Shown: one piece after another, positions 1-64,000 of the stretch
Layout of the letters: every line of letters begins with the position of its first letter
How positions within the stretch are numbered: position 1 is the stretch's first letter
Source: Myxococcaceae bacterium JPH2
Lineage (GTDB): Bacteria; Myxococcota; Myxococcia; Myxococcales; Myxococcaceae
DNA length: 64,000 bases
Assembly: GCA_016458225.1 (NCBI GenBank)
Contig: JAEMGR010000019.1
Location: forward strand, 124,001-188,000
Reading direction: 5' to 3'
Notes under the pieces: model-generated
Databases searched by the model: none
What the model was told of the DNA's origin: nothing
Seen by the model: the letters and a program-made list of their open reading frames with translations, nothing else
Translations under genes and position numbers: made by a program

Positions 1-12
1 GTCTGCGCGGTC

Positions 13-28
13 TTGATTCACCAATCAA
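13..28. promoter_or_regulatory. 16-bp palindromic operator candidate upstream of the SCP2 gene
   Basis: Inverted repeat with arms TTGATT and AATCAA separated by CACC, 22 nt before the GTG start of the SCP2 gene. The same site with only the two central bases changed lies before the acyl-CoA dehydrogenase gene at 12916-12931. The matched position and sequence suggest one regulator of the TetR or MarR type binds both. The upstream promoter of this gene is cut off by the window edge. Confidence 0.55.
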
Positions 29-50
29 CACCCAGTCCAAGGAGCGCGCC

Positions 51-377
51 GTGACCTCGAAGGACATTCTCGAGACCGATATCCCCAACGTTCTCAAGCA
101 GAAGCCGGAGCTTGCGAAGGACATCAACGCGGTCATCCACTTCACCATCTCCGGCGACGGCGGTGGCACCTGGACGCTGGACCTCACGAAGGCGGAGGGC
201 TGGGTCACGTCGGGCGCCGAAGGCACCCCGAAGATGACCGTCAGCTGCAGCAACGACGACTTCGTGAAGATCCGCCAGAAGCAGCTCAACCCCCAGATGG
301 CGGCCATGCAGGGCAAGCTGAAGTTCAAGCCCATGGACATGGGCCTCGCCATGAAGCTGGGAAAGCTGCTGGCCTGA
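51..377 (+). CDS. SCP2 sterol-binding (sterol carrier) domain protein
   Basis: A 108-residue protein that is little more than one SCP2 fold. SCP2 domains bind sterols, fatty acids or acyl-CoAs in a hydrophobic tunnel. Visible family features are the central TWTLDL strand followed by a charged turn, the 'PKMTVSCSNDDFVKI' stretch, and the C-terminal 'GKLKFKPMDMGLAMKLGKLL' helix that closes the pocket. The GTG start is set by AAGGAG nine bases upstream. There is no signal peptide, so it is cytoplasmic. It precedes an alpha-methylacyl-CoA racemase gene, which fits a role in handling branched acyl-CoAs, although 132 nt with a hairpin separate the two. A palindrome at 13-28 probably controls it. 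Confidence 0.9.
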   Translation: MTSKDILETDIPNVLKQKPELAKDINAVIHFTISGDGGGTWTLDLTKAEGWVTSGAEGTPKMTVSCSNDDFVKIRQKQLNPQMAAMQGKLKFKPMDMGLAMKLGKLLA

Positions 378-443
378 GCAGGTCCCGCTTCCGCTTCAGC
401 CCGCGTGGGAGCCCGCCCTTCGGAGCGTGACTCCCCGCTCGCG

Positions 444-477
444 CGGCGCGCCTGTCTCCGCAGGGAGGGGCGCGCCG
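444..477. other. Stem-loop between SCP2 and racemase genes
   Basis: Arms CGGCGCGCC and GGCGCGCCG (9 bp, perfect) enclose a loop that can itself pair (TCTCC with GGGAG). It lies 67 nt after the SCP2 stop and 32 nt before the racemase start. There is no T-tract, so it is more likely an mRNA stabiliser or partial attenuator than a full terminator. Confidence 0.35.
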
Positions 478-509
478 TCGCTGTTTCAAGCCTCAGGAGA
501 ATCCCCCGC

Positions 510-1682
510 ATGTCGTCGTTGCCGCTCGCTGGTCTGCGTGTGCTGGACCTGTCGCGCCTGTTGCCTGGGCCCTATGCCACCTTGGTGCTCGCGGACCTGG
601 GCGCGCTCGTGGACAAGGTCGAGGACCCCGAAGGCGGAGATGGCACGCGGCACATGCCGCCCCAGCGCGATGGCGAGGGCGCGCTCTTCTACGGCCTGCA
701 TCGCAACAAGCGCTCACTCACGCTCAACCTGAAGACGCCCGAAGGCCGCGGCGCGCTCCTGCGCCTGGTGGAGCACTACGACGTCCTGGTGGAGAGCTTC
801 CGTCCCGGGGTGATGGAGAAGCTCGGGCTGGGCGAAGCCACGCTGCGCGCGCGCAACCCGCGGCTCATCGTCTGCTCCATCTCGGGGTACGGGCAGACGG
901 GGCCGGATCGCCTCAAGGCCGGGCATGACTTGAACTACGTGGCGCGCGCGGGCCTGCTGGGCTACGGCGGCGCCGCGGATGGCGCGCCCGCGTTCCCCGG
1001 CGTGCAGATGGCGGACATCGGTGGCGGCAGCCTCTTCGCGCTGGTGGGCATCCTCGCGGCGCTGCATGAACGCGCGCGCACGGGCGTGGGGCGCTTCGTC
1101 GACGTGTCCATGGCGGACGGCGCGCTCGCCTTCCTGCACCTGCATCTGGCCGCGCGCCTGTTTGTCGGATCCGAGGGCGCGCCGCTCGCTCGCGGCCGCG
1201 AGCCGCTCAACGGGGGCTACCCCTGCTACGGCCTGTACCGCACCGCGGATGACCGCTGGCTCGCCGTGGGCGCGCTCGAGCCCAAGTTCTTCGCCGCGTT
1301 GCTCGCGCGCCTGGGTCGCCCTGAGCTGCTCGAGGACGCCTACGTGCCAGGTGAAGCCTCCGCGCGCGTGCGGGCCGAGCTGGAGCACCTCTTCGCCAGC
1401 CAACCGCTCGCGACCTGGCAGGAGCGACTGGCGGGCTCGGACTTCTGCGTGGAGCCCGTCGCCGAGGGCGATGACGTTCTCTCGGACGCTCAGTTGCGCT
1501 CACGCGGACTATTCGTGGAAGGCGAGGACTCTCGTCTCGGGCGGAAGGTGACGCACTTGCTGACGCCCCTGCGGATGGGCGATACGCCGCTGCGTCAGCC
1601 GCCCGCTTTGGGAGAGCACACGCGCACGATTCTGGGTGAGGCGGGTTTCACCGCCGAGGAAATCTCCCGCCTGGGTGCGTAA
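510..1682 (+). CDS. Alpha-methylacyl-CoA racemase-like protein (family III CoA transferase fold)
   Basis: A 390-residue CaiB/BaiF-fold enzyme. The ATG at 510 is chosen because AGGAGA precedes it by 10 nt and the protein then begins with the family's 'PLAGLRVLDLSRLLPGPYA' start; the frame is open further upstream but without homology. The residues that decide between racemase and transferase are visible. 'AGHDLNY' (His139) and 'MADIGGGS' (Asp169) are 30 residues apart, as in bacterial alpha-methylacyl-CoA racemase (His126 and Asp156 in the mycobacterial enzyme), and 'LVGILAALHERARTGVG' follows as in that subfamily. The expected role is to interconvert 2R and 2S methylacyl-CoAs so that branched fatty acids or side chains can enter beta-oxidation. 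A plain family III CoA transferase is the alternative. Confidence 0.82.
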   Translation: MSSLPLAGLRVLDLSRLLPGPYATLVLADLGALVDKVEDPEGGDGTRHMPPQRDGEGALFYGLHRNKRSLTLNLKTPEGRGALLRLVEHYDVLVESFRPGVMEKLGLGEATLRARNPRLIVCSISGYGQTGPDRLKAGHDLNYVARAGLLGYGGAADGAPAFPGVQMADIGGGSLFALVGILAALHERARTGVGRFVDVSMADGALAFLHLHLAARLFVGSEGAPLARGREPLNGGYPCYGLYRTADDRWLAVGALEPKFFAALLARLGRPELLEDAYVPGEASARVRAELEHLFASQPLATWQERLAGSDFCVEPVAEGDDVLSDAQLRSRGLFVEGEDSRLGRKVTHLLTPLRMGDTPLRQPPALGEHTRTILGEAGFTAEEISRLGA

Positions 1683-1816
1683 CGCGCTGGGGTCGGTGCC
1701 CACTCCCCACCGCGGAACGTTGGAAGCACTGTTGACACTCGCGCTGCCGCATCTTCAACTTTCATTTTGTCTCTGTTGGGACACTTCTATCGGCCTGGGG
1801 AAGGAGAGCACCCTGC

Positions 1817-2113
1817 ATGCCCGACATCCACGAGATGGAGACCTACATCCGCAGGAAGTTCGCGGAGCACGTGGGCCTACCGGAGTCGGACCTCTTTGGT
1901 GAGGACCTGACACTGGCGGCGCTCATCACGAGATCGGAGCGGATGACGAACAGCGTGGATTTGATGGAGGCCTTCGCGCGCACGTCGAACGGGCTGCGCA
2001 AGGACTTCGGTCTTCGCGTGCGCCTGCCGGCGCTGTCGCTGGACACGCCCATCTCCCGCGTCCTCGAGGTCTTCCTCCAGGAGGCGCAGGCTCAGCAGGG
2101 GAGGGCCGCATGA
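1817..2113 (+). CDS. Divergent acyl carrier protein
   Basis: A 98-residue protein with an acyl-carrier-protein pattern: helix 1, a long loop, then 'TNSVDLMEAFART' where Ser46 would carry the 4'-phosphopantetheine arm, and a C-terminal 'TPISRVLEVFL' helix. The usual DSL triad reads N-S-V, so the Asp is replaced by Asn. The next genes are an acyl-ACP desaturase-like protein and an AcpS-type transferase, which strongly supports the carrier call. GGAAGGAG precedes the ATG. Its last codons overlap the desaturase start (ATGA at 2110-2113), so translation is probably coupled. A TTGACA box lies at 1732-1737 in the 134-nt spacer, but no convincing -10 partner is visible. Confidence 0.7.
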   Translation: MPDIHEMETYIRRKFAEHVGLPESDLFGEDLTLAALITRSERMTNSVDLMEAFARTSNGLRKDFGLRVRLPALSLDTPISRVLEVFLQEAQAQQGRAA

Positions 2114-3102
2114 CGACGGTTTCCCCTCGCGTGGCGCGTGAGTCCTCCGCGGAGGCCATCCTCGAGCAAGGTGGCTCGGGGCACGTAGAGCACGAGACGG
2201 GGGCCGGCGCGGCGAATCGGCCCGTCATCGTCGCGGACCTGTATCAAGCCATCACGCGCGAGAACCGCACGCTGGTGGACCTGACGTGGGAGCAACAGCG
2301 CCTGCACGAGTCGCGGCGCTGGAGCGCGATGGAGATGGTGGGCGCGGTCGACATCCAGCGGCTGAGCGAGTCGGATCGCAACCTCGTGTGGAACGCGGGG
2401 CGCGCCGAGCTGACCACCAAGCCGGGCGCGGATCGCCTGGAGCGACTGGCGGACGCGGAGTGCCGCAAGTGGCAGGGGCGCAATGACGTGGTGGCGTCCA
2501 TCCTCCAGGCCTGCGGCACGTGGAGCCGCTACTGGAACGAGGAGGAGGCGCACCACGAGACGAGCTTCAACCGGCTCTCGCGGATGCTGGAGCTGGAGCC
2601 CATCAGTGACGCGACGTTCATCGAGTACCGGAAGGTGTTCCCGGACGATGACATGCTGCGCACGCTCACGCTCTTGTCCATCTCGGAGATCGTCGCGGCG
2701 GTGAACTACGGGCACTGCGCGCGCGTCATCCAGGATCCAGGGCTCAAGGCGCTCTTCAAGCAGGTGGGCGCGGATGAGATCCAGCACATGAATTACTTCA
2801 TCGCGTTCGCCAAGGCGCTCGTGGACAGCGGCGAGTACAAGGCCAAGGAGGCCTTCGCGGTGGCGCACCTGTTCCTGCGCGAGGGCGGCGAGGTGCACGG
2901 CAGCAAGCGCGACCACGTGGAGTCTCGCGGCACGCACGTCAATTGGTGGGACCAGGTGGAGCACCGCGAAGGGCTGTACAGCCCGGATGCGATCGAGAAG
3001 AAGGAAGCGCTCATCTTCAACGCGCTCAAGCGCATCACCGGCATGACCGTGTCCTCCGCGCAGGAGGTGGAGGACACTTGGATGGATCTGGTCGGGTGCT
3101 GA
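2110..3102 (+). CDS. Ferritin-like di-iron acyl-ACP desaturase family protein
   Basis: A 330-residue protein with the ligand set of soluble (stearoyl-ACP type) acyl-ACP desaturases. 'WNEEEAHH' gives E146 and H149 and aligns with the W..EExxH block of the plant enzyme. 'ISEIV' gives E193 and 'ADEIQH' gives E223 and H226. E100 is a candidate first ligand. These enzymes bind two irons in a four-helix bundle and use O2 to oxidise an acyl chain held on ACP. The first 40 residues are poorly ordered. It lies between its probable ACP substrate (ATGA overlap) and an AcpS-like gene that starts inside its last codons. The reaction may be desaturation, hydroxylation or another oxidation; the sequence does not decide. 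Confidence 0.75.
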   Translation: MTTVSPRVARESSAEAILEQGGSGHVEHETGAGAANRPVIVADLYQAITRENRTLVDLTWEQQRLHESRRWSAMEMVGAVDIQRLSESDRNLVWNAGRAELTTKPGADRLERLADAECRKWQGRNDVVASILQACGTWSRYWNEEEAHHETSFNRLSRMLELEPISDATFIEYRKVFPDDDMLRTLTLLSISEIVAAVNYGHCARVIQDPGLKALFKQVGADEIQHMNYFIAFAKALVDSGEYKAKEAFAVAHLFLREGGEVHGSKRDHVESRGTHVNWWDQVEHREGLYSPDAIEKKEALIFNALKRITGMTVSSAQEVEDTWMDLVGC

Positions 3103-3467
3103 TCGGTCTGGGGCACGACCTGCAAGCCGTCCACGAGTTGGAGTCCGTGGAGGGGCTTCGCGAGCCGGGCGTCTTCTTCACGCAGGCGGAGCTGGCGCAC
3201 TTCGCGCGCGCCAGTTCCCCGCACGAGAGCCTGGCCGCGGGCTTCTCCGCGAAGGAGGCGCTCTTCAAGGCGCTCCCGCCCGTGGACGGGTGGTTCTGGA
3301 CGGATGCGGAGCTGCATCACGATGCGCGCCATGCCCCGCGCTTCGAGTTTCATGGTGCGTTGCGCGAGCACGCGGAACGCGAGGGTTGGCACACCCTGTT
3401 GTCGCTGTCTCACAGTGGCGGCTTCGTCTCGACGGTGGTCGTCGTGACGTTGACGCCGCGACCCTGA
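3096..3467 (+). CDS. AcpS-type 4'-phosphopantetheinyl transferase
   Basis: A 123-residue holo-ACP-synthase-like protein. It transfers phosphopantetheine from CoA to the Ser of a carrier protein. 'IGLGHDLQAV' carries the Mg-binding Asp8 and 'GFSAKEALFKAL' the catalytic Glu54 and Lys. 'FFTQAEL' and the terminal 'SLSHSGGFVSTVVVV' are the other family blocks. The GTG at 3096 sits inside the last codons of the desaturase gene (7-nt overlap), which fits coupling. It is encoded two genes after an ACP-like protein, so that protein is its likely target. AcpS proteins act as trimers. It may be a second, cluster-specific copy besides the housekeeping enzyme; that cannot be seen here. Confidence 0.82.
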   Translation: MLIGLGHDLQAVHELESVEGLREPGVFFTQAELAHFARASSPHESLAAGFSAKEALFKALPPVDGWFWTDAELHHDARHAPRFEFHGALREHAEREGWHTLLSLSHSGGFVSTVVVVTLTPRP

Positions 3468-3498
3468 ACGCCGCTTCTCCCACCGGCCGAGGGCCTTC

Positions 3499-3948
3499 GT
3501 GCGTTTCGACGAATCCATCCTGACTCTGCGCGTCCGCCCCAACGATCTCGACAGCCTGGGCCACGTCAACAACGCCACCGTCTTGGAGTACCTGGAAGCG
3601 GGGCGCTGGGCGTGGATGGAGCTGCACGGCGTTCGCCACCGCACGCACATCCTTCCCGTGGTGTCTCGCGTGGAGGTCGACTACCGCCGCGAGATTCATC
3701 CCCAGGAAGTGGGCGTGCGCACCGTGATTGATGCGCCTCCGCCCGAGGACCTGGAGGACGGCGTCACCTACCGCGTGTGCTTCCGTCAGCGCGTCTTCAC
3801 GGAGGGAGGCCGCCAGATGGCCGTGGAGGCCTCGGTCCACGTCGCCTTCATCGACGAGCAGTCTCGCACCCTGTGCTCGCTCCAGGACTTCCTGGCCGCC
3901 GCGCGAGAGCCCCTGCGGTCGGGAGGTGAAGGAGGGGTTCGGTCATGA
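3499..3948 (+). CDS. Hot-dog fold acyl thioesterase (4-hydroxybenzoyl-CoA thioesterase type)
   Basis: A 149-residue single hot-dog domain. The signature 'RPNDLDSLGHVNNATVLEYLEAGR' is the DxDxxGHVNN catalytic helix of the family, with Asp16/Asp18 as the active-site acid. It begins at GTG with GAGGG upstream. It should hydrolyse an acyl-ACP or acyl-CoA thioester, and in this operon the obvious substrate is the acyl chain on the neighbouring carrier protein. Its final codons overlap the hydrolase start (ATGA at 3945-3948). Confidence 0.85.
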   Translation: MRFDESILTLRVRPNDLDSLGHVNNATVLEYLEAGRWAWMELHGVRHRTHILPVVSRVEVDYRREIHPQEVGVRTVIDAPPPEDLEDGVTYRVCFRQRVFTEGGRQMAVEASVHVAFIDEQSRTLCSLQDFLAAAREPLRSGGEGGVRS

Positions 3949-4904
3949 GCTCCACTGCCGCTGCGCCCGGACACGCTCCCGTGCCCGCCGAGGACTCTTG
4001 GGTGCCAACGCGGGGGGGCCATGCGCTCCATGTCCGGCATGTCTCGCCGGGGGCGCGCGCGCCCGCTGTTCTCTTCATCCCGGGGTTGTTCTCCGACGGG
4101 CGCTTCTTCTTGAGCGCGAGCGGAGAGGGCCCCGCGCGCGCGTTCCTGGACGCGGGCTTCGCGGTGGACGTGGCCTCGCTACGCGGACACGGCCAGAGTC
4201 GCTGGCCCGAGCGCCGCGCCTGGGACTGGTCCTTTGACACCTACGTGCGCGACGACATCCCGGACCTGATCCGCGCGATGCGCGCGCGCCATGAGGGACC
4301 GCTGTTCATCCTGGCGCACAGCATGGCGGGCTACGCGGTGCTCGCCGCGCTCGCGGTGGCGCCGGAGCTCCAGGAGATGGTCGCGGGCGTCTGCACGCTC
4401 TCCTCGGCGGTGAATGACTTTGGCGAGGGCGGCGTGAACAAGCGCCTCCAGTTCGGGGTCGCCCGGTGGGTGTCCCGAGTGCTGGGGCGCTTCCCCGCGC
4501 GAGCGCTGAAGCAGGGGCCCTCGGATGAGCCCGCGGGCGTGATGCGGCAGTTCTCTGACTGGGCGCCCACCGGAGCCTTTCGCAGCCTGGACGGTGCCAC
4601 CGACTACTGGGCGGCGCTGCCACGCGTGGCGCTGCCTGTGTTCGCGGGCGTGGGGGCCGCGGACGTCTTCCATGCCTCGCCTCGGCGGGCACGCAAGCTG
4701 GTCGACAGCTTGGGCTCGTCGCGCAAGGAGTTGCTCACGTTTGGTCGCGCCCACGGCCACTCGAAGGACTTCGGGCACTTCGACCTCGTTCGCGGCGAGC
4801 GCGCGCGAGAGGAGGTCCTGCCACGCGTGATGGAGTGGATGCGGCGCGTGGCCATTCCCACCCCCGATGAGTCGTCGGGAGGAGGCGCACCATGCTCGAA
4901 CTGA
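3945..4904 (+). CDS. Alpha/beta hydrolase
   Basis: A 319-residue alpha/beta-hydrolase-fold protein with no signal peptide. The oxyanion strand 'VLFIPGLFSDGRFF' is followed by 'ASLRGHGQS' and the nucleophile elbow 'LAHSMAGY' (Ser126, with Ala in place of the first Gly). An acid near 'GAADVFHAS' and 'GHFDLVRGERA' (His) complete the triad. It could be a lipase, esterase or acyl-transferring enzyme. It is translationally coupled on both sides: ATGA overlap with the thioesterase and a 13-nt overlap with the acyl-AMP ligase. Confidence 0.82.
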   Translation: MSSTAAAPGHAPVPAEDSWVPTRGGHALHVRHVSPGARAPAVLFIPGLFSDGRFFLSASGEGPARAFLDAGFAVDVASLRGHGQSRWPERRAWDWSFDTYVRDDIPDLIRAMRARHEGPLFILAHSMAGYAVLAALAVAPELQEMVAGVCTLSSAVNDFGEGGVNKRLQFGVARWVSRVLGRFPARALKQGPSDEPAGVMRQFSDWAPTGAFRSLDGATDYWAALPRVALPVFAGVGAADVFHASPRRARKLVDSLGSSRKELLTFGRAHGHSKDFGHFDLVRGERAREEVLPRVMEWMRRVAIPTPDESSGGGAPCSN

Positions 4905-6640
4905 TTCAGCGTCTGGAAACGCAGGACGCCCACAAGGGCCTGTTCCTGTACGAAGACTTCGCTCACGCGCCCCTCTTCATTCCCTACCGGGAGTTCCCCT
5001 CACGCGTGGCCGCGGCCGCCGAGCACTTCCAGGCGCGCGGTGTTCGTCGGGGAGAGCAGGTCATCCTCCCGTTCGAGACCTCGCCCGAAGTCATCTTCTC
5101 CTTCTTCGGCTTGCTCGAACTGGGCGCGCTGCCCTTGTCGGTGAAGCCGTACATCCTCAGCACGCCCCGCGTGACGTACAGCGAGTTCCTCGATCGCATC
5201 GCCCAGCGGTACGGCGTGCGTCGGGTGCTCGAGGCGCCCAGCCTGTCCTCGGTGACGCTGTCGCTGGAGCGCCTGGCGCTGCCGCCAGCCAACGCGCGCA
5301 AGCCCGGTGCTCGCCTGCGCGAGGTGTCGCCGGACGAGCTGGCGTTCGTGCAGTTCTCCTCGGGGTCGACGTCATTCCCGAAGGGCGTGCCCATCACCCA
5401 GGCCCACCTGCGCGAGAACCTGCGGCTCATCGCGCGGCACGACGGGCGGCGCATCGAGGACCGCTGCTGCAGCTGGCTGCCCCTGTACCACGACATGGGG
5501 CTCATCGGTTCGTTCCTGTCCACCCTCACGGGCGGCAATGATCTGCACCAGTCGCAGCCGGCCGCGTTCCTGTTGGATCCGATGGGCTGGCTCGAGCAAC
5601 TGAGCACGCAGCGCGCTTCGCACGCGGTCATCCCCAACTTCGCCATCGACTACGCGCTGAAGACGTTGCGCGAGGCGGACCGCCAGGACCTGGCCAAGTT
5701 GGATCTGTCCGCGCTGCGCACGGTCTACCTGGGCAGCGAGCCCATCAACATCCCCAACATGCACGCGTTCATCGACATGCTGGCGCCGTACGGCCTGCGG
5801 CGGGATGTGTTCATGCCCTGCTATGGCATGGCCGAGGTGGTGCTGATGGTGGCGGCCGCGGCACCGAGCAAGGAGTCGCGCCTGGTGATGGCGCCCAACG
5901 GCCAGTCCGCCATCTCCGTGGGACGTCCCCTGCCCGAGTTCGAAGTGCGCCTGCGCGCCGACGACGGACACGTGTGTGGCGAGCGCGAGATGGGAGAGGT
6001 GGAGCTGCGGGGCGGCACCCTGGCGGCGACCTACTACCAGGACGAGCGCCCCCTGCTGGGTGAGAACGGCTTCTATGCGACGGGCGACCTGGGCTTCGTC
6101 CAGGACGGCGAGCTGTACATCACCGGCCGCGTGAATGATCGCATCAAGGTGAACGGGCAGAGCTTCTTCTCGCCGGACTTCGAGCAGGCCGTGGAGCGGC
6201 TGCCCTTCATCCGCGCGGGCCGCACCGTGGTCATCCAGGTGAAGGGGAAGATCGTGGTGCTCGCCGAGGTGAATCACCCCTCCGCGCTGGAGCGCGAGCA
6301 GGAGAGCCGTCGCCGCGTGTGCGAGTCCGTCCTGTCCGGCGTGGGCGTGACGGTGTCTCCCGAGGACGTGCTCTTCATCCGCTATGGTCAGATTCAAAAG
6401 ACGAGCAGCGGCAAGCTCCAGCGCCGCGCCATCAGCGAGGCCTACGAGGCGGGACGCATCCGACTGGTGACACCCGGCGAGCTGCGCGCGGACCTGCTGC
6501 GCATGCGCGCCGAGCGGCTCGTGCTGGGGGCCATGTTCGTGGCGCGCCAGCGCGGCCGTCGCCTCGTCACGTCGGGCCGCGCGGTGCTCGAAGCGGGCCT
6601 GGGGCGCCTGATGCCCAAGGGCGCGCGACGGGACTCCTGA
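4892..6640 (+). CDS. Fatty acyl-AMP ligase-like adenylate-forming enzyme
   Basis: A 582-residue member of the acyl-CoA synthetase/AMP ligase superfamily. The P-loop 'SSGSTSFPKGV' is at residues 156-166. 'LPLYHDMGLIG' around 197-206 is typical of fatty acyl-AMP ligases (FAAL). 'YGMAEV', 'TGDLGF', the hinge 'TGRVNDRIKVNGQSFFSPDFE' and the catalytic-lysine block 'QKTSSGKLQRR' follow. FAALs activate a free fatty acid as acyl-adenylate and hand it to a carrier protein rather than to CoA. An ACP gene at the head of the same operon fits this. The last 45 residues are a basic extension. An acyl-CoA synthetase is the alternative. The gene ends 7 bp from the convergent gene at 6647. Confidence 0.82.
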   Translation: MLELIQRLETQDAHKGLFLYEDFAHAPLFIPYREFPSRVAAAAEHFQARGVRRGEQVILPFETSPEVIFSFFGLLELGALPLSVKPYILSTPRVTYSEFLDRIAQRYGVRRVLEAPSLSSVTLSLERLALPPANARKPGARLREVSPDELAFVQFSSGSTSFPKGVPITQAHLRENLRLIARHDGRRIEDRCCSWLPLYHDMGLIGSFLSTLTGGNDLHQSQPAAFLLDPMGWLEQLSTQRASHAVIPNFAIDYALKTLREADRQDLAKLDLSALRTVYLGSEPINIPNMHAFIDMLAPYGLRRDVFMPCYGMAEVVLMVAAAAPSKESRLVMAPNGQSAISVGRPLPEFEVRLRADDGHVCGEREMGEVELRGGTLAATYYQDERPLLGENGFYATGDLGFVQDGELYITGRVNDRIKVNGQSFFSPDFEQAVERLPFIRAGRTVVIQVKGKIVVLAEVNHPSALEREQESRRRVCESVLSGVGVTVSPEDVLFIRYGQIQKTSSGKLQRRAISEAYEAGRIRLVTPGELRADLLRMRAERLVLGAMFVARQRGRRLVTSGRAVLEAGLGRLMPKGARRDS

Positions 6641-6646
6641 CGCGTG

Positions 6647-7735
6647 TCATTTCGGGGCGCGCGGCTGCCACAAGTCCCAACCTCGTGCGGCGTGACACGC
6701 ATCGCCCACGAGGTCCAGTGCGAGCTGGGGATCGCTTGTCGCCAGCGTGTCGGTGTCGCGGTAGGCGCCCGTTGCCTCCAGGCGACTCGTGGCGCGCTCC
6801 AGGTAGGTGAGGGCTCGCTCCACGGCCTTGGCTTGTGCGGCCGTGGGGCGCCAGCCTGCTTCGTCTCGGTAGCGCCCGAGTGACTCCAGCAGGTGGCCGT
6901 AGAACTTCACCATCTGGGACAGGAGTCGAACACGGTACGCGGGCTCGGCGGAGAGCGCGGTCTCGTACTGGCGCGCTTCCGAGTCCAGCCGGTAGAGGAG
7001 CACGTCCACCTGCGTGTCCAGCCGCCGGCCCCACGCTCGGCGCACCGAGGCGAAGCGCGCCCAGCTCGCCACGGCTTGGAACCAGTGCAGCCCACCGCAC
7101 GGGTGCGCGTAGATGCCCTGGCCTCGCTTGGGGACTTCGCGCAGTCCTGACTTCATCCCCGCGGCGAGGTCGGCTTGCGCGGCCTCGAGCGTGCCGAGCG
7201 CGGTGTCCATGACGGCGTCGATGCGCACCTCGTCTCCCGCGCCATCTCGGAACGTGTCGCCCGGGGAGAGCACATGCGACAGCGCGTCAATCGTCCACGC
7301 TCCGTCGGGTGACTGGGCGAGGGCAGGGCGGAAGTCGCGCTTCAGGTCCTCCACCAGCGCGTGCAACGTCACGGTGCCGTCCCGCGTGGAGAAGCTGCGC
7401 GACAAGGGCAGGCCCGCCAGGAGCAGGGTCTTCACCTGAAGCGCGGGGTGGGGCTCCACGGGCACGCCCTCGGCGGTGCGTGCGTCGAAGAAGAGATCCG
7501 CGGTGGCGGCGTCACCGGGGGCTCGGTGCAGGAAGTCCCCCACGATGACGTCCGCCGCGAGGCGACCATCGCGCGCGCGGAAGGTCTTGCCATCCAGGTC
7601 CATGCCATGCGCGAGCGCCCACGGATGGCCCGGGTCCGCCGCCCGCGCGCGGCACTGCGCGTGGAGTGCCTGGGCGGGCGAGGAAGGGGGCGAAGCGAGC
7701 AGCAGGCCCAGGAGCGTCGAGGCGGCGAGGGACAT
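6647..7735 (-). CDS. Secreted protein of unknown function
   Basis: A 362-residue protein with a short N-terminal hydrophobic segment ending near 'SPPSSPAQA' that looks like a cleavable signal peptide. No family was recognised. The middle contains 'GMDLDGKTFRARDGRLAADVIVGDFL' and 'YAHPCGGLHWFQAV'. The C-terminal third is alpha-helical with a 'SEPAYRVRLLSQMVKFYGHLLESLGRYRDEAGWRP' block. It is convergent with the acyl-AMP ligase gene, and its start lies 44 bp from the MarR stop, so it may be read from the efflux operon. Confidence 0.7.
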   Translation of the reverse strand: MSLAASTLLGLLLASPPSSPAQALHAQCRARAADPGHPWALAHGMDLDGKTFRARDGRLAADVIVGDFLHRAPGDAATADLFFDARTAEGVPVEPHPALQVKTLLLAGLPLSRSFSTRDGTVTLHALVEDLKRDFRPALAQSPDGAWTIDALSHVLSPGDTFRDGAGDEVRIDAVMDTALGTLEAAQADLAAGMKSGLREVPKRGQGIYAHPCGGLHWFQAVASWARFASVRRAWGRRLDTQVDVLLYRLDSEARQYETALSAEPAYRVRLLSQMVKFYGHLLESLGRYRDEAGWRPTAAQAKAVERALTYLERATSRLEATGAYRDTDTLATSDPQLALDLVGDACHAARGWDLWQPRAPK

Positions 7736-7779
7736 GGACGAGGCAGTGTGTCAGCCCTCGTCCATTCCCGCACCTCGGC

Positions 7780-8351
7780 TCACTCGGCCTGGTGAGCCCG
7801 CAGGCGTGCGAGGATCCGCTCGAGCATCCCGAAGAGGGCGTCGCGGTCCTCGGCTTCCATCAGCGACAGCAGCTGCCGCACGCCCGCGTCCATCGTGCGG
7901 GCGATGCGTTCGGACAGCTGCGTGCCGCTGGCGGTGAGGCTCGCGACGACGGCGCGTCGGTCCTCGGTGTCTCGCGTGCGCTCCACCGTGCCCATCTCGG
8001 CGAGTCGATCCACCACGCCGGTGATGGTCTTCTTGGTGATGCCGATGCGCTGCGCGAGCACGCCAACATGCATGGGCCCGTCATGGCCCAACCAGACGAG
8101 CGCGTGGACCTGCGTTGGCGTCAGGTTCAGGTCTTCGCAGATGCTGGCCAGTGGGTCGCGCAGTGAGCGGAAGCGCCCCAAGTCCATCAACAGCGTCAGC
8201 ATGCGCCGGGAGTCGGGCGTGGGAGACTGGCTCGACAGCGCCGCGAGTGCTTCGTTCGCGGCGTTGTCGTCAGTGTCCTCGCTGCCTCCCGCTCCGTCAG
8301 GGCGCTCGTCGCGCTCCTCGGAAGCGGGAGGTGGGGAGGCCGGCCGGCGCA

Positions 8352-8352
<1 letters not shown>
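7780..8352 (-). CDS. MarR-family transcriptional regulator of the RND efflux operon
   Basis: A 190-residue protein with a disordered acidic N-terminus (residues 1-45) and a MarR winged helix. 'LTPTQVHALVWLGHDGPMHVGVLAQRIGITKKTITGVVDRLAEMGTVERTRDTEDRRAVVASLT' contains the recognition helix (ITKKTITGVVDRL) and the DxxDRR wing. Its ATG shares one base with the stop of the RND pump gene (8350-8354), so it is the last gene of the efflux operon. MarR proteins normally repress adjacent efflux genes and release DNA on binding a phenolic or drug-like ligand. The probable operator is at 12761-12787, ahead of the first gene. Confidence 0.9.
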
Positions 8353-11486
<3,134 letters not shown>

Positions 11487-11565
11487 ACCCAGGACTCCAG
11501 AAAGGAAGTGAGGCGCGGGGCCGCCACGCGTGACGGCCGGACCGCGTCCAGAAGGAAGAAGGACG

Positions 11566-12657
11566 TCACTGCACCACGCGAACGGCGGAGCCGTCCTTGA
11601 CGTCCAGCGACGAGTCGGCGAGCACGCGGTCATCCGCGCTCAGCCCCTGCAGCACGCGCACGTAGCCAGGCAGCACGCGCTCCACGCGGACGTCGCGCTT
11701 GTGCACGGTGCCGTCCTCCACCACCCACACGAAGCCGTCCTGGCCTCGGGCGGTGACCGCCTGCGCGGGCAGGAAGAGGCCGGCCGAGTTGCTGCCCTTG
11801 GAGAAGTCCATCTCCACGAGCGCGCCGGGGCGCAGCGGGTTGGGCGTGGTGCCCGTCACGTCCGCGAGTACCTCGACGGTGCGGCTGGTGCTGTCCACCA
11901 CCGCGCCCACGTTGGCGACCTTCGCCTCGAAGCGCATGCCGCTGGGGTTGACGGTGCCGGGGGTGACCTGGCCGAGCTGCACCTTGTCGATGACGGACTC
12001 GGGCACCAGCAGCCGAACCTCCAGGCCCTTGTCGTCCACGATGGAGAAGACCGGCGTGGGCGGCATCATCGCCACCGTGTCGCCCACGTTCTTCATCCGC
12101 GCGGTGATGACGCCGTCGAAGGGCGCCAGGATGGACATGTCGCGCAGGTTCTCCTCCGCCATCTTCAGCGCGGCGGCGGCCTGGGCCGCCTGAGCGGCCG
12201 CCTGCTTCTGGCCAATCTCCGCCTGGTCCATGCCGCTGGCGGAGACGCCACCGGACTCGGCCACCTTGCGGGTGCGCTCCAGGCTGCTCGTGGCGAGCTG
12301 CAGCGCCGCGTCCGCCATGTCCTTGGCCGCCCGAGCCTGCTCCACCCCGATGCGCACGTTGGACGTGTCCAGCACCGCCAGGGTGTCGTTCTTCTTCACC
12401 CGGTCCCCGACCTTCACGTTCACCTTGAAGAGGGTGCCGGTGGCCTGGGCGCTCAGCGTGGCCTCCTGCTTGGAGCGGACCTGCCCCGTCACCCGCGTCA
12501 CGTTCGCGTCAAGCTCCGTGGAGGGGGTGATGGCCTTGACGCCCAGCGCGGTGGAACCCTGCGCCTCGGGCAGCTTCGCCTTCTCCGCGTCCGCCTTCGC
12601 ACACCCCGTCGACAACGCCACGGCCACCACGGCGGCCACCCAGATTCGCTGATTCAC
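11566..12657 (-). CDS. RND efflux periplasmic adaptor lipoprotein (membrane fusion protein)
   Basis: A 363-residue HlyD/AcrA-type adaptor. The GTG at 12657 is preceded by AGGAG and gives a clean lipoprotein signal: hydrophobic segment then LSTGC with Cys19. The two lipoyl half-motifs ('GTLFKVNVKVGDRVKKNDTLAVLD' and 'ILAPFDGVITARMKNVGDTV') flank an Ala/Gln-rich alpha-hairpin. The beta-barrel and membrane-proximal domains follow. It bridges the pump encoded next in the operon to an outer-membrane channel. It is the first gene of the operon and lies behind the promoter and operator at 12731-12787. Confidence 0.93.
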   Translation of the reverse strand: MNQRIWVAAVVAVALSTGCAKADAEKAKLPEAQGSTALGVKAITPSTELDANVTRVTGQVRSKQEATLSAQATGTLFKVNVKVGDRVKKNDTLAVLDTSNVRIGVEQARAAKDMADAALQLATSSLERTRKVAESGGVSASGMDQAEIGQKQAAAQAAQAAAALKMAEENLRDMSILAPFDGVITARMKNVGDTVAMMPPTPVFSIVDDKGLEVRLLVPESVIDKVQLGQVTPGTVNPSGMRFEAKVANVGAVVDSTSRTVEVLADVTGTTPNPLRPGALVEMDFSKGSNSAGLFLPAQAVTARGQDGFVWVVEDGTVHKRDVRVERVLPGYVRVLQGLSADDRVLADSSLDVKDGSAVRVVQ

Positions 12658-12730
12658 GCTTCCGCGCTCCTGCCGGGCCCTGACCTTCCTCGGGGAAGGC
12701 GGCTGCCGGCTGCCAAGTCTCTTGGCGCGT

Positions 12731-12759
12731 ATAACTACGGAACCTCGACTGTCTGTCAA
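12731..12759 (-). promoter_or_regulatory. Sigma-70-type promoter of the RND efflux operon
   Basis: On the minus strand a perfect -35 box TTGACA (12759-12754) is followed after 17 bp by AGTTAT (12736-12731), a weak -10. Transcription would start near 12724 and give a leader of about 67 nt to the GTG at 12657. The weak -10 with a strong -35 is common at regulated promoters. Confidence 0.55.
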
Positions 12760-12760
12760 G

Positions 12761-12787
12761 AAGATACTCCGGAGTGCGGACTATCTT
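12761..12787. promoter_or_regulatory. 27-bp inverted repeat, probable MarR operator
   Basis: Arms AAGATA-n-TCC and GGA-n-TATCTT flank a 7-bp centre. The repeat ends one base before the TTGACA box of the efflux promoter, so a bound regulator would block RNA polymerase. The MarR protein encoded at the end of the operon is the obvious candidate. Confidence 0.55.
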
Positions 12788-12915
12788 CGACCTCATGCAT
12801 TTCCGCGCCGCGCCAGGTTGCCTACCAGCGAACCGAACACCTCCCTGAACGGCGGGCGTCACTCCGCCGGGCGGGACGTATGGGCCGTGCTTGTGGGTCC
12901 CCCAAGCGCCTGTTA

Positions 12916-12931
12916 TTGATTCAAGAATCAA
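12916..12931. promoter_or_regulatory. 16-bp palindromic operator candidate upstream of acyl-CoA dehydrogenase
   Basis: TTGATT-CAAG-AATCAA, extended by one matching base on each side to an 18-bp perfect palindrome. It ends 18 nt before the ATG of the dehydrogenase, over the expected transcription start. It matches the site at 13-28 in all but its two central bases. Confidence 0.6.
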
Positions 12932-12949
12932 TCTTGCTCGAGGAGCCGC

Positions 12950-14089
12950 ATGCTGAACCCGTTCACCGAGGAGCACGAGGCGTTTCGCAAGACGGTGCGC
13001 GCCTTCGTGGAGAAGGAACTGACGCCCCACGGCTTGGAGTGGGACCGGGCCGGCATCTTCCCTCGCGAGCTGTTCAAGACGTGTGGCGACCTGGGGTTCC
13101 TGGGCATCAACCACGACCCCAAGTACGGCGGCAGCGGGCTGGACTACTGGTACGTCACGGCGTTCGCGGAGGAGCTGAGCCGCAGCCGCAACGCGGGCGT
13201 GAACATGGCGCTCCTGGTGCAGAGCCAGATGGCCACGCCCATCATCAACGACATTGGAACGGACGAGCAGAAGCGCGAGTTCCTCGAGCCGGCGCTCAAG
13301 GGCGAGAAGATCGCCGCGCTGGGCGTGAGCGAGCCGGGGTGCGGCTCGGACGTGGCGAACATCCAGACGACCGCGCGGCGCGATGGTGACGACTACGTCA
13401 TCAACGGCTCGAAGATGTGGATCACCAACGGCACGCGCGCGGACTTCATCACGCTCGCGGTGCGCACGGGCGAGGCCGGCTATGGCGGCATCTCGCTGGT
13501 GACGTTCCCCACGGACGTGAAGGGGTTCAGCGTCTCCAAGAAGCTCGACAAGGTGGGCAACCTGTCCTCGGACACGGCCATCCTCTACTTCGAGGACTGC
13601 CGCATCCCCGCGCGCTACGTGCTCGGCACGGAGAACGAGGGCTTCTACTCCATCATGACCAACTTCCAGGGCGAGCGCCTGGTGGGGGCCATCACCACGG
13701 TGGCCGCGATGGAGCGGATGATTGAAGACGCCCTGGGCTATGGAACCGAGCGCGAGGCGTTTGGCCGGCCGCTGATCAAGTTCCAGGTGTGGCGCCACAA
13801 GTTCGTGGAGCACCTGACCGCCATCGAAGCAGCGCGGCGCCTCACGTACCACGCGGTGGATCTCTTCAACGAGAAGAAGGACCCCGTGAAGGAGATCTCC
13901 ATGGCGAAGCTGTTCGCCGGAGATCTCGCCCAGCGCGTGGCCTACGACGCCCAGCAGTTCTTCGGCGGCATGGGCTACATCGAGGAGACGCCCATCGCCC
14001 GCATGTGGCGCGACATTCGCCTCATCACCATCGGTGGAGGAACCTCCGAGGTGATGAAGGAGATCATCTCCAAGCTGTACGGCTTCTGA
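12950..14089 (+). CDS. Acyl-CoA dehydrogenase
   Basis: A 379-residue flavoprotein of normal length. N-terminal helical domain; '[39 protein letters not shown]' is the FAD/substrate beta-domain signature; '[36 protein letters not shown]' is the C-terminal signature. At the position of the medium-chain enzyme's catalytic Glu (IYEGT) this protein has IGGGT, so the base must come from elsewhere, as in long-chain and isovaleryl-CoA types. It catalyses the first, FAD-dependent step of acyl-CoA beta-oxidation and passes electrons to ETF. GAGGAG precedes the ATG by 6 nt. A palindrome at 12916-12931 probably controls it. Confidence 0.93.
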
Positions 14090-14095
14090 GTCGCA

Positions 14096-14121
14096 GGTGC
14101 CCGGAGCGGACTCCGGGCACC
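14096..14121. terminator. Bidirectional hairpin terminator
   Basis: Arms GGTGCCCGGAG and CTCCGGGCACC (11 bp, perfect) with a CGGA loop, between the stop of the acyl-CoA dehydrogenase gene and the convergent CPBP protease gene. There is no long T-tract, as often seen in very GC-rich genomes. Confidence 0.7.
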
Positions 14122-14128
14122 CGCAAGA

Positions 14129-15001
14129 CTACGCGGCGGGCTGGGGGGATGCGCTCGCGATGGTCTCCGTGCGGGGGGCCTTCCAGCGCATCACCGCGCC
14201 GCAGATGACGACCAGCACGCCGAAGGTGATGACCGAGCCCTCCAGGCCATACCTCCCGCCCGTCAGCCACTCGGGCGCGCCGTCGAAGACGGCCATCCAC
14301 AGGCCCTTCGGAGCGTGGCCGCTCACGCCGAAGCCGAGGCACTCCAGGAGCCAGTTCCAGCCCATGTGGGCGCCCACCGACACGGCCAGGTTGCGGGTGC
14401 GCAGGTAGCACGCGCCGAAGATGAGGGCCGCGAGGAAGGTGTTGATCATCGCGATGATGAGGACGCTCCGCTCGATTTCACCGGCGAAGGGGTGGGCGAG
14501 GACGAAGCAGGTGGCGATGAGAAGCTGTGCCCAGCGCGGCCCCAGGCCCCGGATGGCTCGCTGGAACGCATAGCCGTGGAAGAGCGCCTCCTCGAAGAGG
14601 CCGACCGCGAGCATGGTCCCCGCGCTCGCCAGGACAGTGAGCACGGAGCCGTTGGGCGACCACGTCCAGTGGAAGCCTCCGAGCGCGCGGCCGCACAGGG
14701 CCACGGTGCCCACGGCGACCATGCCGCCCGCGATGCCGAGCCCCAGCTCGCGCGCCGTGCGCGCGCTCACGTTGAAGCCTCGGGCGGACAGCGTGTCGCG
14801 CTCCCTCCGCACGCAGACCCACGTCGGGATGAGCACGCCGAAGAAGGCGAGCGCGGGCTGCGACGCGAAGGGGCGCACGGAGTCCGGCAGCAGTGAGCGC
14901 AGGAAGAAGAGGCTCGCGATACCGGCGACGGTCATGAGCAGCCATCCCGCCACCCGCCATCCATTGCGCACGCCATCGCTTCCGACAAACAGGCTTCTCA
15001 T
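14129..15001 (-). CDS. CPBP (CAAX-type) intramembrane metalloprotease family protein
   Basis: A 290-residue protein with about eight membrane segments. The three CPBP motifs are present: 'FEEALFHGY' (E137, E138), 'FVLAH' (H170) and 'HMGWN' (H212, N216). The usual EExxxR reads EExxxH. These proteins are Abi/CAAX-like glutamate proteases involved in prenyl-protein processing, bacteriocin self-immunity or membrane-protein control; the target here is unknown. The ATG at 15001 has AGGAG 8 nt upstream. It lies 113 bp downstream of a MarR gene on the same strand and may be under its promoter. Confidence 0.82.
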   Translation of the reverse strand: MRSLFVGSDGVRNGWRVAGWLLMTVAGIASLFFLRSLLPDSVRPFASQPALAFFGVLIPTWVCVRRERDTLSARGFNVSARTARELGLGIAGGMVAVGTVALCGRALGGFHWTWSPNGSVLTVLASAGTMLAVGLFEEALFHGYAFQRAIRGLGPRWAQLLIATCFVLAHPFAGEIERSVLIIAMINTFLAALIFGACYLRTRNLAVSVGAHMGWNWLLECLGFGVSGHAPKGLWMAVFDGAPEWLTGGRYGLEGSVITFGVLVVICGAVMRWKAPRTETIASASPQPAA

Positions 15002-15114
15002 CGTGAGGCACTCCTGGTGGAGAGATACTTCGGGCGTGGCGCGGCCCGCTCCCGTCTCCGAGGAAGCGGGCCACATTCTACGTTCATTGCTTGCGGTGGG
15101 TGATGCGCGGACCT

Positions 15115-15651
15115 TCAGGCCCGCTTGGACGGCCGTCGCGCGGTGGGCTCGGGGGCGCCCGAGGCGGGCTTGTCCTTCGTGACGGCGGGGGCAATCCGCT
15201 GACGGGCCTCCGCGATGCGCTGACCGAAGGGCTTTGCCTCCAGCGCCGCGATGGCGTGCTTCAGGACCTGGGACAGGGCCATGGGCAGCTCCGCGTCCAA
15301 CTCCTCCGCCGCGCCCGAGGTGGCCCGCCAGCACGCTTGGAGCCGAGGGAGCATCGTGCGCCCCTTGCTGGTCAGGTGGATCATCCGCTGACGCCGGTCA
15401 TCGGCCTCGGACTTCACGGCCACCAACCCCGCCTTGACCATGAGCGCGACGGTCTGGGTCACGGCCGGTTGGGTGATGCCCGCGGTCATGGCGATCTGCC
15501 CCACCGTGGAGGGCTCTCGTTCGATGAGCGCGCGCATGATGGGGGTGAAGCGTGGGCGATAGTCGATCCCCTCTTGCGAGTAGGCCTCTTCGACGGCGCC
15601 ATCGAGCAGCTCCAGGAGGTGTCGCAATTGCGTGCCAAGTCCCGCCTTCAT
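15115..15651 (-). CDS. MarR-family transcriptional regulator (basic C-terminal tail)
   Basis: A 178-residue MarR-type regulator. The winged helix is 'EPSTVGQIAMTAGITQPAVTQTVALMVKAGLVAVKSEADDRRQRMIHLTSKG', with recognition helix ITQPAVTQTVALM and the DDRRQR wing. The last 25 residues are rich in Lys, Arg and Pro. The start is set by the promoter: no Shine-Dalgarno precedes the ATG at 15651, and a near-consensus promoter places the transcription start on that A. It probably regulates itself through the repeat at 15658-15674 and perhaps the CPBP gene downstream or the divergent FAD oxidase gene. Confidence 0.88.
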   Translation of the reverse strand: MKAGLGTQLRHLLELLDGAVEEAYSQEGIDYRPRFTPIMRALIEREPSTVGQIAMTAGITQPAVTQTVALMVKAGLVAVKSEADDRRQRMIHLTSKGRTMLPRLQACWRATSGAAEELDAELPMALSQVLKHAIAALEAKPFGQRIAEARQRIAPAVTKDKPASGAPEPTARRPSKRA

Positions 15652-15657
15652 ACGAGA

Positions 15658-15686
15658 ATAATATAAGCGATTATGAATCTTGCCAA
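15658..15686 (-). promoter_or_regulatory. Leaderless promoter with embedded operator for the MarR gene
   Basis: Minus strand: -35 TTGGCA (15686-15681), 17-bp spacer, -10 TATTAT (15663-15658). The seventh base after the -10 is the A of the ATG, so the mRNA should have no leader. An inverted repeat ATAAT-n7-ATTAT (15658-15674) covers the -10 and half of the spacer and fits an autoregulatory MarR operator. Confidence 0.6.
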
Positions 15687-15852
15687 GGGGCTCGCGCGCG
15701 GAGTTCTGCTTGGACGTCGTGGGGGTCCCGCGCTTTGCTGGCGCGCGCGTCCGCGAGGCAGGGCGAGGAAACGTGTGGTGGTTCTCCCGGATGGGGATGA
15801 GACGGGGAGGGCGCCGCGTTGAGGCTGCGATGACTGCGAGAGGTTCGTGTTG

Positions 15853-17226
15853 ATGGAAGCGTTCGACCTGGTGCGAGAGCTGGCGGCCGTGCTTCCCGCC
15901 GACGGGTGGGTCACCGACCCCGACGTCCTCGAGGCGCATCGGCGCGACCAGGCCGAGTGGGCGCCCTCGGGGCAGGCGCGGGTTCTCGTGCGGCCCAGAA
16001 CGACGGAGGAGGTCCAGGCGGTGCTGCGCGTGGCGGCGGCCGGGCGCGTGCCGGTGGTCGCTCGGGGCGCGGGCTCGGGGCTGTCGGGTGGGGCGAACGC
16101 CATCGACGGCTGCATCGTGTTGTCGCTGGCGCGGATGAATCGCGTGCTGGAGGTGGACCCCAGCGGCATGGTGGCGGTCGTTCAGCCCGGTGTCCTCAAT
16201 GGCGCGGTCAAGGCGGCGGCGGCGGAGCAGGGGCTCTGGTATGCGCCGGATCCCGCGAGCTGGGAGTTCTCGTCCATTGGCGGCAACCTGGCCACCAACG
16301 CGGGCGGCCTGTGCTGCGTGAAGTACGGCGTGACCGGAGACTCCGTGCTCGGGCTGGAGGTGGTGCTCGCGGATGGTTCCGTCGTGCGCACCGGCGGCCG
16401 CACGGTGAAGAACGTGGCGGGTTATGACCTCACGCGCCTGTTCATCGGCTCCGAGGGCACGCTGGGCATCATCACCGAGGCCACGCTCCGGCTGCGTCCT
16501 CGTCCGCCGCGCGCCACCACGCTCGTGGCGTCATTCCCCACGCTGGTCTCCGCGGGGACGGCGGTGACGGACATCATGCGCGCGACGCGGCCCTCGCTGC
16601 TCGAACTCATGGACCGCGCCACCGTGCGCGCCGTGGAGGCCTGGAAGCCCATGGGGCTGGATGTCGAGGCCGCGGCGCTGCTGCTCGCGCGCTCGGACGC
16701 GGGCGGTGAGCAGGGAGTGGCGGAAATTGAACAGATGCGCGCGAGCTGTGAGCGGGCGGGCGCGACCTTCGTGTTGAGCACGGCGGATGAGGCCGAGGGC
16801 GAGCTGCTCATGGGCGCGCGTCGCTTCGCCTTTCCCTCGCTGGAGCATCAAGGGGCGACGCTGCTGGACGACGTGGCCGTGCCGCTGTCGCGCATCGCGG
16901 ACCTGTTCGCGGCGGTGGAGCGGATCGCCGAGGAGCGACAGGTGCTCATCGGCACCTTTGGCCACGCGGGCGATGGGAACATGCACCCCACGGTCGTCTT
17001 CGATCGCGAGGACCCGGTGGCGCTGACGCGCGCGAAGCAGGCCTTCGACGATATCCTCCAGGCGGCGCTGAGCTTGGGGGGAACCATCACGGGCGAGCAC
17101 GGCGTGGGGTCGCTCAAGCGAGCGTTCCTGGGTGTGCAACTGGGGCCCACGTCGATGCGCTTGCATGAGACGATCAAACGCGCGGTGGATCCGCACGGGC
17201 TGCTCAACCCCGGCAAGATGCTCTAG
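15853..17226 (+). CDS. GlcD/D-lactate dehydrogenase-type FAD-linked oxidase
   Basis: A 457-residue FAD-binding (PCMH-type) oxidase. 'VVARGAGSGLSGGANAIDGCIVLSLARMNRVLEVDPSGMVAVVQPGV' is the pyrophosphate-binding part. 'FSSIGGNLATNAGGLCCVKYGVTGDSVLGLEVVLADG' and 'FIGSEGTLGIITEATLRL' follow. The C-terminal metal/substrate site is 'GHAGDGNMHP' and 'GGTITGEHGVGSLKR'. It should oxidise a 2-hydroxy acid such as glycolate or D-lactate and pass electrons to the respiratory chain. ATG at 15853 is preferred over GTG at 15847 because GAGAGG lies 9 nt before it. No iron-sulfur GlcF partner is adjacent. Confidence 0.9.
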   Translation: MEAFDLVRELAAVLPADGWVTDPDVLEAHRRDQAEWAPSGQARVLVRPRTTEEVQAVLRVAAAGRVPVVARGAGSGLSGGANAIDGCIVLSLARMNRVLEVDPSGMVAVVQPGVLNGAVKAAAAEQGLWYAPDPASWEFSSIGGNLATNAGGLCCVKYGVTGDSVLGLEVVLADGSVVRTGGRTVKNVAGYDLTRLFIGSEGTLGIITEATLRLRPRPPRATTLVASFPTLVSAGTAVTDIMRATRPSLLELMDRATVRAVEAWKPMGLDVEAAALLLARSDAGGEQGVAEIEQMRASCERAGATFVLSTADEAEGELLMGARRFAFPSLEHQGATLLDDVAVPLSRIADLFAAVERIAEERQVLIGTFGHAGDGNMHPTVVFDREDPVALTRAKQAFDDILQAALSLGGTITGEHGVGSLKRAFLGVQLGPTSMRLHETIKRAVDPHGLLNPGKML

Positions 17227-17233
17227 AGGAACC

Positions 17234-18439
17234 ATGAACCGGAGTTCGCTCGCCATGTCCCGATTCGTCTCGTGCCTCGCGGTGCTCGCGCTGTGCTCGC
17301 TGTCGTGCGAGCAGAAGTCCGCGCGCGGGTCAGAGGCGGCCCCCGCGCCCGCCCCCGTCGCCGAGCGGACTCCCTCTGAACAGGGGCCCATCCTCATCGG
17401 CACCATCGGGAGCCTCACGGGCTCCGAGGCCGCCTTCGGCACGGTGGTGCTGGATGGCATCCGGTTCGCGGTGGAGGAGGCGAACGCGGCGGGCGGGATT
17501 CGAGGCCGCCCCGTGGCGCTGCGCTCCTATGACAGCCAAGGCCGCATCGAGGAGTCCGTGGCCGCGGCCAAGCGGTTGCTCACGCAGGACGCGGTGCCGG
17601 TCATCCTCGGGGACGTGACGTCCTCGGGCTCACTGGCCATCGCGGACGCGGCGCAGGCGGCGCACGTGCCCATGGTGACGCCGTCCTCCACGCACCCCGA
17701 CGTGACGAAGAAGGGGGATTACATCTTCCGCACCTGCTTCATCGATCCGTTCCAGGGCGGTGCGATGGCTCGCTTCGCGCGCGAGCAACTGGGGCTGGAG
17801 CGCGTGGCCGTGCTCCATGACGCGAAGAACGCCTCGTCGCTCGGGTTGAGCGAGGCCTTCATCGAGGCGTTCCGCAAGCGCGGCGGCACGGTGGTCTCGG
17901 TGGAGAGCTATGCGAAGGGCGACACGGACTACCGCGCGCCGCTGCTCGCGGTGAAGAAGACGAAGCCGCAGGCCATCTACCTGCCGGGCTTCTACAGCGA
18001 GGTGGGCGTCATCGCGCGGCAGGCGCGTGAGCTGGGGCTCACGGTTCCGCTGTTGGGCGGAGATGGGTGGGAGTCCGATCGCCTCTTCGAGCTGGCGGGG
18101 GGCGCGGTGGATGGCGCGTACTATTCCTCGCACTACGCCGAGGACAACCCGGCGCCCGAGCTGCAGCGCTTCATCACCGCGTTCCGGGCCCGCTACGGCC
18201 GCTTCCCCGAGGCCGCGTCGGCGCTGGGCTACGACGCGGCGAAGGTGGTGCTCGCGGCCATGGCGCGCGCGCCCTCGCTCTCCGGGCCCGCGCTGCGGGA
18301 TGCCATCGCGGCCACCAAGGACTTCCCGGGAGCGACGGGGACGCTCACGCTGGATGCGAGCCGCAACCCCGTGAAGCCCGCCGTCATCCTGACCCTCAAG
18401 GAAGGGAAGCGGAAGTTCGCGGCGGCCGTGACGCCCTGA
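17234..18439 (+). CDS. Branched-chain amino acid-type ABC substrate-binding lipoprotein
   Basis: A 401-residue periplasmic binding protein of the Leu/Ile/Val receptor family (type I fold). A signal peptide ends at a probable lipidation Cys25 (SLSC). The mature part starts 'PILIGTIGSLTGSEAAFGTVVLDGIRFAVEEANAAGGIRGRPVAL'; the hinge block 'VILGDVTSSGSLAIADAAQAAHVPMVTPSSTHPDVT' contacts ligand in this family. It begins 7 nt after the FAD oxidase stop with AGAGGA upstream, so the two are co-transcribed. No permease or ATPase genes adjoin, so it is an orphan receptor; it may serve a remote transporter or act in sensing. Confidence 0.85.
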   Translation: MNRSSLAMSRFVSCLAVLALCSLSCEQKSARGSEAAPAPAPVAERTPSEQGPILIGTIGSLTGSEAAFGTVVLDGIRFAVEEANAAGGIRGRPVALRSYDSQGRIEESVAAAKRLLTQDAVPVILGDVTSSGSLAIADAAQAAHVPMVTPSSTHPDVTKKGDYIFRTCFIDPFQGGAMARFAREQLGLERVAVLHDAKNASSLGLSEAFIEAFRKRGGTVVSVESYAKGDTDYRAPLLAVKKTKPQAIYLPGFYSEVGVIARQARELGLTVPLLGGDGWESDRLFELAGGAVDGAYYSSHYAEDNPAPELQRFITAFRARYGRFPEAASALGYDAAKVVLAAMARAPSLSGPALRDAIAATKDFPGATGTLTLDASRNPVKPAVILTLKEGKRKFAAAVTP

Positions 18440-18440
18440 C

Positions 18441-19031
18441 TCAGTCGTCCACGTTCACCACGATGGTGTCGGCCATGAGGTCGTGCAGGCACCGGCGCTC
18501 GTTGCCGAAGATGAACATCGGGTCGACGATGCTGAGCACGCTGCAGAACGAGCCCACCAAGGTCGGAATCACGTTGCGCAGGACGATGATGCGCGCGGTG
18601 TCCGCGCGACTGCCGTCCATGCGCACCACCTTGATCCGCATCATGCGCTTGCCGATGCTCTGCCCGGATTGATGGACGCGCACGCACTGGAGCACCAGCG
18701 CGCCCAGGGTTCCGAGGATGCCCAGCAGGATCAGCCCGACCGACGCGCTCTCCTCGTCACCGAACATGCCTCCCAGGATTCCCAGCACGAGGAGGGGGGC
18801 ATAGACGACGATCTGGTCGATGAGGTTCGCGGAGAAGCGGGCGCCACGCTCCGCCAGCTGGTGCGTCGGCGCACAGCCCACGCAGTAGATGCCGGAGTCA
18901 TAGCCGAGGCGCCTGCAATCGAAGCAGGCGTAGCTGCCGCAACGGCCGCAGATGGCGATGGCGGGGAGGTCCTCGTGGCGCGCGCAGCGGGCGCCCATGG
19001 GCGAGTCGACGGGAGATGTATCGGGCGACAT
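18441..19031 (-). CDS. RDD-family membrane protein with N-terminal zinc ribbon
   Basis: A 196-residue protein. Residues 16-53 carry eight metal-type ligands (C16, H19, C28, C31, C36, C39, C50, C53) resembling a B-box-like double zinc finger. From residue 66 comes an RDD domain with 'ARFSANLIDQIVVYAPLLVL' and 'SIGKRMMRIKVVRMDG' and two to three membrane helices. RDD proteins are poorly characterised; some have been linked to Na+/Li+ export. The second Met (residue 12) is an alternative start. It is convergent with the binding-protein gene, with a single base between stops. Confidence 0.78.
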   Translation of the reverse strand: MSPDTSPVDSPMGARCARHEDLPAIAICGRCGSYACFDCRRLGYDSGIYCVGCAPTHQLAERGARFSANLIDQIVVYAPLLVLGILGGMFGDEESASVGLILLGILGTLGALVLQCVRVHQSGQSIGKRMMRIKVVRMDGSRADTARIIVLRNVIPTLVGSFCSVLSIVDPMFIFGNERRCLHDLMADTIVVNVDD

Positions 19032-19092
19032 GGCCGCACCGAATACCGGGGGCGGGCCTTCGAGTTCAACTCCCCCTCCCGGCAGGCAGGCG

Positions 19093-19380
19093 TCACTTCT
19101 TCTTGAAGAGAGACTCCGCCGCGTTCAGCAAGGCGTCGCGGCTCTCCTTGACGTGCAGTCCTCCCTGGCCGAGCTGGAACAGCTCGCAGAAGTTCGCCTC
19201 GTCCTTGTCCTTGGGCACCTCGGCGAAGGGCTCCTTGCACGCCTTGGCGACCGTCGGGTCGAAGTGCCGGCAGTTGCGACACGAGCGCAGGTCCTCCCCG
19301 CAGCCCGGGCAGGTATCTCGCCGGCCCACCTGATTCGCGATGATGTCGAGCGGGCGTCCACAGTGCGCGCAGCCGGGCAT
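19093..19380 (-). CDS. Small zinc-ribbon protein
   Basis: A 95-residue cytoplasmic protein. Two CxxC knuckles (C4/C7 and C24/C27) and a third pair C34/C37 ('LRSCRNCRHFDP') precede a charged tail ending FKKK. C48 and C65 may also bind metal. AGGAGG precedes the ATG, which supports real translation despite the small size. The function is unknown; such proteins often bind RNA or partner proteins. Confidence 0.78.
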   Translation of the reverse strand: MPGCAHCGRPLDIIANQVGRRDTCPGCGEDLRSCRNCRHFDPTVAKACKEPFAEVPKDKDEANFCELFQLGQGGLHVKESRDALLNAAESLFKKK

Positions 19381-19439
19381 GGTCCCTCCTGGACGAGGCG
19401 GGCCGCATCCTGCCAGAGCCGCGGCGCGACGCGGGGGAC

Positions 19440-19847
19440 TCAGCGCTGGGGACTGGGCGTGAACGCCCGGGCAGGCGCTCGCGGGTCCTCTGGCTCCGGC
19501 GCCAGGGGAGCGGCGGCGTCCTGGAGCTGCTCGTCCAGGCGCTTGAGGAGGAACAGCACATAGGCGCCGAGCGCCGAGAGCACCGCGGTCAGGATGCCCA
19601 GCAGCGTGCCCCGCTGCCAGAGTGCCGCCCGTTCCAGGACGACGCGCCGCTCCGTGAAGGTCTTGAGCTGCGCGTCCGCCACGGTGCCGTCCAGCAGCTG
19701 CGCGTACTCCGTGGCCTGGGCGCTGCCTCGGGCCATCAGCCAGCGCCCCTCGGACTGGAGCGCCTCGGCACGGACGTAGCAGAAGGCCGCACCCCCGCCC
19801 GCGAGAAGCGAGATGCACAGCGCCGCTGTCACGCTCCGGGTGCCCAT
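19440..19847 (-). CDS. Small two-helix membrane protein of unknown function
   Basis: A 135-residue protein with an N-terminal hydrophobic segment ('VTAALCISLLAGGGAAFCYV') and a second at about residues 80-98 ('LLGILTAVLSALGAYVLFLL'), enclosing a helical domain that would lie outside the cytoplasm. The Pro/Ala-rich tail is probably cytoplasmic. The ATG at 19847 is chosen because GGAGGGG precedes it; the frame is open 17 codons further upstream. No family was recognised. It is divergent from rlmE. Confidence 0.65.
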   Translation of the reverse strand: MGTRSVTAALCISLLAGGGAAFCYVRAEALQSEGRWLMARGSAQATEYAQLLDGTVADAQLKTFTERRVVLERAALWQRGTLLGILTAVLSALGAYVLFLLKRLDEQLQDAAAPLAPEPEDPRAPARAFTPSPQR

Positions 19848-19948
19848 GAAATCACCCCTCCGGAAGTCCGTCCGTTGCGCGGGTGCGGACACCCGCATCT
19901 GCTCCGGCTTTCCGAAGACAGTAGCGGATGGTAGGGACCGCTCCTGCC

Positions 19949-20569
19949 ATGGGCAAGCCCTACCGTCCTAAAGACCACTATTTCCAGAAAGCCAAGCAAG
20001 AAGGGTTGAGGGCGCGGTCCGCCTTCAAGGTGGATGAAATTCTCAAGCGCCTGCCCGTGGTGAAGAAGGGCGGCGCGGTGTTGGACCTGGGGGCCGCGCC
20101 GGGCGGCTTCCTGCAGATTCTGGTGGATGTGGTGGGCCCCACGGGGCGGATCATCGGCGTGGACATCGTCGCCATCCGTCCGTTCTCGCAGAAGTTCGTG
20201 CAGACCGCGGTGCTGGACGTGCTGGCGGACGACTTCGACGCGAAGCTGGCGGCGATGTACGACGGGCCCTTCGACGCGGTCATCTCCGACATGGCGCCCA
20301 AGACGAGCGGCATCAAGGCCACGGACGAGGCGCGCAGCCTGCGGCTCGCGGGCAAGGCACTGGAGGTCGCGGCGACGCGGGGGCGGCCCGGTTCGTCGTT
20401 CGTGGCGAAGGTGTTCATGGGCGGTGACTTCGAGCAGTTCCGCGCGGATGTCCGGACGCACTTCGAGGACGTGAAGATCATTCGTCCCGAGGCCACGCGC
20501 GGCGCCAGCATGGAGGTCTACGTCGTGGGTCTGCGCCGACGCGCCGCCCCGCCCGCGACCGCGACGTGA
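19949..20569 (+). CDS. rlmE: 23S rRNA 2'-O-methyltransferase RlmE (FtsJ)
   Basis: A 206-residue FtsJ-family SAM-dependent methyltransferase that 2'-O-methylates a uridine of the 23S rRNA A-loop. The K-D-K-E catalytic tetrad is complete: K27 ('RSAFK'), D114 ('ISDMAP'), K154 ('FVAKVF') and E189 ('GASMEVYVVG'). The SAM loop 'VLDLGAAPGGFLQIL' is intact. The ATG at 19949 matches the family start; a GTG 21 nt upstream in frame is possible. Confidence 0.95.
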   Translation: MGKPYRPKDHYFQKAKQEGLRARSAFKVDEILKRLPVVKKGGAVLDLGAAPGGFLQILVDVVGPTGRIIGVDIVAIRPFSQKFVQTAVLDVLADDFDAKLAAMYDGPFDAVISDMAPKTSGIKATDEARSLRLAGKALEVAATRGRPGSSFVAKVFMGGDFEQFRADVRTHFEDVKIIRPEATRGASMEVYVVGLRRRAAPPATAT

Positions 20570-20618
20570 CACGCGCGAGGGAACGCACGAGGGCCCGGCA
20601 GCGTCTAGAGTGCCGGCC

Positions 20619-23600
20619 ATGTTCGAATTCCCGCGCCTAGGGGCGCTCGTCTCGACGCTGTCTCTCCTCTTGCTCGTGTTGTGCTCGGCGCCTGCTGCGG
20701 CGCAGGGGGGCGCCCCTCCGACGTGGGGGACCATCGAGCAACAGGTCCGGGATCAAAAGCTGGAGGCCGCGGCCAAAGGCACCGAGGCCCGGCTCGCTCA
20801 GGCCAAGGCCCGCGCCGATGAAGCGGAGTGGACGCGCGCGCTCGTGCGCACGGTGCAGCTGCGCACGGCGCTGCATGGCTACGAGACGGCGGTGCGGTTC
20901 CTTCGCGAGCAGCCCTGGCCCAAGGGCGTGCTGTCCCGCGCGACGCTGAACCTCGTCTACGCGAACGCGCTCGTCACCTATGCGAGCGCCTACAGCTGGG
21001 AGGTTCGCCAGCGTGAGCAGGTGACCTCCACCGGTCCCGTGGACCTCAAGTCCTGGACACACGCGCAGATCCTCACCGAGGCGAACCGCGCCTATGCGGA
21101 CGTCTGGAAGGAGCGCGAGGCGCTGGGCGCTGAGTCGGTGAAGGCGCTGGCCGAGTACATCGAGCCGAACACGTACCCCGCTGGCATCCGCTCCACGCTG
21201 CGCGACGCCGTGACGTACCTGTGGGTGGGCCTGCTGGCGGACAGCAGCAACTGGCTCCCCGACCAATCCAACGAGGTGTTCCGGTTGGACCCCAAGACGC
21301 TGCTGGAGCAGTCGCCCTCGGTGGCGATGTTGGACCCCGCGGTCCATCCGCTGGTGAAGGTGACCTCGTTGTTGGGGGACCTGGAGGCGTGGCACCGCGC
21401 GGGTGGGCGGCGCGAGGCGACGCTGGAGGCCCGGCTGAAGCGCTACGAGATTCTCCACTCGAACTTCAGCGAGGCCGAGGACAAGGCGCGCGTGCGCCGT
21501 CACCTCGCCGCGTTTTTGCCCGGCTTCCGCGACACCGCGTGGTGGGCCATGGGGCAGGGGCAGCTCGCGGACTTCGAGAACGCGGCGGACCACGGCGTGC
21601 GCGCGCATGCGCTGGCGGCCGAGTGCGCCGCGGCCTATCCGGAGTCTGTGGGCGGCGAGCGGTGCCTGACGCTGCAGAAGTCCATGGAGGCGCCGACCTA
21701 CGCGCTCGAGGCCATGCGCTCGGATGGCGCGGGGAAGCGCTCGCTGGAAGTCACGCATCGCAACCTCCCCACGTTGTACTTCCGCGCGTTCGCGCTCGAC
21801 GTCGACAAGCAGCTCTCCAAGGTGGATGACTACAACCTCCTGCCGTATGGGGATTCGCTGCGGCACCTCATCGAGACGCAGCGGCCCGTGGCCACGTGGA
21901 GCACCGCGCTGCCCGCGACGACGGACTTTCGCGACCACCGCACGTTCGTGGCGCCGCCCCTGACGAAGCCAGGGACCTATGTCATCGCGGCCTCTGCTCG
22001 CGAGGACTTCAAGGCGAAGGGCAATCGGGTGCTGAGCGTCGCGTTCACGGTGACGCCGTGGGTCCTCATCTCGCGCATGGAGAATGGGACGCGCTTGAGC
22101 GCGCGCGTCGTGGACGGCGCGACGGGGAAGCCCGTCTCGGAGGTGGAGCTGCGGTTGGTGCTCGCGGACTACCGTCAGGGCTTCCGCGAGGTGGCGACGC
22201 GGCGCACGGATCCTCGGGGCGAGGCCACCTTCGAGTCGCCCGAGGGGCTCCAGTTCCGAGGCTTCTTCCTGGTCGCCGGACGTGGGCCGGATGCGCTGGT
22301 GAACTTCGGCAGCATTTCGTTCCAGCAGGAGCGGCCGCCCGAGTCCGATGAGTTGCGCACGCTGGTGTTCACCGACCGAAGCATCTACCGCCCGACCCAG
22401 AAGGTGTCGTGGAAGGTCGTGTCCTTCAGGGGCCGGGGAGATCAGGCGCGCTATCAGACGCAGCCGGATGCGCGGGTGACGGTGTCCCTGATGGATCCCA
22501 ACTACCAGGTCGTGGAGACGCGCGAGGTGCGCACCAACGGATTCGGCTCGGTGGCGGGGGAGTTCACCATCCCCACGGGCCGCGTGCTGGGGGCATGGCA
22601 GGTGTCGACGGATCCCGCCGGGACCGCGACGATCCGCGTGGAGGAGTACAAGCGGCCCACGTTCGAGGTGACGCTGAAGGACGCGGACGGCTCGCTGCGC
22701 CTCAACCGGCCGGCCACATTCCAGGGCGAGGCCCGCTATTACTTCGGCCTGCCCGTGGCGAGCGGCACGGTGCGCTGGCGTGTGTCGCGCGAGCCTGTGC
22801 TCCCTTGGTGGTGGTTCTGGAGCGGCTTCGGTCGCGTGAATACGCAGCCGCAGGTGGTGGCGTCGGGCACGTCCGCGCTGGGTGACGATGGCTCGTTCAA
22901 GGTCACCTTCACGCCCGAGGCGGATGAGCGCTCGGCCCGCTCCCCTGAGCTGTCGTGGCGGTATCGCGTGGAGGCCGATGCGACGGACGAGGGCGGCGAG
23001 ACGCGCTCGGCCAGTCGCGCTTTCCGGCTGGGCTTCGTCGCGGTCGAAGGGCGCGTGGATACGGACGAGGGCTTCATCCGCGAGGGATCGACCCCCGAGG
23101 TGCGCCTCATGCGCTCCACGTTGGATGGGACGCCGCTCGCGGGCGCTGGACGTTGGCGCCTGGTGGCGCTCAAGCAGCCCGCGACTCCGGTGCTGCCCGC
23201 GGAGGAGCCGATGACTCCCGCGACGGCGGTCGACACGAAGGACCCCGACGTGGTGGTGACACCCACGCCGGGGGATGCCCTGCGCCCGCGGTGGGCCGAG
23301 CCCGGCTCGGCCGAGGGCAGCCTGCATGCGTGGGCGGATGGCGCGGAGCAGGCGCAAGGCAACGTGCAGCACGGCGCGGATGGCGTGGCGCGGGTGAAGC
23401 TGCCCGCGCTGCGGCCCGGCGCCTACCGTCTGCACTACGAGACGTTGGATGCCTTCGGTCAGAAGTTCACCACCGCGAAGGAGCTGCTGGTCGCGGGGGA
23501 CCGCGCGCCCATCGCGCTCCCGTCGTTCCTGTCGCTCGAGCACCCTTCGGTTCGCGTGGGGGAGGTCGCGCGGTTGCTGGCCTTCTCCGGCTTCGAGGGT

Positions 23601-26600
23601 CAGCCGATGGTGCTGGAGCTGTACCAGGGCGAACGCCGCATCGAGCGGCGCGAGCTGACGGGCGGCAGGTCACCCGCCGTGGTGGAGATTCCCGTGACGG
23701 AGGCGCTCCGTGGCGGCTTCACGGCGGTGCTCTCCACGGTGCGGGATTGGCAGTTCATGCACACCTCGCAGACGGTGCTCGTGCCCTATGACAACAAGGA
23801 GCTGAGCGTCGAGTTCGCCACGTTCCGGGACACGCTGCGCCCGGGCGCGAAGGAGACCTTCCGCGTGAGCGTGAAGGGGCCGAAGGGCGCGAAGGTGGAG
23901 GCGGGCGCCGCCGAGCTGCTCGCCTATATGTACGATCAGTCGTTGGACCTGTTTGGCCCGCACCAGCCGCCCGCCGTCGCGGACCTGTACCCGCAGCGCG
24001 CGGGGTGGGTGGGCTTTGGCTCCACGCTGGGGCAGATGTCCGCGTCCTGGGCCTTCGACTCGGGCCTGGGGAGCATTCCTTCCTGGTCACCTCCTGAGCC
24101 GGATCGGCTGCGCTTCGAGGAGGGGTATGGCATCGGCGGTCCGGGCCAGCGGTACAGCGGGCTCGTCAGCGGCACCCTGGGAGGCGTTCGCCGAAAGGCG
24201 ATGCGCTCGGCGGATTCCGAGTTCGCGCGCGCCCCGGGCGCTCCGCCGCCTCCTCCCGCGCCTCCTGGGGAGGTGCGCGAGGAGTCGCGTGCCGCCGCGC
24301 TGGCAGGGGATGAATCGGCTGTCGCGACCAACGCCAAGTCGGCCGGCGGCGCGTCCGCCCAGGCGGCGCCCGCGGTGGCGATGCGCTCTCGCTTCGAGGA
24401 GACGGCCTTCTGGATTCCGCAGGTGCTCACCGGGCCGGACGGCTCGGCGTCCCTGGAGTTCACCGTCCCCGACTCGGTGACGGCCTGGAGCGTCTGGGTG
24501 CACGCGCTCACGCGGGACCTGAAGGGCGGCTCGGTGCAGCGCACCACGCGAAGCGTGAAGGAACTCATGGTGCGTCCTTACGTTCCGCGCTTCCTGCGCG
24601 AGGGCGACAGCGCGGTGCTGGAGGTCGTGGTGAACAACGCCTCGACGCAGCCGCAGCAGGGCACCCTCACGCTCGACATCTTGGATCCGGAGACGCAGAA
24701 GGGATTGCTCGCGGACTTCGGCGTCTCGAATCCGAGCCAGTCGTTCACCGTGGCGCCCGGCAAGGGGACGCACCTGCGCTTCGCGCTCACCACGCCCACG
24801 CGGGTGGGTCCCGTGGCCTTCCGCGTCGTGGCCCGCACGGCGGGCTTCAGTGACGGGGAGCTGCGTCCGTTGCCCGTGCTGCCCGGCCGCATGCACCTGG
24901 CGCAGTCGCGCTTCGTCACGCTGCACGGCAAGGACAAGAAGGTGATGACCTTCGACGATCTGCGCAAGGCAGATGACCCCTCGCGCGTGAACGAGCAGTT
25001 GGTCGTCACGGTGGACACGCAGCTCTTCTACTCCGCGCTCCAGGCGCTGCCGTACCTGGTGAACTACCCCTACGAGTGCACGGAGCAGACGCTCAATCGC
25101 TTCGTGTCGTCGGGCATCCTCTCCAGCCTGTACAGCCGCTATCCCGCGGTCGCGACGATGGCGAAGAAGCTGAGCCAGCGGCCGACCCGCTTCGAGACCT
25201 GGGACGCGGTGGATCCCAACCGGAAGATGGCCCTGGAGGAGACGCCCTGGCTGCAGACGGCTCGGGGGGGCGAAGAGTCCGAGGGCGAGCTGGTGCGCGT
25301 GTTGGATCCCCGCGTGGCCAACGCGGAGCGCGCGGCGGCCATGGACCGACTGGTCAAGTCGCAGACCTCGAGTGGCGGCTTCCCCTGGTGGCCGGGCGGA
25401 CCGCCGTCTCCGTACATGACGCTGTACATCGTGCACGGCCTGTCGCGCGCGATGGAGTACGGCGTGGAGGTTCCGCAGGACATGACCCAGCGCGCCTGGG
25501 GCTACCTGGCCCGGCACTTCCGCGAGGAGTACGCCAGCAAGCTCATGAAGAAGGACACGGGCTGGGAGTTCCTCACGTTCCTCAACTACACGGCCTCGGC
25601 GTACCCGGATTCGAACTACACGGGACAAGCGCTCACGACCGCCGAGCGCCAGCGCATCCTCGACTTCAGCTTCAAGCACTGGAAGGAGCACTCGCCGTAC
25701 CTCAAGGGCTACCTCGCGCTGACGCTGCACCGCTCGCGGCGGGAGAAGGACGCGCAGCGCGTCTGGGACAGCGTGATGGACTCGGCGAAGACGAGCGAGG
25801 AACTCGGGACGTACTGGGCTCCGGAGGACCGAGGCTGGCTCTGGTACAACGACACCACCGAGTCCCACGCCTTCGCGCTGGGCACGCTGATGGAGCTGCG
25901 CCCGAAGGACGCGCGTCGCGACGGACTGGTGCAGTGGCTGCTGCTCGACAAGAAGCTCAACCACTGGAAGTCCACGCGCGCCACCGCGGAGGCGCTCTAC
26001 GCTCTCGTGAAGTACCTGGAGGCGGAAGGAGCGCTGGGCGTGCGCGAGGATGCCCGCGTGACGGTGGGGCCGAAGGTGGTGGAGATGGCCTTCTCTCCCG
26101 AGGAGTACACGGGGAAGAAGAACCAGGTCGTGCTCCAGGGCCCCGAGGTCTCCGCCGCGACCGCGACGACGGTGGTGGAGAAGACGACGCCGGGCTTCGC
26201 GTTCGCCTCGACGACGTGGAGCTTCTCCACGGAGAAGCTGCCCGAGGAGGAGCGCGGGGACTTCTTCCACGTGTCGCGTCGCTACTTCCGCCGAGTGCAC
26301 GAGGGCCGCGAGGCCACGTTGAAGCCGCTGGAGGAGGGCGCGGTGCTCCAGCCCGGTGACGAGGTGGAGGTGCAACTGTCCCTGCGCGCCAAGCACGCGG
26401 CGGAGTACGTGCACCTGAGAGACCCCCGGGCCGCCGGCCTGGAGCCCGAGAACGCCCAGTCCCGCCACAAGTGGGACCTGGGAATCGTCTGGTACGAGGA
26501 GACGCGCGACTCGGGGACGAACTTCTTCTTCGAGTGGCTGCCGGCCGGTGAGTACACCTTCAAGTACCGGCTGCGCGCCAACATGGCCGGCACGTTCCGG

Positions 26601-26690
26601 GTGAGCCCCGCCACGGTCCAGTCCATGTACGCGCCGGAGTTCACCGCCTACTCGACGGGTGCTCGCCTGACGGTGGCGCCGAGCAAGTAG
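20619..26690 (+). CDS. Giant alpha-2-macroglobulin-like protein with CxEQ thioester motif
   Basis: A 2023-residue exported protein with a signal peptide ending near 'APAAAQ' and no lipobox. An N-terminal helical region (about 30-430) precedes the macroglobulin domains; 'FTDRSIYRPTQKVSWKVVSF' near residue 590 is the typical MG3-like block. A disordered Pro/Ala-rich stretch (about 1190-1255) sits where the bait region belongs. 'YECTEQTLNRF' (C1487-Q1490) is the thioester motif and starts the alpha/alpha toroid domain. In eukaryotes and E. coli such proteins trap proteases after bait cleavage, with the thioester bonding to the attacker. In a predatory bacterium it could guard against its own or prey proteases. 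No PbpC-type gene is next to it. ATG at 20619 is preferred over GTG at 20610. Confidence 0.9.
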   Translation: MFEFPRLGALVSTLSLLLLVLCSAPAAAQGGAPPTWGTIEQQVRDQKLEAAAKGTEARLAQAKARADEAEWTRALVRTVQLRTALHGYETAVRFLREQPWPKGVLSRATLNLVYANALVTYASAYSWEVRQREQVTSTGPVDLKSWTHAQILTEANRAYADVWKEREALGAESVKALAEYIEPNTYPAGIRSTLRDAVTYLWVGLLADSSNWLPDQSNEVFRLDPKTLLEQSPSVAMLDPAVHPLVKVTSLLGDLEAWHRAGGRREATLEARLKRYEILHSNFSEAEDKARVRRHLAAFLPGFRDTAWWAMGQGQLADFENAADHGVRAHALAAECAAAYPESVGGERCLTLQKSMEAPTYALEAMRSDGAGKRSLEVTHRNLPTLYFRAFALDVDKQLSKVDDYNLLPYGDSLRHLIETQRPVATWSTALPATTDFRDHRTFVAPPLTKPGTYVIAASAREDFKAKGNRVLSVAFTVTPWVLISRMENGTRLSARVVDGATGKPVSEVELRLVLADYRQGFREVATRRTDPRGEATFESPEGLQFRGFFLVAGRGPDALVNFGSISFQQERPPESDELRTLVFTDRSIYRPTQKVSWKVVSFRGRGDQARYQTQPDARVTVSLMDPNYQVVETREVRTNGFGSVAGEFTIPTGRVLGAWQVSTDPAGTATIRVEEYKRPTFEVTLKDADGSLRLNRPATFQGEARYYFGLPVASGTVRWRVSREPVLPWWWFWSGFGRVNTQPQVVASGTSALGDDGSFKVTFTPEADERSARSPELSWRYRVEADATDEGGETRSASRAFRLGFVAVEGRVDTDEGFIREGSTPEVRLMRSTLDGTPLAGAGRWRLVALKQPATPVLPAEEPMTPATAVDTKDPDVVVTPTPGDALRPRWAEPGSAEGSLHAWADGAEQAQGNVQHGADGVARVKLPALRPGAYRLHYETLDAFGQKFTTAKELLVAGDRAPIALPSFLSLEHPSVRVGEVARLLAFSGFEGQPMVLELYQGERRIERRELTGGRSPAVVEIPVTEALRGGFTAVLSTVRDWQFMHTSQTVLVPYDNKELSVEFATFRDTLRPGAKETFRVSVKGPKGAKVEAGAAELLAYMYDQSLDLFGPHQPPAVADLYPQRAGWVGFGSTLGQMSASWAFDSGLGSIPSWSPPEPDRLRFEEGYGIGGPGQRYSGLVSGTLGGVRRKAMRSADSEFARAPGAPPPPPAPPGEVREESRAAALAGDESAVATNAKSAGGASAQAAPAVAMRSRFEETAFWIPQVLTGPDGSASLEFTVPDSVTAWSVWVHALTRDLKGGSVQRTTRSVKELMVRPYVPRFLREGDSAVLEVVVNNASTQPQQGTLTLDILDPETQKGLLADFGVSNPSQSFTVAPGKGTHLRFALTTPTRVGPVAFRVVARTAGFSDGELRPLPVLPGRMHLAQSRFVTLHGKDKKVMTFDDLRKADDPSRVNEQLVVTVDTQLFYSALQALPYLVNYPYECTEQTLNRFVSSGILSSLYSRYPAVATMAKKLSQRPTRFETWDAVDPNRKMALEETPWLQTARGGEESEGELVRVLDPRVANAERAAAMDRLVKSQTSSGGFPWWPGGPPSPYMTLYIVHGLSRAMEYGVEVPQDMTQRAWGYLARHFREEYASKLMKKDTGWEFLTFLNYTASAYPDSNYTGQALTTAERQRILDFSFKHWKEHSPYLKGYLALTLHRSRREKDAQRVWDSVMDSAKTSEELGTYWAPEDRGWLWYNDTTESHAFALGTLMELRPKDARRDGLVQWLLLDKKLNHWKSTRATAEALYALVKYLEAEGALGVREDARVTVGPKVVEMAFSPEEYTGKKNQVVLQGPEVSAATATTVVEKTTPGFAFASTTWSFSTEKLPEEERGDFFHVSRRYFRRVHEGREATLKPLEEGAVLQPGDEVEVQLSLRAKHAAEYVHLRDPRAAGLEPENAQSRHKWDLGIVWYEETRDSGTNFFFEWLPAGEYTFKYRLRANMAGTFRVSPATVQSMYAPEFTAYSTGARLTVAPSK

Positions 26691-26702
26691 TTCGACCGTG
26701 GC

Positions 26703-26737
26703 GCGCGCCGGTCCCCCGCGAGGGTGGGGCGGCGCGC
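26703..26737. terminator. Shared hairpin terminator
   Basis: Arms GCGCGCCG and CGGCGCGC with an inner CCCC/GGGG pairing, 13 nt after the macroglobulin stop and 8 bp from the end of the convergent EndoU-like gene. It probably ends both transcripts. Confidence 0.55.
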
Positions 26738-26744
26738 TCCCGGC

Positions 26745-27830
26745 TCACTCCGAGCAGGTCGGGGCTTCGTCGGTGGGGTAGAGCGACGCGATGCCGTAGG
26801 TGCCGTTGCGCGTGCCACACCAGATGCGCCACGCCGAGCCACCGAGGTCCGGTGCGCTGTACACGCCGCCTTCCTTCTTCGCGCCACCGCGCGCGCAGCA
26901 CCGGACGAAGGCGCGCGTCCCGATGGCCGCGATGCTCACGGCGTCTTGCGTGCGCTGGAAGCCGCCCATCCGCTTCTCACCGCAGGACCACGGCGCCACG
27001 CCCCGGAAGGTGATGCGGTACTGCCCACCCTGGAGGGCATTGCCGCCGCGCGCCGGGCCGCCGTAGCAAAGCTTTCCTTCGGCCTCGAGCTGCGCGTACC
27101 TCGGCAGGAAGTGCAGTCCCCCAATGGGGCCGCGCTCCCAGTCGTCTCCGCAGAACACGTGCGTGAAGGCATTGCGCGGGCCGGTGCTCACCCAGAGGCT
27201 CGTGAGCCACTCGATGTCCGCCTGCTTCGAGCCCGCGCGACCCGCGGCGGAGAGCGCGCGTTGGATCCGCGCGTCATCATGGTGCCGGGCGAAGAAGCGC
27301 TGCACGTCGCCCGCGCTCACGCTGACGTCCGGGCGCGCGGGGCACATGTCGAGCACCTCCCGGTCCAACGGGGAGAGCGTCGGAGGTGCCGTGAAGAGGG
27401 GCGCGTGTTCGCACGTCGTCGCGCAGCCCGTGGCGCCTTTCCAGCTCGGGGGCGCGGAAGGCTCCTGTCGCTTCTCTTCGGCCGCGGGGCTGCGTTGCCC
27501 GGACCCCTGCATCGCGGAGTTCGCATGGTCCGCGGCCACGAGCGCCTTGGCGCCCACGGAGGGCGTCACGTCCGGAGTCGGTGCGCCATCGCAGCGCACC
27601 CAGCCCTCGGCGGTGGGGCCCTTCAGCTTGCACCACGCGCGATTGGGGCCCCCCTTCTTGATGAGGGGATAGGAGACGCCGGGCTCCACGGTGAAGACGA
27701 CGGTCTTCGACTCGGGCTGCTCCACCGCGTCTTCGGGGACCTCCGACACGAAGGCCCCGGAGGCCCACGCGGGGAGCGCGAGGAGGACGAGGACCGAGAC
27801 ACAGGCGGACAGCGGCAGGGACACGCGCAT
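26745..27830 (-). CDS. Secreted EndoU-like nuclease domain protein
   Basis: A 361-residue protein with a signal peptide ending at 'PAWASGA'. Residues 43-82 look like an SH3-type beta domain ('TVEPGVSYPLIKKGGPNRAWCKLKGPTAEGWVRC'). A low-complexity linker follows. The C-terminal region has the EndoU pattern: 'FTHVFCGDDW' with His224, then 'GGLHFLPRY' with His240, matching the paired active-site histidines of XendoU-type endoribonucleases (H-V-F ... G-x-H). The third catalytic residue (Lys) is not certain; K252, K286 and others are candidates. It has many cysteines, as expected outside the cell. EndoU enzymes cut RNA at uridines. I infer the family from motifs only. Confidence 0.65.
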   Translation of the reverse strand: MRVSLPLSACVSVLVLLALPAWASGAFVSEVPEDAVEQPESKTVVFTVEPGVSYPLIKKGGPNRAWCKLKGPTAEGWVRCDGAPTPDVTPSVGAKALVAADHANSAMQGSGQRSPAAEEKRQEPSAPPSWKGATGCATTCEHAPLFTAPPTLSPLDREVLDMCPARPDVSVSAGDVQRFFARHHDDARIQRALSAAGRAGSKQADIEWLTSLWVSTGPRNAFTHVFCGDDWERGPIGGLHFLPRYAQLEAEGKLCYGGPARGGNALQGGQYRITFRGVAPWSCGEKRMGGFQRTQDAVSIAAIGTRAFVRCCARGGAKKEGGVYSAPDLGGSAWRIWCGTRNGTYGIASLYPTDEAPTCSE

Positions 27831-27878
27831 GGCGCATCCCAGCCTAGCGCAACTCCGCGCTGACTCTCGGCGCGGGGC

Positions 27879-29141
27879 TCAGGCCAGCTTGACCCGCGCG
27901 GCCTTCAGCCTGCCCACCTGCACGGTGTACTCGCCGGCGCCCAGCTCCGCCTTGGGGTCCGTCACCTTCTCGCCGTTGACCCGGACACCGCCCTGGGCCA
28001 TCAGTTTGCGCGCCTCGGTGGCCGAGGCCACCAGCTTCGTCTCGGGCAGCACCTTGATGACGGGCATCTTCTCGACGCCCGCGAGCGACAGCTCGAAGAG
28101 GGGCAGGTCCTCCGTGGACAGCTCCTTCTTGGCGAAGCGCTTCTCGAAGTCCTCGGCGGCCTTGCGTCCCGCCTCGGTGCCCTGGAAGCGCGCGGCCATC
28201 TCCTCCGCGAAGCCCGTCTTGGCCGCCTTGGGGTGCACCTCGCCGCGCTGCACCTTCGCGCGCAGCTCGTGCACTTCCTTCAGCGGCATCGACGACAGCA
28301 GCTCGTAGTACCGCCACATCAGGTCGTCGGTGATGCTCATCAACTTGCCGAAGATCTGCTCGGCCGGCTCGTTGATGCCCACGTAGTTGTCCAGGCTCTT
28401 GGACATCTTGTCGCCGACAATCTTTCCGTCGACGAGCTTCGCGCTGAGCCCCTCGAGGATGGGGCCGGTCATGATGACCTGCGGCTCCATGCCTTCTTCC
28501 TTCATGAGCTGCCGGCCCACGAGCAGGTTGAAGAGCTGATCCGTCGCGCCCAGCTCCACGTCCGCCTTGAGCGCCACTGAGTCCCAGCCCTGCAAGAGCG
28601 GGTAGAGGAACTCGTGGATGGCGATGGAGAGGTTGTCGCGGAAGCGCTTCTTGAAGTCGTCGCGCTCCAGCATGCGCTGCACCGAGTAGCGCGAGGCGAG
28701 CTTGATCATCCCCTCGGTGCCGAGCTGATCGAGCCACTCGGAGTTGAAGCGGACCACCGTCTTGTCCGGGTCCAACACCTTGAAGACCTGCTGCTTGTAC
28801 GTCTCCGCGTTCGTCTTCACCTCGTCGCGGGTGAGGGCTGGGCGCGTGGTGTTCTTCCCCGTGGGGTCGCCGATGAGCGCGGTGAAGTCACCGATGAGGA
28901 ACACCACCGTGTGGCCGAACTCCTGGAACCGCCGCATGCGCGTGAGCAGCAGCGAGTGGCCCAGGTGGAGGTCCGGACGGCTGGGGTCGAAGCCCGCCTT
29001 GATGATGAGCGGCTTGCCCTTCTCATACGAGCGCTGGAGCTTCTTCTTCAGGTCCTCGGGCACCTGGAGATCCACGGTGCCTCGGGTGACTTCTTCGAAC
29101 TGCTCCTCGGGGGTGGCCTTGCGCAGCGCGTCCGGATTCAT
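27879..29141 (-). CDS. tyrS: Tyrosyl-tRNA synthetase
   Basis: A 420-residue class I aminoacyl-tRNA synthetase. The HIGH-type motif is 'HLGH' (59-62) and the KMSKS loop is at 245-249. '[14 protein letters not shown]' and '[14 protein letters not shown]' are TyrRS-specific. A C-terminal S4 RNA-binding domain follows ('[17 protein letters not shown]'). It belongs to the shorter TyrZ-like type common in delta-proteobacteria. It charges tRNA-Tyr in the cytoplasm. Confidence 0.97.
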
Positions 29142-29204
29142 GGCGCGGCGGACGTTACCTGAAAGCCCTCCCGAAGCGACGGACTTCCCGCGCGCTCCAT
29201 GGGC

Positions 29205-29996
29205 TCAGGTTCCGGGCAGACGCTCGCGAACGCGCTCGATGCCCCGCGCGAGTCCAGTGGCATCGTCGATGTCCACCACCACACCTTGCAGGTACACGAG
29301 CCCGGTGGCCACCTCATGGGGCATCCGGCGCTCGGTGACGAAGCGCTCCACGGACTGCTCCTTGCGGACCCCGATGACCGAGTCGAGCGGGCCACACATG
29401 CCCACGTCCGTGATGAACGCTGTTCCTCCAGGGAGCACGCGCTCGTCCGCGGTCTGCACATGCGTGTGCGTGCCCACCACGGCGGACACGCGGCCATCCA
29501 GGTACACGCCCATGGCGTTCTTTTCGCTGGTGGCCTCGCAGTGCATGTCCACCAGGATGCAGGGCGTCTGCTGGCGCAGCCCTTCGACCAACCCCTGCGC
29601 GACGAGGAAGGGGTTGTCGAGCGGCTTCATGAAGACGCGCCCCTCCAGGTTGATGACCCCCAGGGACCGTCCGTCGGGCAAGCGCACCAGGCCGTGTCCC
29701 AGGCCCGGCGTCCCCTTGGGGTAGTTGGCCGGACGCAGCAGCAGGTCCGGGTGCTCCTGGATCCACGGGAGGATCTGCTTCTTGCTCCAGAAGTGATTGC
29801 CGCTGGTCAGCAGCCGCACGCCGCTGGCGAGCAGCGCCTCGGCCGTCTCCGGGGTCATGCCGGCGCCCAGGTCGCTGTTCTCCGCGTTGGCGATGGCGAC
29901 GTCCACGCCATGCCGCGAGAGCAGCCCCGGAAGGAGCGTCTGGATCGCCTCGACTCCCGGGCGGCCCATCACATCTCCCATGAAGAGGACCTTCAC
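29205..29996 (-). CDS. YmdB-family metallophosphoesterase (TIGR00282)
   Basis: A 263-residue dinuclear metal phosphodiesterase. 'FMGDVMGRPG' gives the first Asp; 'ANAENS', 'TSGNHFW', 'DMHCEATSEKNAMG' and 'GTHTHVQTADE' give the remaining ligands and match the family along its whole length. Bacillus YmdB hydrolyses 2',3'-cyclic nucleotides and affects biofilm and motility decisions. It overlaps the cyclo-ligase gene (ATGA at 29993-29996), so the two are co-translated. Confidence 0.92.
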   Translation of the reverse strand: MKVLFMGDVMGRPGVEAIQTLLPGLLSRHGVDVAIANAENSDLGAGMTPETAEALLASGVRLLTSGNHFWSKKQILPWIQEHPDLLLRPANYPKGTPGLGHGLVRLPDGRSLGVINLEGRVFMKPLDNPFLVAQGLVEGLRQQTPCILVDMHCEATSEKNAMGVYLDGRVSAVVGTHTHVQTADERVLPGGTAFITDVGMCGPLDSVIGVRKEQSVERFVTERRMPHEVATGLVYLQGVVVDIDDATGLARGIERVRERLPGT

Positions 29997-30616
29997 GTGT
30001 CGACGAACTCCCAGTCTCGATGCAGGCCGCGCAGGGACTCGGCCTCCGTCACCACCAGGTCCATGTCGACGTCGTCGCTGGTGGTAGGGAGCACCTCGAT
30101 GATCTGATCGCTGAAGGCCAGACCGATGCGGCGGCTGCGTGCGCTCGCGGCGCGCAAGGTGGCGTCGTAGTACCCGCCGCCTCGACCGAGCCGCTTGCCG
30201 TCCCGGCTGAAGCCCAGGCCCGGAACGACGAACAGGTCAATCTGGTCCACGGGGATCAGGTCCGACGAGTTCGACGGCTCGCGAACCCCCAGGCGCCCGG
30301 GCTCCAGCTCCGCCTCGGACTTGATGGCCCGGAAGGAGAGGATGCGCCCGTGCACATGGGAGAGGGGATAGCAGACGACCTTGTCGTCCTGGAGGGCCGC
30401 GATGAGGATGTCCCGCGTGGGGACCTCGCCCCGGATGGGGGCATAGAGCGCCACCGTCCGAGCCCGCTGGTAGTAGGGCGTCGCCAGAAATCGAGACTGG
30501 ACCTTGAGCCCCCGCACGTCGATGAGGTCCGGAGTCATCGCCTTGCGGCGCGCCGTCAGTTCCTCACGCAGCGTTTGCTTCCTCGCCGCCGCCTCTTCCA
30601 CCGCCGTCTCGCTCAC
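29993..30616 (-). CDS. 5-formyltetrahydrofolate cyclo-ligase
   Basis: A 207-residue enzyme that converts 5-formyl-THF to 5,10-methenyl-THF with ATP, recycling a dead-end folate. The family signature 'DLFVVPGLGFSRDGKRLGRGGGYYDATL' is complete, and the N-terminal 'ARKQTLREELTARRKAM' helix is typical. It starts at GTG with GGGGAG upstream. 6S RNA is encoded immediately upstream on the same strand, an arrangement conserved in many bacteria (ssrS-ygfA). Confidence 0.95.
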   Translation of the reverse strand: MSETAVEEAAARKQTLREELTARRKAMTPDLIDVRGLKVQSRFLATPYYQRARTVALYAPIRGEVPTRDILIAALQDDKVVCYPLSHVHGRILSFRAIKSEAELEPGRLGVREPSNSSDLIPVDQIDLFVVPGLGFSRDGKRLGRGGGYYDATLRAASARSRRIGLAFSDQIIEVLPTTSDDVDMDLVVTEAESLRGLHRDWEFVDT

Positions 30617-30689
30617 CGCCGCCGCTCCCCCGAAAAAAAGTCCCCCGCCGTATGGCCGTGTGCCCAGCGTCCATTGAACCCTAAAAGCC

Positions 30690-30835
30690 AGGTGGGGACC
30701 GAAGTCATGCCGCCGCAGGCTTCCCTCATCCCCGTGAGGGGGAGGGCTTGCACATGGCGACCGAAACGGACCCCGGAATGGACGTATCGGTTCGAATTTC
30801 TGCTGGGCATCACGCGCCCCGCAGGGGACAACCCT
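30690..30835 (-). ncRNA. ssrS: 6S RNA
   Basis: The 14-nt sequence GCCTGCGGCGGCAT (30720-30707) is identical to the 3' closing-stem sequence of E. coli 6S RNA. It can pair with GTGATGCC at 30813-30806, extended outward by GGGG (30820-30817) with CCCC (30698-30695). An apical stem forms from ACCGATACG (30791-30783) and CGTTTCGGT (30768-30760) with one U-U mismatch. A short hairpin (CCCTC..GAGGG, 30746-30723) stands just before the conserved block, as in E. coli. The large central bubble that mimics an open promoter lies between. 6S RNA binds the housekeeping RNA polymerase holoenzyme. Ends are approximate. The cyclo-ligase gene follows on the same strand. Confidence 0.78.
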
Positions 30836-30870
30836 TCCAACAACTTTCTATCTCTAAGTTCTCGAAACTG

Positions 30871-30884
30871 CTGGGAAAACCCAG
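30871..30884. promoter_or_regulatory. Palindrome upstream of 6S RNA
   Basis: CTGGG-AAAA-CCCAG, a perfect 5-bp inverted repeat located 36-49 bp before the estimated 5' end of 6S RNA, near its -35 region. It could be an operator. No T-tract follows on either strand, so a terminator is less likely. Confidence 0.3.
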
Positions 30885-30941
30885 AGAAGTCTTCCGAAAT
30901 GATAAGGACGTGGGAGCGTGCGGTCAAGGCGTCCTCGCGCG

Positions 30942-30971
30942 TTTACAACCCAGGCGAGGGGCCCCTATGAT
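30942..30971 (+). promoter_or_regulatory. Promoter of the TPR-kinase operon
   Basis: TTTACA (30942-30947), 18-bp spacer, TATGAT (30966-30971). The start would fall near 30978, only about 8 nt before the ATG at 30986, and no Shine-Dalgarno is present, so the transcript is nearly leaderless. Confidence 0.5.
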
Positions 30972-30985
30972 AGCGCCGCCCCTGC

Positions 30986-32008
30986 ATGGCGCCCCCGTTT
31001 CCAACATTGGGTCTCGCGGCGATTCTCAGCGTCGCTCCCTGCCTTGCTTGGGCGGGCGCGACGATTGACGGCCTCTACCAAGGGGATGCCTTCGGCGCCG
31101 TGAATTTTCACACCGAGGGTGACCACCTGGTGGGCATGCCCGCTCCCAATGGGCCCTGCGGCTTCGACACGCGGCAGACGCTCCTCACCGGGGAGTTCCA
31201 GGGGAACATCGTCATGGCGTCGCTGACGGTGTGCCAGTCCGGGCCGCGATGCCCCTCGGCGCAGACGTATCCCGTGCTCTTCGTGGTGAACCCGGAGGAC
31301 GGTGCGCTGTCGGGCACGGTGCGGCTGCAGAAGGGCTGCACGTCCCCCGCGCTCCCGCCGGTGTCGTCGGCGCTGCCGCAGACTTCGTTGCTCGTGCTCA
31401 AGGCCGCGCCCCGAGGCGCCGCTGCGCCAGCGACCGCCCCACCGGCCGAGCCCTCGCCTGCTGGTACTCCCGCTGCTGCGGCGCCGGCCGCTCCGAGCGG
31501 TGGTGGCTCCGGGCCCGCGTCCTCCGTGGCGGGACAGCGCAGCAAGACCGAAGTGCAGGTGGCGCTGGCGTTGGAGCAGGGCCACCGCGCGCTGGCGGCG
31601 CAGGACGCGCGCTCGGCGCTGGCGCAGTTCGAGTCCGCCCTTCAGGTGGATGACCGGAATCTGTCCGCGATGCTGGGCCGAGGCGCCAGTCAGCTGGCGC
31701 TGGGCAAGGCCGCCGAGGCGCTCTCGACAGTGGAGCGCGCGCGGGCCCTGAACCCTCGGCATGCCGACCCGTACTTCTGGTTGGCGTGCGCGCAGCTCCG
31801 GCTGAACAAGCGGGCGCAGGCGTTGGAGGCGCTCAAGGGCGCCGTGGGCCGAGGCTGGGCCGCGCCTGAAGGACACTGGCTGGTGGATGCGGAGCTGAAG
31901 CGCCTGTCCGATGCGGGCGCGGAGTTCCAGCCGCTGCTCAAGCAGGCGCGCAGCCGCAAGCGGCCCGCGAGCCGTGAGCCGCAAGGATTCGGAAGCGCCA
32001 GCCCGTGA
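30986..32008 (+). CDS. Exported TPR-repeat protein
   Basis: A 340-residue protein with a signal peptide ending at 'CLAWAGA'. Residues 25-150 form a beta-rich domain with Cys pairs of no recognised family. An Ala/Pro linker (about 150-185) leads to two to three TPR repeats ('ALAAQDARSALAQFESALQVDDRNLSAMLGRGASQLALGKAAEALSTVERARALNPRHADPYFWLACAQLRLNKRAQALEALKGAV'). TPRs mediate protein binding. The stop overlaps the GTG of the kinase gene (GTGA at 32005-32008), so an envelope protein and a kinase are made from one message. Confidence 0.75.
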   Translation: MAPPFPTLGLAAILSVAPCLAWAGATIDGLYQGDAFGAVNFHTEGDHLVGMPAPNGPCGFDTRQTLLTGEFQGNIVMASLTVCQSGPRCPSAQTYPVLFVVNPEDGALSGTVRLQKGCTSPALPPVSSALPQTSLLVLKAAPRGAAAPATAPPAEPSPAGTPAAAAPAAPSGGGSGPASSVAGQRSKTEVQVALALEQGHRALAAQDARSALAQFESALQVDDRNLSAMLGRGASQLALGKAAEALSTVERARALNPRHADPYFWLACAQLRLNKRAQALEALKGAVGRGWAAPEGHWLVDAELKRLSDAGAEFQPLLKQARSRKRPASREPQGFGSASP

Positions 32009-33003
32009 ACCCGACGCCCCCTGTGTCGAAGCCTGTGCGGGTCTTCGGCAACTACGAGATCCTCTCGGTGCTCGGCAAGGGAGGCATGGCCGAGGTGTAC
32101 CGCGCGCGCGTGCGCTCCGGGCCCTTCGAGGGCTGGACGGTGGCGCTCAAGCGGCTGCTGCCTTCGCTGACGCGAGACCCTGCCTCGGTGACGCTCTTCG
32201 CGCGCGAGGCCCACCTGTCCCGGCAGTTGGATCATCCCAACATCGTGAAGGTGCTCGATGCGGGGGTGCTCGAGGGCGTCTCGTTCATCGTGATGGACCT
32301 GGTGGACGGGCGGGACCTGGGGCAGATCCTCCGGCGCTGCAAGGTCCGCGGCATTCCGCTGCCCATCGACTTCGCGGTGTACCTGGGCAAGGTGCTCATG
32401 GAGGCGCTCGCGTACGCGCACACCGCCACGGGCCCGGGCGGTGAGCCGCTGGGCATCGTCCACTGCGACGTGTCTCCCTCCAACCTGTTCATCTCCCGCG
32501 TGGGGGAGATCAAGCTGGGGGACTTCGGCGTCTCGCGCGTGCTGGTGGACGGCCAGCTCCAGGGCGGCGAGGTGCTGGGCAAGCCGTACTACCTGTCGCC
32601 CGAGTCGCTCCAGGGCGCGGTGAGTCCGGAGGCGGACCTTTGGGCCGCCACGGTGGTGCTGTACGAGCTGCTCACGCTCCATCGTCCGTTCACCGGCGCG
32701 ACGCCCGAGGAGGTGTTCGCGGGCATCCTGTCGCGGAACTATCAGCCCCTGCGCAGCTTGCGTCCGGACATCCCGGCGGCGCTGGAGGAGGTCGTCGCTC
32801 GCGCTTTCTCCGAGCGCATCGAGGACCGTTTCCCCTCGGCGGAGGCGTACGCGCATGCCCTCGCGCCTCACTACGACGAGCGGGTCGGCACGCCGCTGGC
32901 CATCGCCGCGGTGGTGCGCGGGCTGTTCGGCGCGAGTGACGACACGGCGGGTTCGGCCAACGCTTCGAGCGAGTCCCAGGGCCCCGGCAAGGGCGTGGGC
33001 TGA
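32005..33003 (+). CDS. Eukaryote-type Ser/Thr protein kinase (non-RD)
   Basis: A 332-residue soluble kinase. Gly loop 'GKGGMAEVYRA' (24-34), ATP-anchoring Lys49 ('VALKRLL') with Glu68, catalytic loop 'HCDVSPSN' (153-160; Asp155, Asn160), 'DFGVSR' (173-178) and 'LSPES' are all present, so it should be active. The HRD arginine is Cys, so activity would not need activation-loop phosphorylation. The tail after residue 305 is disordered. There is no membrane segment or sensor domain. It is translationally coupled to the TPR protein. Myxobacteria have many such kinases. Confidence 0.92.
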   Translation: MNPTPPVSKPVRVFGNYEILSVLGKGGMAEVYRARVRSGPFEGWTVALKRLLPSLTRDPASVTLFAREAHLSRQLDHPNIVKVLDAGVLEGVSFIVMDLVDGRDLGQILRRCKVRGIPLPIDFAVYLGKVLMEALAYAHTATGPGGEPLGIVHCDVSPSNLFISRVGEIKLGDFGVSRVLVDGQLQGGEVLGKPYYLSPESLQGAVSPEADLWAATVVLYELLTLHRPFTGATPEEVFAGILSRNYQPLRSLRPDIPAALEEVVARAFSERIEDRFPSAEAYAHALAPHYDERVGTPLAIAAVVRGLFGASDDTAGSANASSESQGPGKGVG

Positions 33004-33100
33004 GCAGGGGGCAGTGGGGTCCCTTGGCCTCGGTTGGATGCCCTGGCCTGGATGCGGACCTTTCCTTCCGCGTGCCTGTTCGCGCGCGTGGAGGAGAGCC

Positions 33101-33274
33101 ATGGCAACCGAGCCCCGTTCTGACCCAACCGAAGCTGAGCCCGAGCGCACCGTGAGGCCGCCCGGCTTCGAGCGGCATCCCCCCAAGCCGGGAGAGGCGA
33201 AGGAGGGCATCCCAGGCTACGGGCAGCCGGACGAAGAGGTGCGCGAGCAGAAGCTCCCGGAGCAGGACTGGTAG
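33101..33274 (+). CDS. Small disordered acidic protein
   Basis: A 57-residue protein rich in Pro, Glu and Arg with no hydrophobic core, beginning at ATG with GGAGGAG upstream. The strong ribosome site is the main support. Nothing is known of its role. It lies 97 nt after the kinase gene and is convergent with the desulfurase gene. Confidence 0.55.
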   Translation: MATEPRSDPTEAEPERTVRPPGFERHPPKPGEAKEGIPGYGQPDEEVREQKLPEQDW

Positions 33275-33302
33275 CCGGGGCACGCTGACCCGGCCGGAAC
33301 GC

Positions 33303-34469
33303 TCAGGCGCTCCGACCGACCGGTGTCTCCGTCACGGCGCGGACGCGGGGCACATGGGCTCGCAGGGCTCGCACCACGTGCTCCACTTCGTGAAGGGTGG
33401 TGTCAGGCCCCAGACTGAAGCGCACGCTCGCGCGCGCCTGGGTGGGGGACAGTCCCATCGCCAGCAGCACATGCGAGGGCGTCAGGGTGCCGGACGCGCA
33501 GGCCGCGCCCGACGACGCGCAGATGCCCTCCAGGTCCAAGGCCATCAGCAGTGTCTCCGCTTCGACGCCTTCGAAGCGCACGTTGCTGGTGTTGGGGACG
33601 CGCGGTGCTCCGCCTCCGTTCACTGTCACGCCCGACAGGGAGGCTCGCAGCTCGCGCTCGAAGATCTCTCGCAGCGCTCCCTGTTTCTCGGCGCACTCGC
33701 GTTGCTCGGTGGTCGCCAGCTCCAAGGCGAGGGCCAGCGCCTCCACGGCGGGCACGTTCTGCGTGCCTCCGCGGCGGCCTCCTTCTTGATGCCCAGGGAC
33801 GAGCGCGCGCACGTCCACGCCTTTGCGCACCACCAACACGGCCACGCCTTGCGGGCCGCCGAACTTGTGCGCCGACAGCGACAGGAGGTCGGCGTCCACT
33901 TCGCGCAGGCTCAGCGGCACCTTGCCCGCGGCCTGCACCGCATCGGTGTGGAAGAGGATGCCTCGCTGACGACACGCACGGGCCAGCTCCGCCACGGGTT
34001 GCAGCACGCCCGTCTCGTTGTTGGCCCACATGAGCGAGCACAGCGCCGTGTCCGGAGTGAGCGCCTCGAGCAGCGCGTCCAGGGGCACGCGGCCATCGGT
34101 GCCCGGGGCCACGCGAACGACCTCTGTGCCCTCGCGTTCCAACTGCGCGAGGGTGGCCAGTGTGGCGGGGTGCTCGATGATGGAGGACACCACGCGCCGG
34201 CGGGCGGGAGTCGTCCGCGCCGCGAAGGCACCTCGGAGCGCGAGCGCGTTCGACTCACTGCCAGAGCCCGTGAAGCAGACTTCCTTCGGCTCACAGCCCA
34301 GCACTCGGGCCACGCGCGCGCGCGCAACATCCAGTCGCGCGCGCGCTTCGCGTCCCGCCGCATGCACGCTCGAGGCGTTGCCGAAGCCGCCCTGCGAATA
34401 GGTGTGGGCGAGCAGCTCGCTCACCTCGGGGCGCAAGGGCGCGGCCGCGTTGTGATCCCAGTAGATCAC
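33303..34469 (-). CDS. Cysteine desulfurase (IscS/NifS family)
   Basis: A 388-residue PLP enzyme that takes sulfur from cysteine as an enzyme persulfide. 'FTGSGSESNALALRG', 'WANNETGVLQPV', the PLP lysine in 'SLSAHKFGGPQG' (K202) and the persulfide cysteine in 'SSGAACASG' (C324) are present. The short loop around C324 resembles group II-like enzymes less than IscS. No iscU or iscA adjoins, so it may supply sulfur for tRNA thiolation or another use. Its start overlaps the stop of the DHH phosphoesterase gene (34466-34469). Confidence 0.93.
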   Translation of the reverse strand: MIYWDHNAAAPLRPEVSELLAHTYSQGGFGNASSVHAAGREARARLDVARARVARVLGCEPKEVCFTGSGSESNALALRGAFAARTTPARRRVVSSIIEHPATLATLAQLEREGTEVVRVAPGTDGRVPLDALLEALTPDTALCSLMWANNETGVLQPVAELARACRQRGILFHTDAVQAAGKVPLSLREVDADLLSLSAHKFGGPQGVAVLVVRKGVDVRALVPGHQEGGRRGGTQNVPAVEALALALELATTEQRECAEKQGALREIFERELRASLSGVTVNGGGAPRVPNTSNVRFEGVEAETLLMALDLEGICASSGAACASGTLTPSHVLLAMGLSPTQARASVRFSLGPDTTLHEVEHVVRALRAHVPRVRAVTETPVGRSA

Positions 34470-35587
34470 GTGTCCTGCGCCGACAGCAGCGCGACGGGCC
34501 GCTCATCCGAGACGCCGAACGACTCGAGGAACCGCGCCACCAGCTCGCGCTTCAGGGCCTTGCGCTTGTTGATGTTGCCGGACAGCGGGAGCCGCGCGCC
34601 GGCCATGCTGCCGTGACCGCCCGACGAGCCGCCGAAGTCCTCGCAGATCTCCCGGATGAGCCGCCCCGCGTTCATGCGCCGGTCCTTCACGCGCAAGCTG
34701 AGGAAGAGCTGGTTGCGGAAGGTGCCATACGCGAGCGACCACTTCATGCCCTCGAGGAACATGAGGCGCTCGGCGACCTCGGCCACCATGTCCGGGGAGT
34801 AGATCTCCTCCAGGTCGGTGATGACGGCGGTCCCGTACACCTTCGCCCGCTCGATGGCCGTGTGGTACATCTGGAAATAGCGCGCGGGCAGCTCGGGGTG
34901 CTCGATCTGCCCCAAGAGCGACTTGTCGCAGCGCGGGAACAGCCACAGATAGCTGTCCACGTCCGTCTGGGTCGTCTCGCGGCCCAGGTCTCGCGTGTCC
35001 GCCTTGATGCCGTAGAAGAGGCCCGTGGCCACCTCCACCGAGGGCTCCAGGCGCGCGGCGCGCAGGTACTCCACCAGCATGGTGGACGTGGCGCCGAAGT
35101 CACCGCCCACGTCCGCGAAGGGGGCCTGCAGGCTCTCGTCGCGCAGCGGGTGATGGTCCACCACGATGTCCGCGCGCAGCCGAGACGGCAGCGAGTGGTT
35201 GGCCACGGGCGGCTGCGTGTCCACCAGACCAAACAGGTCGTATTCGGTGAAGTCGATCTGCGACACGTGCGACACGGGCAGCCGCAGCACCTTCACGAAG
35301 GCGATGTTCTCGGCGCGTCCGATGATGCCGCCGTAGCCCACGTGGGCCTCGATGCCTGCCCGGCGCTCCAGCAGGTGAGCGAGCGCCACGGCCGCCGCGA
35401 GCGAGTCCGGGTCCGGGTTGTCGTGCGTGAGGATGAGGGCCCGGTGGTGTCCCTTGGTCACTCGAAGCAGGCGCTCCAGCTTGTCGCGGGCAGGAAGATG
35501 GGCGAGCCGCGCTGGCGGGGGCTCCGTCAGCTCGCCGCCGGTGGCAACCGGAGCGCGACGGCTGTGGAGAGAGTGGGTCACGGGCAT
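34466..35587 (-). CDS. DHH/DHHA1-family phosphoesterase (NrnA-like)
   Basis: A 373-residue protein. 'ILTHDNPDPDSLAAAVALAHLL' is DHH motif I and 'RADIVVDHHPLRDE' is motif III, both Mn-binding. The C-terminal DHHA1 part has 'GGSSGGHGSMAGARLP', the substrate-binding GGGHxxAxG-like turn. NrnA-type proteins degrade nano-RNA and dephosphorylate pAp; c-di-AMP or exopolyphosphate activity is possible in the superfamily. It overlaps the cysteine desulfurase start; a pAp phosphatase role would suit a sulfur-related operon, but that is inference. Confidence 0.88.
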   Translation of the reverse strand: MPVTHSLHSRRAPVATGGELTEPPPARLAHLPARDKLERLLRVTKGHHRALILTHDNPDPDSLAAAVALAHLLERRAGIEAHVGYGGIIGRAENIAFVKVLRLPVSHVSQIDFTEYDLFGLVDTQPPVANHSLPSRLRADIVVDHHPLRDESLQAPFADVGGDFGATSTMLVEYLRAARLEPSVEVATGLFYGIKADTRDLGRETTQTDVDSYLWLFPRCDKSLLGQIEHPELPARYFQMYHTAIERAKVYGTAVITDLEEIYSPDMVAEVAERLMFLEGMKWSLAYGTFRNQLFLSLRVKDRRMNAGRLIREICEDFGGSSGGHGSMAGARLPLSGNINKRKALKRELVARFLESFGVSDERPVALLSAQDT

Positions 35588-35746
35588 GGGTGCTCTTCTT
35601 TACTTCCTCCGGCCCGCGGATTCGAGCCGTCGGATGTCCTCCCGATGACATTCGGGAAGCGGGTCTCACGCACCTCAATGGTGTCGACGCGCCGCCCGTC
35701 CTTCACCAGGAGCCCGACCGACAGGGGCCCGGGTGCCCCCACGCCG

Positions 35747-35790
35747 GGCGGGCGACACGTCACCCCGAATGGGGGACATGTCGCCCCGCC
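35747..35790 (-). terminator. Imperfect hairpin after the Fic-like gene
   Basis: GGCGGGCGACACGTC pairs with GACATGTCGCCCCGCC across a loop containing CCCC/GGGG. It begins 3 bp after the stop of the Fic-like gene on the minus strand. The 205-nt gap from here to the DHH gene start holds no other gene I can support. Confidence 0.45.
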
Positions 35791-35792
35791 GC

Positions 35793-36632
35793 CTACTCGA
35801 TGGCTTTGTACTTGCGGTTGAGGTCGCGGAAGTACTTCACGCCGTTGTCGAGCGAGTTCTCCATCGCGTCCATGAGCACCGTGCGGAACGCGGCCACCGG
35901 GCCCCGGAAGGACTCGTAGTAGCGCTGGCGATCGATGGAGTGGATGACCGCGGGCATGTAGCCGTTGCGCAGCAGGATGAGGTTGCTGCACATGCGCCCC
36001 ACCTTCCCGCTGTGCTCGGTGAAGGGGAAGATTTGCAGGAACTCGTGCTGGACCGTGGCGGCCTGCTTGATCGGATGGAACTCGCGGAACTCGGCGCCGG
36101 CCGTGTAGTCCACGAGCTTCTCCAGCCGGGCCTGGATCTTCGCGGGCTGGGTGATGTCGTGGAAGTAGGTGCGGTGCAGCGGCATGTCCTTGCGGAAGCC
36201 GGCGCGGTCGCGCTCCTTGGCCAGTTCCTTCTCCGTGCGCTCACGGCGCTCCATGCGCGCGCGCTCGGTGAGGGCCTCGGGCGTGTTGCCGAGGAACAGG
36301 TCGTGGATCCGCTTGATGGTGGTCAGCGTGATGGCGGCCTGCTTCTTCGCGCCCTGCGATTCCTCGCGAATGTAGTCGCAGGCGGCCTTGTGGTTCCGGA
36401 CCTCCAGCACCACGGGAATCATGGAGGCTTCGGCACTGGTGCGTGCGGGGAACAGCGCCGCCATCAACTCCTGATGGGTGTAGACCACGCCCTCCAGCGC
36501 GGCGTCGTGGTAGATCCACGACATCTCGAACTTCTCGAGGAACTCGCGCGCGGGCGCCTTGTCCTTGTAGATGTCGAGGTACTCGCGCAGCGCCTCGTTC
36601 TTCTCGTCGATGTCCTGGTAGCGTTCCTTCAC
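35793..36632 (-). CDS. Fic-fold protein with degenerate catalytic motif
   Basis: A 279-residue protein with the Fic layout: an N-terminal 'SWIYHDAALEGVVYTHQEL' matching the SSxxEGN inhibitory helix block of Fic proteins, and a core 'FLQIFPFTEHSGKVGRMCSNLILL' matching HPFxxGNGRxxR. At key positions, however, the catalytic His is Phe202, Asn is Ser208 and Arg is Lys210, so AMP transfer is unlikely. Residues 117-160 form a charged helical insert. GTG start with AAGGAG upstream. The upstream gene on the same strand is an AAA ATPase, 120 bp away, with a palindrome at 36721-36736 between them. Confidence 0.78.
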   Translation of the reverse strand: MKERYQDIDEKNEALREYLDIYKDKAPAREFLEKFEMSWIYHDAALEGVVYTHQELMAALFPARTSAEASMIPVVLEVRNHKAACDYIREESQGAKKQAAITLTTIKRIHDLFLGNTPEALTERARMERRERTEKELAKERDRAGFRKDMPLHRTYFHDITQPAKIQARLEKLVDYTAGAEFREFHPIKQAATVQHEFLQIFPFTEHSGKVGRMCSNLILLRNGYMPAVIHSIDRQRYYESFRGPVAAFRTVLMDAMENSLDNGVKYFRDLNRKYKAIE

Positions 36633-36720
36633 GGACTGCGGCTCCTTCTTGCTCCGGGCCTCCGCGGGCGCTGTCCGGGAGCGTGCGCCGGGCGGTACAA
36701 CGGCACGCGGATTCTAGAAA

Positions 36721-36736
36721 TTCCAAGCGTTTGGAA
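36721..36736. promoter_or_regulatory. 16-bp palindrome ahead of the Fic-like gene
   Basis: TTCCAA-GCGT-TTGGAA with perfect 6-bp arms, inside the only AT-rich stretch of the 120-bp gap between the AAA ATPase and the Fic-like gene. A TTCTAGAA palindrome (36713-36720) abuts it. It probably marks an internal promoter or operator for the Fic-like gene. Confidence 0.4.
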
Positions 36737-36752
36737 CAAATAAATCCCCACA

Positions 36753-38090
36753 CTACAGGTTGACGAGGAACACCTCGCACGCCTGGTCGAGCAAATCTTT
36801 GGACAAAGCGGGGGGGAGCTGGCGGTAGCGGGCGGCGTCCTTGATGAGCGACACCAGGTCGCGGGGATGGCAGGCGCGCAGGTGCATGCTGCGGGGCTTG
36901 TAATAGTGCTCCAGCAGGTAGGTGACGGCCTGCTCCACGTACGGGATGCCCGCGGCCTCGCAGACGCGGCGGAAGATTTCCCGGTACGTCTCCTCGTCCG
37001 GGTCGCCCACCTCAATCTTGTACTTGATGCGGCGCAGGAAGGCTTCGTCCACCAGCTCCTTGGGGTCCAGATTGGTGGAGAAGACCAGGAGCTGATCGAA
37101 CGGGATCTCGAACTTCTTGCCGGTGTGCAGGGTGAGGAAGTCCACCCGCTTCTCCAGCGGGACGATCCACCGGTTGAGCAGGTCCGTGGGGTGCACCTTC
37201 TGACGGCCGAAGTCGTCGATGAGGAGCATGCCGCCGTTGGCCTTCACCTGGAACGGCGCCTCGTAGAAGCGCGTGCCCTCCGAGTAGATGAGGTCCAGCG
37301 TCTCCAGCGTCAGCTCGCCGCCCACCACCACCGAGGGGCGCCGGCACAGCAGCCAGCGGTGGTCCATCTCGAAGGTCTGCCGGCGGCCAGACTGGTCCCG
37401 CCCCATCTCCAGCGGCACCGGCGTGTGGATGAGCCGGTCGTAGACCTTGATGATCTGGTTGTCGATCTCCAGGCAGTGGGGGACGAACACCTCACCGCCG
37501 AACATGTGGGAGATGGCTTCAGCCAGGCTCGTCTTGCCGTTGCCCGGCGCGCCGAACAGGAACAGCGAGCGCCCCGAGTTCACCGCGGGGCCCAGCTTAT
37601 CCATCAGCTCCGCGGAGACGGTGAGGTGGCTGAGCGCCATCACCAGGTCCTCCTGGCTGACGACGGGCGTCTCCTCGGTCTGGCTGCTGATGAGCGCGTT
37701 GTACTGCTCGATGGGCACCGGCGCGGGGCCCACGTACGTGCTGCGCGTGAGCGCGTCGCGCGCGTACTCGCGGCCCTTCTCGGTGAGGATGAACTCCACG
37801 GAGGCGCGGCCGAAGCCCTTGCCGCCCCGCAGGTCCACCAGCTTCTCCGTCGTGAGGAAGTCCACCACCTGCTCGACGACGCCCGTCCACGGCAGGCGCA
37901 TCTCGTCGGCGATGCCCATCCCCGTGCCGTTTCCCGTGTAATACAGGTACTTCAGCGCGATGTCGGACAGCAGGCCCATCTTGAGCCCGGTGTCCTCCAG
38001 CGACTTCGGCTCGCCCGGGGCGATGTCGAGAATGGCTGGGTTCTCAAGCTTGAACGGATTGTCTTCGAACGAATACCCGGCGGGAGCCAT
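36753..38090 (-). CDS. AAA+ ATPase with N-terminal winged helix
   Basis: A 445-residue protein. Residues 36-120 look like a winged-helix domain ('GMGIADEMRLPWTGVVEQVVDFLTTEKLVDL'). The AAA+ module has Walker A 'GAPGNGKT' (180-187), Walker B 'LLIDDFG' (289-295), sensor 1 'VFSTN' and an 'LRRIKYKIEVGDPD' arginine-finger region. A lid follows ('RACHPRDLVSLIKDAARY'). The partner is unknown. A winged helix suggests DNA or partner recognition, and the pairing with a catalytically dead Fic-like gene downstream suggests they act together. Confidence 0.82.
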   Translation of the reverse strand: MAPAGYSFEDNPFKLENPAILDIAPGEPKSLEDTGLKMGLLSDIALKYLYYTGNGTGMGIADEMRLPWTGVVEQVVDFLTTEKLVDLRGGKGFGRASVEFILTEKGREYARDALTRSTYVGPAPVPIEQYNALISSQTEETPVVSQEDLVMALSHLTVSAELMDKLGPAVNSGRSLFLFGAPGNGKTSLAEAISHMFGGEVFVPHCLEIDNQIIKVYDRLIHTPVPLEMGRDQSGRRQTFEMDHRWLLCRRPSVVVGGELTLETLDLIYSEGTRFYEAPFQVKANGGMLLIDDFGRQKVHPTDLLNRWIVPLEKRVDFLTLHTGKKFEIPFDQLLVFSTNLDPKELVDEAFLRRIKYKIEVGDPDEETYREIFRRVCEAAGIPYVEQAVTYLLEHYYKPRSMHLRACHPRDLVSLIKDAARYRQLPPALSKDLLDQACEVFLVNL

Positions 38091-38144
38091 CGGGTGGGGT
38101 TGTACTCGATTTCCTCCCGCCGCCGGGATGTCACGGGGATGTCG

Positions 38145-39092
38145 TCAAACGTAGGTGAGCCAGTCGGCGTACTTCGGTTCCTGGCCGCGGACGACGCGGA
38201 AGTACGTGTCCTGGACGAACCGGGTGATGGGGCCGGGCTTGCCGGCGCCGACCTGGCGGTCATCCACCTCGCGCACGGGGGTGATCTCCGCGGCGGTGCC
38301 GGTGAAGAAGATCTCGTTGCCGATGTAGAGGGCGTCGCGCGTGAAGGTGACCTCCTCCACGGGGCGGCCGCTGTCGCGCAAGAGGCGCAGCACGGTGTCG
38401 CGGGTGATGCCATCCAGGATGGGCGACGAGAGGGGCGGCGTCTTGATGATGCCCTTCTTGTTCACCATGAAGAGGTTCTCGCCGGAGGCCTCGGCGACGA
38501 AGCCGCTGATGTCCAGCATGATGGCCTCGTCGTAACCCGCGAGCACCACCTCGCGCTTGGCGAGGATGGAGTTGACGTACTGGCCGGTGATCTTCCCGCG
38601 CACCATGTTGACGTTCACGTGCATGCGGGTGAACGAGCTGACCTTGGCGCGGATGCCCTCGCGGATGCCCTTGTCGCCCAGGTACGCGCCCCAATCCCAC
38701 GCGGTGATGGCGGCGCGGGTGGGGTTGACCGCGCCCAGGCCCATGGCGCCGTCGCCCATGAAGACGATGGGCCGCAGGTACGCGCCGTTGGCGAACAAGT
38801 CCCGCTGGCGACGCAGCAGCTCCAGCGTGGCCTCGACGAGGTCATCCTCGCTGTAGGGCAGCTTGAGCATGCAGATGTGCGCCGAGTCGAGGAGGCGCTG
38901 GATGTGCTCGCGCAGCCGGAACACGGCCAGCCGCCCGTCGTGCGTCTTGTAGGCTCGGATCCCCTCGAAGACGCCGAGCCCGTAGTGGAGCGCGTGCGTC
39001 ATCACGGGGACCTTGCCCTCGTCCCAGGCGACGAACTTCCCGTCCAGCCAGATGTGATTCGCGCGCAGCGTGCTGGTGCTGGTCGAACTCAT
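38145..39092 (-). CDS. ilvE: Branched-chain amino acid aminotransferase
   Basis: A 315-residue class IV PLP aminotransferase. The ATG at 39092, with GGAAGGAA upstream, gives the family start 'IWLDGKFVAWDEGKVPVMTHALHYGLGVFEGIRAY'. PLP lysine K167 is in 'VRGKITGQY', and 'DISGFVAEASGENLFMV' is the signature. It makes the last step of Leu, Ile and Val synthesis and the first of their breakdown, the latter feeding iso-branched fatty acids, which myxobacteria make in quantity. Confidence 0.96.
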   Translation of the reverse strand: MSSTSTSTLRANHIWLDGKFVAWDEGKVPVMTHALHYGLGVFEGIRAYKTHDGRLAVFRLREHIQRLLDSAHICMLKLPYSEDDLVEATLELLRRQRDLFANGAYLRPIVFMGDGAMGLGAVNPTRAAITAWDWGAYLGDKGIREGIRAKVSSFTRMHVNVNMVRGKITGQYVNSILAKREVVLAGYDEAIMLDISGFVAEASGENLFMVNKKGIIKTPPLSSPILDGITRDTVLRLLRDSGRPVEEVTFTRDALYIGNEIFFTGTAAEITPVREVDDRQVGAGKPGPITRFVQDTYFRVVRGQEPKYADWLTYV

Positions 39093-39170
39093 GGGGGTTC
39101 CTTCCAGAGGTGAGGGGGAGGACCGCCCGAGCTTCTTTCCACGACCCACCAGGGAGGTCAAAGCGTGAAA

Positions 39171-39185
39171 GTCCCCCGTGGGGAC
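39171..39185 (-). terminator. Hairpin terminator after the patatin gene
   Basis: GTCCCC-n3-GGGGAC followed on the minus strand by TTTCACGCTTT, beginning 3 bp after the patatin stop. It would end the MoxR-patatin transcript. Confidence 0.5.
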
Positions 39186-39187
39186 AT

Positions 39188-40603
39188 TCAGGCAATGGGC
39201 GGCAGCGGGGCGAGCATCCGGCGCAGGAAGGGCATGTCCTCGGAGAGGGCCTTGCGCCCGAAGTGCAGGGCCTTCGAGGCCTGCTCGACCGAGGGCACCA
39301 CGTCCAGCGGCGACAGCGTGCGCGTGAACTGTTTGACGTGGTGGGCGTAGGGCAGGTTGGGGCCCACCGTCATCGCGGCCAGCCGCTGGAGCGGGATCCA
39401 CAGGGGCGTGGCGAGCCTCGGCGCGAAGCCATCCAGCGCGAGGATGAACGCGTTGCGCGTGCCGATGCGCCCCTTCGCCACCGCGCGCCACGCGGCCTTG
39501 GCGGGCAGGTTGTCCACCAGCCCGCCATCGATGAGGCGCGCCACGCCGTGCTGCGCCATCAGGCCATCCAGCAGGCCGTGCATGTGCGGATCCTCCCGCA
39601 GCACGTCGTAGTGGATGACGCCGGGCAGCGCGGACGAGAAGCCCGCGGCGTCCAGCGCGTCGAAGTCGGCGGTGTCGTCGTCCGCGCCCAGGTGCAGGCG
39701 CAGGGTGATTTCCGGCCGGGTGAACAGCTCGGAGATGGCGCCGACCGCGGCCTGGAGGCGGCGCGCGACGCTCGCGGGGTTGAGCAGTCCCAGGGGACTG
39801 GGGCCCAGCAGGCGCTCGTAGTACTCGAGCGGGCGGGGGAGCATGCCGCGGCGGATTCCTCCCACGGCGATGAGGGTGGGCACCGGCAGGTCCTTGAGGC
39901 GCATGCCGCTGCCCTCGGGGCCCGCGCCAAAGAAGCGGCCCAGGCCCGCGCGCAGGAACAACCGCAGCGCCGCGGGCACGCCGTACCGGCTCTCCGTGGA
40001 GATGAAGCGGAAGAGCTTCCGGAACGACAGCCCCCGGACGATGTTGATCATCTCGGTGGGGTCGAACCGGGACATGCGCGAGCGCATCAGCGCGAGGATG
40101 GCGCCCATGGACGTCCCGGCGAGCAGCTTGGGCGCGAGGCCGTGTTCGGCCAGCAGGTTCATCGCGCCCAGGTAGACGAACGCGGTGCCACCGCCTCCGC
40201 CCGCGACGAGCACGAGCGACTTGTGGCGGACCTCGTGGTCGATGGCCTCTGCCGACACACGCGAGCGCATGCGGCGCACCAGCGCGTCGCGGGCGTGGAG
40301 GCTCTGCTCGCGCAAGTCCCTCACGTGCGGCACGAGCCGGTCGCGGGTGATGGGGCGGCTGCCTCGCAGGATGGGGCCGAGCCGCCGCTCCACGTCCTCG
40401 CGAAAGGGCGTGAGCTGCGCGCCGACGCCGACGTCACAGCCCTCGCTGCGGACCTTGTAGAGCCGCGCGAGGGACAGGGCCGTGCGCAGGATGGCCTCCT
40501 CGCGCGCGTCGAGCAGGCCGGGGCTCGCGAGCGACGCGCGCACGAGTGCCAGCTCCATCTCCTCGAGCGGCCGCGTTATCTGGAAGCGTTCCTTCAGGAG
40601 CAC
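39188..40603 (-). CDS. Patatin-like phospholipase
   Basis: A 471-residue protein with an N-terminal helical domain (1-125) and a patatin hydrolase. The oxyanion loop 'VAGGGGGTAFVYLGAM', nucleophile 'GTSMG' (Ser165) and 'IDGGLVDN' (Asp359) form the Ser-Asp dyad. It is likely an intracellular lipid acyl hydrolase, as no signal peptide is seen. GTG start, 27 bp after the MoxR stop, so they form one operon. Confidence 0.88.
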   Translation of the reverse strand: MLLKERFQITRPLEEMELALVRASLASPGLLDAREEAILRTALSLARLYKVRSEGCDVGVGAQLTPFREDVERRLGPILRGSRPITRDRLVPHVRDLREQSLHARDALVRRMRSRVSAEAIDHEVRHKSLVLVAGGGGGTAFVYLGAMNLLAEHGLAPKLLAGTSMGAILALMRSRMSRFDPTEMINIVRGLSFRKLFRFISTESRYGVPAALRLFLRAGLGRFFGAGPEGSGMRLKDLPVPTLIAVGGIRRGMLPRPLEYYERLLGPSPLGLLNPASVARRLQAAVGAISELFTRPEITLRLHLGADDDTADFDALDAAGFSSALPGVIHYDVLREDPHMHGLLDGLMAQHGVARLIDGGLVDNLPAKAAWRAVAKGRIGTRNAFILALDGFAPRLATPLWIPLQRLAAMTVGPNLPYAHHVKQFTRTLSPLDVVPSVEQASKALHFGRKALSEDMPFLRRMLAPLPPIA

Positions 40604-40630
40604 GGAAGGGCGTTCACCAAGAGACCGTGC

Positions 40631-41572
40631 TCACGCCTGGGCGATCTGCGACAGGTTCGCGCGGGCCTTCTCGATGTCGCCCTCGTACTTGAGGACGAGG
40701 TTCAGCGTGGAGGCCACCACGTCCGCGGTCAGTGACTCGGCGTTGAGCAGGGCCAGGCTCTGGGCCCAGTCGAGCGTCTCGCTGATGGACGGGGCCTTCT
40801 TGAGGTCCAGGGTGCGGATGGCCGCCACCGCCTCGATGACCTGCTCGGCGAGCGTCTGCGGCACATGCGGCAGCCGCGCGCGGACGATGCGCAGCTCGCG
40901 CTCGCGGTCCGGGAAGTCGATGTGCAGGTGCAGGCACCGGCGCTTGAGCGCGTCTGACAGCTCCCGGGCGTTGTTGGACGTCAGCACCACGCGGGGGATG
41001 TGCCGGGCCTTGAAGGTGCCCAGCTCGGGGATGGTGACCGCGTTGTCGGAGAGGACCTCCAGGAGGAAGGCCTCGAACTCGGGGTCCGCCTTGTCGATCT
41101 CATCCACCAGCAAGAGGGCAGGGCGCTCCGAGAGCTGGGCGCGCAGGATGGGGCGCGGCAGGAGGAAGCGCTCGGAGAAGAACACCGCGTCGCCGGTCGC
41201 GAGCCGGTCCGCCGCCTCGGCGAGCGTCCGGGCGCCCTCGGTCATCTCGCCAATCTTGTCCTTCAACAGCTGGGTGTAGAGCAGCTGCTTGGCGTACTCC
41301 CACTCGTAGAGAGCCTTGGCCTCGTCGAGCCCCTCGTAGCACTGGAGCCGGATGAAATCGCGGTCGAGCGCCGTGGCCAGGGCCTTGGCCAGCTCCGTCT
41401 TTCCCACGCCCGCCGGGCCCTCCACGAGGATGGGCTTGTCCATCCGGTCCGCGAGGAACGCCGCGGTGGCGATCTCGGAAGAGGACAGGTATCCCACCTG
41501 CTCCAGCCGGCTGGAGGCGTCTTCCACGCTGGCGAACGGGCGGGTGGCGGTCGTCGGATTCGAGGGGTTCAC
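40631..41572 (-). CDS. MoxR-family AAA+ ATPase
   Basis: A 313-residue AAA+ chaperone-like ATPase. Walker A 'GPAGVGKT' (52-59), Walker B 'LLLVDEIDKAD', sensor 'VVLTSNN' and 'ALKRRCLHLHIDFPD' are intact, and the CoxD/MoxR-type helix-2 insert is present. MoxR proteins mature or activate partner proteins, often with a VWA-domain protein. No VWA gene adjoins here; the next gene is the patatin lipase. GTG start. A 24-bp inverted repeat at 41683-41706 lies in its upstream region. Confidence 0.9.
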   Translation of the reverse strand: MNPSNPTTATRPFASVEDASSRLEQVGYLSSSEIATAAFLADRMDKPILVEGPAGVGKTELAKALATALDRDFIRLQCYEGLDEAKALYEWEYAKQLLYTQLLKDKIGEMTEGARTLAEAADRLATGDAVFFSERFLLPRPILRAQLSERPALLLVDEIDKADPEFEAFLLEVLSDNAVTIPELGTFKARHIPRVVLTSNNARELSDALKRRCLHLHIDFPDRERELRIVRARLPHVPQTLAEQVIEAVAAIRTLDLKKAPSISETLDWAQSLALLNAESLTADVVASTLNLVLKYEGDIEKARANLSQIAQA

Positions 41573-41682
41573 GAGCGGACCTTAACCGAGGGGTTCCTTC
41601 AAAACTGCGGCAAAAATGCCAGGGTCTTGGTCGGAATCTCCACGCCCAGCCCGTCCTGCCGCGCCGCAACCCTTCGAAATTT

Positions 41683-41706
41683 GGGTGAGAAATATTTTTC
41701 GCACCC
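41683..41706. promoter_or_regulatory. 24-bp inverted repeat in divergent promoter region
   Basis: Arms GGGTGAGAAA and TTTCGCACCC (one mismatch) around TATT, in the single AT-rich patch between the MoxR gene (minus) and a small membrane protein gene (plus). It is a good operator candidate for either. Confidence 0.45.
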
Positions 41707-41766
41707 TGGGCACGCACCGTGCATCTCTATGCGCGCACCCAAGAAACAGCAGCGAGGTCGGTAGTC

Positions 41767-41985
41767 ATGTGGGCGTGGTTGAGGATGGCGATGGCGGTCG
41801 TGGTCGTGTTCATGCCGGGCGGCTTCCCGCTGCTCCTGGCATACATCGCGGCACGCACCCTGCGTGCCCGGTGGCGTGAGGCTCGGACTGAGGCTCGCGC
41901 GCACGGTCGCAGCCTGTCGGTTCGCGACGTGGTCTCGAACCTTCACTTCAAGGATCTGATCCGCGAAGCCCGCGCGGCGCTGTAG
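41767..41985 (+). CDS. Small single-pass membrane protein
   Basis: A 72-residue protein with one hydrophobic segment near the N-terminus ('MAVVVVFMPGGFPLLLAYIAA') and a basic cytoplasmic tail. GAGGT lies before the ATG. The function is unknown. It is followed by a strong terminator, so it forms its own short transcript. Confidence 0.55.
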   Translation: MWAWLRMAMAVVVVFMPGGFPLLLAYIAARTLRARWREARTEARAHGRSLSVRDVVSNLHFKDLIREARAAL

Positions 41986-42057
41986 GCGCCGGAAATCCGG
42001 CGGGTGCCGGATGTCCGTCAGCGGGCGGACCGCGGATGAGATGAAGCACCAACGCAA

Positions 42058-42099
42058 GGGGCCCCGCTCGGCATGTCGAGCGCGGGCCCCTCGCTTTTC
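42058..42099 (+). terminator. Rho-independent terminator
   Basis: GGGGCCC-n-CGCTCG pairs with CGAGCG-n-GGGCCCC around a 6-nt loop, followed by TCGCTTTT. It ends the plus-strand small gene and lies next to the stop of the convergent aglZ gene. Confidence 0.75.
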
Positions 42100-42102
42100 T
42101 GG

Positions 42103-45100
42103 CTACTTGTCCAGCTCGTCCACCAGGGCGGTCCAGTCATCCTCGCCAGCGGCGGGGCTGGTGGGCAGCTGCATCATGACGGTGCGATCCGAAGGCTCCT
42201 CCAGGTCCTCGCCGAGCGGCACGGGCTGCGGCGGTGCCTGAGGCGCGGCCTTCTTCGCCGCCGGAGCCGCCGCGGCCTTGGCGGCGGGCTTCGCGGGTGC
42301 CTTGGCCGGCGTGGGAGCCGCCGCGGCGGGGACCACGGGGTTGAGCTGGGTGCGCAGCTCGGAATCCGCCTCGTCCGCGACCGGCGCGGGCGTCTTGCTC
42401 ACGGCGGCCTTGGCGGCCGGGGCGGGCGTGGCGGCCGCCGCGGGGGCCTTGCTCTTGTAGCGAGCCAGCTCCAGCTCGGCGACCTTGAGCGCCTTGCTCT
42501 TCTCCTGCACGGACTGCTGCAGGCGCGCGACCTCCTGCGCCTTGATGGCGTCGCGGCGCTCGAGCTCCGCCTTCTGCTTGGCGGACTGCTCCTCCAGCTC
42601 CTTGAGCTGGCGGGCCTCCAGGTCCTTGCGCTCCTTCTGGGCCGTGGCGAGCCGCGCGGCGGTCTCCGTGGACTTGCTCTCGGCGGCCGAGACGCGGGCG
42701 GTGAGTTCCTTCTCGACGCGGAGCTTGCCGCTCTGCGCGTTCTCGACGGCCAGCTCCAGGTCCTGGATCTTCTTCACGCGGGCCGCGAGCTGGCCCTGGA
42801 CGTCCTTGAGCTTGGTGTCGGCCTCGGCGGCGCGAGCCTGGGCCTCCTGGCCGAGCTGCGCGATGCGCTGCTCCGCCTTGGCCAGCTTCGCGGCGAGGTC
42901 ATCCGCGTGCTTCTTGGCCTCGCCAGCGGCGGCCTGGGCCTGCTGGGCCTGCTGCTGGCTGCGCGCTTCGGCTTGCTGGAGCTGTCCCGCGAAGCCATCG
43001 CGCTCCGCGACCAGCCGCGCCTGGGCCTGGGCCGCGCCCTGGAGCTGCCCGTCGCGCTCGGCGATGACCTTGCGCGCGCTGTCCAGCTCGCCCGAGACGC
43101 CGGCGAGCTGCTGGCCCATGGCATCCGCGTGCTTCTTCGCATCGGCGGCCTGGGCCTGGAGCTTTCCTTCGAGCTGCTTGAGCTGCTCGGTGCGGGTGGC
43201 CACCTCGCGGTTGAGCACCTCGCCCTGCCGCATCTTCTCCTGGGTGACCTGGGTCAGCTTGCGGAGCGTGTCGGACAGCTCCTTGCCCTTGGTGGTCAGG
43301 TCGTTCTGGAGCAGCTCCTCGCGGCGCTGGGACTCGTTGGTGAGCGCGTGGTGGCGCTCTTCCAGGTCGTGCCGTGCGTCCTCGGACTGTGCCAGCGAGG
43401 AGGTGAGGCGGGTCACCTCGGCGACGCGCTCACCCAGCTCGTGCTTGGTGACGATGAGCTGCTCGGCCAGGTCCTCGCCGTGCGTCTGCGCCTCGGCGAG
43501 CTGGCCTTCGAGCGCGGCCTGGGCGCTGGCCGCCTGCTGGCGGGAGGTGACGTGCGCCTGCTGCTCGTGGGCCAGGGCGTCCCGCGTGGCCGTGAGCTGT
43601 CCTTGCGTCTCCGCGAGCTGCCGCGACGTGGCGTCCAGCTCGGACACCAGCCCGTCGCGCTCGCCCGTGAGGGCCTGGATCTGCGCGGTCGTCTCTTCGG
43701 CCAGTCGGGCGTGTGCGCCCCGCTCGGCCTCGTAGTTCCCCTGCGTCTCCGACAGCTCGGCGCGCAGCTGGCCGATCTGCCCGGTCAGCTCCTGCTCCAG
43801 CTCGTTCTTCGCCTGACCGAGCGCCTGCAACTCGGCGATGCGCGCGTTGCGCTCCTGGGTGGTGCGCGCCAGGGAGTCATTCGTCTCCTGGAGGGCTCCG
43901 CGCGTGTCGTTCAGCTCCGCATCCAGCGCGTCGCGCTGCTGGGTGGTGGCGGAGAGCTGTTCGCGGGTCTGCTCCAGCGCTCCCTGCGTCTGCGCCAGCG
44001 TCTGGCTGGTGGCGTCCAGCTCGCCGCGCGTCTCGGCGAGGGTGGCCTCCGTGCTGGAGAGCGTGGCCTGGGTGTCCGCCAGCGTCTGCTCGGTGCTGGC
44101 GAGCGTGCCCTGCGTCTGTGCGAGGGCGTGCTCGGTGCGGGAGAGCGGCTCCTGGGTCTGCGCCAGCGTCTGGCTGGTGGCGTCCAGCTCGCCGCGCGTC
44201 TCGGCGAGGGTGGCCTCCGTGCTGGAGAGCGTGGCCTGGGTGTCCGCCAGCGTCTGCTCGGTGCTGGCGAGCGTGCCCTGCGTCTGTGCGAGGGCGTGCT
44301 CGGTGCGGGAGAGCGTCTCCTGGGTCTGCGCCAGCGTCTGGCTGGTGGCCTCCAGCTCGCCGCGGGTGCTGGACAGCGTCTCCTCGGTCTGGCCCAGGCG
44401 CGACTGCGTCTCCGCGAGCTGCTGGCTGGTGGCCTCCAGCTCCCCGCGCGTCTCGGCGAGGGTGGCCTCCGTGCTGGAGAGCGTGGCCTGGGTGTCCGCC
44501 AGCGTCTGGCTGGTGGCTTCCAGGTTGCCGGTCAGCTCGGCGATGCGCGCGTCGCGTCCGGCGACGTCGGACTGGAGTCCCTCGATGGTGGAGTCGCGCT
44601 GAGCGACGGTGTCCTCGAGCGAGGCCACGCGCGCCTGGAGCTGCTCGCCCTGCTGCTGCGAGGACTCGAGCTGCTCGGTGAGCGCTTGAATCTGGCCGGT
44701 GAGGTCGGCTTCCTGGGCCTCCTTCGCCGCGCGCAGCTCCTGGAGCTGGCCGCTGAGGTCCTGCTCCAGCGCGTCCTTCGCCTCCTGGAGCGCCTGGAGG
44801 CGACCCTGGAGGTCTTGGATCTGCCCGGTGAGGTCCTGCTCCAGCTCGTTCTTCGCCTGGCCGAGCGCTTCCAGCTCGCCCGTGAGTTCGGCCTCGCGGT
44901 CCGCGAGGTGGGCCTTGATGGCCTCGACCTCGCCCTCCAGCTCACCAATGCGCTCCAGGTGCTGCTGGATGGTCGAGTTGAGGTCGGCCTCGTGGTTCTC
45001 GTTGCGGGTGATGGTCTCCGCCAGCTCGCGCTCGAGCGAGGAGATCTTCGAGTCCCGCTCCTCGACGCGCTGGGTGAGTTCCGCCTCCTGCGCGTCCTTG

Positions 45101-46557
45101 TCCAGCTTGAGCTGATCGCGCTCGCCCGTGGTGCGCGACAGGTCGCCTTCGAGTTCGGCCACCTGCTGGGTGAGGCGCTGCTCCAGGGCGGCGCGCTCGG
45201 CGTTGAGGCGTTCGATCTCCGCGTCGGAGCGAGCGGCGTGCTCCTCGGCGGTGGCCGAGCGCGTCTCCAGGCCGCGCACCGTGTCGTCGCGCTCCTGCTC
45301 GGTTCGCCGCAGCTGCTCCTGCACGGCCTGCAGCTCGCCGGTCAGCTCGGCGTAGCGCTGATCCCGCTCGCTGATGGTGCGACCCAGCTCGGACTCGAAC
45401 CCATCGCCGCGCTCACGCAGGCGGGCGATCTCCGCCTCCTGGGCGCGCCCGGTCTCCTGGAGCCCCTGCTCCTTGACCTCGAACTCGAGCGTGACGACGC
45501 CGAGGTGCTTCTCCAGCTTGTCGTACTCGCCATTGAGGCGGTCGATCTCCGCGGCCCGGCGCCCCAGTTCGTCGTCGCGGTTGTGGACCTCCTTGCGAAG
45601 GACGTTGATGTCCTTCTCCTTGGAGGCGACGACCTCGATGAGGTCCTTCTCCGCGGAGAACTTCTGCAGGAGCAGGTCATCCACGGTGGCGCCGTGCTCG
45701 CGCTCCTTCTGGACGATGGCCTGCTGGGCGTCGTTGAAGCGGCGCAGCAGATCATCCACCTGCATCTTGAGGCCCTGCAGCTCCACGTCCTTCTCGTGGA
45801 GGCGGTCCTCGACGGACAGGAGCTCGCGCTCGCGCACGCTCCAGATTTCCGAGAGGCGGGCGAGCTGGGCCTCGCGCCCCTTCAGCTCGTCGCGGAGGAT
45901 CTGGATCTTCCCCTCCGGGGTGCCCATCAGCTCGCGGCGCGGGGGCGGGCGCTTGAGCTGGCGCGACTCGGCCAGCAGCTCCGCCTTGCGGTCCGCGATG
46001 GACTGGAAGGCGCGGTCCATGAACGCGCGATCCTCGTCGGTGATGGCGCTGCGGCGCTCGCGCTTGGGCAGCCGCGGGGGGCCTCCCGCGTTGGTGCGCA
46101 GCGGCGGAGGCATGGGCGGCGGCGACTCGCGCGGGGCGCTTCCGTTGAGCGCCGCGTCCAGCGAGTCATCCGAGTCCTCGCTCCCGGGCGTGACGATGCC
46201 GGCGCTCATCGAGGCCAGCTCGCCCATTTCGAAGGGGATGACGAGGTAGCCGTCGGCCGCGCCTTGCGTCTGACGGTGTTGGTTCAGCCCCTCCACACCC
46301 GTGTCGGAGGAGAGCAGGAGGACCTTGAGGTTCTGGCCCCACTTGCCTTTCTTGATCTGCCCGCAGAGGGTGAACCCGGACTGATCCGGCAGCTCCGCGC
46401 GAACGACGACCAGATCAGGCCGGCGCTTCTCCAACTCGCGTTGAGCGTCCGCGGACGTCGCCGCCATGGCCGTCTGGTAGCCCGCGCTTTTGAGCACGGT
46501 GGCCATGCTGAGGGCGAAGTCGTTCTGGCTTTCGACGATGAGGACCCGACGCTCCAT
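42103..46557 (-). CDS. aglZ: AglZ: pseudo-receiver plus giant coiled coil, gliding motility protein
   Basis: A 1484-residue protein. Residues 1-115 form a receiver fold ('RVLIVESQNDFALSMATVLKSAGYQTAMA'), but the phospho-acceptor position is Arg53 ('PDLVVVRAELPD'), so it cannot be phosphorylated. A linker (120-210) precedes about 1100 residues of heptad-patterned Glu/Gln/Leu-rich coiled coil (220-1350), then an Ala/Pro tail. In Myxococcus xanthus AglZ this layout builds a filament-forming partner of MglA and the Frz pathway that organises focal-adhesion (A-motility) complexes. It contains a recent 56-residue duplication at about residues 742-853. It lies directly downstream of a glycosyltransferase gene on the same strand. 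Confidence 0.85.
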   Translation of the reverse strand: MERRVLIVESQNDFALSMATVLKSAGYQTAMAATSADAQRELEKRRPDLVVVRAELPDQSGFTLCGQIKKGKWGQNLKVLLLSSDTGVEGLNQHRQTQGAADGYLVIPFEMGELASMSAGIVTPGSEDSDDSLDAALNGSAPRESPPPMPPPLRTNAGGPPRLPKRERRSAITDEDRAFMDRAFQSIADRKAELLAESRQLKRPPPRRELMGTPEGKIQILRDELKGREAQLARLSEIWSVRERELLSVEDRLHEKDVELQGLKMQVDDLLRRFNDAQQAIVQKEREHGATVDDLLLQKFSAEKDLIEVVASKEKDINVLRKEVHNRDDELGRRAAEIDRLNGEYDKLEKHLGVVTLEFEVKEQGLQETGRAQEAEIARLRERGDGFESELGRTISERDQRYAELTGELQAVQEQLRRTEQERDDTVRGLETRSATAEEHAARSDAEIERLNAERAALEQRLTQQVAELEGDLSRTTGERDQLKLDKDAQEAELTQRVEERDSKISSLERELAETITRNENHEADLNSTIQQHLERIGELEGEVEAIKAHLADREAELTGELEALGQAKNELEQDLTGQIQDLQGRLQALQEAKDALEQDLSGQLQELRAAKEAQEADLTGQIQALTEQLESSQQQGEQLQARVASLEDTVAQRDSTIEGLQSDVAGRDARIAELTGNLEATSQTLADTQATLSSTEATLAETRGELEATSQQLAETQSRLGQTEETLSSTRGELEATSQTLAQTQETLSRTEHALAQTQGTLASTEQTLADTQATLSSTEATLAETRGELDATSQTLAQTQEPLSRTEHALAQTQGTLASTEQTLADTQATLSSTEATLAETRGELDATSQTLAQTQGALEQTREQLSATTQQRDALDAELNDTRGALQETNDSLARTTQERNARIAELQALGQAKNELEQELTGQIGQLRAELSETQGNYEAERGAHARLAEETTAQIQALTGERDGLVSELDATSRQLAETQGQLTATRDALAHEQQAHVTSRQQAASAQAALEGQLAEAQTHGEDLAEQLIVTKHELGERVAEVTRLTSSLAQSEDARHDLEERHHALTNESQRREELLQNDLTTKGKELSDTLRKLTQVTQEKMRQGEVLNREVATRTEQLKQLEGKLQAQAADAKKHADAMGQQLAGVSGELDSARKVIAERDGQLQGAAQAQARLVAERDGFAGQLQQAEARSQQQAQQAQAAAGEAKKHADDLAAKLAKAEQRIAQLGQEAQARAAEADTKLKDVQGQLAARVKKIQDLELAVENAQSGKLRVEKELTARVSAAESKSTETAARLATAQKERKDLEARQLKELEEQSAKQKAELERRDAIKAQEVARLQQSVQEKSKALKVAELELARYKSKAPAAAATPAPAAKAAVSKTPAPVADEADSELRTQLNPVVPAAAAPTPAKAPAKPAAKAAAAPAAKKAAPQAPPQPVPLGEDLEEPSDRTVMMQLPTSPAAGEDDWTALVDELDK
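43991..44326 (-). repeat. Two tandem 168-bp repeats inside aglZ
   Basis: Units 43991-44158 and 44159-44326 differ at one base (44148 G versus 44316 T). Each encodes 56 residues, exactly eight heptads, so the coiled-coil register is kept. A third, diverged copy begins at 44327. The single change puts a proline (P804) where the other copy has Thr748. Confidence 0.9.
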
Positions 46558-46620
46558 GAAGCCCTTGACCCAGAAAAAAGTGCAGTGAAAACCGGAACAT
46601 CCTACCGGCCGGCAGCAAGC

Positions 46621-46637
46621 CTTGGAAAGTTTCCAAG
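46621..46637. promoter_or_regulatory. 17-bp perfect palindrome upstream of aglZ
   Basis: CTTGGAAA-G-TTTCCAAG, 20 bp after the glycosyltransferase stop and 64 bp before the aglZ ATG. With a one-base centre it cannot fold as a good RNA hairpin, so a protein-binding site for an aglZ promoter is more likely. Confidence 0.4.
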
Positions 46638-46656
46638 CGTCGCTCGGTTGGCTGCC

Positions 46657-49600
46657 TCACGAGTTGCGGCCGCGGACCGGACCTTCAGGGCCGGGATCCG
46701 AGGCGCCCTGAGGCGTTTGCGGGCCGTCATCCCGCCCGGGGAACGTCGTGGGTGGGGTGTGCCGGGCAAAGCGCGTTCCTTCAGGAGGGCAGTAGCCGTG
46801 GGCGAGCTGGGCGAACCAGGCGTTGAGGGCCGAGGGCGGTGGCTCGGGCGAAGGCCCTTCGTCATCCAGCTCGGCGTCCTCGTGCGAGGCGTCGGCCTCC
46901 AACACTTCGTCGGCGCTGATCTCCTCGGGCTCGTCGCCTCGACCGCGGGCGGACTCGGGAGCGATCTCGTGGATCTCCTCGTCCTCCAGCGGCTGGGCGT
47001 CTGACGAGGAGATCTCCTCGGGCTCGTCGTCCGCGGGCGTGTAGGTGCGAAGGGAGGCCTTGAGGACCGGCGGGGCGGCGGGACGGGACGGCAGGTCCAC
47101 CGGCGAGAGCCGAGGCGGCGGCTGGCGGGGAGGGACTGGCGGCGGGGCCGTGGCGCGCGGAGGGAGTGGCGGCGGGCGATCCGTGTCCGAGACACTGCCG
47201 CCGCGGATGGGGGCGGGGGCCTTGCCGGACTCGAAGAGGACGGGGATGCGCGTCGATGCCGTGCGTGGGGTGTCGGAGGCGGGCAGTCCGCCGCGGATGG
47301 GCGGGCGGTCGGTGTCCGACACGGTGTTCAGCCGAGGTGGGGCGGGGCGCTCCGTCTCGGGGCTGCGCGCGGGATCCGGGCTGCGAGGCGGAAGGGCCGG
47401 GAATGCCCCGGTCGAGGTGGTCCGAGGCAGCTCCGTCTTCGTCTGCACGCGGCTCGGCACGACGGAGCGCATCGGGACGATGGGCGTGGGCGCCGGCAGC
47501 TCGTGATCCTCGACCCAGGCGGTCGAGGTTCGCGAGGGAGGCGGCTCCGCGGGACGCTCGGGCGGCGTCGGACGACGGACGGGCGACGGAGGCGCGGACT
47601 CGTCGCGATCCGAGGGGCTCAGTTTGCGAGAGGGCGGCTCCTCGCCACGCTCCAGTGCAGCCGGTCGGCGGACGATGGGCGTGGGAGTCGGGGACTCCGC
47701 CTCGCGATCCACCAACACCGGTCTGCGAACAATGGGGGTGGGGGCGGGGGGCTCCTCGTCTCGCTCGATGGGCGCGGACTTCCGCGCGTTCAACGCCGCG
47801 GCGGAGTCCTCCTCATTGCGCGCGGCGAGTTCAGGGGGCGTCGGTCGACGAACCGTGAGCGCGTCTTCTTCGCGCTCGACTCGGCCGGACGAAGCCGTCC
47901 TGCGAGGCGTTTCTTCCTCGCGCTCGGGTCGCGTAGCGGCATCGTCTTTGCGCTGCGAGGCTTCGAGACCCGGCGGACGGCGAACGATGGGCGTAGGGGA
48001 CGGCGAATCCTCTTCGCCCTGCGCATCGTCAGTGGAAGTTCCGCGACGCTTGCTGCTCGTGGCCTGCGAAGTGTCGCGTTCCCGTTGCGAGTCCTCGAGG
48101 CCGAGCGGTCTGCGGACAATGGGAGTCGGCGACGGCGTGTCATCCTCACGACGCGAGCCATCCGCGCGCGTGCGACGATGCCCGTTCGCGAGAGACGAAC
48201 CCTCGTGCTCACTCGGCGGATCATCGAGCCCGAGCGGACGGCGAATGATGGGAGTGGGCGACGGTGAGTCGTCGTCGCGGTGTGCACCGGCCGTGGAGCG
48301 TGAACGGTGGTTGCCGCTCCTGGGCGAGAGGCCGGCGCGCTCACTCGGCGGATCATCGAGCCCGAGCGGACGGCGAACGATGGGCGTGGGGGAGGGGGCT
48401 TCATCCTCGCCCGGGGAGACCGCGGCGCTCAGCGTGCCGCGCTGATTCGCTGCGTTGGACGCGGCTTCATCCTGTCGCTGCGCGTCTGCATGTCCCAGCG
48501 TTTGCCGTGCGGTGGGTTCGGAGGCTTGCGCACCGTCCTCACCCTGAATGCGGTCCGCGGAGTCATCTCGCTGCGCGCTGACCCCGGGCGAAGCTGCTGC
48601 CTGCGCACGCTGCGCGTCTTCGGAAGTCGACGGGCTCTTGCCCGTGGACGCGGTCGGTGCCGCCTCGTCTCCAGGCTGCGGGCTCGCGATGTCGAGATTC
48701 CCTCGGATGCCCGAAGCGTCGTCCTTGTACTGAGCGCCCTCGTCTCCACTGTCGCGAAGTGAGGCCGACGCGTCGTTTCGCTGTTCGCTCTCTCCTTCGG
48801 GAGTTGTGCGCAGGCTCGCGGAGGCGTCGTCCGGCTTGAGTTCCGACACCGCGTCGCTGGCCTGTGTTGGCGCGATGGCGCGTGAGGCGTCCTCTTCTGG
48901 TTGCGCGCCCACTGTGTCGGGCAGCGAACGGACGCTGGAGGCGGATGGCTCGGCGGAGGCGACGGCAGCGCTCGAGCGCTCCTCTGCGTTGGCCTTATCC
49001 CCGTCGTCGACATCGCCCCGGCCACTCGTGGCGATGGGACTGTTGTCGTCCTGGGCGACTGCGGTCGTCGACTGGGGGGGGCCCGCCGTGTCCTCGCTGC
49101 TCGCGGGCTGCGTCGTCGTGGGCACTTCCACCTTCGACGTCGTGCGCGCGGAGATGGCGACGTCGACAGCGGAGGTGGTGCGCGCCGGGGATGACTTGGG
49201 CGCGGTCGGCTCGTCGAGGAGCGGAGTGGCGTCGCGCGGCGTCTTGTCCGGCGCGGTGGGGATGGGGCTCACCGTCGTGGCGGCCTCGTCGGAGGGCTCC
49301 TCTCGCAGCGGGAGCCCCATCACGACGGGGGGCTCGGCGGGGCGCGCGTCCGGCTCCGTCTTCACGAGCCGACGATCGAGGCGCTCCTCCACCACCTGAC
49401 CCACCACGATGGGCGCGCCCTCTCGCGCGTCCTGTACCGCATCCGGACTCTGATTCCGCTGCGAGGCGGTGCTCGGCGCGGACGCCTCGACAGAGGGCTC
49501 CGACACTCCCAGCAGCGCCAGACGGTTGGTGGGCGTCCCCGTCATCGTGACGTCGGGAAGTGCCTCACTGGAGTCGCCGACCGGGCGCGGCCCGCGCTTC

Positions 49601-50763
49601 TCCAACAGCCCGTCGTAGAGATCCAGGAGCTTGCCCCGGATGCGCCCCGCCTCCAGCGCGCTCTCCGCATGTGCCCGCGCCGCGCGGCCCAAGGCCAACC
49701 GCCGAGGAACATCTCGCGCCAGCTCGACAATCCGGTCCGCCATCGCGCGGACATCCCCTGGCGCGAAGAACGCGGCCGCGCTCGACGGGATGAGTTCGCG
49801 CGTGACGGGCAGATCCGCGGCGATGACCGGGCGACCCGCGGCCATGTACTCGGACACCTTCGCGAGGGGCCCGCCCTGCATCCGGTTGCGCTCGGAGTCA
49901 TCGAGCGGCAGCACGCCCACGTCCGCCAGCGCGAGCACCTTGGCCAGATCGTCGTGCGCGACCGGAGGCTGGAACTCTACCGTGTCTTGCAGGCCCAGCT
50001 CCCGCACCAGGTCCTCCAGGTGCGGCTTCCAATCCGGATGCTGGGCGCCCACCAGCGTGAGGCGCACGGGCTCCTGCTGCGAAGCAAGCGCCGTGGCGCG
50101 CAGCAACAGGGGCAATCCCTGCCAGCCCACCTGACTCCCCAGGTACATCATGCGCAGCGGCTTGCCGTCCGGCAGTCCCACCACGCTCGGGGCATACGGC
50201 GTCAGGTCCACCGGCGCGCGGACAACCCGAACTTGCTCCTCCGCCGCACCGAGCCCCTGGATGAAGCTCCGAGTCGTCTGCGAGCCGGTGATGACGAGGT
50301 CGGCGTTCATCAGGCAGAACAACTCCTGACGCCGCACCTTGGAGAGGAAGCGCCGATCGCTCTCCAACTGGGGATGGGTGAAGCGCAGCTCCTGTGAAGG
50401 GAACGTCTGCGCCTCGTAGATGAGGCGATAGCCGTAGTCGCCCTTCAGCTCGCACAGCGCATAGCCGCCGAAGGGATCCGTGAAGTGCGCGAGCGCGTAG
50501 TCCTCGCTCTCCAATTGGCGGCGCACCGCGCGCTCGAAGGCTTGGATCCGCGACGCGAGGTCTCCCGAGCCCACGGGCACGCGCAGCAGACGCGCGCCCT
50601 GGTACTTCTCGATGTGGGAGTGGTCTGGCGTCTTGGCGGAGAGCACGACCACGGTGAAGCGGTCGGGCAATGCCTTGAGATACTCCGTCAATCGACGTGA
50701 GGAGCCCGACGGACCCGGAATCACGTCGAAGCTGCACAGGAGGAGTCTGGGCAGGTCGCTCAA
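46657..50763 (-). CDS. GT4-type glycosyltransferase with very long disordered repeat tail
   Basis: A 1368-residue protein. Residues 1-390 are a GT-B glycosyltransferase: 'FDVIPGPSGSSRRLTEYLKALPDRFTVVVLSAK' at the start, 'MMYLGSQVGWQGLPLLLRA' at the donor-domain start and 'GGPLAKVSEYMAAGRPVIAADLPVTREL' at the sugar-nucleotide site. The remaining 980 residues are of low complexity, rich in Ser, Glu, Arg and Pro. They include six copies of PTPI(V/I)RRP between about 790 and 1040 and a degenerate seventh (PTPIVPMRS). The tail has no predicted fold. The fusion is unusual for a cytoplasmic glycosyltransferase. The gene is divergent from the DUF4912-GH57 pair and lies upstream of aglZ. Confidence 0.8.
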   Translation of the reverse strand: MSDLPRLLLCSFDVIPGPSGSSRRLTEYLKALPDRFTVVVLSAKTPDHSHIEKYQGARLLRVPVGSGDLASRIQAFERAVRRQLESEDYALAHFTDPFGGYALCELKGDYGYRLIYEAQTFPSQELRFTHPQLESDRRFLSKVRRQELFCLMNADLVITGSQTTRSFIQGLGAAEEQVRVVRAPVDLTPYAPSVVGLPDGKPLRMMYLGSQVGWQGLPLLLRATALASQQEPVRLTLVGAQHPDWKPHLEDLVRELGLQDTVEFQPPVAHDDLAKVLALADVGVLPLDDSERNRMQGGPLAKVSEYMAAGRPVIAADLPVTRELIPSSAAAFFAPGDVRAMADRIVELARDVPRRLALGRAARAHAESALEAGRIRGKLLDLYDGLLEKRGPRPVGDSSEALPDVTMTGTPTNRLALLGVSEPSVEASAPSTASQRNQSPDAVQDAREGAPIVVGQVVEERLDRRLVKTEPDARPAEPPVVMGLPLREEPSDEAATTVSPIPTAPDKTPRDATPLLDEPTAPKSSPARTTSAVDVAISARTTSKVEVPTTTQPASSEDTAGPPQSTTAVAQDDNSPIATSGRGDVDDGDKANAEERSSAAVASAEPSASSVRSLPDTVGAQPEEDASRAIAPTQASDAVSELKPDDASASLRTTPEGESEQRNDASASLRDSGDEGAQYKDDASGIRGNLDIASPQPGDEAAPTASTGKSPSTSEDAQRAQAAASPGVSAQRDDSADRIQGEDGAQASEPTARQTLGHADAQRQDEAASNAANQRGTLSAAVSPGEDEAPSPTPIVRRPLGLDDPPSERAGLSPRSGNHRSRSTAGAHRDDDSPSPTPIIRRPLGLDDPPSEHEGSSLANGHRRTRADGSRREDDTPSPTPIVRRPLGLEDSQRERDTSQATSSKRRGTSTDDAQGEEDSPSPTPIVRRPPGLEASQRKDDAATRPEREEETPRRTASSGRVEREEDALTVRRPTPPELAARNEEDSAAALNARKSAPIERDEEPPAPTPIVRRPVLVDREAESPTPTPIVRRPAALERGEEPPSRKLSPSDRDESAPPSPVRRPTPPERPAEPPPSRTSTAWVEDHELPAPTPIVPMRSVVPSRVQTKTELPRTTSTGAFPALPPRSPDPARSPETERPAPPRLNTVSDTDRPPIRGGLPASDTPRTASTRIPVLFESGKAPAPIRGGSVSDTDRPPPLPPRATAPPPVPPRQPPPRLSPVDLPSRPAAPPVLKASLRTYTPADDEPEEISSSDAQPLEDEEIHEIAPESARGRGDEPEEISADEVLEADASHEDAELDDEGPSPEPPPSALNAWFAQLAHGYCPPEGTRFARHTPPTTFPGRDDGPQTPQGASDPGPEGPVRGRNS
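47465..48400 (-). repeat. PTPIVRRP-coding repeat region
   Basis: Six spaced copies of a short repeat (near 47654, 47714, 47979, 48112, 48240 and 48371) plus a degenerate one near 47470. Units near 48112, 48240 and 48371 share the flanking LGL(D/E)D sequence. Spacing is irregular, 60-265 bp. Confidence 0.75.
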
Positions 50764-50896
50764 GCGGGGCGCAGGATACCGGGACGTTTCCTAGGTGTCA
50801 TGGGGGACGGACGAAGAAGCCGGGGTCGGCAGACCAACACATGTAGTGCTGACACGTTGACCCTCCGCGTGCAGCGACCTAAAGGCGAGGGTGTCC

Positions 50897-52252
50897 ATGG
50901 ACCACCTCAAGCGTGTCACCGTGAGCTACCTTCGAGAGCTGGCTCGGAAGCACCTCGGCCCTGGCCACCGCAAGAAGAACAAGCAGCAGCTCATCGCGGC
51001 ACTCGCGGCCTATGTCCCGGTCCTGGCTCGTCTGGTGCGCAGTGCCGGAGGGAGCCTCCTGCCTCGGCTCGAAGCGGCCAAGGACGCCATCCGTCGCAAG
51101 GCCCGAAGAAAGTCCCAGAAGCGGACCGAGGCCTCGTCGGAGAATGCCGGGGTGGGCGGGACCCAGGAGCGCGGCATCACGGCGGAGCAGGACTCCGGTT
51201 CAGCAACGGGTGTCGACAAAGCGAGGACGCAGGCCGACACCGCTCGAGGGGCCGCTTCCACGAAGCCCGCCCACGTCGTGAATTTTCCACCCAGGCTGCG
51301 AGGCCAGCCCGCAGCACCGGGAGCGTCGCGAGGGCAGGAGTCCACCACGTCGTCTGAAGAGGGGGCCGCGCAGGCTGCTTCCGTGGAGCTGCCACAGCAT
51401 CCGGCCGAGCCCTTGGTGGAAGGCTTCTTCGTCGCGCGCATCGCGGGTGAGCGAGAGGCACGTCGACATCATCTGTTGGAAGAGCAGGTCGCGCATCTTC
51501 CGCCCGCGGACCGTTCCGCCGAGTATGACGAGCACCTGGGCGAGCTGCCGCTGGACTACGAGGACGACACGGCGCTGTTGATGCCGCGCGACCCGCATAC
51601 GCTGTTCGTGTTCTGGGACTTCAGCCCCGCCACCCGCGCGCGCGCCTTGGAGGGACTGGACGCTCCCCGCGCGGTCCTCAAGGTGTTCGAGGGTGAACAC
51701 CTCGTGCGCGAGGTGGAGTTCGCCTTGGAGTCGCGCAGCTTCTACATCCATGGACTCCCTCCGGGGCGGCCCTATCGCGTCGAGGCGCACTTCGTCGCGA
51801 AGGATGGCAGCGGGCGCCGGATTGGGGGTTCGACGAACCGTGTGGTGCTGCCTCCCGCGGGCCCTTCCACGGACACCTCCGTTCGCTTCCTGCGCATGCC
51901 GACAGGCTTGGAGGATGCCCAGCGCGACATGGCGGAGACCGCCGCCACCGCGCACACGCGCACCGCCGAGTTCGAGGAGCGCGAGTACATTCGCTGGCGT
52001 CGAATCCAACTGCCAGGCAGCGCGGGAGCGCGAGACATTCCCGAAGTTGAGCGTGAGCGCATCGCGCGCGCGGTGCCGCCGCCGGCGCCCGGTCCAGGTG
52101 TGCCCACGGAGTCGATGCCTCGCGGAATGGGCGCATCGGATCAGCGGTACCTGAGCGGCATCGCGCGTCCACCGGGCGCGTCGGATCAGCGCTACCAGCG
52201 CTCAGAGAAGGAACCCCCCGAGCCAACGCCCCCGGGGCGTGGCCGCACGTGA
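50897..52252 (+). CDS. DUF4912 protein with SAP/Rho-N-like N-terminus
   Basis: A 451-residue protein. Residues 6-35 ('VTVSYLRELARKHLGPGHRKKNKQQLIAAL') resemble a SAP/Rho-N helix-extended-helix. A disordered stretch follows to about 205. The DUF4912 domain is 'DTALLMPRDPHTLFVFWDFSPATRARALEGLDAPRAVLKVFEG' to 'SRSFYIHGLPPGRPYRVEAHFV', a beta-sandwich that may bind carbohydrate. The tail repeats 'GASDQRYLSG/GASDQRYQRS'. ATG at 50897 is preferred over GTG at 50891 by spacing from GCGAGG. The stop overlaps the GTG of the GH57 gene (GTGA), a pairing that suggests a shared glucan function. Confidence 0.82.
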   Translation: MDHLKRVTVSYLRELARKHLGPGHRKKNKQQLIAALAAYVPVLARLVRSAGGSLLPRLEAAKDAIRRKARRKSQKRTEASSENAGVGGTQERGITAEQDSGSATGVDKARTQADTARGAASTKPAHVVNFPPRLRGQPAAPGASRGQESTTSSEEGAAQAASVELPQHPAEPLVEGFFVARIAGEREARRHHLLEEQVAHLPPADRSAEYDEHLGELPLDYEDDTALLMPRDPHTLFVFWDFSPATRARALEGLDAPRAVLKVFEGEHLVREVEFALESRSFYIHGLPPGRPYRVEAHFVAKDGSGRRIGGSTNRVVLPPAGPSTDTSVRFLRMPTGLEDAQRDMAETAATAHTRTAEFEEREYIRWRRIQLPGSAGARDIPEVERERIARAVPPPAPGPGVPTESMPRGMGASDQRYLSGIARPPGASDQRYQRSEKEPPEPTPPGRGRT

Positions 52253-53871
52253 ACCTCCAAGGACACCCAGATCGACCTATGAGCCCGGGCTCCCTCGCGC
52301 TGGTCCTGCACGCGCACCTCCCCTTCGTTCGCCATCCCGAGCATGAGAACTTCCTCGAGGAGGACTGGCTCTACGAAGCCATCTCCGAGACGTACCTCCC
52401 GCTCCTGAGGGTCTTCGACTCGCTGGCCGACGAGGACATTCCGTTCCGCCTCTCGCTGACGCTGTCGCCCACGCTCGTCACCATGCTGCGCGACGAGCTG
52501 TTGATGTCGCGCTACGCCCGGAAGCTCGATCTGCTGTGTGAGCTGGGCGCGCGCGAGGTGCACCGCACGCGCGATGATCCCACGTTCGGCCGACTGGCTC
52601 GCTTCTATCGCGACCACTTCGAGTCCCTGCGCGTCCTCTTTCGCGAGCGCTATCGGCGCGACCTCGTGGGCGCGTTCCGTCGACTCCAGGACGCGGGCCA
52701 TCTGGAGATCCTCACGTGCAACGCGACCCATGGGTTCCTGCCGCTGATGCAGCAGACGCCCGAGGCGGTGCGCGCGCAGGTGACGGTGGCGGCCAATCAC
52801 TATCGTCAGACGTTCGGGAGAGATCCCGCGGGCATCTGGTTGGCGGAGTGTGGCTACTTCCCCGGACTGGAGCGCGTGCTGGCCGCCGAGCGCATCCGCT
52901 ACTTCTTCGTGGACACGCACGGCCTCACGGACGCCACGCCTCGACCGCTGCACGGCCCCTACGCGCCCATCTTCACCGAGGCGGGGGTCGCGGCCTATGC
53001 GCGCGACCCCGAGAGCTCCCAGCAGGTGTGGAGCACCGAGCACGGGTATCCGGGCGACCCGGACTACCGCGAGTTCTATCGAGACATCGGGTGGGACCTG
53101 GACCTGGACTACGTCCGGCCCTTCATCCAGCCCACGGGCGAGCGCAAGAACACCGGCTTCAAGTACTACCGCATCACGGGCAAGACGAACGACAAGCGCC
53201 CCTATGAACCCGACGTCGCGCGCCAACGCGCCGCCGTGCACGCGGGCAACTTCCTGTTCAACCGCCAGCGCCAGATGGAGTACCTCGCCTCGCGCATGGG
53301 GGGCCGCACGCCGGTCGTCGTGGCACCGTACGACGCGGAGCTGTTCGGCCACTGGTGGTTCGAGGGACCGCACTTCATCGAGGCGCTGCTGCGTCAGGCC
53401 GTGCATGCGCGCGATCAGGTGCGGCTGGTGACGCCCTCGGATGATCTGCGCTCGCATCCGGAGAATCAGGTCGCCACGCCACCGCTGTCCTCCTGGGGCG
53501 CGGGGGGCTACGCGAACATGTGGCTGGATGGCTCCAACGATTGGATCTACCGCCACCTGCACCACTGCGCGCGCAAGATGGTGGCGCTTGCCCGCGACTT
53601 CCCCGATACGTCCGAGCTACGGCGGCGCGCCTTGAATCAGGCCGCGCGCGAGCTGTTGCTGGCGCAGTCCTCGGACTGGGCCTTCATCATGAAGACCGGC
53701 ACCATGGTGGACTACGCGGTCCGCCGCACGCAGGAGCACCTGCTGCGGTTCCTGCGCCTGCATGATCAGGTGCGCTCGGGCGCCATCGATGAGGGATGGC
53801 TGGCGCACGTGGAGGGGCGTGACAACCTGTTCCCGGAGCTGGACTATCGGGTGTACCGGCCCGTGGGGTGA
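52249..53871 (+). CDS. GH57 family glycosidase, 1,4-alpha-glucan branching enzyme type
   Basis: A 540-residue (from GTG) GH57/DUF1957 enzyme. 'ALVLHAHLPFVRHPEHENFLEE', 'ILTCNATHGFLPL', nucleophile block 'WLAECGYFPG' (Glu200) and acid block 'APYDAELFGHWW' (Asp362) are the GH57 conserved regions of the branching-enzyme subgroup. It would cut alpha-1,4-glucan and re-attach the piece as an alpha-1,6 branch. The GTG at 52249 overlaps the DUF4912 stop; ATG at 52279 is an equally plausible start because homologues begin near it. The domain has an extended loop with 'WSTEHGYPGDPDYREFYRDIGWDLDLDYVRP'. Confidence 0.92.
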   Translation: MNLQGHPDRPMSPGSLALVLHAHLPFVRHPEHENFLEEDWLYEAISETYLPLLRVFDSLADEDIPFRLSLTLSPTLVTMLRDELLMSRYARKLDLLCELGAREVHRTRDDPTFGRLARFYRDHFESLRVLFRERYRRDLVGAFRRLQDAGHLEILTCNATHGFLPLMQQTPEAVRAQVTVAANHYRQTFGRDPAGIWLAECGYFPGLERVLAAERIRYFFVDTHGLTDATPRPLHGPYAPIFTEAGVAAYARDPESSQQVWSTEHGYPGDPDYREFYRDIGWDLDLDYVRPFIQPTGERKNTGFKYYRITGKTNDKRPYEPDVARQRAAVHAGNFLFNRQRQMEYLASRMGGRTPVVVAPYDAELFGHWWFEGPHFIEALLRQAVHARDQVRLVTPSDDLRSHPENQVATPPLSSWGAGGYANMWLDGSNDWIYRHLHHCARKMVALARDFPDTSELRRRALNQAARELLLAQSSDWAFIMKTGTMVDYAVRRTQEHLLRFLRLHDQVRSGAIDEGWLAHVEGRDNLFPELDYRVYRPVG

Positions 53872-53972
53872 CGGACTCGGGAAGAGGCGCGCGCGCGAGG
53901 TGTTCGGTGGATGGCCCCTGGAGCAATGGACCGGGTTGCGGGGCCCCATTTCAGGTCTAGGTTGGACACCTT

Positions 53973-55463
53973 ATGAGCTCATTTTCGCCGCCGTTCCGTC
54001 GGAAGATCCTGGGCGCCGTGTTCGTGCTCGCCGTGCCGTCCATGGCGCTCGGACAGGCACCTTCCCCCGCCGCGTCCTCCAGTTCGACGGGGCAGAACAG
54101 CAACCTCCAGCCCGCCACCGCCGCCGCGCAGGCGCTGCCGTCCCTGGCTCCGCTCGTCGAGTCGGTGAAGTCCGCGGTGGTGAACGTGGATGTGCAAACG
54201 CGCGCACAGCTGCCGTCGGGGCTGGAGGACAACCCGCTCTTCGATCGTTTCTTCGGCAACGGTGGACAGGGGAAGGGAGACAGCCGTCGCCGCGAGCATG
54301 AGCAGCTCCGCCAGGGCGCGGGCTCGGGGTTCATCATCGAGCCCAAGGGCGTCATCCTCACCAACAACCACGTCGTTGAAGACGCGGTGTCCATCACCAT
54401 CCGCCTGGATGATGGGCGCACCTTCACGGGAGAGACAGTCGGCAGGGATCCGCTCACCGATGTCGCCGTGGTGAAGATCAAGGAGAAGGTGGACAACCTT
54501 CCCACGGTGAAGCTCGGCGACTCGGATGCCATGCGCGTGGGCGACTGGACGCTCGCCATTGGCAATCCGTTCGGGCTCGCGTCGAGCGTGAGCTTGGGGA
54601 TCCTCTCGGCGCGCGCGCGCGACATCGGCGCGGGGCCCTACGACGAGTTCCTCCAGACGGATGCGGCCATCAACCCGGGCAACTCGGGCGGGCCGCTCTT
54701 CAACCTGCGAGGCGAGGTGATCGGCATCAACACCGCCATCGTGGGCGGGGGCACGGGCATCGGCTTCGCGGTCCCCAGCAACCTCATCAAGGCGCTGGTG
54801 CCGCAGTTGGAGAAGGAGGGCACCGTCACGCGCGGTTGGTTGGGCGTGGGCATCCAGGACCTGACGCGCGACCTGTCCAAGGCGATGGATCTCCCGGTGG
54901 CGGAGGGCGCCATCCTGACGCAGGTGAATCCCGGCTCGCCCGCCGCGAAGGCCGGGCTCAAGTCGGATGACGTGGTGGTGGCGTTGGACGGGCAGAAGAT
55001 TGGGACGAGCAACCAGTTCACGCGCATGGTCGCGCTCAAGCGCCCGGGGAGCACCGTCACGCTGACCCTCTACCGCGAGGGCAAGAAGCAGGACGTGAAG
55101 GTGGCGCTCGGCACGCGCCCGGACCTGGAGGGCGTGGGCAAGAAGAAGCAGGAGACGGGGGATGATCAGGAGGGCTCGCGGCGCGTGGGCCTCTCGCTCG
55201 ACAACCTGGATCCGCGCACCGCGCAGCAAGCGGGCTTCACCGAGCGCCAGGGTGCCCTCGTCACCGACGTGGTGCCGGGATCACCCGCGGATCGCGCGGA
55301 GCTGGCCGCGGGCATGCTGATTGTGGAGGCGAACCGCAAGCCCATCACCAGCGCGAAGGACCTGGCGGGTGTCATCCGCGGCGCCGCGGCGGGCAGCACG
55401 CTGCTGTTCCGCGTGGCAACCCCGGGCGGTGGTCGGTTGCTGCGCGCGCTGAAGCTGCCGTGA
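53973..55463 (+). CDS. DegP/HtrA-type periplasmic serine protease
   Basis: A 496-residue Do-family protease/chaperone. A signal peptide (to 'SMALGQA') precedes the trypsin-like domain with the full triad: His133 ('TNNHVV'), Asp163 ('LTDVAV'), Ser238 ('GNSGGP'). Two PDZ domains follow (about 285-375 and 395-490). A charged loop with 'GGQGKGDSRRREHEQLRQG' sits where DegP has its regulatory LA loop. It degrades misfolded envelope proteins. A weak promoter, TTGCGG-16-TAGGTT at 53936-53963, would give an almost leaderless message. Confidence 0.95.
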   Translation: MSSFSPPFRRKILGAVFVLAVPSMALGQAPSPAASSSSTGQNSNLQPATAAAQALPSLAPLVESVKSAVVNVDVQTRAQLPSGLEDNPLFDRFFGNGGQGKGDSRRREHEQLRQGAGSGFIIEPKGVILTNNHVVEDAVSITIRLDDGRTFTGETVGRDPLTDVAVVKIKEKVDNLPTVKLGDSDAMRVGDWTLAIGNPFGLASSVSLGILSARARDIGAGPYDEFLQTDAAINPGNSGGPLFNLRGEVIGINTAIVGGGTGIGFAVPSNLIKALVPQLEKEGTVTRGWLGVGIQDLTRDLSKAMDLPVAEGAILTQVNPGSPAAKAGLKSDDVVVALDGQKIGTSNQFTRMVALKRPGSTVTLTLYREGKKQDVKVALGTRPDLEGVGKKKQETGDDQEGSRRVGLSLDNLDPRTAQQAGFTERQGALVTDVVPGSPADRAELAAGMLIVEANRKPITSAKDLAGVIRGAAAGSTLLFRVATPGGGRLLRALKLP

Positions 55464-55490
55464 GGTGAGGGGCCTCGCCGCTTGGGAGGT

Positions 55491-55514
55491 GCCGTCTCGC
55501 GAGCGCGAGACGGC
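55491..55514. terminator. Bidirectional hairpin terminator
   Basis: GCCGTCTCGCG and CGCGAGACGGC (11-bp perfect arms, 2-nt centre) between the convergent stops of the DegP and diguanylate cyclase genes. Confidence 0.75.
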
Positions 55515-55523
55515 GCCGGGCGG

Positions 55524-57449
55524 TCAGGCCTTGGCGATGCCGGAGGGGAGGGCGGGCGCAGCGGGCTCGGCGGGAGGGGCCTGCGGCCCGCGCTCTCGCC
55601 CGGGATGCATCTCCATCCCGGTCTCGTACGGCGTGGTACGGTTTCGCCCCGTGCGCTTGCTGCAATAGAGCGCCGAGTCCGCGCAATCCACCAGCATCTC
55701 CTGGCTGTTCGCGTCGGTGGGGAAGTGGGCCACGCCCACCGAGACGGTGATGTGCCCGCCGGGCAGGCCCGCCTGGGCGAGGTCCGGGGCATCGGCCACC
55801 GCGCGGCGCAGCTTCTCCGCGACCTCGGTGGCGTCCTCCTTGGTCACCTGCGGCAAGAGGAGGACGAATTCCTCGCCACCGTAGCGGCCCAGGGTGTCCA
55901 CCTTGCGCGCGCGCATCCTGAGCACGTCGCAGACCCGGCGGAGCGTCTCGTCACCCGCGCGATGGCCCGCGAGGTCGTTGAGCCGCTTGAAGTGATCCAC
56001 GTCCACCATCAGCAAGGCGAGCGGAACACCGAAGCGCTGCGCCCGAGCCATCTCCAACTCGAGCCGCTGGAACAGGTGGCGCCGGTTGGGCACGCCCGTG
56101 AGCGCGTCCGTGAGCGTGAGCGTCACCGTCTCCGCGTGGAGCCGCGCGTTCTGCACCGCGGTGGCGGCCTGGTCCCCCACCGACGTGAGCAGCTCGATCT
56201 CCTCCGCGGAGAAGCCGGCCGGCTGGGGCCGCAGGAAGTTGATGACGCCCAGCAGCGTGTCCACGTGCACCATGGGCACGGCCAACAGCGAGCCCTCGTC
56301 CTTGCGTCCGTTCACCAGGGCCCGACGCGCATAGACGCTGGTGCGGTCGGCGAGGTCGGGGATGTACACGGACTTGCGCGTCTGCGCGGCGCGGCCACAG
56401 GCGCCTTCGCCCATCGCGAACGTCATCCCCTCCGCGCCGCTGCCTTCCGGCCAGGCGCGGCGCACCTCCAGCATTCCGTCAGCGTTGACGAGCATGATGG
56501 AGAAGTCGGGGATGTGGAGCCGCTCCACCACGAGCTGGGTGATGCGCCCGAGCAGCTCGTCCAGCTCCAGCGTGGAGTTGAGCGAGCGCGCCACGTCGAA
56601 CAGGAGCGACAGCTCGCGCAGGCGCTCTTCCAATTCGTCCTTCAGCGCCAGCTTCTCCTTCACCAGCGCGAGGTCTCGGTGGGTGTCGATCTCCTCCACC
56701 TTCATGGACGTGAGGCGCGCCAGCATCTGGTTGAAGGCGGCGCCCAGCCGGGAGATTTCGTCCGTGCCGCGAGCCTCGGCGCGCACCAACAGGTCTCCGG
56801 CCTCGGCGCGGCGCATGACCTCGCTCAGTCGCTTCAGCGGGCGCGTGAGGACGAAGCGCAGCGCCAGCCACGTCACCAGTCCCAGCATGGCCGCGAACAG
56901 GGCCATCGCGCCGAGCGCGCTGCGGAACACCTGCTGGAGCTGGCGGTAGAGCACGGGCTCCGTCATGCGCACCTGGAGCACGCCCGCGCGCTGTCCCCCT
57001 TCGCCCGTGTGGCAGCCAGTGCACTCGGGGCCGCCCAGTGGACGCACCACCTCGGTGCCGTGCTCGCTGGAGCGTGCGGCCTCCGGGCCGGGAGCGGTCA
57101 GCCGGGTGGCCTCGGGGTGCAGGTGCCCTTGCTCGCCCGCGCGCCGGCTCCAGCGGATCCGCCCGTCGGGCGTGAGCACGCGCAGGTCCTCGACCGAGCG
57201 GAACAAGCGCGCATCCGATGCCAGCACTTCGGCCACGGCGCCGTGGGGCGGCGCGCCCGGGGCCTGGGGCAGGGTGAAGGTGGATGCGACGAACTCGGCC
57301 AGCGCGAGTGCTTCCAGGTGCGTGCCTTCGCGAACGGCCTGCCGCGCCTCACGTCCGAAGTGGCCCACGCCCAGCAACGCCACCACCAACCCGGGCAGGG
57401 CGATGCTCCACAACAACTTCCTACCAATCGTGTCGGGACCCAGGGCCAT
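55524..57449 (-). CDS. Membrane diguanylate cyclase with c-type haem sensor motif, HAMP, GAF and GGDEF
   Basis: A 641-residue protein. TM1 (11-29), a periplasmic region (30-178) containing CTGCH (143-147), TM2 (179-200), HAMP (about 200-252), a coiled coil, GAF (about 285-440) and GGDEF (about 445-605). The catalytic motif is GGEEF (524-528) and the inhibitory RxxD site (515-518) precedes it by five residues, so it should be an active, product-inhibited cyclase making c-di-GMP. CxxCH is the covalent haem attachment site, so the sensor may respond to redox state, NO, CO or O2. A promoter is at 57512-57540. Confidence 0.9.
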   Translation of the reverse strand: MALGPDTIGRKLLWSIALPGLVVALLGVGHFGREARQAVREGTHLEALALAEFVASTFTLPQAPGAPPHGAVAEVLASDARLFRSVEDLRVLTPDGRIRWSRRAGEQGHLHPEATRLTAPGPEAARSSEHGTEVVRPLGGPECTGCHTGEGGQRAGVLQVRMTEPVLYRQLQQVFRSALGAMALFAAMLGLVTWLALRFVLTRPLKRLSEVMRRAEAGDLLVRAEARGTDEISRLGAAFNQMLARLTSMKVEEIDTHRDLALVKEKLALKDELEERLRELSLLFDVARSLNSTLELDELLGRITQLVVERLHIPDFSIMLVNADGMLEVRRAWPEGSGAEGMTFAMGEGACGRAAQTRKSVYIPDLADRTSVYARRALVNGRKDEGSLLAVPMVHVDTLLGVINFLRPQPAGFSAEEIELLTSVGDQAATAVQNARLHAETVTLTLTDALTGVPNRRHLFQRLELEMARAQRFGVPLALLMVDVDHFKRLNDLAGHRAGDETLRRVCDVLRMRARKVDTLGRYGGEEFVLLLPQVTKEDATEVAEKLRRAVADAPDLAQAGLPGGHITVSVGVAHFPTDANSQEMLVDCADSALYCSKRTGRNRTTPYETGMEMHPGRERGPQAPPAEPAAPALPSGIAKA

Positions 57450-57511
57450 GCGCGCGGCAAACCGTTCTCAGCGGAGGGCTGGTTTACCGCCAGTTGCCGA
57501 AGAGTTGACGA

Positions 57512-57540
57512 ATTGTCAGTCCGGTAACGCGCACTGTCAA
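57512..57540 (-). promoter_or_regulatory. Promoter of the haem-sensor cyclase gene
   Basis: Minus strand: perfect TTGACA (57540-57535), 17-bp spacer, GACAAT (57517-57512, four of six consensus bases). The start would be near 57505, giving a leader of about 56 nt to the ATG at 57449. Confidence 0.55.
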
Positions 57541-57633
57541 ACGGACTCGCATCGAAACTGTGTGACGAATCGAGGTCGCCCATCACACGGGTTGCGTGCG
57601 AGGGCGCGCGAGGGCGTTACGCTGGTGGGACCG

Positions 57634-58416
57634 ATGACGCTGCCTTCTTTCGTGACGTCCTCCCTGCTGCCCGTTCCGCATGGCTTTTCCACCCGAGCGG
57701 GCGGGGTGTCCGAGGGCCCCTATGCCTCGCTCAACCTGGGGTTCGCGGTGGGGGATGAGCGCGAGCGCGTGGAGGAGAACCACCGAAGGCTCGCGAAGGC
57801 CGCCGGGGCCGCATTGGGTGCGCTGGGGCGCGTCTCGCAGGTCCACGGAGACCGGGTACTCGAAGCGCGCGGCGGCACGGCCGACGCGGGGCTGCGCCCG
57901 GTGCTCGGAGAGGCGGACGCCCTCTGGACCGAGGAGGAGGGGGGCTGGGTGGCGGTGGGGACGGCGGATTGCGTGCCCGTGCTGCTGGTGGATCCCGACG
58001 GCCAGCGGGTGGCGGCGGTGCACTCGGGGTGGCGGGGGACGGACGCGGACATCAGCGCGCGAGCGGTGGAGGTGCTGGTGGCGCGAGGGGCGCGGCCGGA
58101 GCGACTGCTCGCGGCGGTGGGGCCCGCCATCCAGCGCTGCTGCTACGAAGTCTCGCCGGAGCTGGCCGAGCGCTTCACGCGCCGCTTCGGCCCCGACGTG
58201 GTGACCCCTCATGCCACGCATCCCCATCTCGACCTGCCGTTCGCGGTGCGGCGCACGCTGCTCACGGCGGGGCTGCTGCCCGCACATGTGGACGTGCTAC
58301 AGGCCTGTACGGCGTGTGACGCGGCGCGGTTCTTCTCGCATCGCCGAGACGCGGGACGCACCGGGCGTCACCTCAACTTCGTGGTGAGGCGCTTCTCGCC
58401 TGGGCCGATTTCTTGA
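57634..58416 (+). CDS. pgeF: PgeF/YfiH-family (multicopper-polyphenol oxidase/laccase-domain) protein
   Basis: A 260-residue protein of the DUF152 fold. The metal ligands are visible: 'SQVHGDRV' (His71), 'TADCVPVLL' (Cys113) and 'AVHSGWRGT' (His130). 'AIGPAIQRCCYEV' is here 'AVGPAIQRCCYEV', and 'CTACDAARFFSHRRDAGRTGRHLNFV' closes the domain. In E. coli the protein keeps peptidoglycan composition correct by hydrolysing misincorporated precursors; other members act on purine nucleosides. GGTGGGA precedes the ATG. Confidence 0.93.
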   Translation: MTLPSFVTSSLLPVPHGFSTRAGGVSEGPYASLNLGFAVGDERERVEENHRRLAKAAGAALGALGRVSQVHGDRVLEARGGTADAGLRPVLGEADALWTEEEGGWVAVGTADCVPVLLVDPDGQRVAAVHSGWRGTDADISARAVEVLVARGARPERLLAAVGPAIQRCCYEVSPELAERFTRRFGPDVVTPHATHPHLDLPFAVRRTLLTAGLLPAHVDVLQACTACDAARFFSHRRDAGRTGRHLNFVVRRFSPGPIS

Positions 58417-58471
58417 CGCTCTCGGACGGGGCTTCCTATCCTCGGGAGCAGACCTCTCTCGACCCAGGCCC

Positions 58472-59302
58472 GTGCTGGAGCGCTCCTTCCTCTTCCGTCT
58501 GCTGGCTGCCGTGGCGCTGAGCGCGCCCTGCGCCTGCGCCACCACCTCCGCCTCATCGGCGGAACTCGTGGCGTTGCAGGCCGAGGTGCGCACGCTGCGC
58601 GACACGCAGTCTCGGCTCCAGGAGCGCCTGCAGCGCTTGGAGGACCGCGATGCTGTCAGTCGCGCTCCCCGAGCCGCCGCCGCGCCGGCGCCCGTGTCCT
58701 CCACTCCCGCCGCGGCAGAGGGCTCGTCCCTGAACCTGCCGCCGTCGGAGCTGGCGGTGGTGCGGCTCAAGCCCCGGAATGATCCCGCGCCTCGCATCCC
58801 CACCGCCGTCGCCGTGGTGGAGCCGGACTCGGATCAGATGGAGATGTTCATTTCTCCGGTGGAGGAGTCCTCGGCCGCGTCCGTCACGCCAGTCCATGAG
58901 TCGGGCCTGCCGGAGCGCGACCCCGCGGTGCTCGACGCGGAGTACGAGCACTCCGTTTCGCTCCTGCGCACGGGCAACGTGGAGGGCGGGGTGGAGCGAC
59001 TGGCCCGCTTCGCCGCGGAGAATCCCCGCCACCCCCGCGCCGACAACGCGCTGTACTTCAGCGGGTTGGGCCAGGTGGGGTTGAAGGACTACGCCGCCGC
59101 CGCGAAGACGTTCGAGCGGCTCATCGAGACCTATCCCGCCGGAGATGCCATGCTGGACGGCATGCTTCGGCTCGCGGAGTGCCGGGTGCGGCTGAACCAG
59201 GCCGCGCAAGCCCGTGCACTCTACACCCGCGTCGTCACCCAGTTCCCGGGGACGGCCGCCGCCACGCAGGCGGAGCAGCGGCTCGCCGCGCTCTCGCCTT
59301 GA
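58472..59302 (+). CDS. CpoB/YbgF-like TPR envelope protein
   Basis: A 276-residue exported protein. The N-terminal hydrophobic segment ends at 'APCACATT', which may be a lipoprotein site although the lipobox is poor. A short coiled coil (30-60, 'LVALQAEVRTLRDTQSRLQERLQRLED') is followed by a disordered stretch and three TPR-like repeats (about 150-275) of the YbgF type ('AEYEHSVSLLRTGNVEGGVERLARFAAENPRHPRADNALYFSGLGQVGLKDYAAAAKTFERLI'). CpoB coordinates peptidoglycan synthesis with the Tol-Pal system. No tol genes are adjacent. GTG start. It is followed 29 nt later by the LysM gene. Confidence 0.8.
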   Translation: MLERSFLFRLLAAVALSAPCACATTSASSAELVALQAEVRTLRDTQSRLQERLQRLEDRDAVSRAPRAAAAPAPVSSTPAAAEGSSLNLPPSELAVVRLKPRNDPAPRIPTAVAVVEPDSDQMEMFISPVEESSAASVTPVHESGLPERDPAVLDAEYEHSVSLLRTGNVEGGVERLARFAAENPRHPRADNALYFSGLGQVGLKDYAAAAKTFERLIETYPAGDAMLDGMLRLAECRVRLNQAAQARALYTRVVTQFPGTAAATQAEQRLAALSP

Positions 59303-59331
59303 AGACCTTTTCGTCGAAAGGACGTCGTCCG

Positions 59332-60543
59332 ATGCGCACCCGGATCCTCGCCTCGCTGCTCGTGCCACTTGCCATCGCACCCGTCTGGACGGCCCGCGCT
59401 CAGCAGCAAGATGGCGCCGAAGACGAGTCCTCCCAGGGCGGTGAGACGGAGGGCACCGAGGTCGCCGATGAGCCCGAGCGTCCCACCCGCGTCGCCGTCC
59501 CCCCAGGCACCCAGGGCCGCGAGAGCGCGCCGGGTGAGGTCCACACGGTGGAGTCGGGAGACACGCTGTGGGACCTGTCCCAGCGCTACCTCGGCAGCCC
59601 CTGGTACTGGCCCAAGGTCTGGTCCTACAACCCGGAGATCGCCAACCCGCACTGGATCTACCCGGGCAACCAGGTCCGCTTCTTCGCCGCGGGCGAGGAA
59701 GTTCCCTCGCGCGTCGAGGCGGGAGCGCCCGCGGAGGTCGCGCCGGCCACGGAGATCCCCGAGGAGACCAACGCGGTCACCGTCAGCGGGAAGATTGGCT
59801 ACGACGGCTCCAACGCCACCACCGTGACGACGCAGGCTTTCGTCACCGCGCGCGAGCTGGACGAGGCGGGCCGCATCGAGGGCGCGTCCACGGGCTCGGT
59901 GATGCTGTCCGCGCCGGATCAGGTCTACGTGCGCTTCAAGCGCAACAAGGCCGCCAAGGTGGGCGACCGCTACATCGTCTTCCACACCCAGCAAGAGGTG
60001 AAGCACCCGGTGACGGGCGCTCGCGCGGGCTACCTCACCCAGCTGCTGGGCTCGCTGCGCGTGGTGGCGCTGAACGATCAGGTCGTCACGGCGCAGATCA
60101 TGGAGACGTGGGACCCCATCTCCCGCGGTGACCTGGTGGGCCCCTACGGCGAGCACCTCACCTCGAAGGTCGCGCCCAAGCCCAACGCCAAGGAAGTGCA
60201 GGGCGTCGTCCTCCTCCCGATGGTGCCGTACCTGACCATGGTCGCGGAGAACTACTTCGTCGTCATCGACCGGGGCAGCGCCGAAGGCGTGCAGCTGGGC
60301 AACACCTTCACCATCGAGCGCAAGGGCGACCCGTCCAACGACGTGCTGGGCAAGCCGCATCCCAAGCCCGGCGAGGTGGCCAAGAACGACCGCGTCTATC
60401 CCTGGGAGCGCATTGGCCAGTGCATGGTCACCGAGCTGCGCGAGCACAGCTCGAACTGTCTCCTGAGCCGGACCCTCCAAGAGATTGGTCCCGGCGACCG
60501 GGCGGTGATGCGGGTGGGTGGCGCACCCACCGCGAGCCGCTGA
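59332..60543 (+). CDS. Exported LysM-domain protein
   Basis: A 403-residue protein with a signal peptide ending at 'WTARAQ'. An acidic low-complexity region leads to one LysM domain (69-117, 'HTVESGDTLWDLSQRYLGSPWYWPKVWSYNPEIANPHWIYPGNQVRF'), which binds peptidoglycan. The remaining 280 residues form beta-rich repeats such as 'VYVRFKRNKAAKVGDRYIVF' and 'FVVIDRGSAEGVQLGNTFTI', a pattern seen in LysM proteins of unknown function. The ATG at 59332 follows AAAGGA. It is probably in one operon with the CpoB-like gene. Confidence 0.85.
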   Translation: MRTRILASLLVPLAIAPVWTARAQQQDGAEDESSQGGETEGTEVADEPERPTRVAVPPGTQGRESAPGEVHTVESGDTLWDLSQRYLGSPWYWPKVWSYNPEIANPHWIYPGNQVRFFAAGEEVPSRVEAGAPAEVAPATEIPEETNAVTVSGKIGYDGSNATTVTTQAFVTARELDEAGRIEGASTGSVMLSAPDQVYVRFKRNKAAKVGDRYIVFHTQQEVKHPVTGARAGYLTQLLGSLRVVALNDQVVTAQIMETWDPISRGDLVGPYGEHLTSKVAPKPNAKEVQGVVLLPMVPYLTMVAENYFVVIDRGSAEGVQLGNTFTIERKGDPSNDVLGKPHPKPGEVAKNDRVYPWERIGQCMVTELREHSSNCLLSRTLQEIGPGDRAVMRVGGAPTASR

Positions 60544-60592
60544 AGCACGGCAGGAATCCTGCACGCCCCGGTCGCACGGAGGGGCTCAGCGC

Positions 60593-60621
60593 TTGACCGC
60601 TGCCAGTCCGGTGTTTATGTG
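60593..60621 (+). promoter_or_regulatory. Promoter candidate for the dprA-topA operon
   Basis: TTGACC (60593-60598), 17-bp spacer, TATGTG (60616-60621). The leader to the dprA ATG would be about 36 nt. The -10 is weak. Confidence 0.35.
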
Positions 60622-60663
60622 TCGCGCCCCTCCCGACGGACCCATCCTCTATATAGGTGGGTA

Positions 60664-61806
60664 ATGCGTGGGGGGGCGGGTATGGCGGACGCGGCGACGA
60701 ACCATCTCTCGGCGGAACAACAGGCGTGTCTGGCGCTCTGGGCCATTCCTGGTCTGGGGCCTCGGACGCTCGCGGGGCTTCGTGTGTTCGCGCAGGGAGA
60801 CCTGGGCGCGCTGGCGAGCAGCCCGGTGAGGGAGTGGGTGGCCCGCGCGCCAGTGCCCGCGCCCGTGCGAGCGCGGCTCGCCCGAGTCGAGTCGCTCCCG
60901 GCGTTGGCGGAGCGCCTCTGGACTGCCTGTCAGTCATCCGGGACCCAGGTGGCCTTCGCGGGGCAGCCCGCGTACCCGGAGCGGCTGCGGGAGGTGGCGG
61001 ATGCGCCTCCGCTGCTTTTCTATCGGGGAGAGCCGGGGCCTCCTCGGCGCCGGGTGGCCATGGTGGGCAGCCGGCATCCGGACCAGGGATTCCTGCCCTT
61101 TGCCCGCACGTTCGCCCGACGCGTGGCGGAATCCGGCGTGGGGGTGGTGTCGGGCGCGGCGGCGGGGGTGGACCGAGCGTGCCACTGGGGAGCGCTCGAC
61201 GCGGATGGGGAGACGTGGGCGTTCCTGGGGTCCGCGCTGGACGCGTTGGACCCAGCCCAGGCCCGGCTGCTGCCTCACCTCCTGGGACGTGGGGGCGTGT
61301 TCTTCAGTGAACTCCCACCGGGCGTCCGAGCCAGCACGACGACGTTCCCGCGCCGCAACCGGCTCATTTCCGGCGCATCGGACGCGATCCTGGTGCTCCG
61401 GGCCGGCCTGTCGTCCGGCAGTCTCTATACGGTGGAGGCCGGGAGGGCCCAGGGCCGGCCGGTGCTCGCCTTGCCCGGCGACGTGTGGCAGGAGGCGGCG
61501 GCCGGCTGCAATGCCCTGCTTCGGGACGGGCTGGCGCGGGCGTGCACGTCTCCCGAAGACGTGTGGCGGGCGGTGGGCATCCATCCAGGACGGGCCGTAC
61601 CTCCTGGAGAGGACGCTTCATGGTGGGAGGCGCTTTCCACGGAAGCGCGTGGGGCCTACCGGTTGTTGGGCAAGGTTCCCCGCTCTTTCGATGACGTCCT
61701 GGCGGGCGGCCAGTTATCGGTGGCGGCCCTGACGAGCGCCTTGGTGGAGTTGGAGTTGTCGGGGCTGGTGGTTCAGCACCCGGGAAAGCTGTACGAGAAG
61801 GTCTGA
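60664..61806 (+). CDS. dprA: DNA processing protein DprA (Smf)
   Basis: A 380-residue protein that loads RecA onto incoming single-stranded DNA during transformation. An N-terminal SAM-like region ('LWAIPGLGPRTLAGLRVF') is followed by the Rossmann core: 'AMVGSRHPDQGF', 'GVGVVSGAAAGVDRACHWGAL', 'FPRRNRLISGASDAILVLRAGLSSGSLYTVEAGRAQGRPVLALPGDV'. A C-terminal winged helix (about 310-375) completes it. AGGTGGG precedes the ATG at 60664; ATG at 60682 is an alternative. topA follows 22 nt later, the widely conserved smf-topA pairing. Confidence 0.95.
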   Translation: MRGGAGMADAATNHLSAEQQACLALWAIPGLGPRTLAGLRVFAQGDLGALASSPVREWVARAPVPAPVRARLARVESLPALAERLWTACQSSGTQVAFAGQPAYPERLREVADAPPLLFYRGEPGPPRRRVAMVGSRHPDQGFLPFARTFARRVAESGVGVVSGAAAGVDRACHWGALDADGETWAFLGSALDALDPAQARLLPHLLGRGGVFFSELPPGVRASTTTFPRRNRLISGASDAILVLRAGLSSGSLYTVEAGRAQGRPVLALPGDVWQEAAAGCNALLRDGLARACTSPEDVWRAVGIHPGRAVPPGEDASWWEALSTEARGAYRLLGKVPRSFDDVLAGGQLSVAALTSALVELELSGLVVQHPGKLYEKV

Positions 61807-61828
61807 GGTAGTTCGAGGTAGGAGAGTC

Positions 61829-64000
61829 ATGGCCACGCGGACGAAGAAGAAGGCGAGCGACACGGAGGCGGCCGAGGAGACGACCGCCCGCAAGACGGCG
61901 GCGCGCAAGTCGCCGGCCAAGGCGAAGAAGCCTGCGGCCAAGGCCAAGAAGACGGCGGCCCGTCGGCGGCCGGCGGCTCAGTCTGGCGAGCTGGCCTCCG
62001 TCGAGGCGGACGCCGAGGTGGAGCCCACTCCGCGCGGCAAGGGCCCGCACTACCTGGTGGTGGTGGAGTCGCCGGCGAAGGCGAAGACCATCAAGAAGTA
62101 CCTGGGCAGCGGCTACACCGTGAAGGCCTCGGTGGGCCACGTGAAGGACCTGCCCAAGAGCAAGATGGGCGTCGACGTGGAGCACGGCTTCCAGCCCCAG
62201 TACGAGGTCATCAAGGGCAAGGAGAAGGTGCTCAACGAGCTGAAGAAGATGGCCAAGTCGGTGGACAAGGTCTTCCTGGCCACAGACCCGGATCGCGAGG
62301 GCGAGGCCATCGCCTGGCACATCAAGGATGAGCTGGCGCACCCGGACTCCATGCGGGTGACCTTCAACGAAATCACCAAGAAGGCCATCCAAGAGGCCAT
62401 CGCGCACCCGCGCGAGCTCAACCAGGACAACTACGACTCGCAGCAGACGCGGCGCATCCTGGACCGGTTGGTCGGCTATCAAATCTCGCCGCTGCTCTGG
62501 AAGAAGATCCGCCGCGGCCTGTCCGCCGGACGCGTGCAGTCGGTGGCGGTGCGGCTCATCGTGGAGCGCGAGGAGGAGATCAAGCGCTTCACCCCCGAGG
62601 AGTACTGGTCGCTGGACGCGCTGCTGGAGGGCCCCGCGGGCCCGCCGCCGTTCAAGGCCAAGCTGTCCAAGGTGGACGGCAAGAAGGTGGAGCTGAAGGA
62701 CCGCGCGACCACCGAGGGGCTCGTCTCCGAACTGCAGCGGGCGGACTTCGTGGTGTCCAAGGTGGACCGCCGCGAGCGTCGCCGCAACGCGCCCGCGCCG
62801 TTCATCACCTCCAAGCTCCAGCAGGAGGCCGCCAACCGCCTGCACTTCACAGCCAAGAAGACGATGACGCTGGCCCAGAAGCTCTACGAGGGCGTGCCCC
62901 TCGGCGAGGAGGGCCAGACGGCGCTCATCACGTACATGCGTACGGACTCCACGCGTCTGTCCGATGACGCCGTCAAGCAGGTGCGCGAGTTCATCGGCAC
63001 GAAGTACGGCGCGGACATGCTCCCCGAGGAGCCGGTGGTGTACCGCAGCCGCAAGGGCGCGCAGGACGCGCACGAGGCCATCCGGCCCACGTCGCTGGAG
63101 TACCCTCCCGAGCGCGTGCGCGCCCACTTCGAGGCGATGGATGAGCTCGACATGTTCCGGCTGTACGAGCTCATCTGGAACCGCTTCGTCGCCTGTCAGA
63201 TGAAGCCCGCCGTCTATGATCAGACGGCCGCGGACATCGCCGCGGGCCGCGCCACGTTCCGCGCCTCGGGCAGCACGCTGAAGTTCCCGGGCTACCTCGC
63301 GGTGTACGGCGCGGGCCTGACGCCCGAGGAAGAGGCGGAGAAGGAGAAGGCCAAGGCCGCGGGCGAGGAGGGCGCCGAGGACGCCGTCGGCGAGCTGCCC
63401 CCGCTCAACGAGGGCGAGAAGCTGGCCCTCCAGAAGCTCCTGCACGAGCAGCACTTCACCCAGCCGCCCCCGCGCTTCAGTGAGGCCACGCTGGTGAAGG
63501 AGCTCGAGGAGAAGGGCATCGGCCGTCCGTCCACCTACGCCGCCATTCTCTCCACCATCCAGGACAAGAAGTACGTGGAGAAGCTGGAGGGGCGCTTCCG
63601 TCCCACCGACCTGGGGCAGATGACCAACGAGATGCTGGTCAAGCACTTCCCCCACGAGATGGACGTCACCTTCACCGCGAGCATGGAGGAGAAGCTGGAC
63701 CAGATCTCCGACGGCGGCGCGAGCTGGAAGGTCGTGCTCAAGGACTTCTACGGCCCCTTCAAGGAGACGCTGGAGAAGGCCGAAGCGGAGATGCGCGACG
63801 TCAAGCGCGAGGAGATCAAGACGGACATTGCCTGCGAGAAGTGCGGCAATCCGTTCGTCATCAAGTTCGGGAAGATGGGCCACTTCCTGGCGTGCTCGAA
63901 CTACCCCGACTGCAAGAACACGAAGGACTTCAAGCGCGACGCCGAGGGCAAGATCGTCATCGTGGAAGAGGAGACCACGGACGAGAAATGCGAGAAGTGC
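61829..64000 (+). CDS. topA: DNA topoisomerase I, 3' end beyond the window
   Basis: 724 residues are visible of a type IA topoisomerase that relaxes negative supercoils. A 70-residue Lys/Ala-rich extension precedes the TOPRIM domain ('[19 protein letters not shown]', Glu80; '[14 protein letters not shown]'). The active-site Tyr369 is in '[12 protein letters not shown]'. The zinc-finger region '[27 protein letters not shown]' has begun, and a second CxxC pair is the last thing read. ATG at 61829 has GGAG 5 nt upstream. The basic N-terminus is histone-like and probably adds DNA binding. Confidence 0.97.

Follow-up and report, generated by a model that had tools for sequence, protein, structure and literature searches.

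The window that we analyzed, a stretch of 64,000 nucleotides from Myxococcaceae bacterium JPH2 (genome size 9.0 Mb), contains on its minus strand an open reading frame (46657..50763) that begins with a TTG start codon and encodes, in one intact frame, a 1,368-aa protein consisting of a glycosyltransferase family 4 (GT4) domain followed by a tail of predicted disorder. The GT4 domain, of GT-B fold, takes up residues 1–390 (49594..50763, minus strand). Its Pfam matches lie within residues 19–364, and all four score above their curated cut-offs (PF13692, 73.3 bits against 27; PF00534, 59.4 against 26.4; PF13439, 45.1 against 28.5; PF13579, 38.1 against 29.7), placing the protein among the GT4/Glycos_transf_1 members. 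The GT-B fold was recognized in an AlphaFold2 model of a 763-aa homologue (L050), which matched the GT4 structures 6kih, 3c4q, and 4xsu with a Foldseek probability of 1.00. In the same model, ten-residue mean pLDDT values ranged from 59 to 97 over the GT domain and from 29 to 49 over the tail, and the tail is predicted to be disordered in this homologue. The tail of the window protein starts at residue 391 and comprises 978 residues that are rich in proline (15%), alanine (12%), serine (11%), and arginine (10%), with E, D, and T also abundant and aromatic residues nearly absent. A preliminary description of this DNA had reported a glycosyltransferase fused to a disordered tail of about 980 residues, and this proved correct. 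It had also considered a frameshift artifact joining two frames; this is ruled out by the nearest named relative that we found, Citreicoccus inhibens (L029; GT domain 97% identical), which has the same layout in one frame of 1,485 aa, as well as by the in-frame conservation of a peptide near the C-terminus, described below. A 409-aa paralogue (L002; 32% identity) is almost tail-less.

Downstream of this gene, at a distance of 99 bases and on the same strand, lies a gene (42103..46557) for a 1,484-aa protein with a receiver domain (Response_reg, residues 5–116) and a long coiled coil represented by several coiled-coil-type matches; its best solved relative is FrzS. The gene is aglZ-like by architecture, rather than by comparison with the Myxococcus xanthus AglZ sequence (MXAN_2991), which bears out the adjacency to aglZ noted previously. 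A search of the genome with the AglZ N-terminal region returned one match at E 1e-20 or better (best 18 of 178 candidates). On the other side of the GT gene, two genes are transcribed divergently from it, encoding a DUF4912 protein (50891..52252, plus strand) and a GH57 1,4-alpha-glucan branching enzyme (52249..53871, plus strand), both of which are neighbors in many relatives.

The tail is far from uniform in its evolution. Its proximal part (residues 391–500; 49264..49593, minus strand) carries the motifs GTPTNR, VKTEPD, and PPVVMGLPLRE and is conserved, with a dN/dS of 0.17 between the window protein and L029 (GT domain, 0.08). It is followed by a hypervariable linker (residues 501–780; 48424..49263, minus strand) that is 63% and then 44% identical to L029, with dN/dS values of 0.51–0.64, and by a repeat region (residues 781–1100; 47464..48423, minus strand; dN/dS about 0.3). 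The alignment of this pair contains 139 inserted columns. Among 42 complete, non-identical ORFs including that of the window, tail length varied from 185 to 1,429 residues (median, 566.5); this set omits incomplete ORFs, ORFs of ≤500 aa, L041, and rows sharing identical last 120 residues, and seven loci (L112, L114, L117, L118, L119, L121, and L122) were added to it by choice. A tail was present in the relatives examined, shortened in two small genomes. Several loci of the wider set of relatives end at contig ends, and one (L055), in which the GT match is broken, yielded just an 18-residue frame and was dropped.

The repeat region contains five copies of PTPIVRRP, as previously noted, and one PTPIIRRP. 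The first four copies are spaced 43–44 residues apart; Tandem Repeats Finder detected three short arrays in the gene, the 43-residue repeat not being among them. Composition-preserving shuffles of the 42 tails did not yield PTPIVRRP (mean of 0.0 over 50 rounds). It had been proposed that PTPIVRRP is a docking motif. We reject this for a conserved motif because the exact sequence is lineage specific, occurring in only 5 of the 42 tails (the window, L029, the Corallococcus loci L033 and L034, and L122) and, within the genome, in this gene alone, where all five copies reside; some incomplete Corallococcus loci contain near-matches. The accompanying suggestion that the motif is phosphorylated found no support, and no Ser/Thr kinase was detected by Pfam or NCBIfam in the 17 window reading frames scanned. 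Other elements of the tail are far more widespread: the looser core P[TA]P[IV][VI] was present in 18 of the 42 tails, a PVVMG.PL-type motif in 34, a KT[ED][PL]-type motif in 31, and GTPT.R in 25, whereas after shuffling each of the four was found in 0.06 to 2.2 tails on average. The preliminary description had named a tail that is absent or unrelated in close relatives as grounds for refutation; the tail itself and its two ends persist in these relatives, while the repeat motif is missing outside a few genera. As judged from the alignments, the conserved part of the tail is made up of the motifs in its first ~110 residues and a peptide near the C-terminus that the preliminary description did not mention.

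This peptide, which we refer to as the anchor, comprises 34 residues (WFAQLAHGYCPP...PPTTFPGRD; residues 1312–1345, ALNAWFAQLAHGYCPPEGTRFARHTPPTTFPGRD; 46729..46830, minus strand) and ends 23 residues before the C-terminus. Thirteen of its positions are invariant across 15 diverse sequences, residues 1311–1345 show zero amino-acid change between the window protein and L029, and in 38 of 40 complete ORFs it is in frame with the rest of the protein (the 40 include the gene of the window and a few duplicated entries); the exceptions are L069, where it has diverged, and L041, whose frame stops close to a contig end and has no anchor. When the codons of 39 distinct nucleotide sequences were pooled, synonymous sites varied (pS 0.58) and the encoded residues hardly did so (pN 0.14), indicating that the peptide, not the DNA, is conserved. 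In the L050 model, the anchor forms a short helix (residues 713–720) of low pLDDT, about 48, and a second weak helix lies at residues 410–418, the tail being otherwise mostly coil. A pattern written for the anchor, which also underlies the count of 38 in 40 ORFs, is present in all 42 tails, but it was shaped on the positives and so provides no independent test. A profile search is the better test: it matched 58 of 146 genomes, namely 56 of the 65 genomes of the window's family, each with a single match at E 7.3e-17 or better, and two elsewhere (G040 and G050) with weak matches (E about 0.002) and without an aglZ match. In most genomes, 54 of the first-look candidates were scored in this search, which does not pick up L112, L114, and L115, where the core has diverged. 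No second copy approached significance in the window's own genome (next best match, E 0.29; best 150 of 193 candidates), and a comparison with PDB chains gave just two matches, both at chance level (E 0.14 and 0.17). Among the nine family genomes lacking an anchor match, three are small (G020, G120, and G148), three lack a detectable GT as well (G021, G019, and G092, the last two also being without an aglZ match), and three consist of many contigs, with the GT found (G108, G125, and G144). The anchor is thus a better docking candidate than PTPIVRRP.

The anchor keeps close company with aglZ. All 56 anchors are located 82–208 bases upstream of aglZ on the same contig and strand, at a distance of exactly 172 bases in 29 of them. 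Of the 146 genomes sampled across the phylum, 70 contained a GT match (E 1e-60 or better), 93 matched the N-terminal 260 residues of AglZ (E 1e-20 or better), and 65 contained both. In all 49 genomes in which the GT gene and aglZ share a contig, the two are adjacent on one strand with aglZ downstream. The other 16 genomes with both genes have them on different contigs; ten of these belong to the window's family, and eight of the ten carry the anchor on the aglZ contig within a short open frame of 83–238 residues, which fits an assembly break within the tail. Three loci from two other families (L112, L114, and L115) are direct neighbors of aglZ and retain the core in a diverged form, W[LY]...G[YF]AP. 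Conversely, ten GT relatives (L103–L111 and L113) without an AglZ match in the 1.1–9.2 kb examined downstream of their stop codons have tails of ~120–280 residues that lack the anchor, and six of them share a different Trp motif, WQV or WQT.

There are counter-cases to this association. At two loci (L128 and L136), the GT gene is adjacent to aglZ, yet the tails are only ~45–50 residues long and the anchor is absent. At the cut-offs used, 28 genomes match aglZ but not the GT; among these, the contig breaks off within the tail in G117 and G143, and the GT has diverged in G020 and G120. Genome G021 (locus L125) has matches to aglZ, DUF4912, GH57, and HtrA and is without GT and anchor, so AglZ can persist without the GT-tail protein. 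When 28 anchor-bearing lineages were compared with 12 anchor-less ones, AglZ differed at six alignment columns, but L125 retains the anchor-type residue at five of the six despite having lost the GT, and these columns therefore look like descent rather than co-variation; the comparison gave no convincing signal of AglZ columns tracking GT loss. The association of anchor and aglZ may reflect one ancestral event inherited by the clade, in which case the genomes are not independent cases. Given common descent and the counter-cases, that the anchor binds AglZ is something we infer.

The reading that we favor, although with slightly less than even confidence, is that the gene encodes a GT4-fold enzyme, or a descendant that has lost catalysis, whose hypervariable, disordered tail serves as a long leash that differs in length among relatives and is conserved at both of its ends. 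The far end, the anchor, would be a short peptide that docks on one dedicated protein partner. The likeliest candidates are AglZ, whose gene comes next on the same strand, and the other parts of the AglZ/MglA gliding complex. The GT gene and aglZ are probably co-transcribed. Docking would keep glycan activity, presumably that of an active GT, at gliding complexes, with focal adhesions as the probable site of action, while the linker would give the domain reach to its substrate. The earlier proposal of a tail that tethers polysaccharide synthesis to the motility machinery is thus partly supported, in that the tether and its link to aglZ gain ground from the anchor instead of PTPIVRRP.

An alternative that we consider unlikely, though worth weighing, retains the docking leash but places its partner in a process unrelated to the gliding machine, such as alpha-glucan metabolism with GH57 and DUF4912, the position beside aglZ being inherited gene order. 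In many relatives, too, DUF4912 and GH57 diverge from this position, which agrees with such a reading, as does the occurrence of AglZ without the GT. However, six loci (L056, L061, L063, L064, L065, and L066) have the GT-tail gene, the anchor, and aglZ, yet their ~9 kb of upstream DNA contains neither a DUF4912 nor a GH57 match at E 1e-15. The genome that keeps DUF4912, GH57, and aglZ without GT or anchor (G021) indicates that the GT is dispensable to both neighbors and favors neither partner.

We regard it as rather improbable that the GT domain is a pseudo-enzyme serving as a scaffold or sugar-nucleotide sensor on the leash. A donor-site Arg and Lys and an E-x7-E motif are typical of active GT4 members, and the domain does not conform to this canonical set. 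None of the 52 sequences compared has the canonical Lys found in the GR....KG stretch of 6kih, and only 1 of the 52 has the Arg. Several sequences have also lost the second Glu of E-x7-E; the window protein has it (Glu305), and the first was not seen in the alignment with 6kih. Against loss of activity, the domain is strongly constrained, as its dN/dS and many invariant residues attest, and some GT4 branches elsewhere that lack the Lys may have activity. The domain may be either an unusual GT4 or a pseudo-enzyme, judging by these residues.

It is very improbable that the tail is a functionless, neutral low-complexity expansion: the fast-evolving linker and the inserted columns would suit such an origin, but the ends are conserved, with the anchor in nearly all complete ORFs and the VVMG.PL-type motif in most tails, and even the repeat region remains under some constraint. 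That the anchor is conserved as a regulatory DNA element of aglZ is scarcely credible, since despite its near-constant spacing from aglZ its synonymous sites vary freely relative to its residues, and a simple consensus scan of positions 46400–46800 for sigma-70-like and terminator-like sites found neither.

Tentatively, and with less assurance than the docking itself, we suggest that the protein is an undescribed A-motility component, a (pseudo-)GT docked on AglZ through the near-invariant peptide that tips its hypervariable leash of up to ~1,400 residues. If this is true, glycan synthesis or sensing would be coupled to focal adhesions through an AglZ-docked GT. To our knowledge, the linkage of the gliding complex to surface glycans in myxobacteria is not settled, and one conserved 34-residue peptide ahead of aglZ would offer a small, directly testable handle on it. 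Among the papers found on AglZ and glycosyltransferases and on MXAN_2991/MXAN_2992, no title or abstract opening deals with this gene.

Among known systems, the closest relatives of the folded domain are the GT4 domains of the sucrose-phosphate synthase Tll1590 (6kih), MshA (3c4q), and HepE/Alr3699 (4xsu). They have the GT-B fold in common with the L050 model at 17–20% identity in fold alignments; their matched chains, in contrast, are 367–400 residues long and leave no room for a long tail, and the canonical donor-site Arg and Lys are missing from the GT-tail protein. The product of the neighboring gene resembles AglZ and FrzS in its receiver domain and extended coiled coil, a family outside which the GT-tail protein itself falls. 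AglZ has been described as an A-motility protein that interacts with MglA and that originated when a FrzS ancestor was duplicated in the lineage where A-motility emerged (PMC4546325), and AglZ-YFP has been used as a focal-adhesion marker (PMC2907295). The nearest architectural parallel that we found is RomR of M. xanthus. RomR has a folded N-terminal domain that a Pro-rich disordered linker joins to a C-terminal docking helix, in which a Trp (W394) is crucial for MglC binding, and it belongs to the same polarity/motility network (PMC12719032). The likeness is one of architecture alone, RomR having a receiver domain instead of a glycosyltransferase and a docking helix of ~50 residues (PMC12719032), and by this analogy the GT-tail protein may likewise be a folded domain held by a disordered linker to a docking peptide at its far end.

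The anchor, the 34-residue conserved peptide near the C-terminus of the GT tail (46729-46830, minus strand), is separated from the start of aglZ by exactly 172 bases in 29 of the 56 genomes (interval 46558-46728 in the window). AglZ itself (42103-46557, minus strand) and its relatives are closed by a conserved peptide of the type DRTVVMQLP...DDWTALVDELDK in most of the GT-linked genomes; in other genomes this terminal peptide is diverged or absent. At L125, the locus of genome G021, there was no match to GT, and matches to aglZ, DUF4912, GH57 and HtrA were all present. A MadB-like AAA ATPase gene (40634-41572), scoring 354 bits, under the curated cut-off of 475, lies near aglZ.

GT and aglZ still adjoin at L128 and L136, in genomes of 2.7 Mb and 2.1 Mb, respectively, where GT has diverged to 33% identity and the tail is only ~45-50 residues long. 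Retention of the pair with a short tail provides a natural test of the tail's purpose. Among GT relatives lacking an AglZ match nearby, the tails at L103, L104, L105, L106, L108 and L111 contain a different recurring Trp motif of the xWQVxxxS type, a pattern that would fit a separate docking peptide for every lineage.
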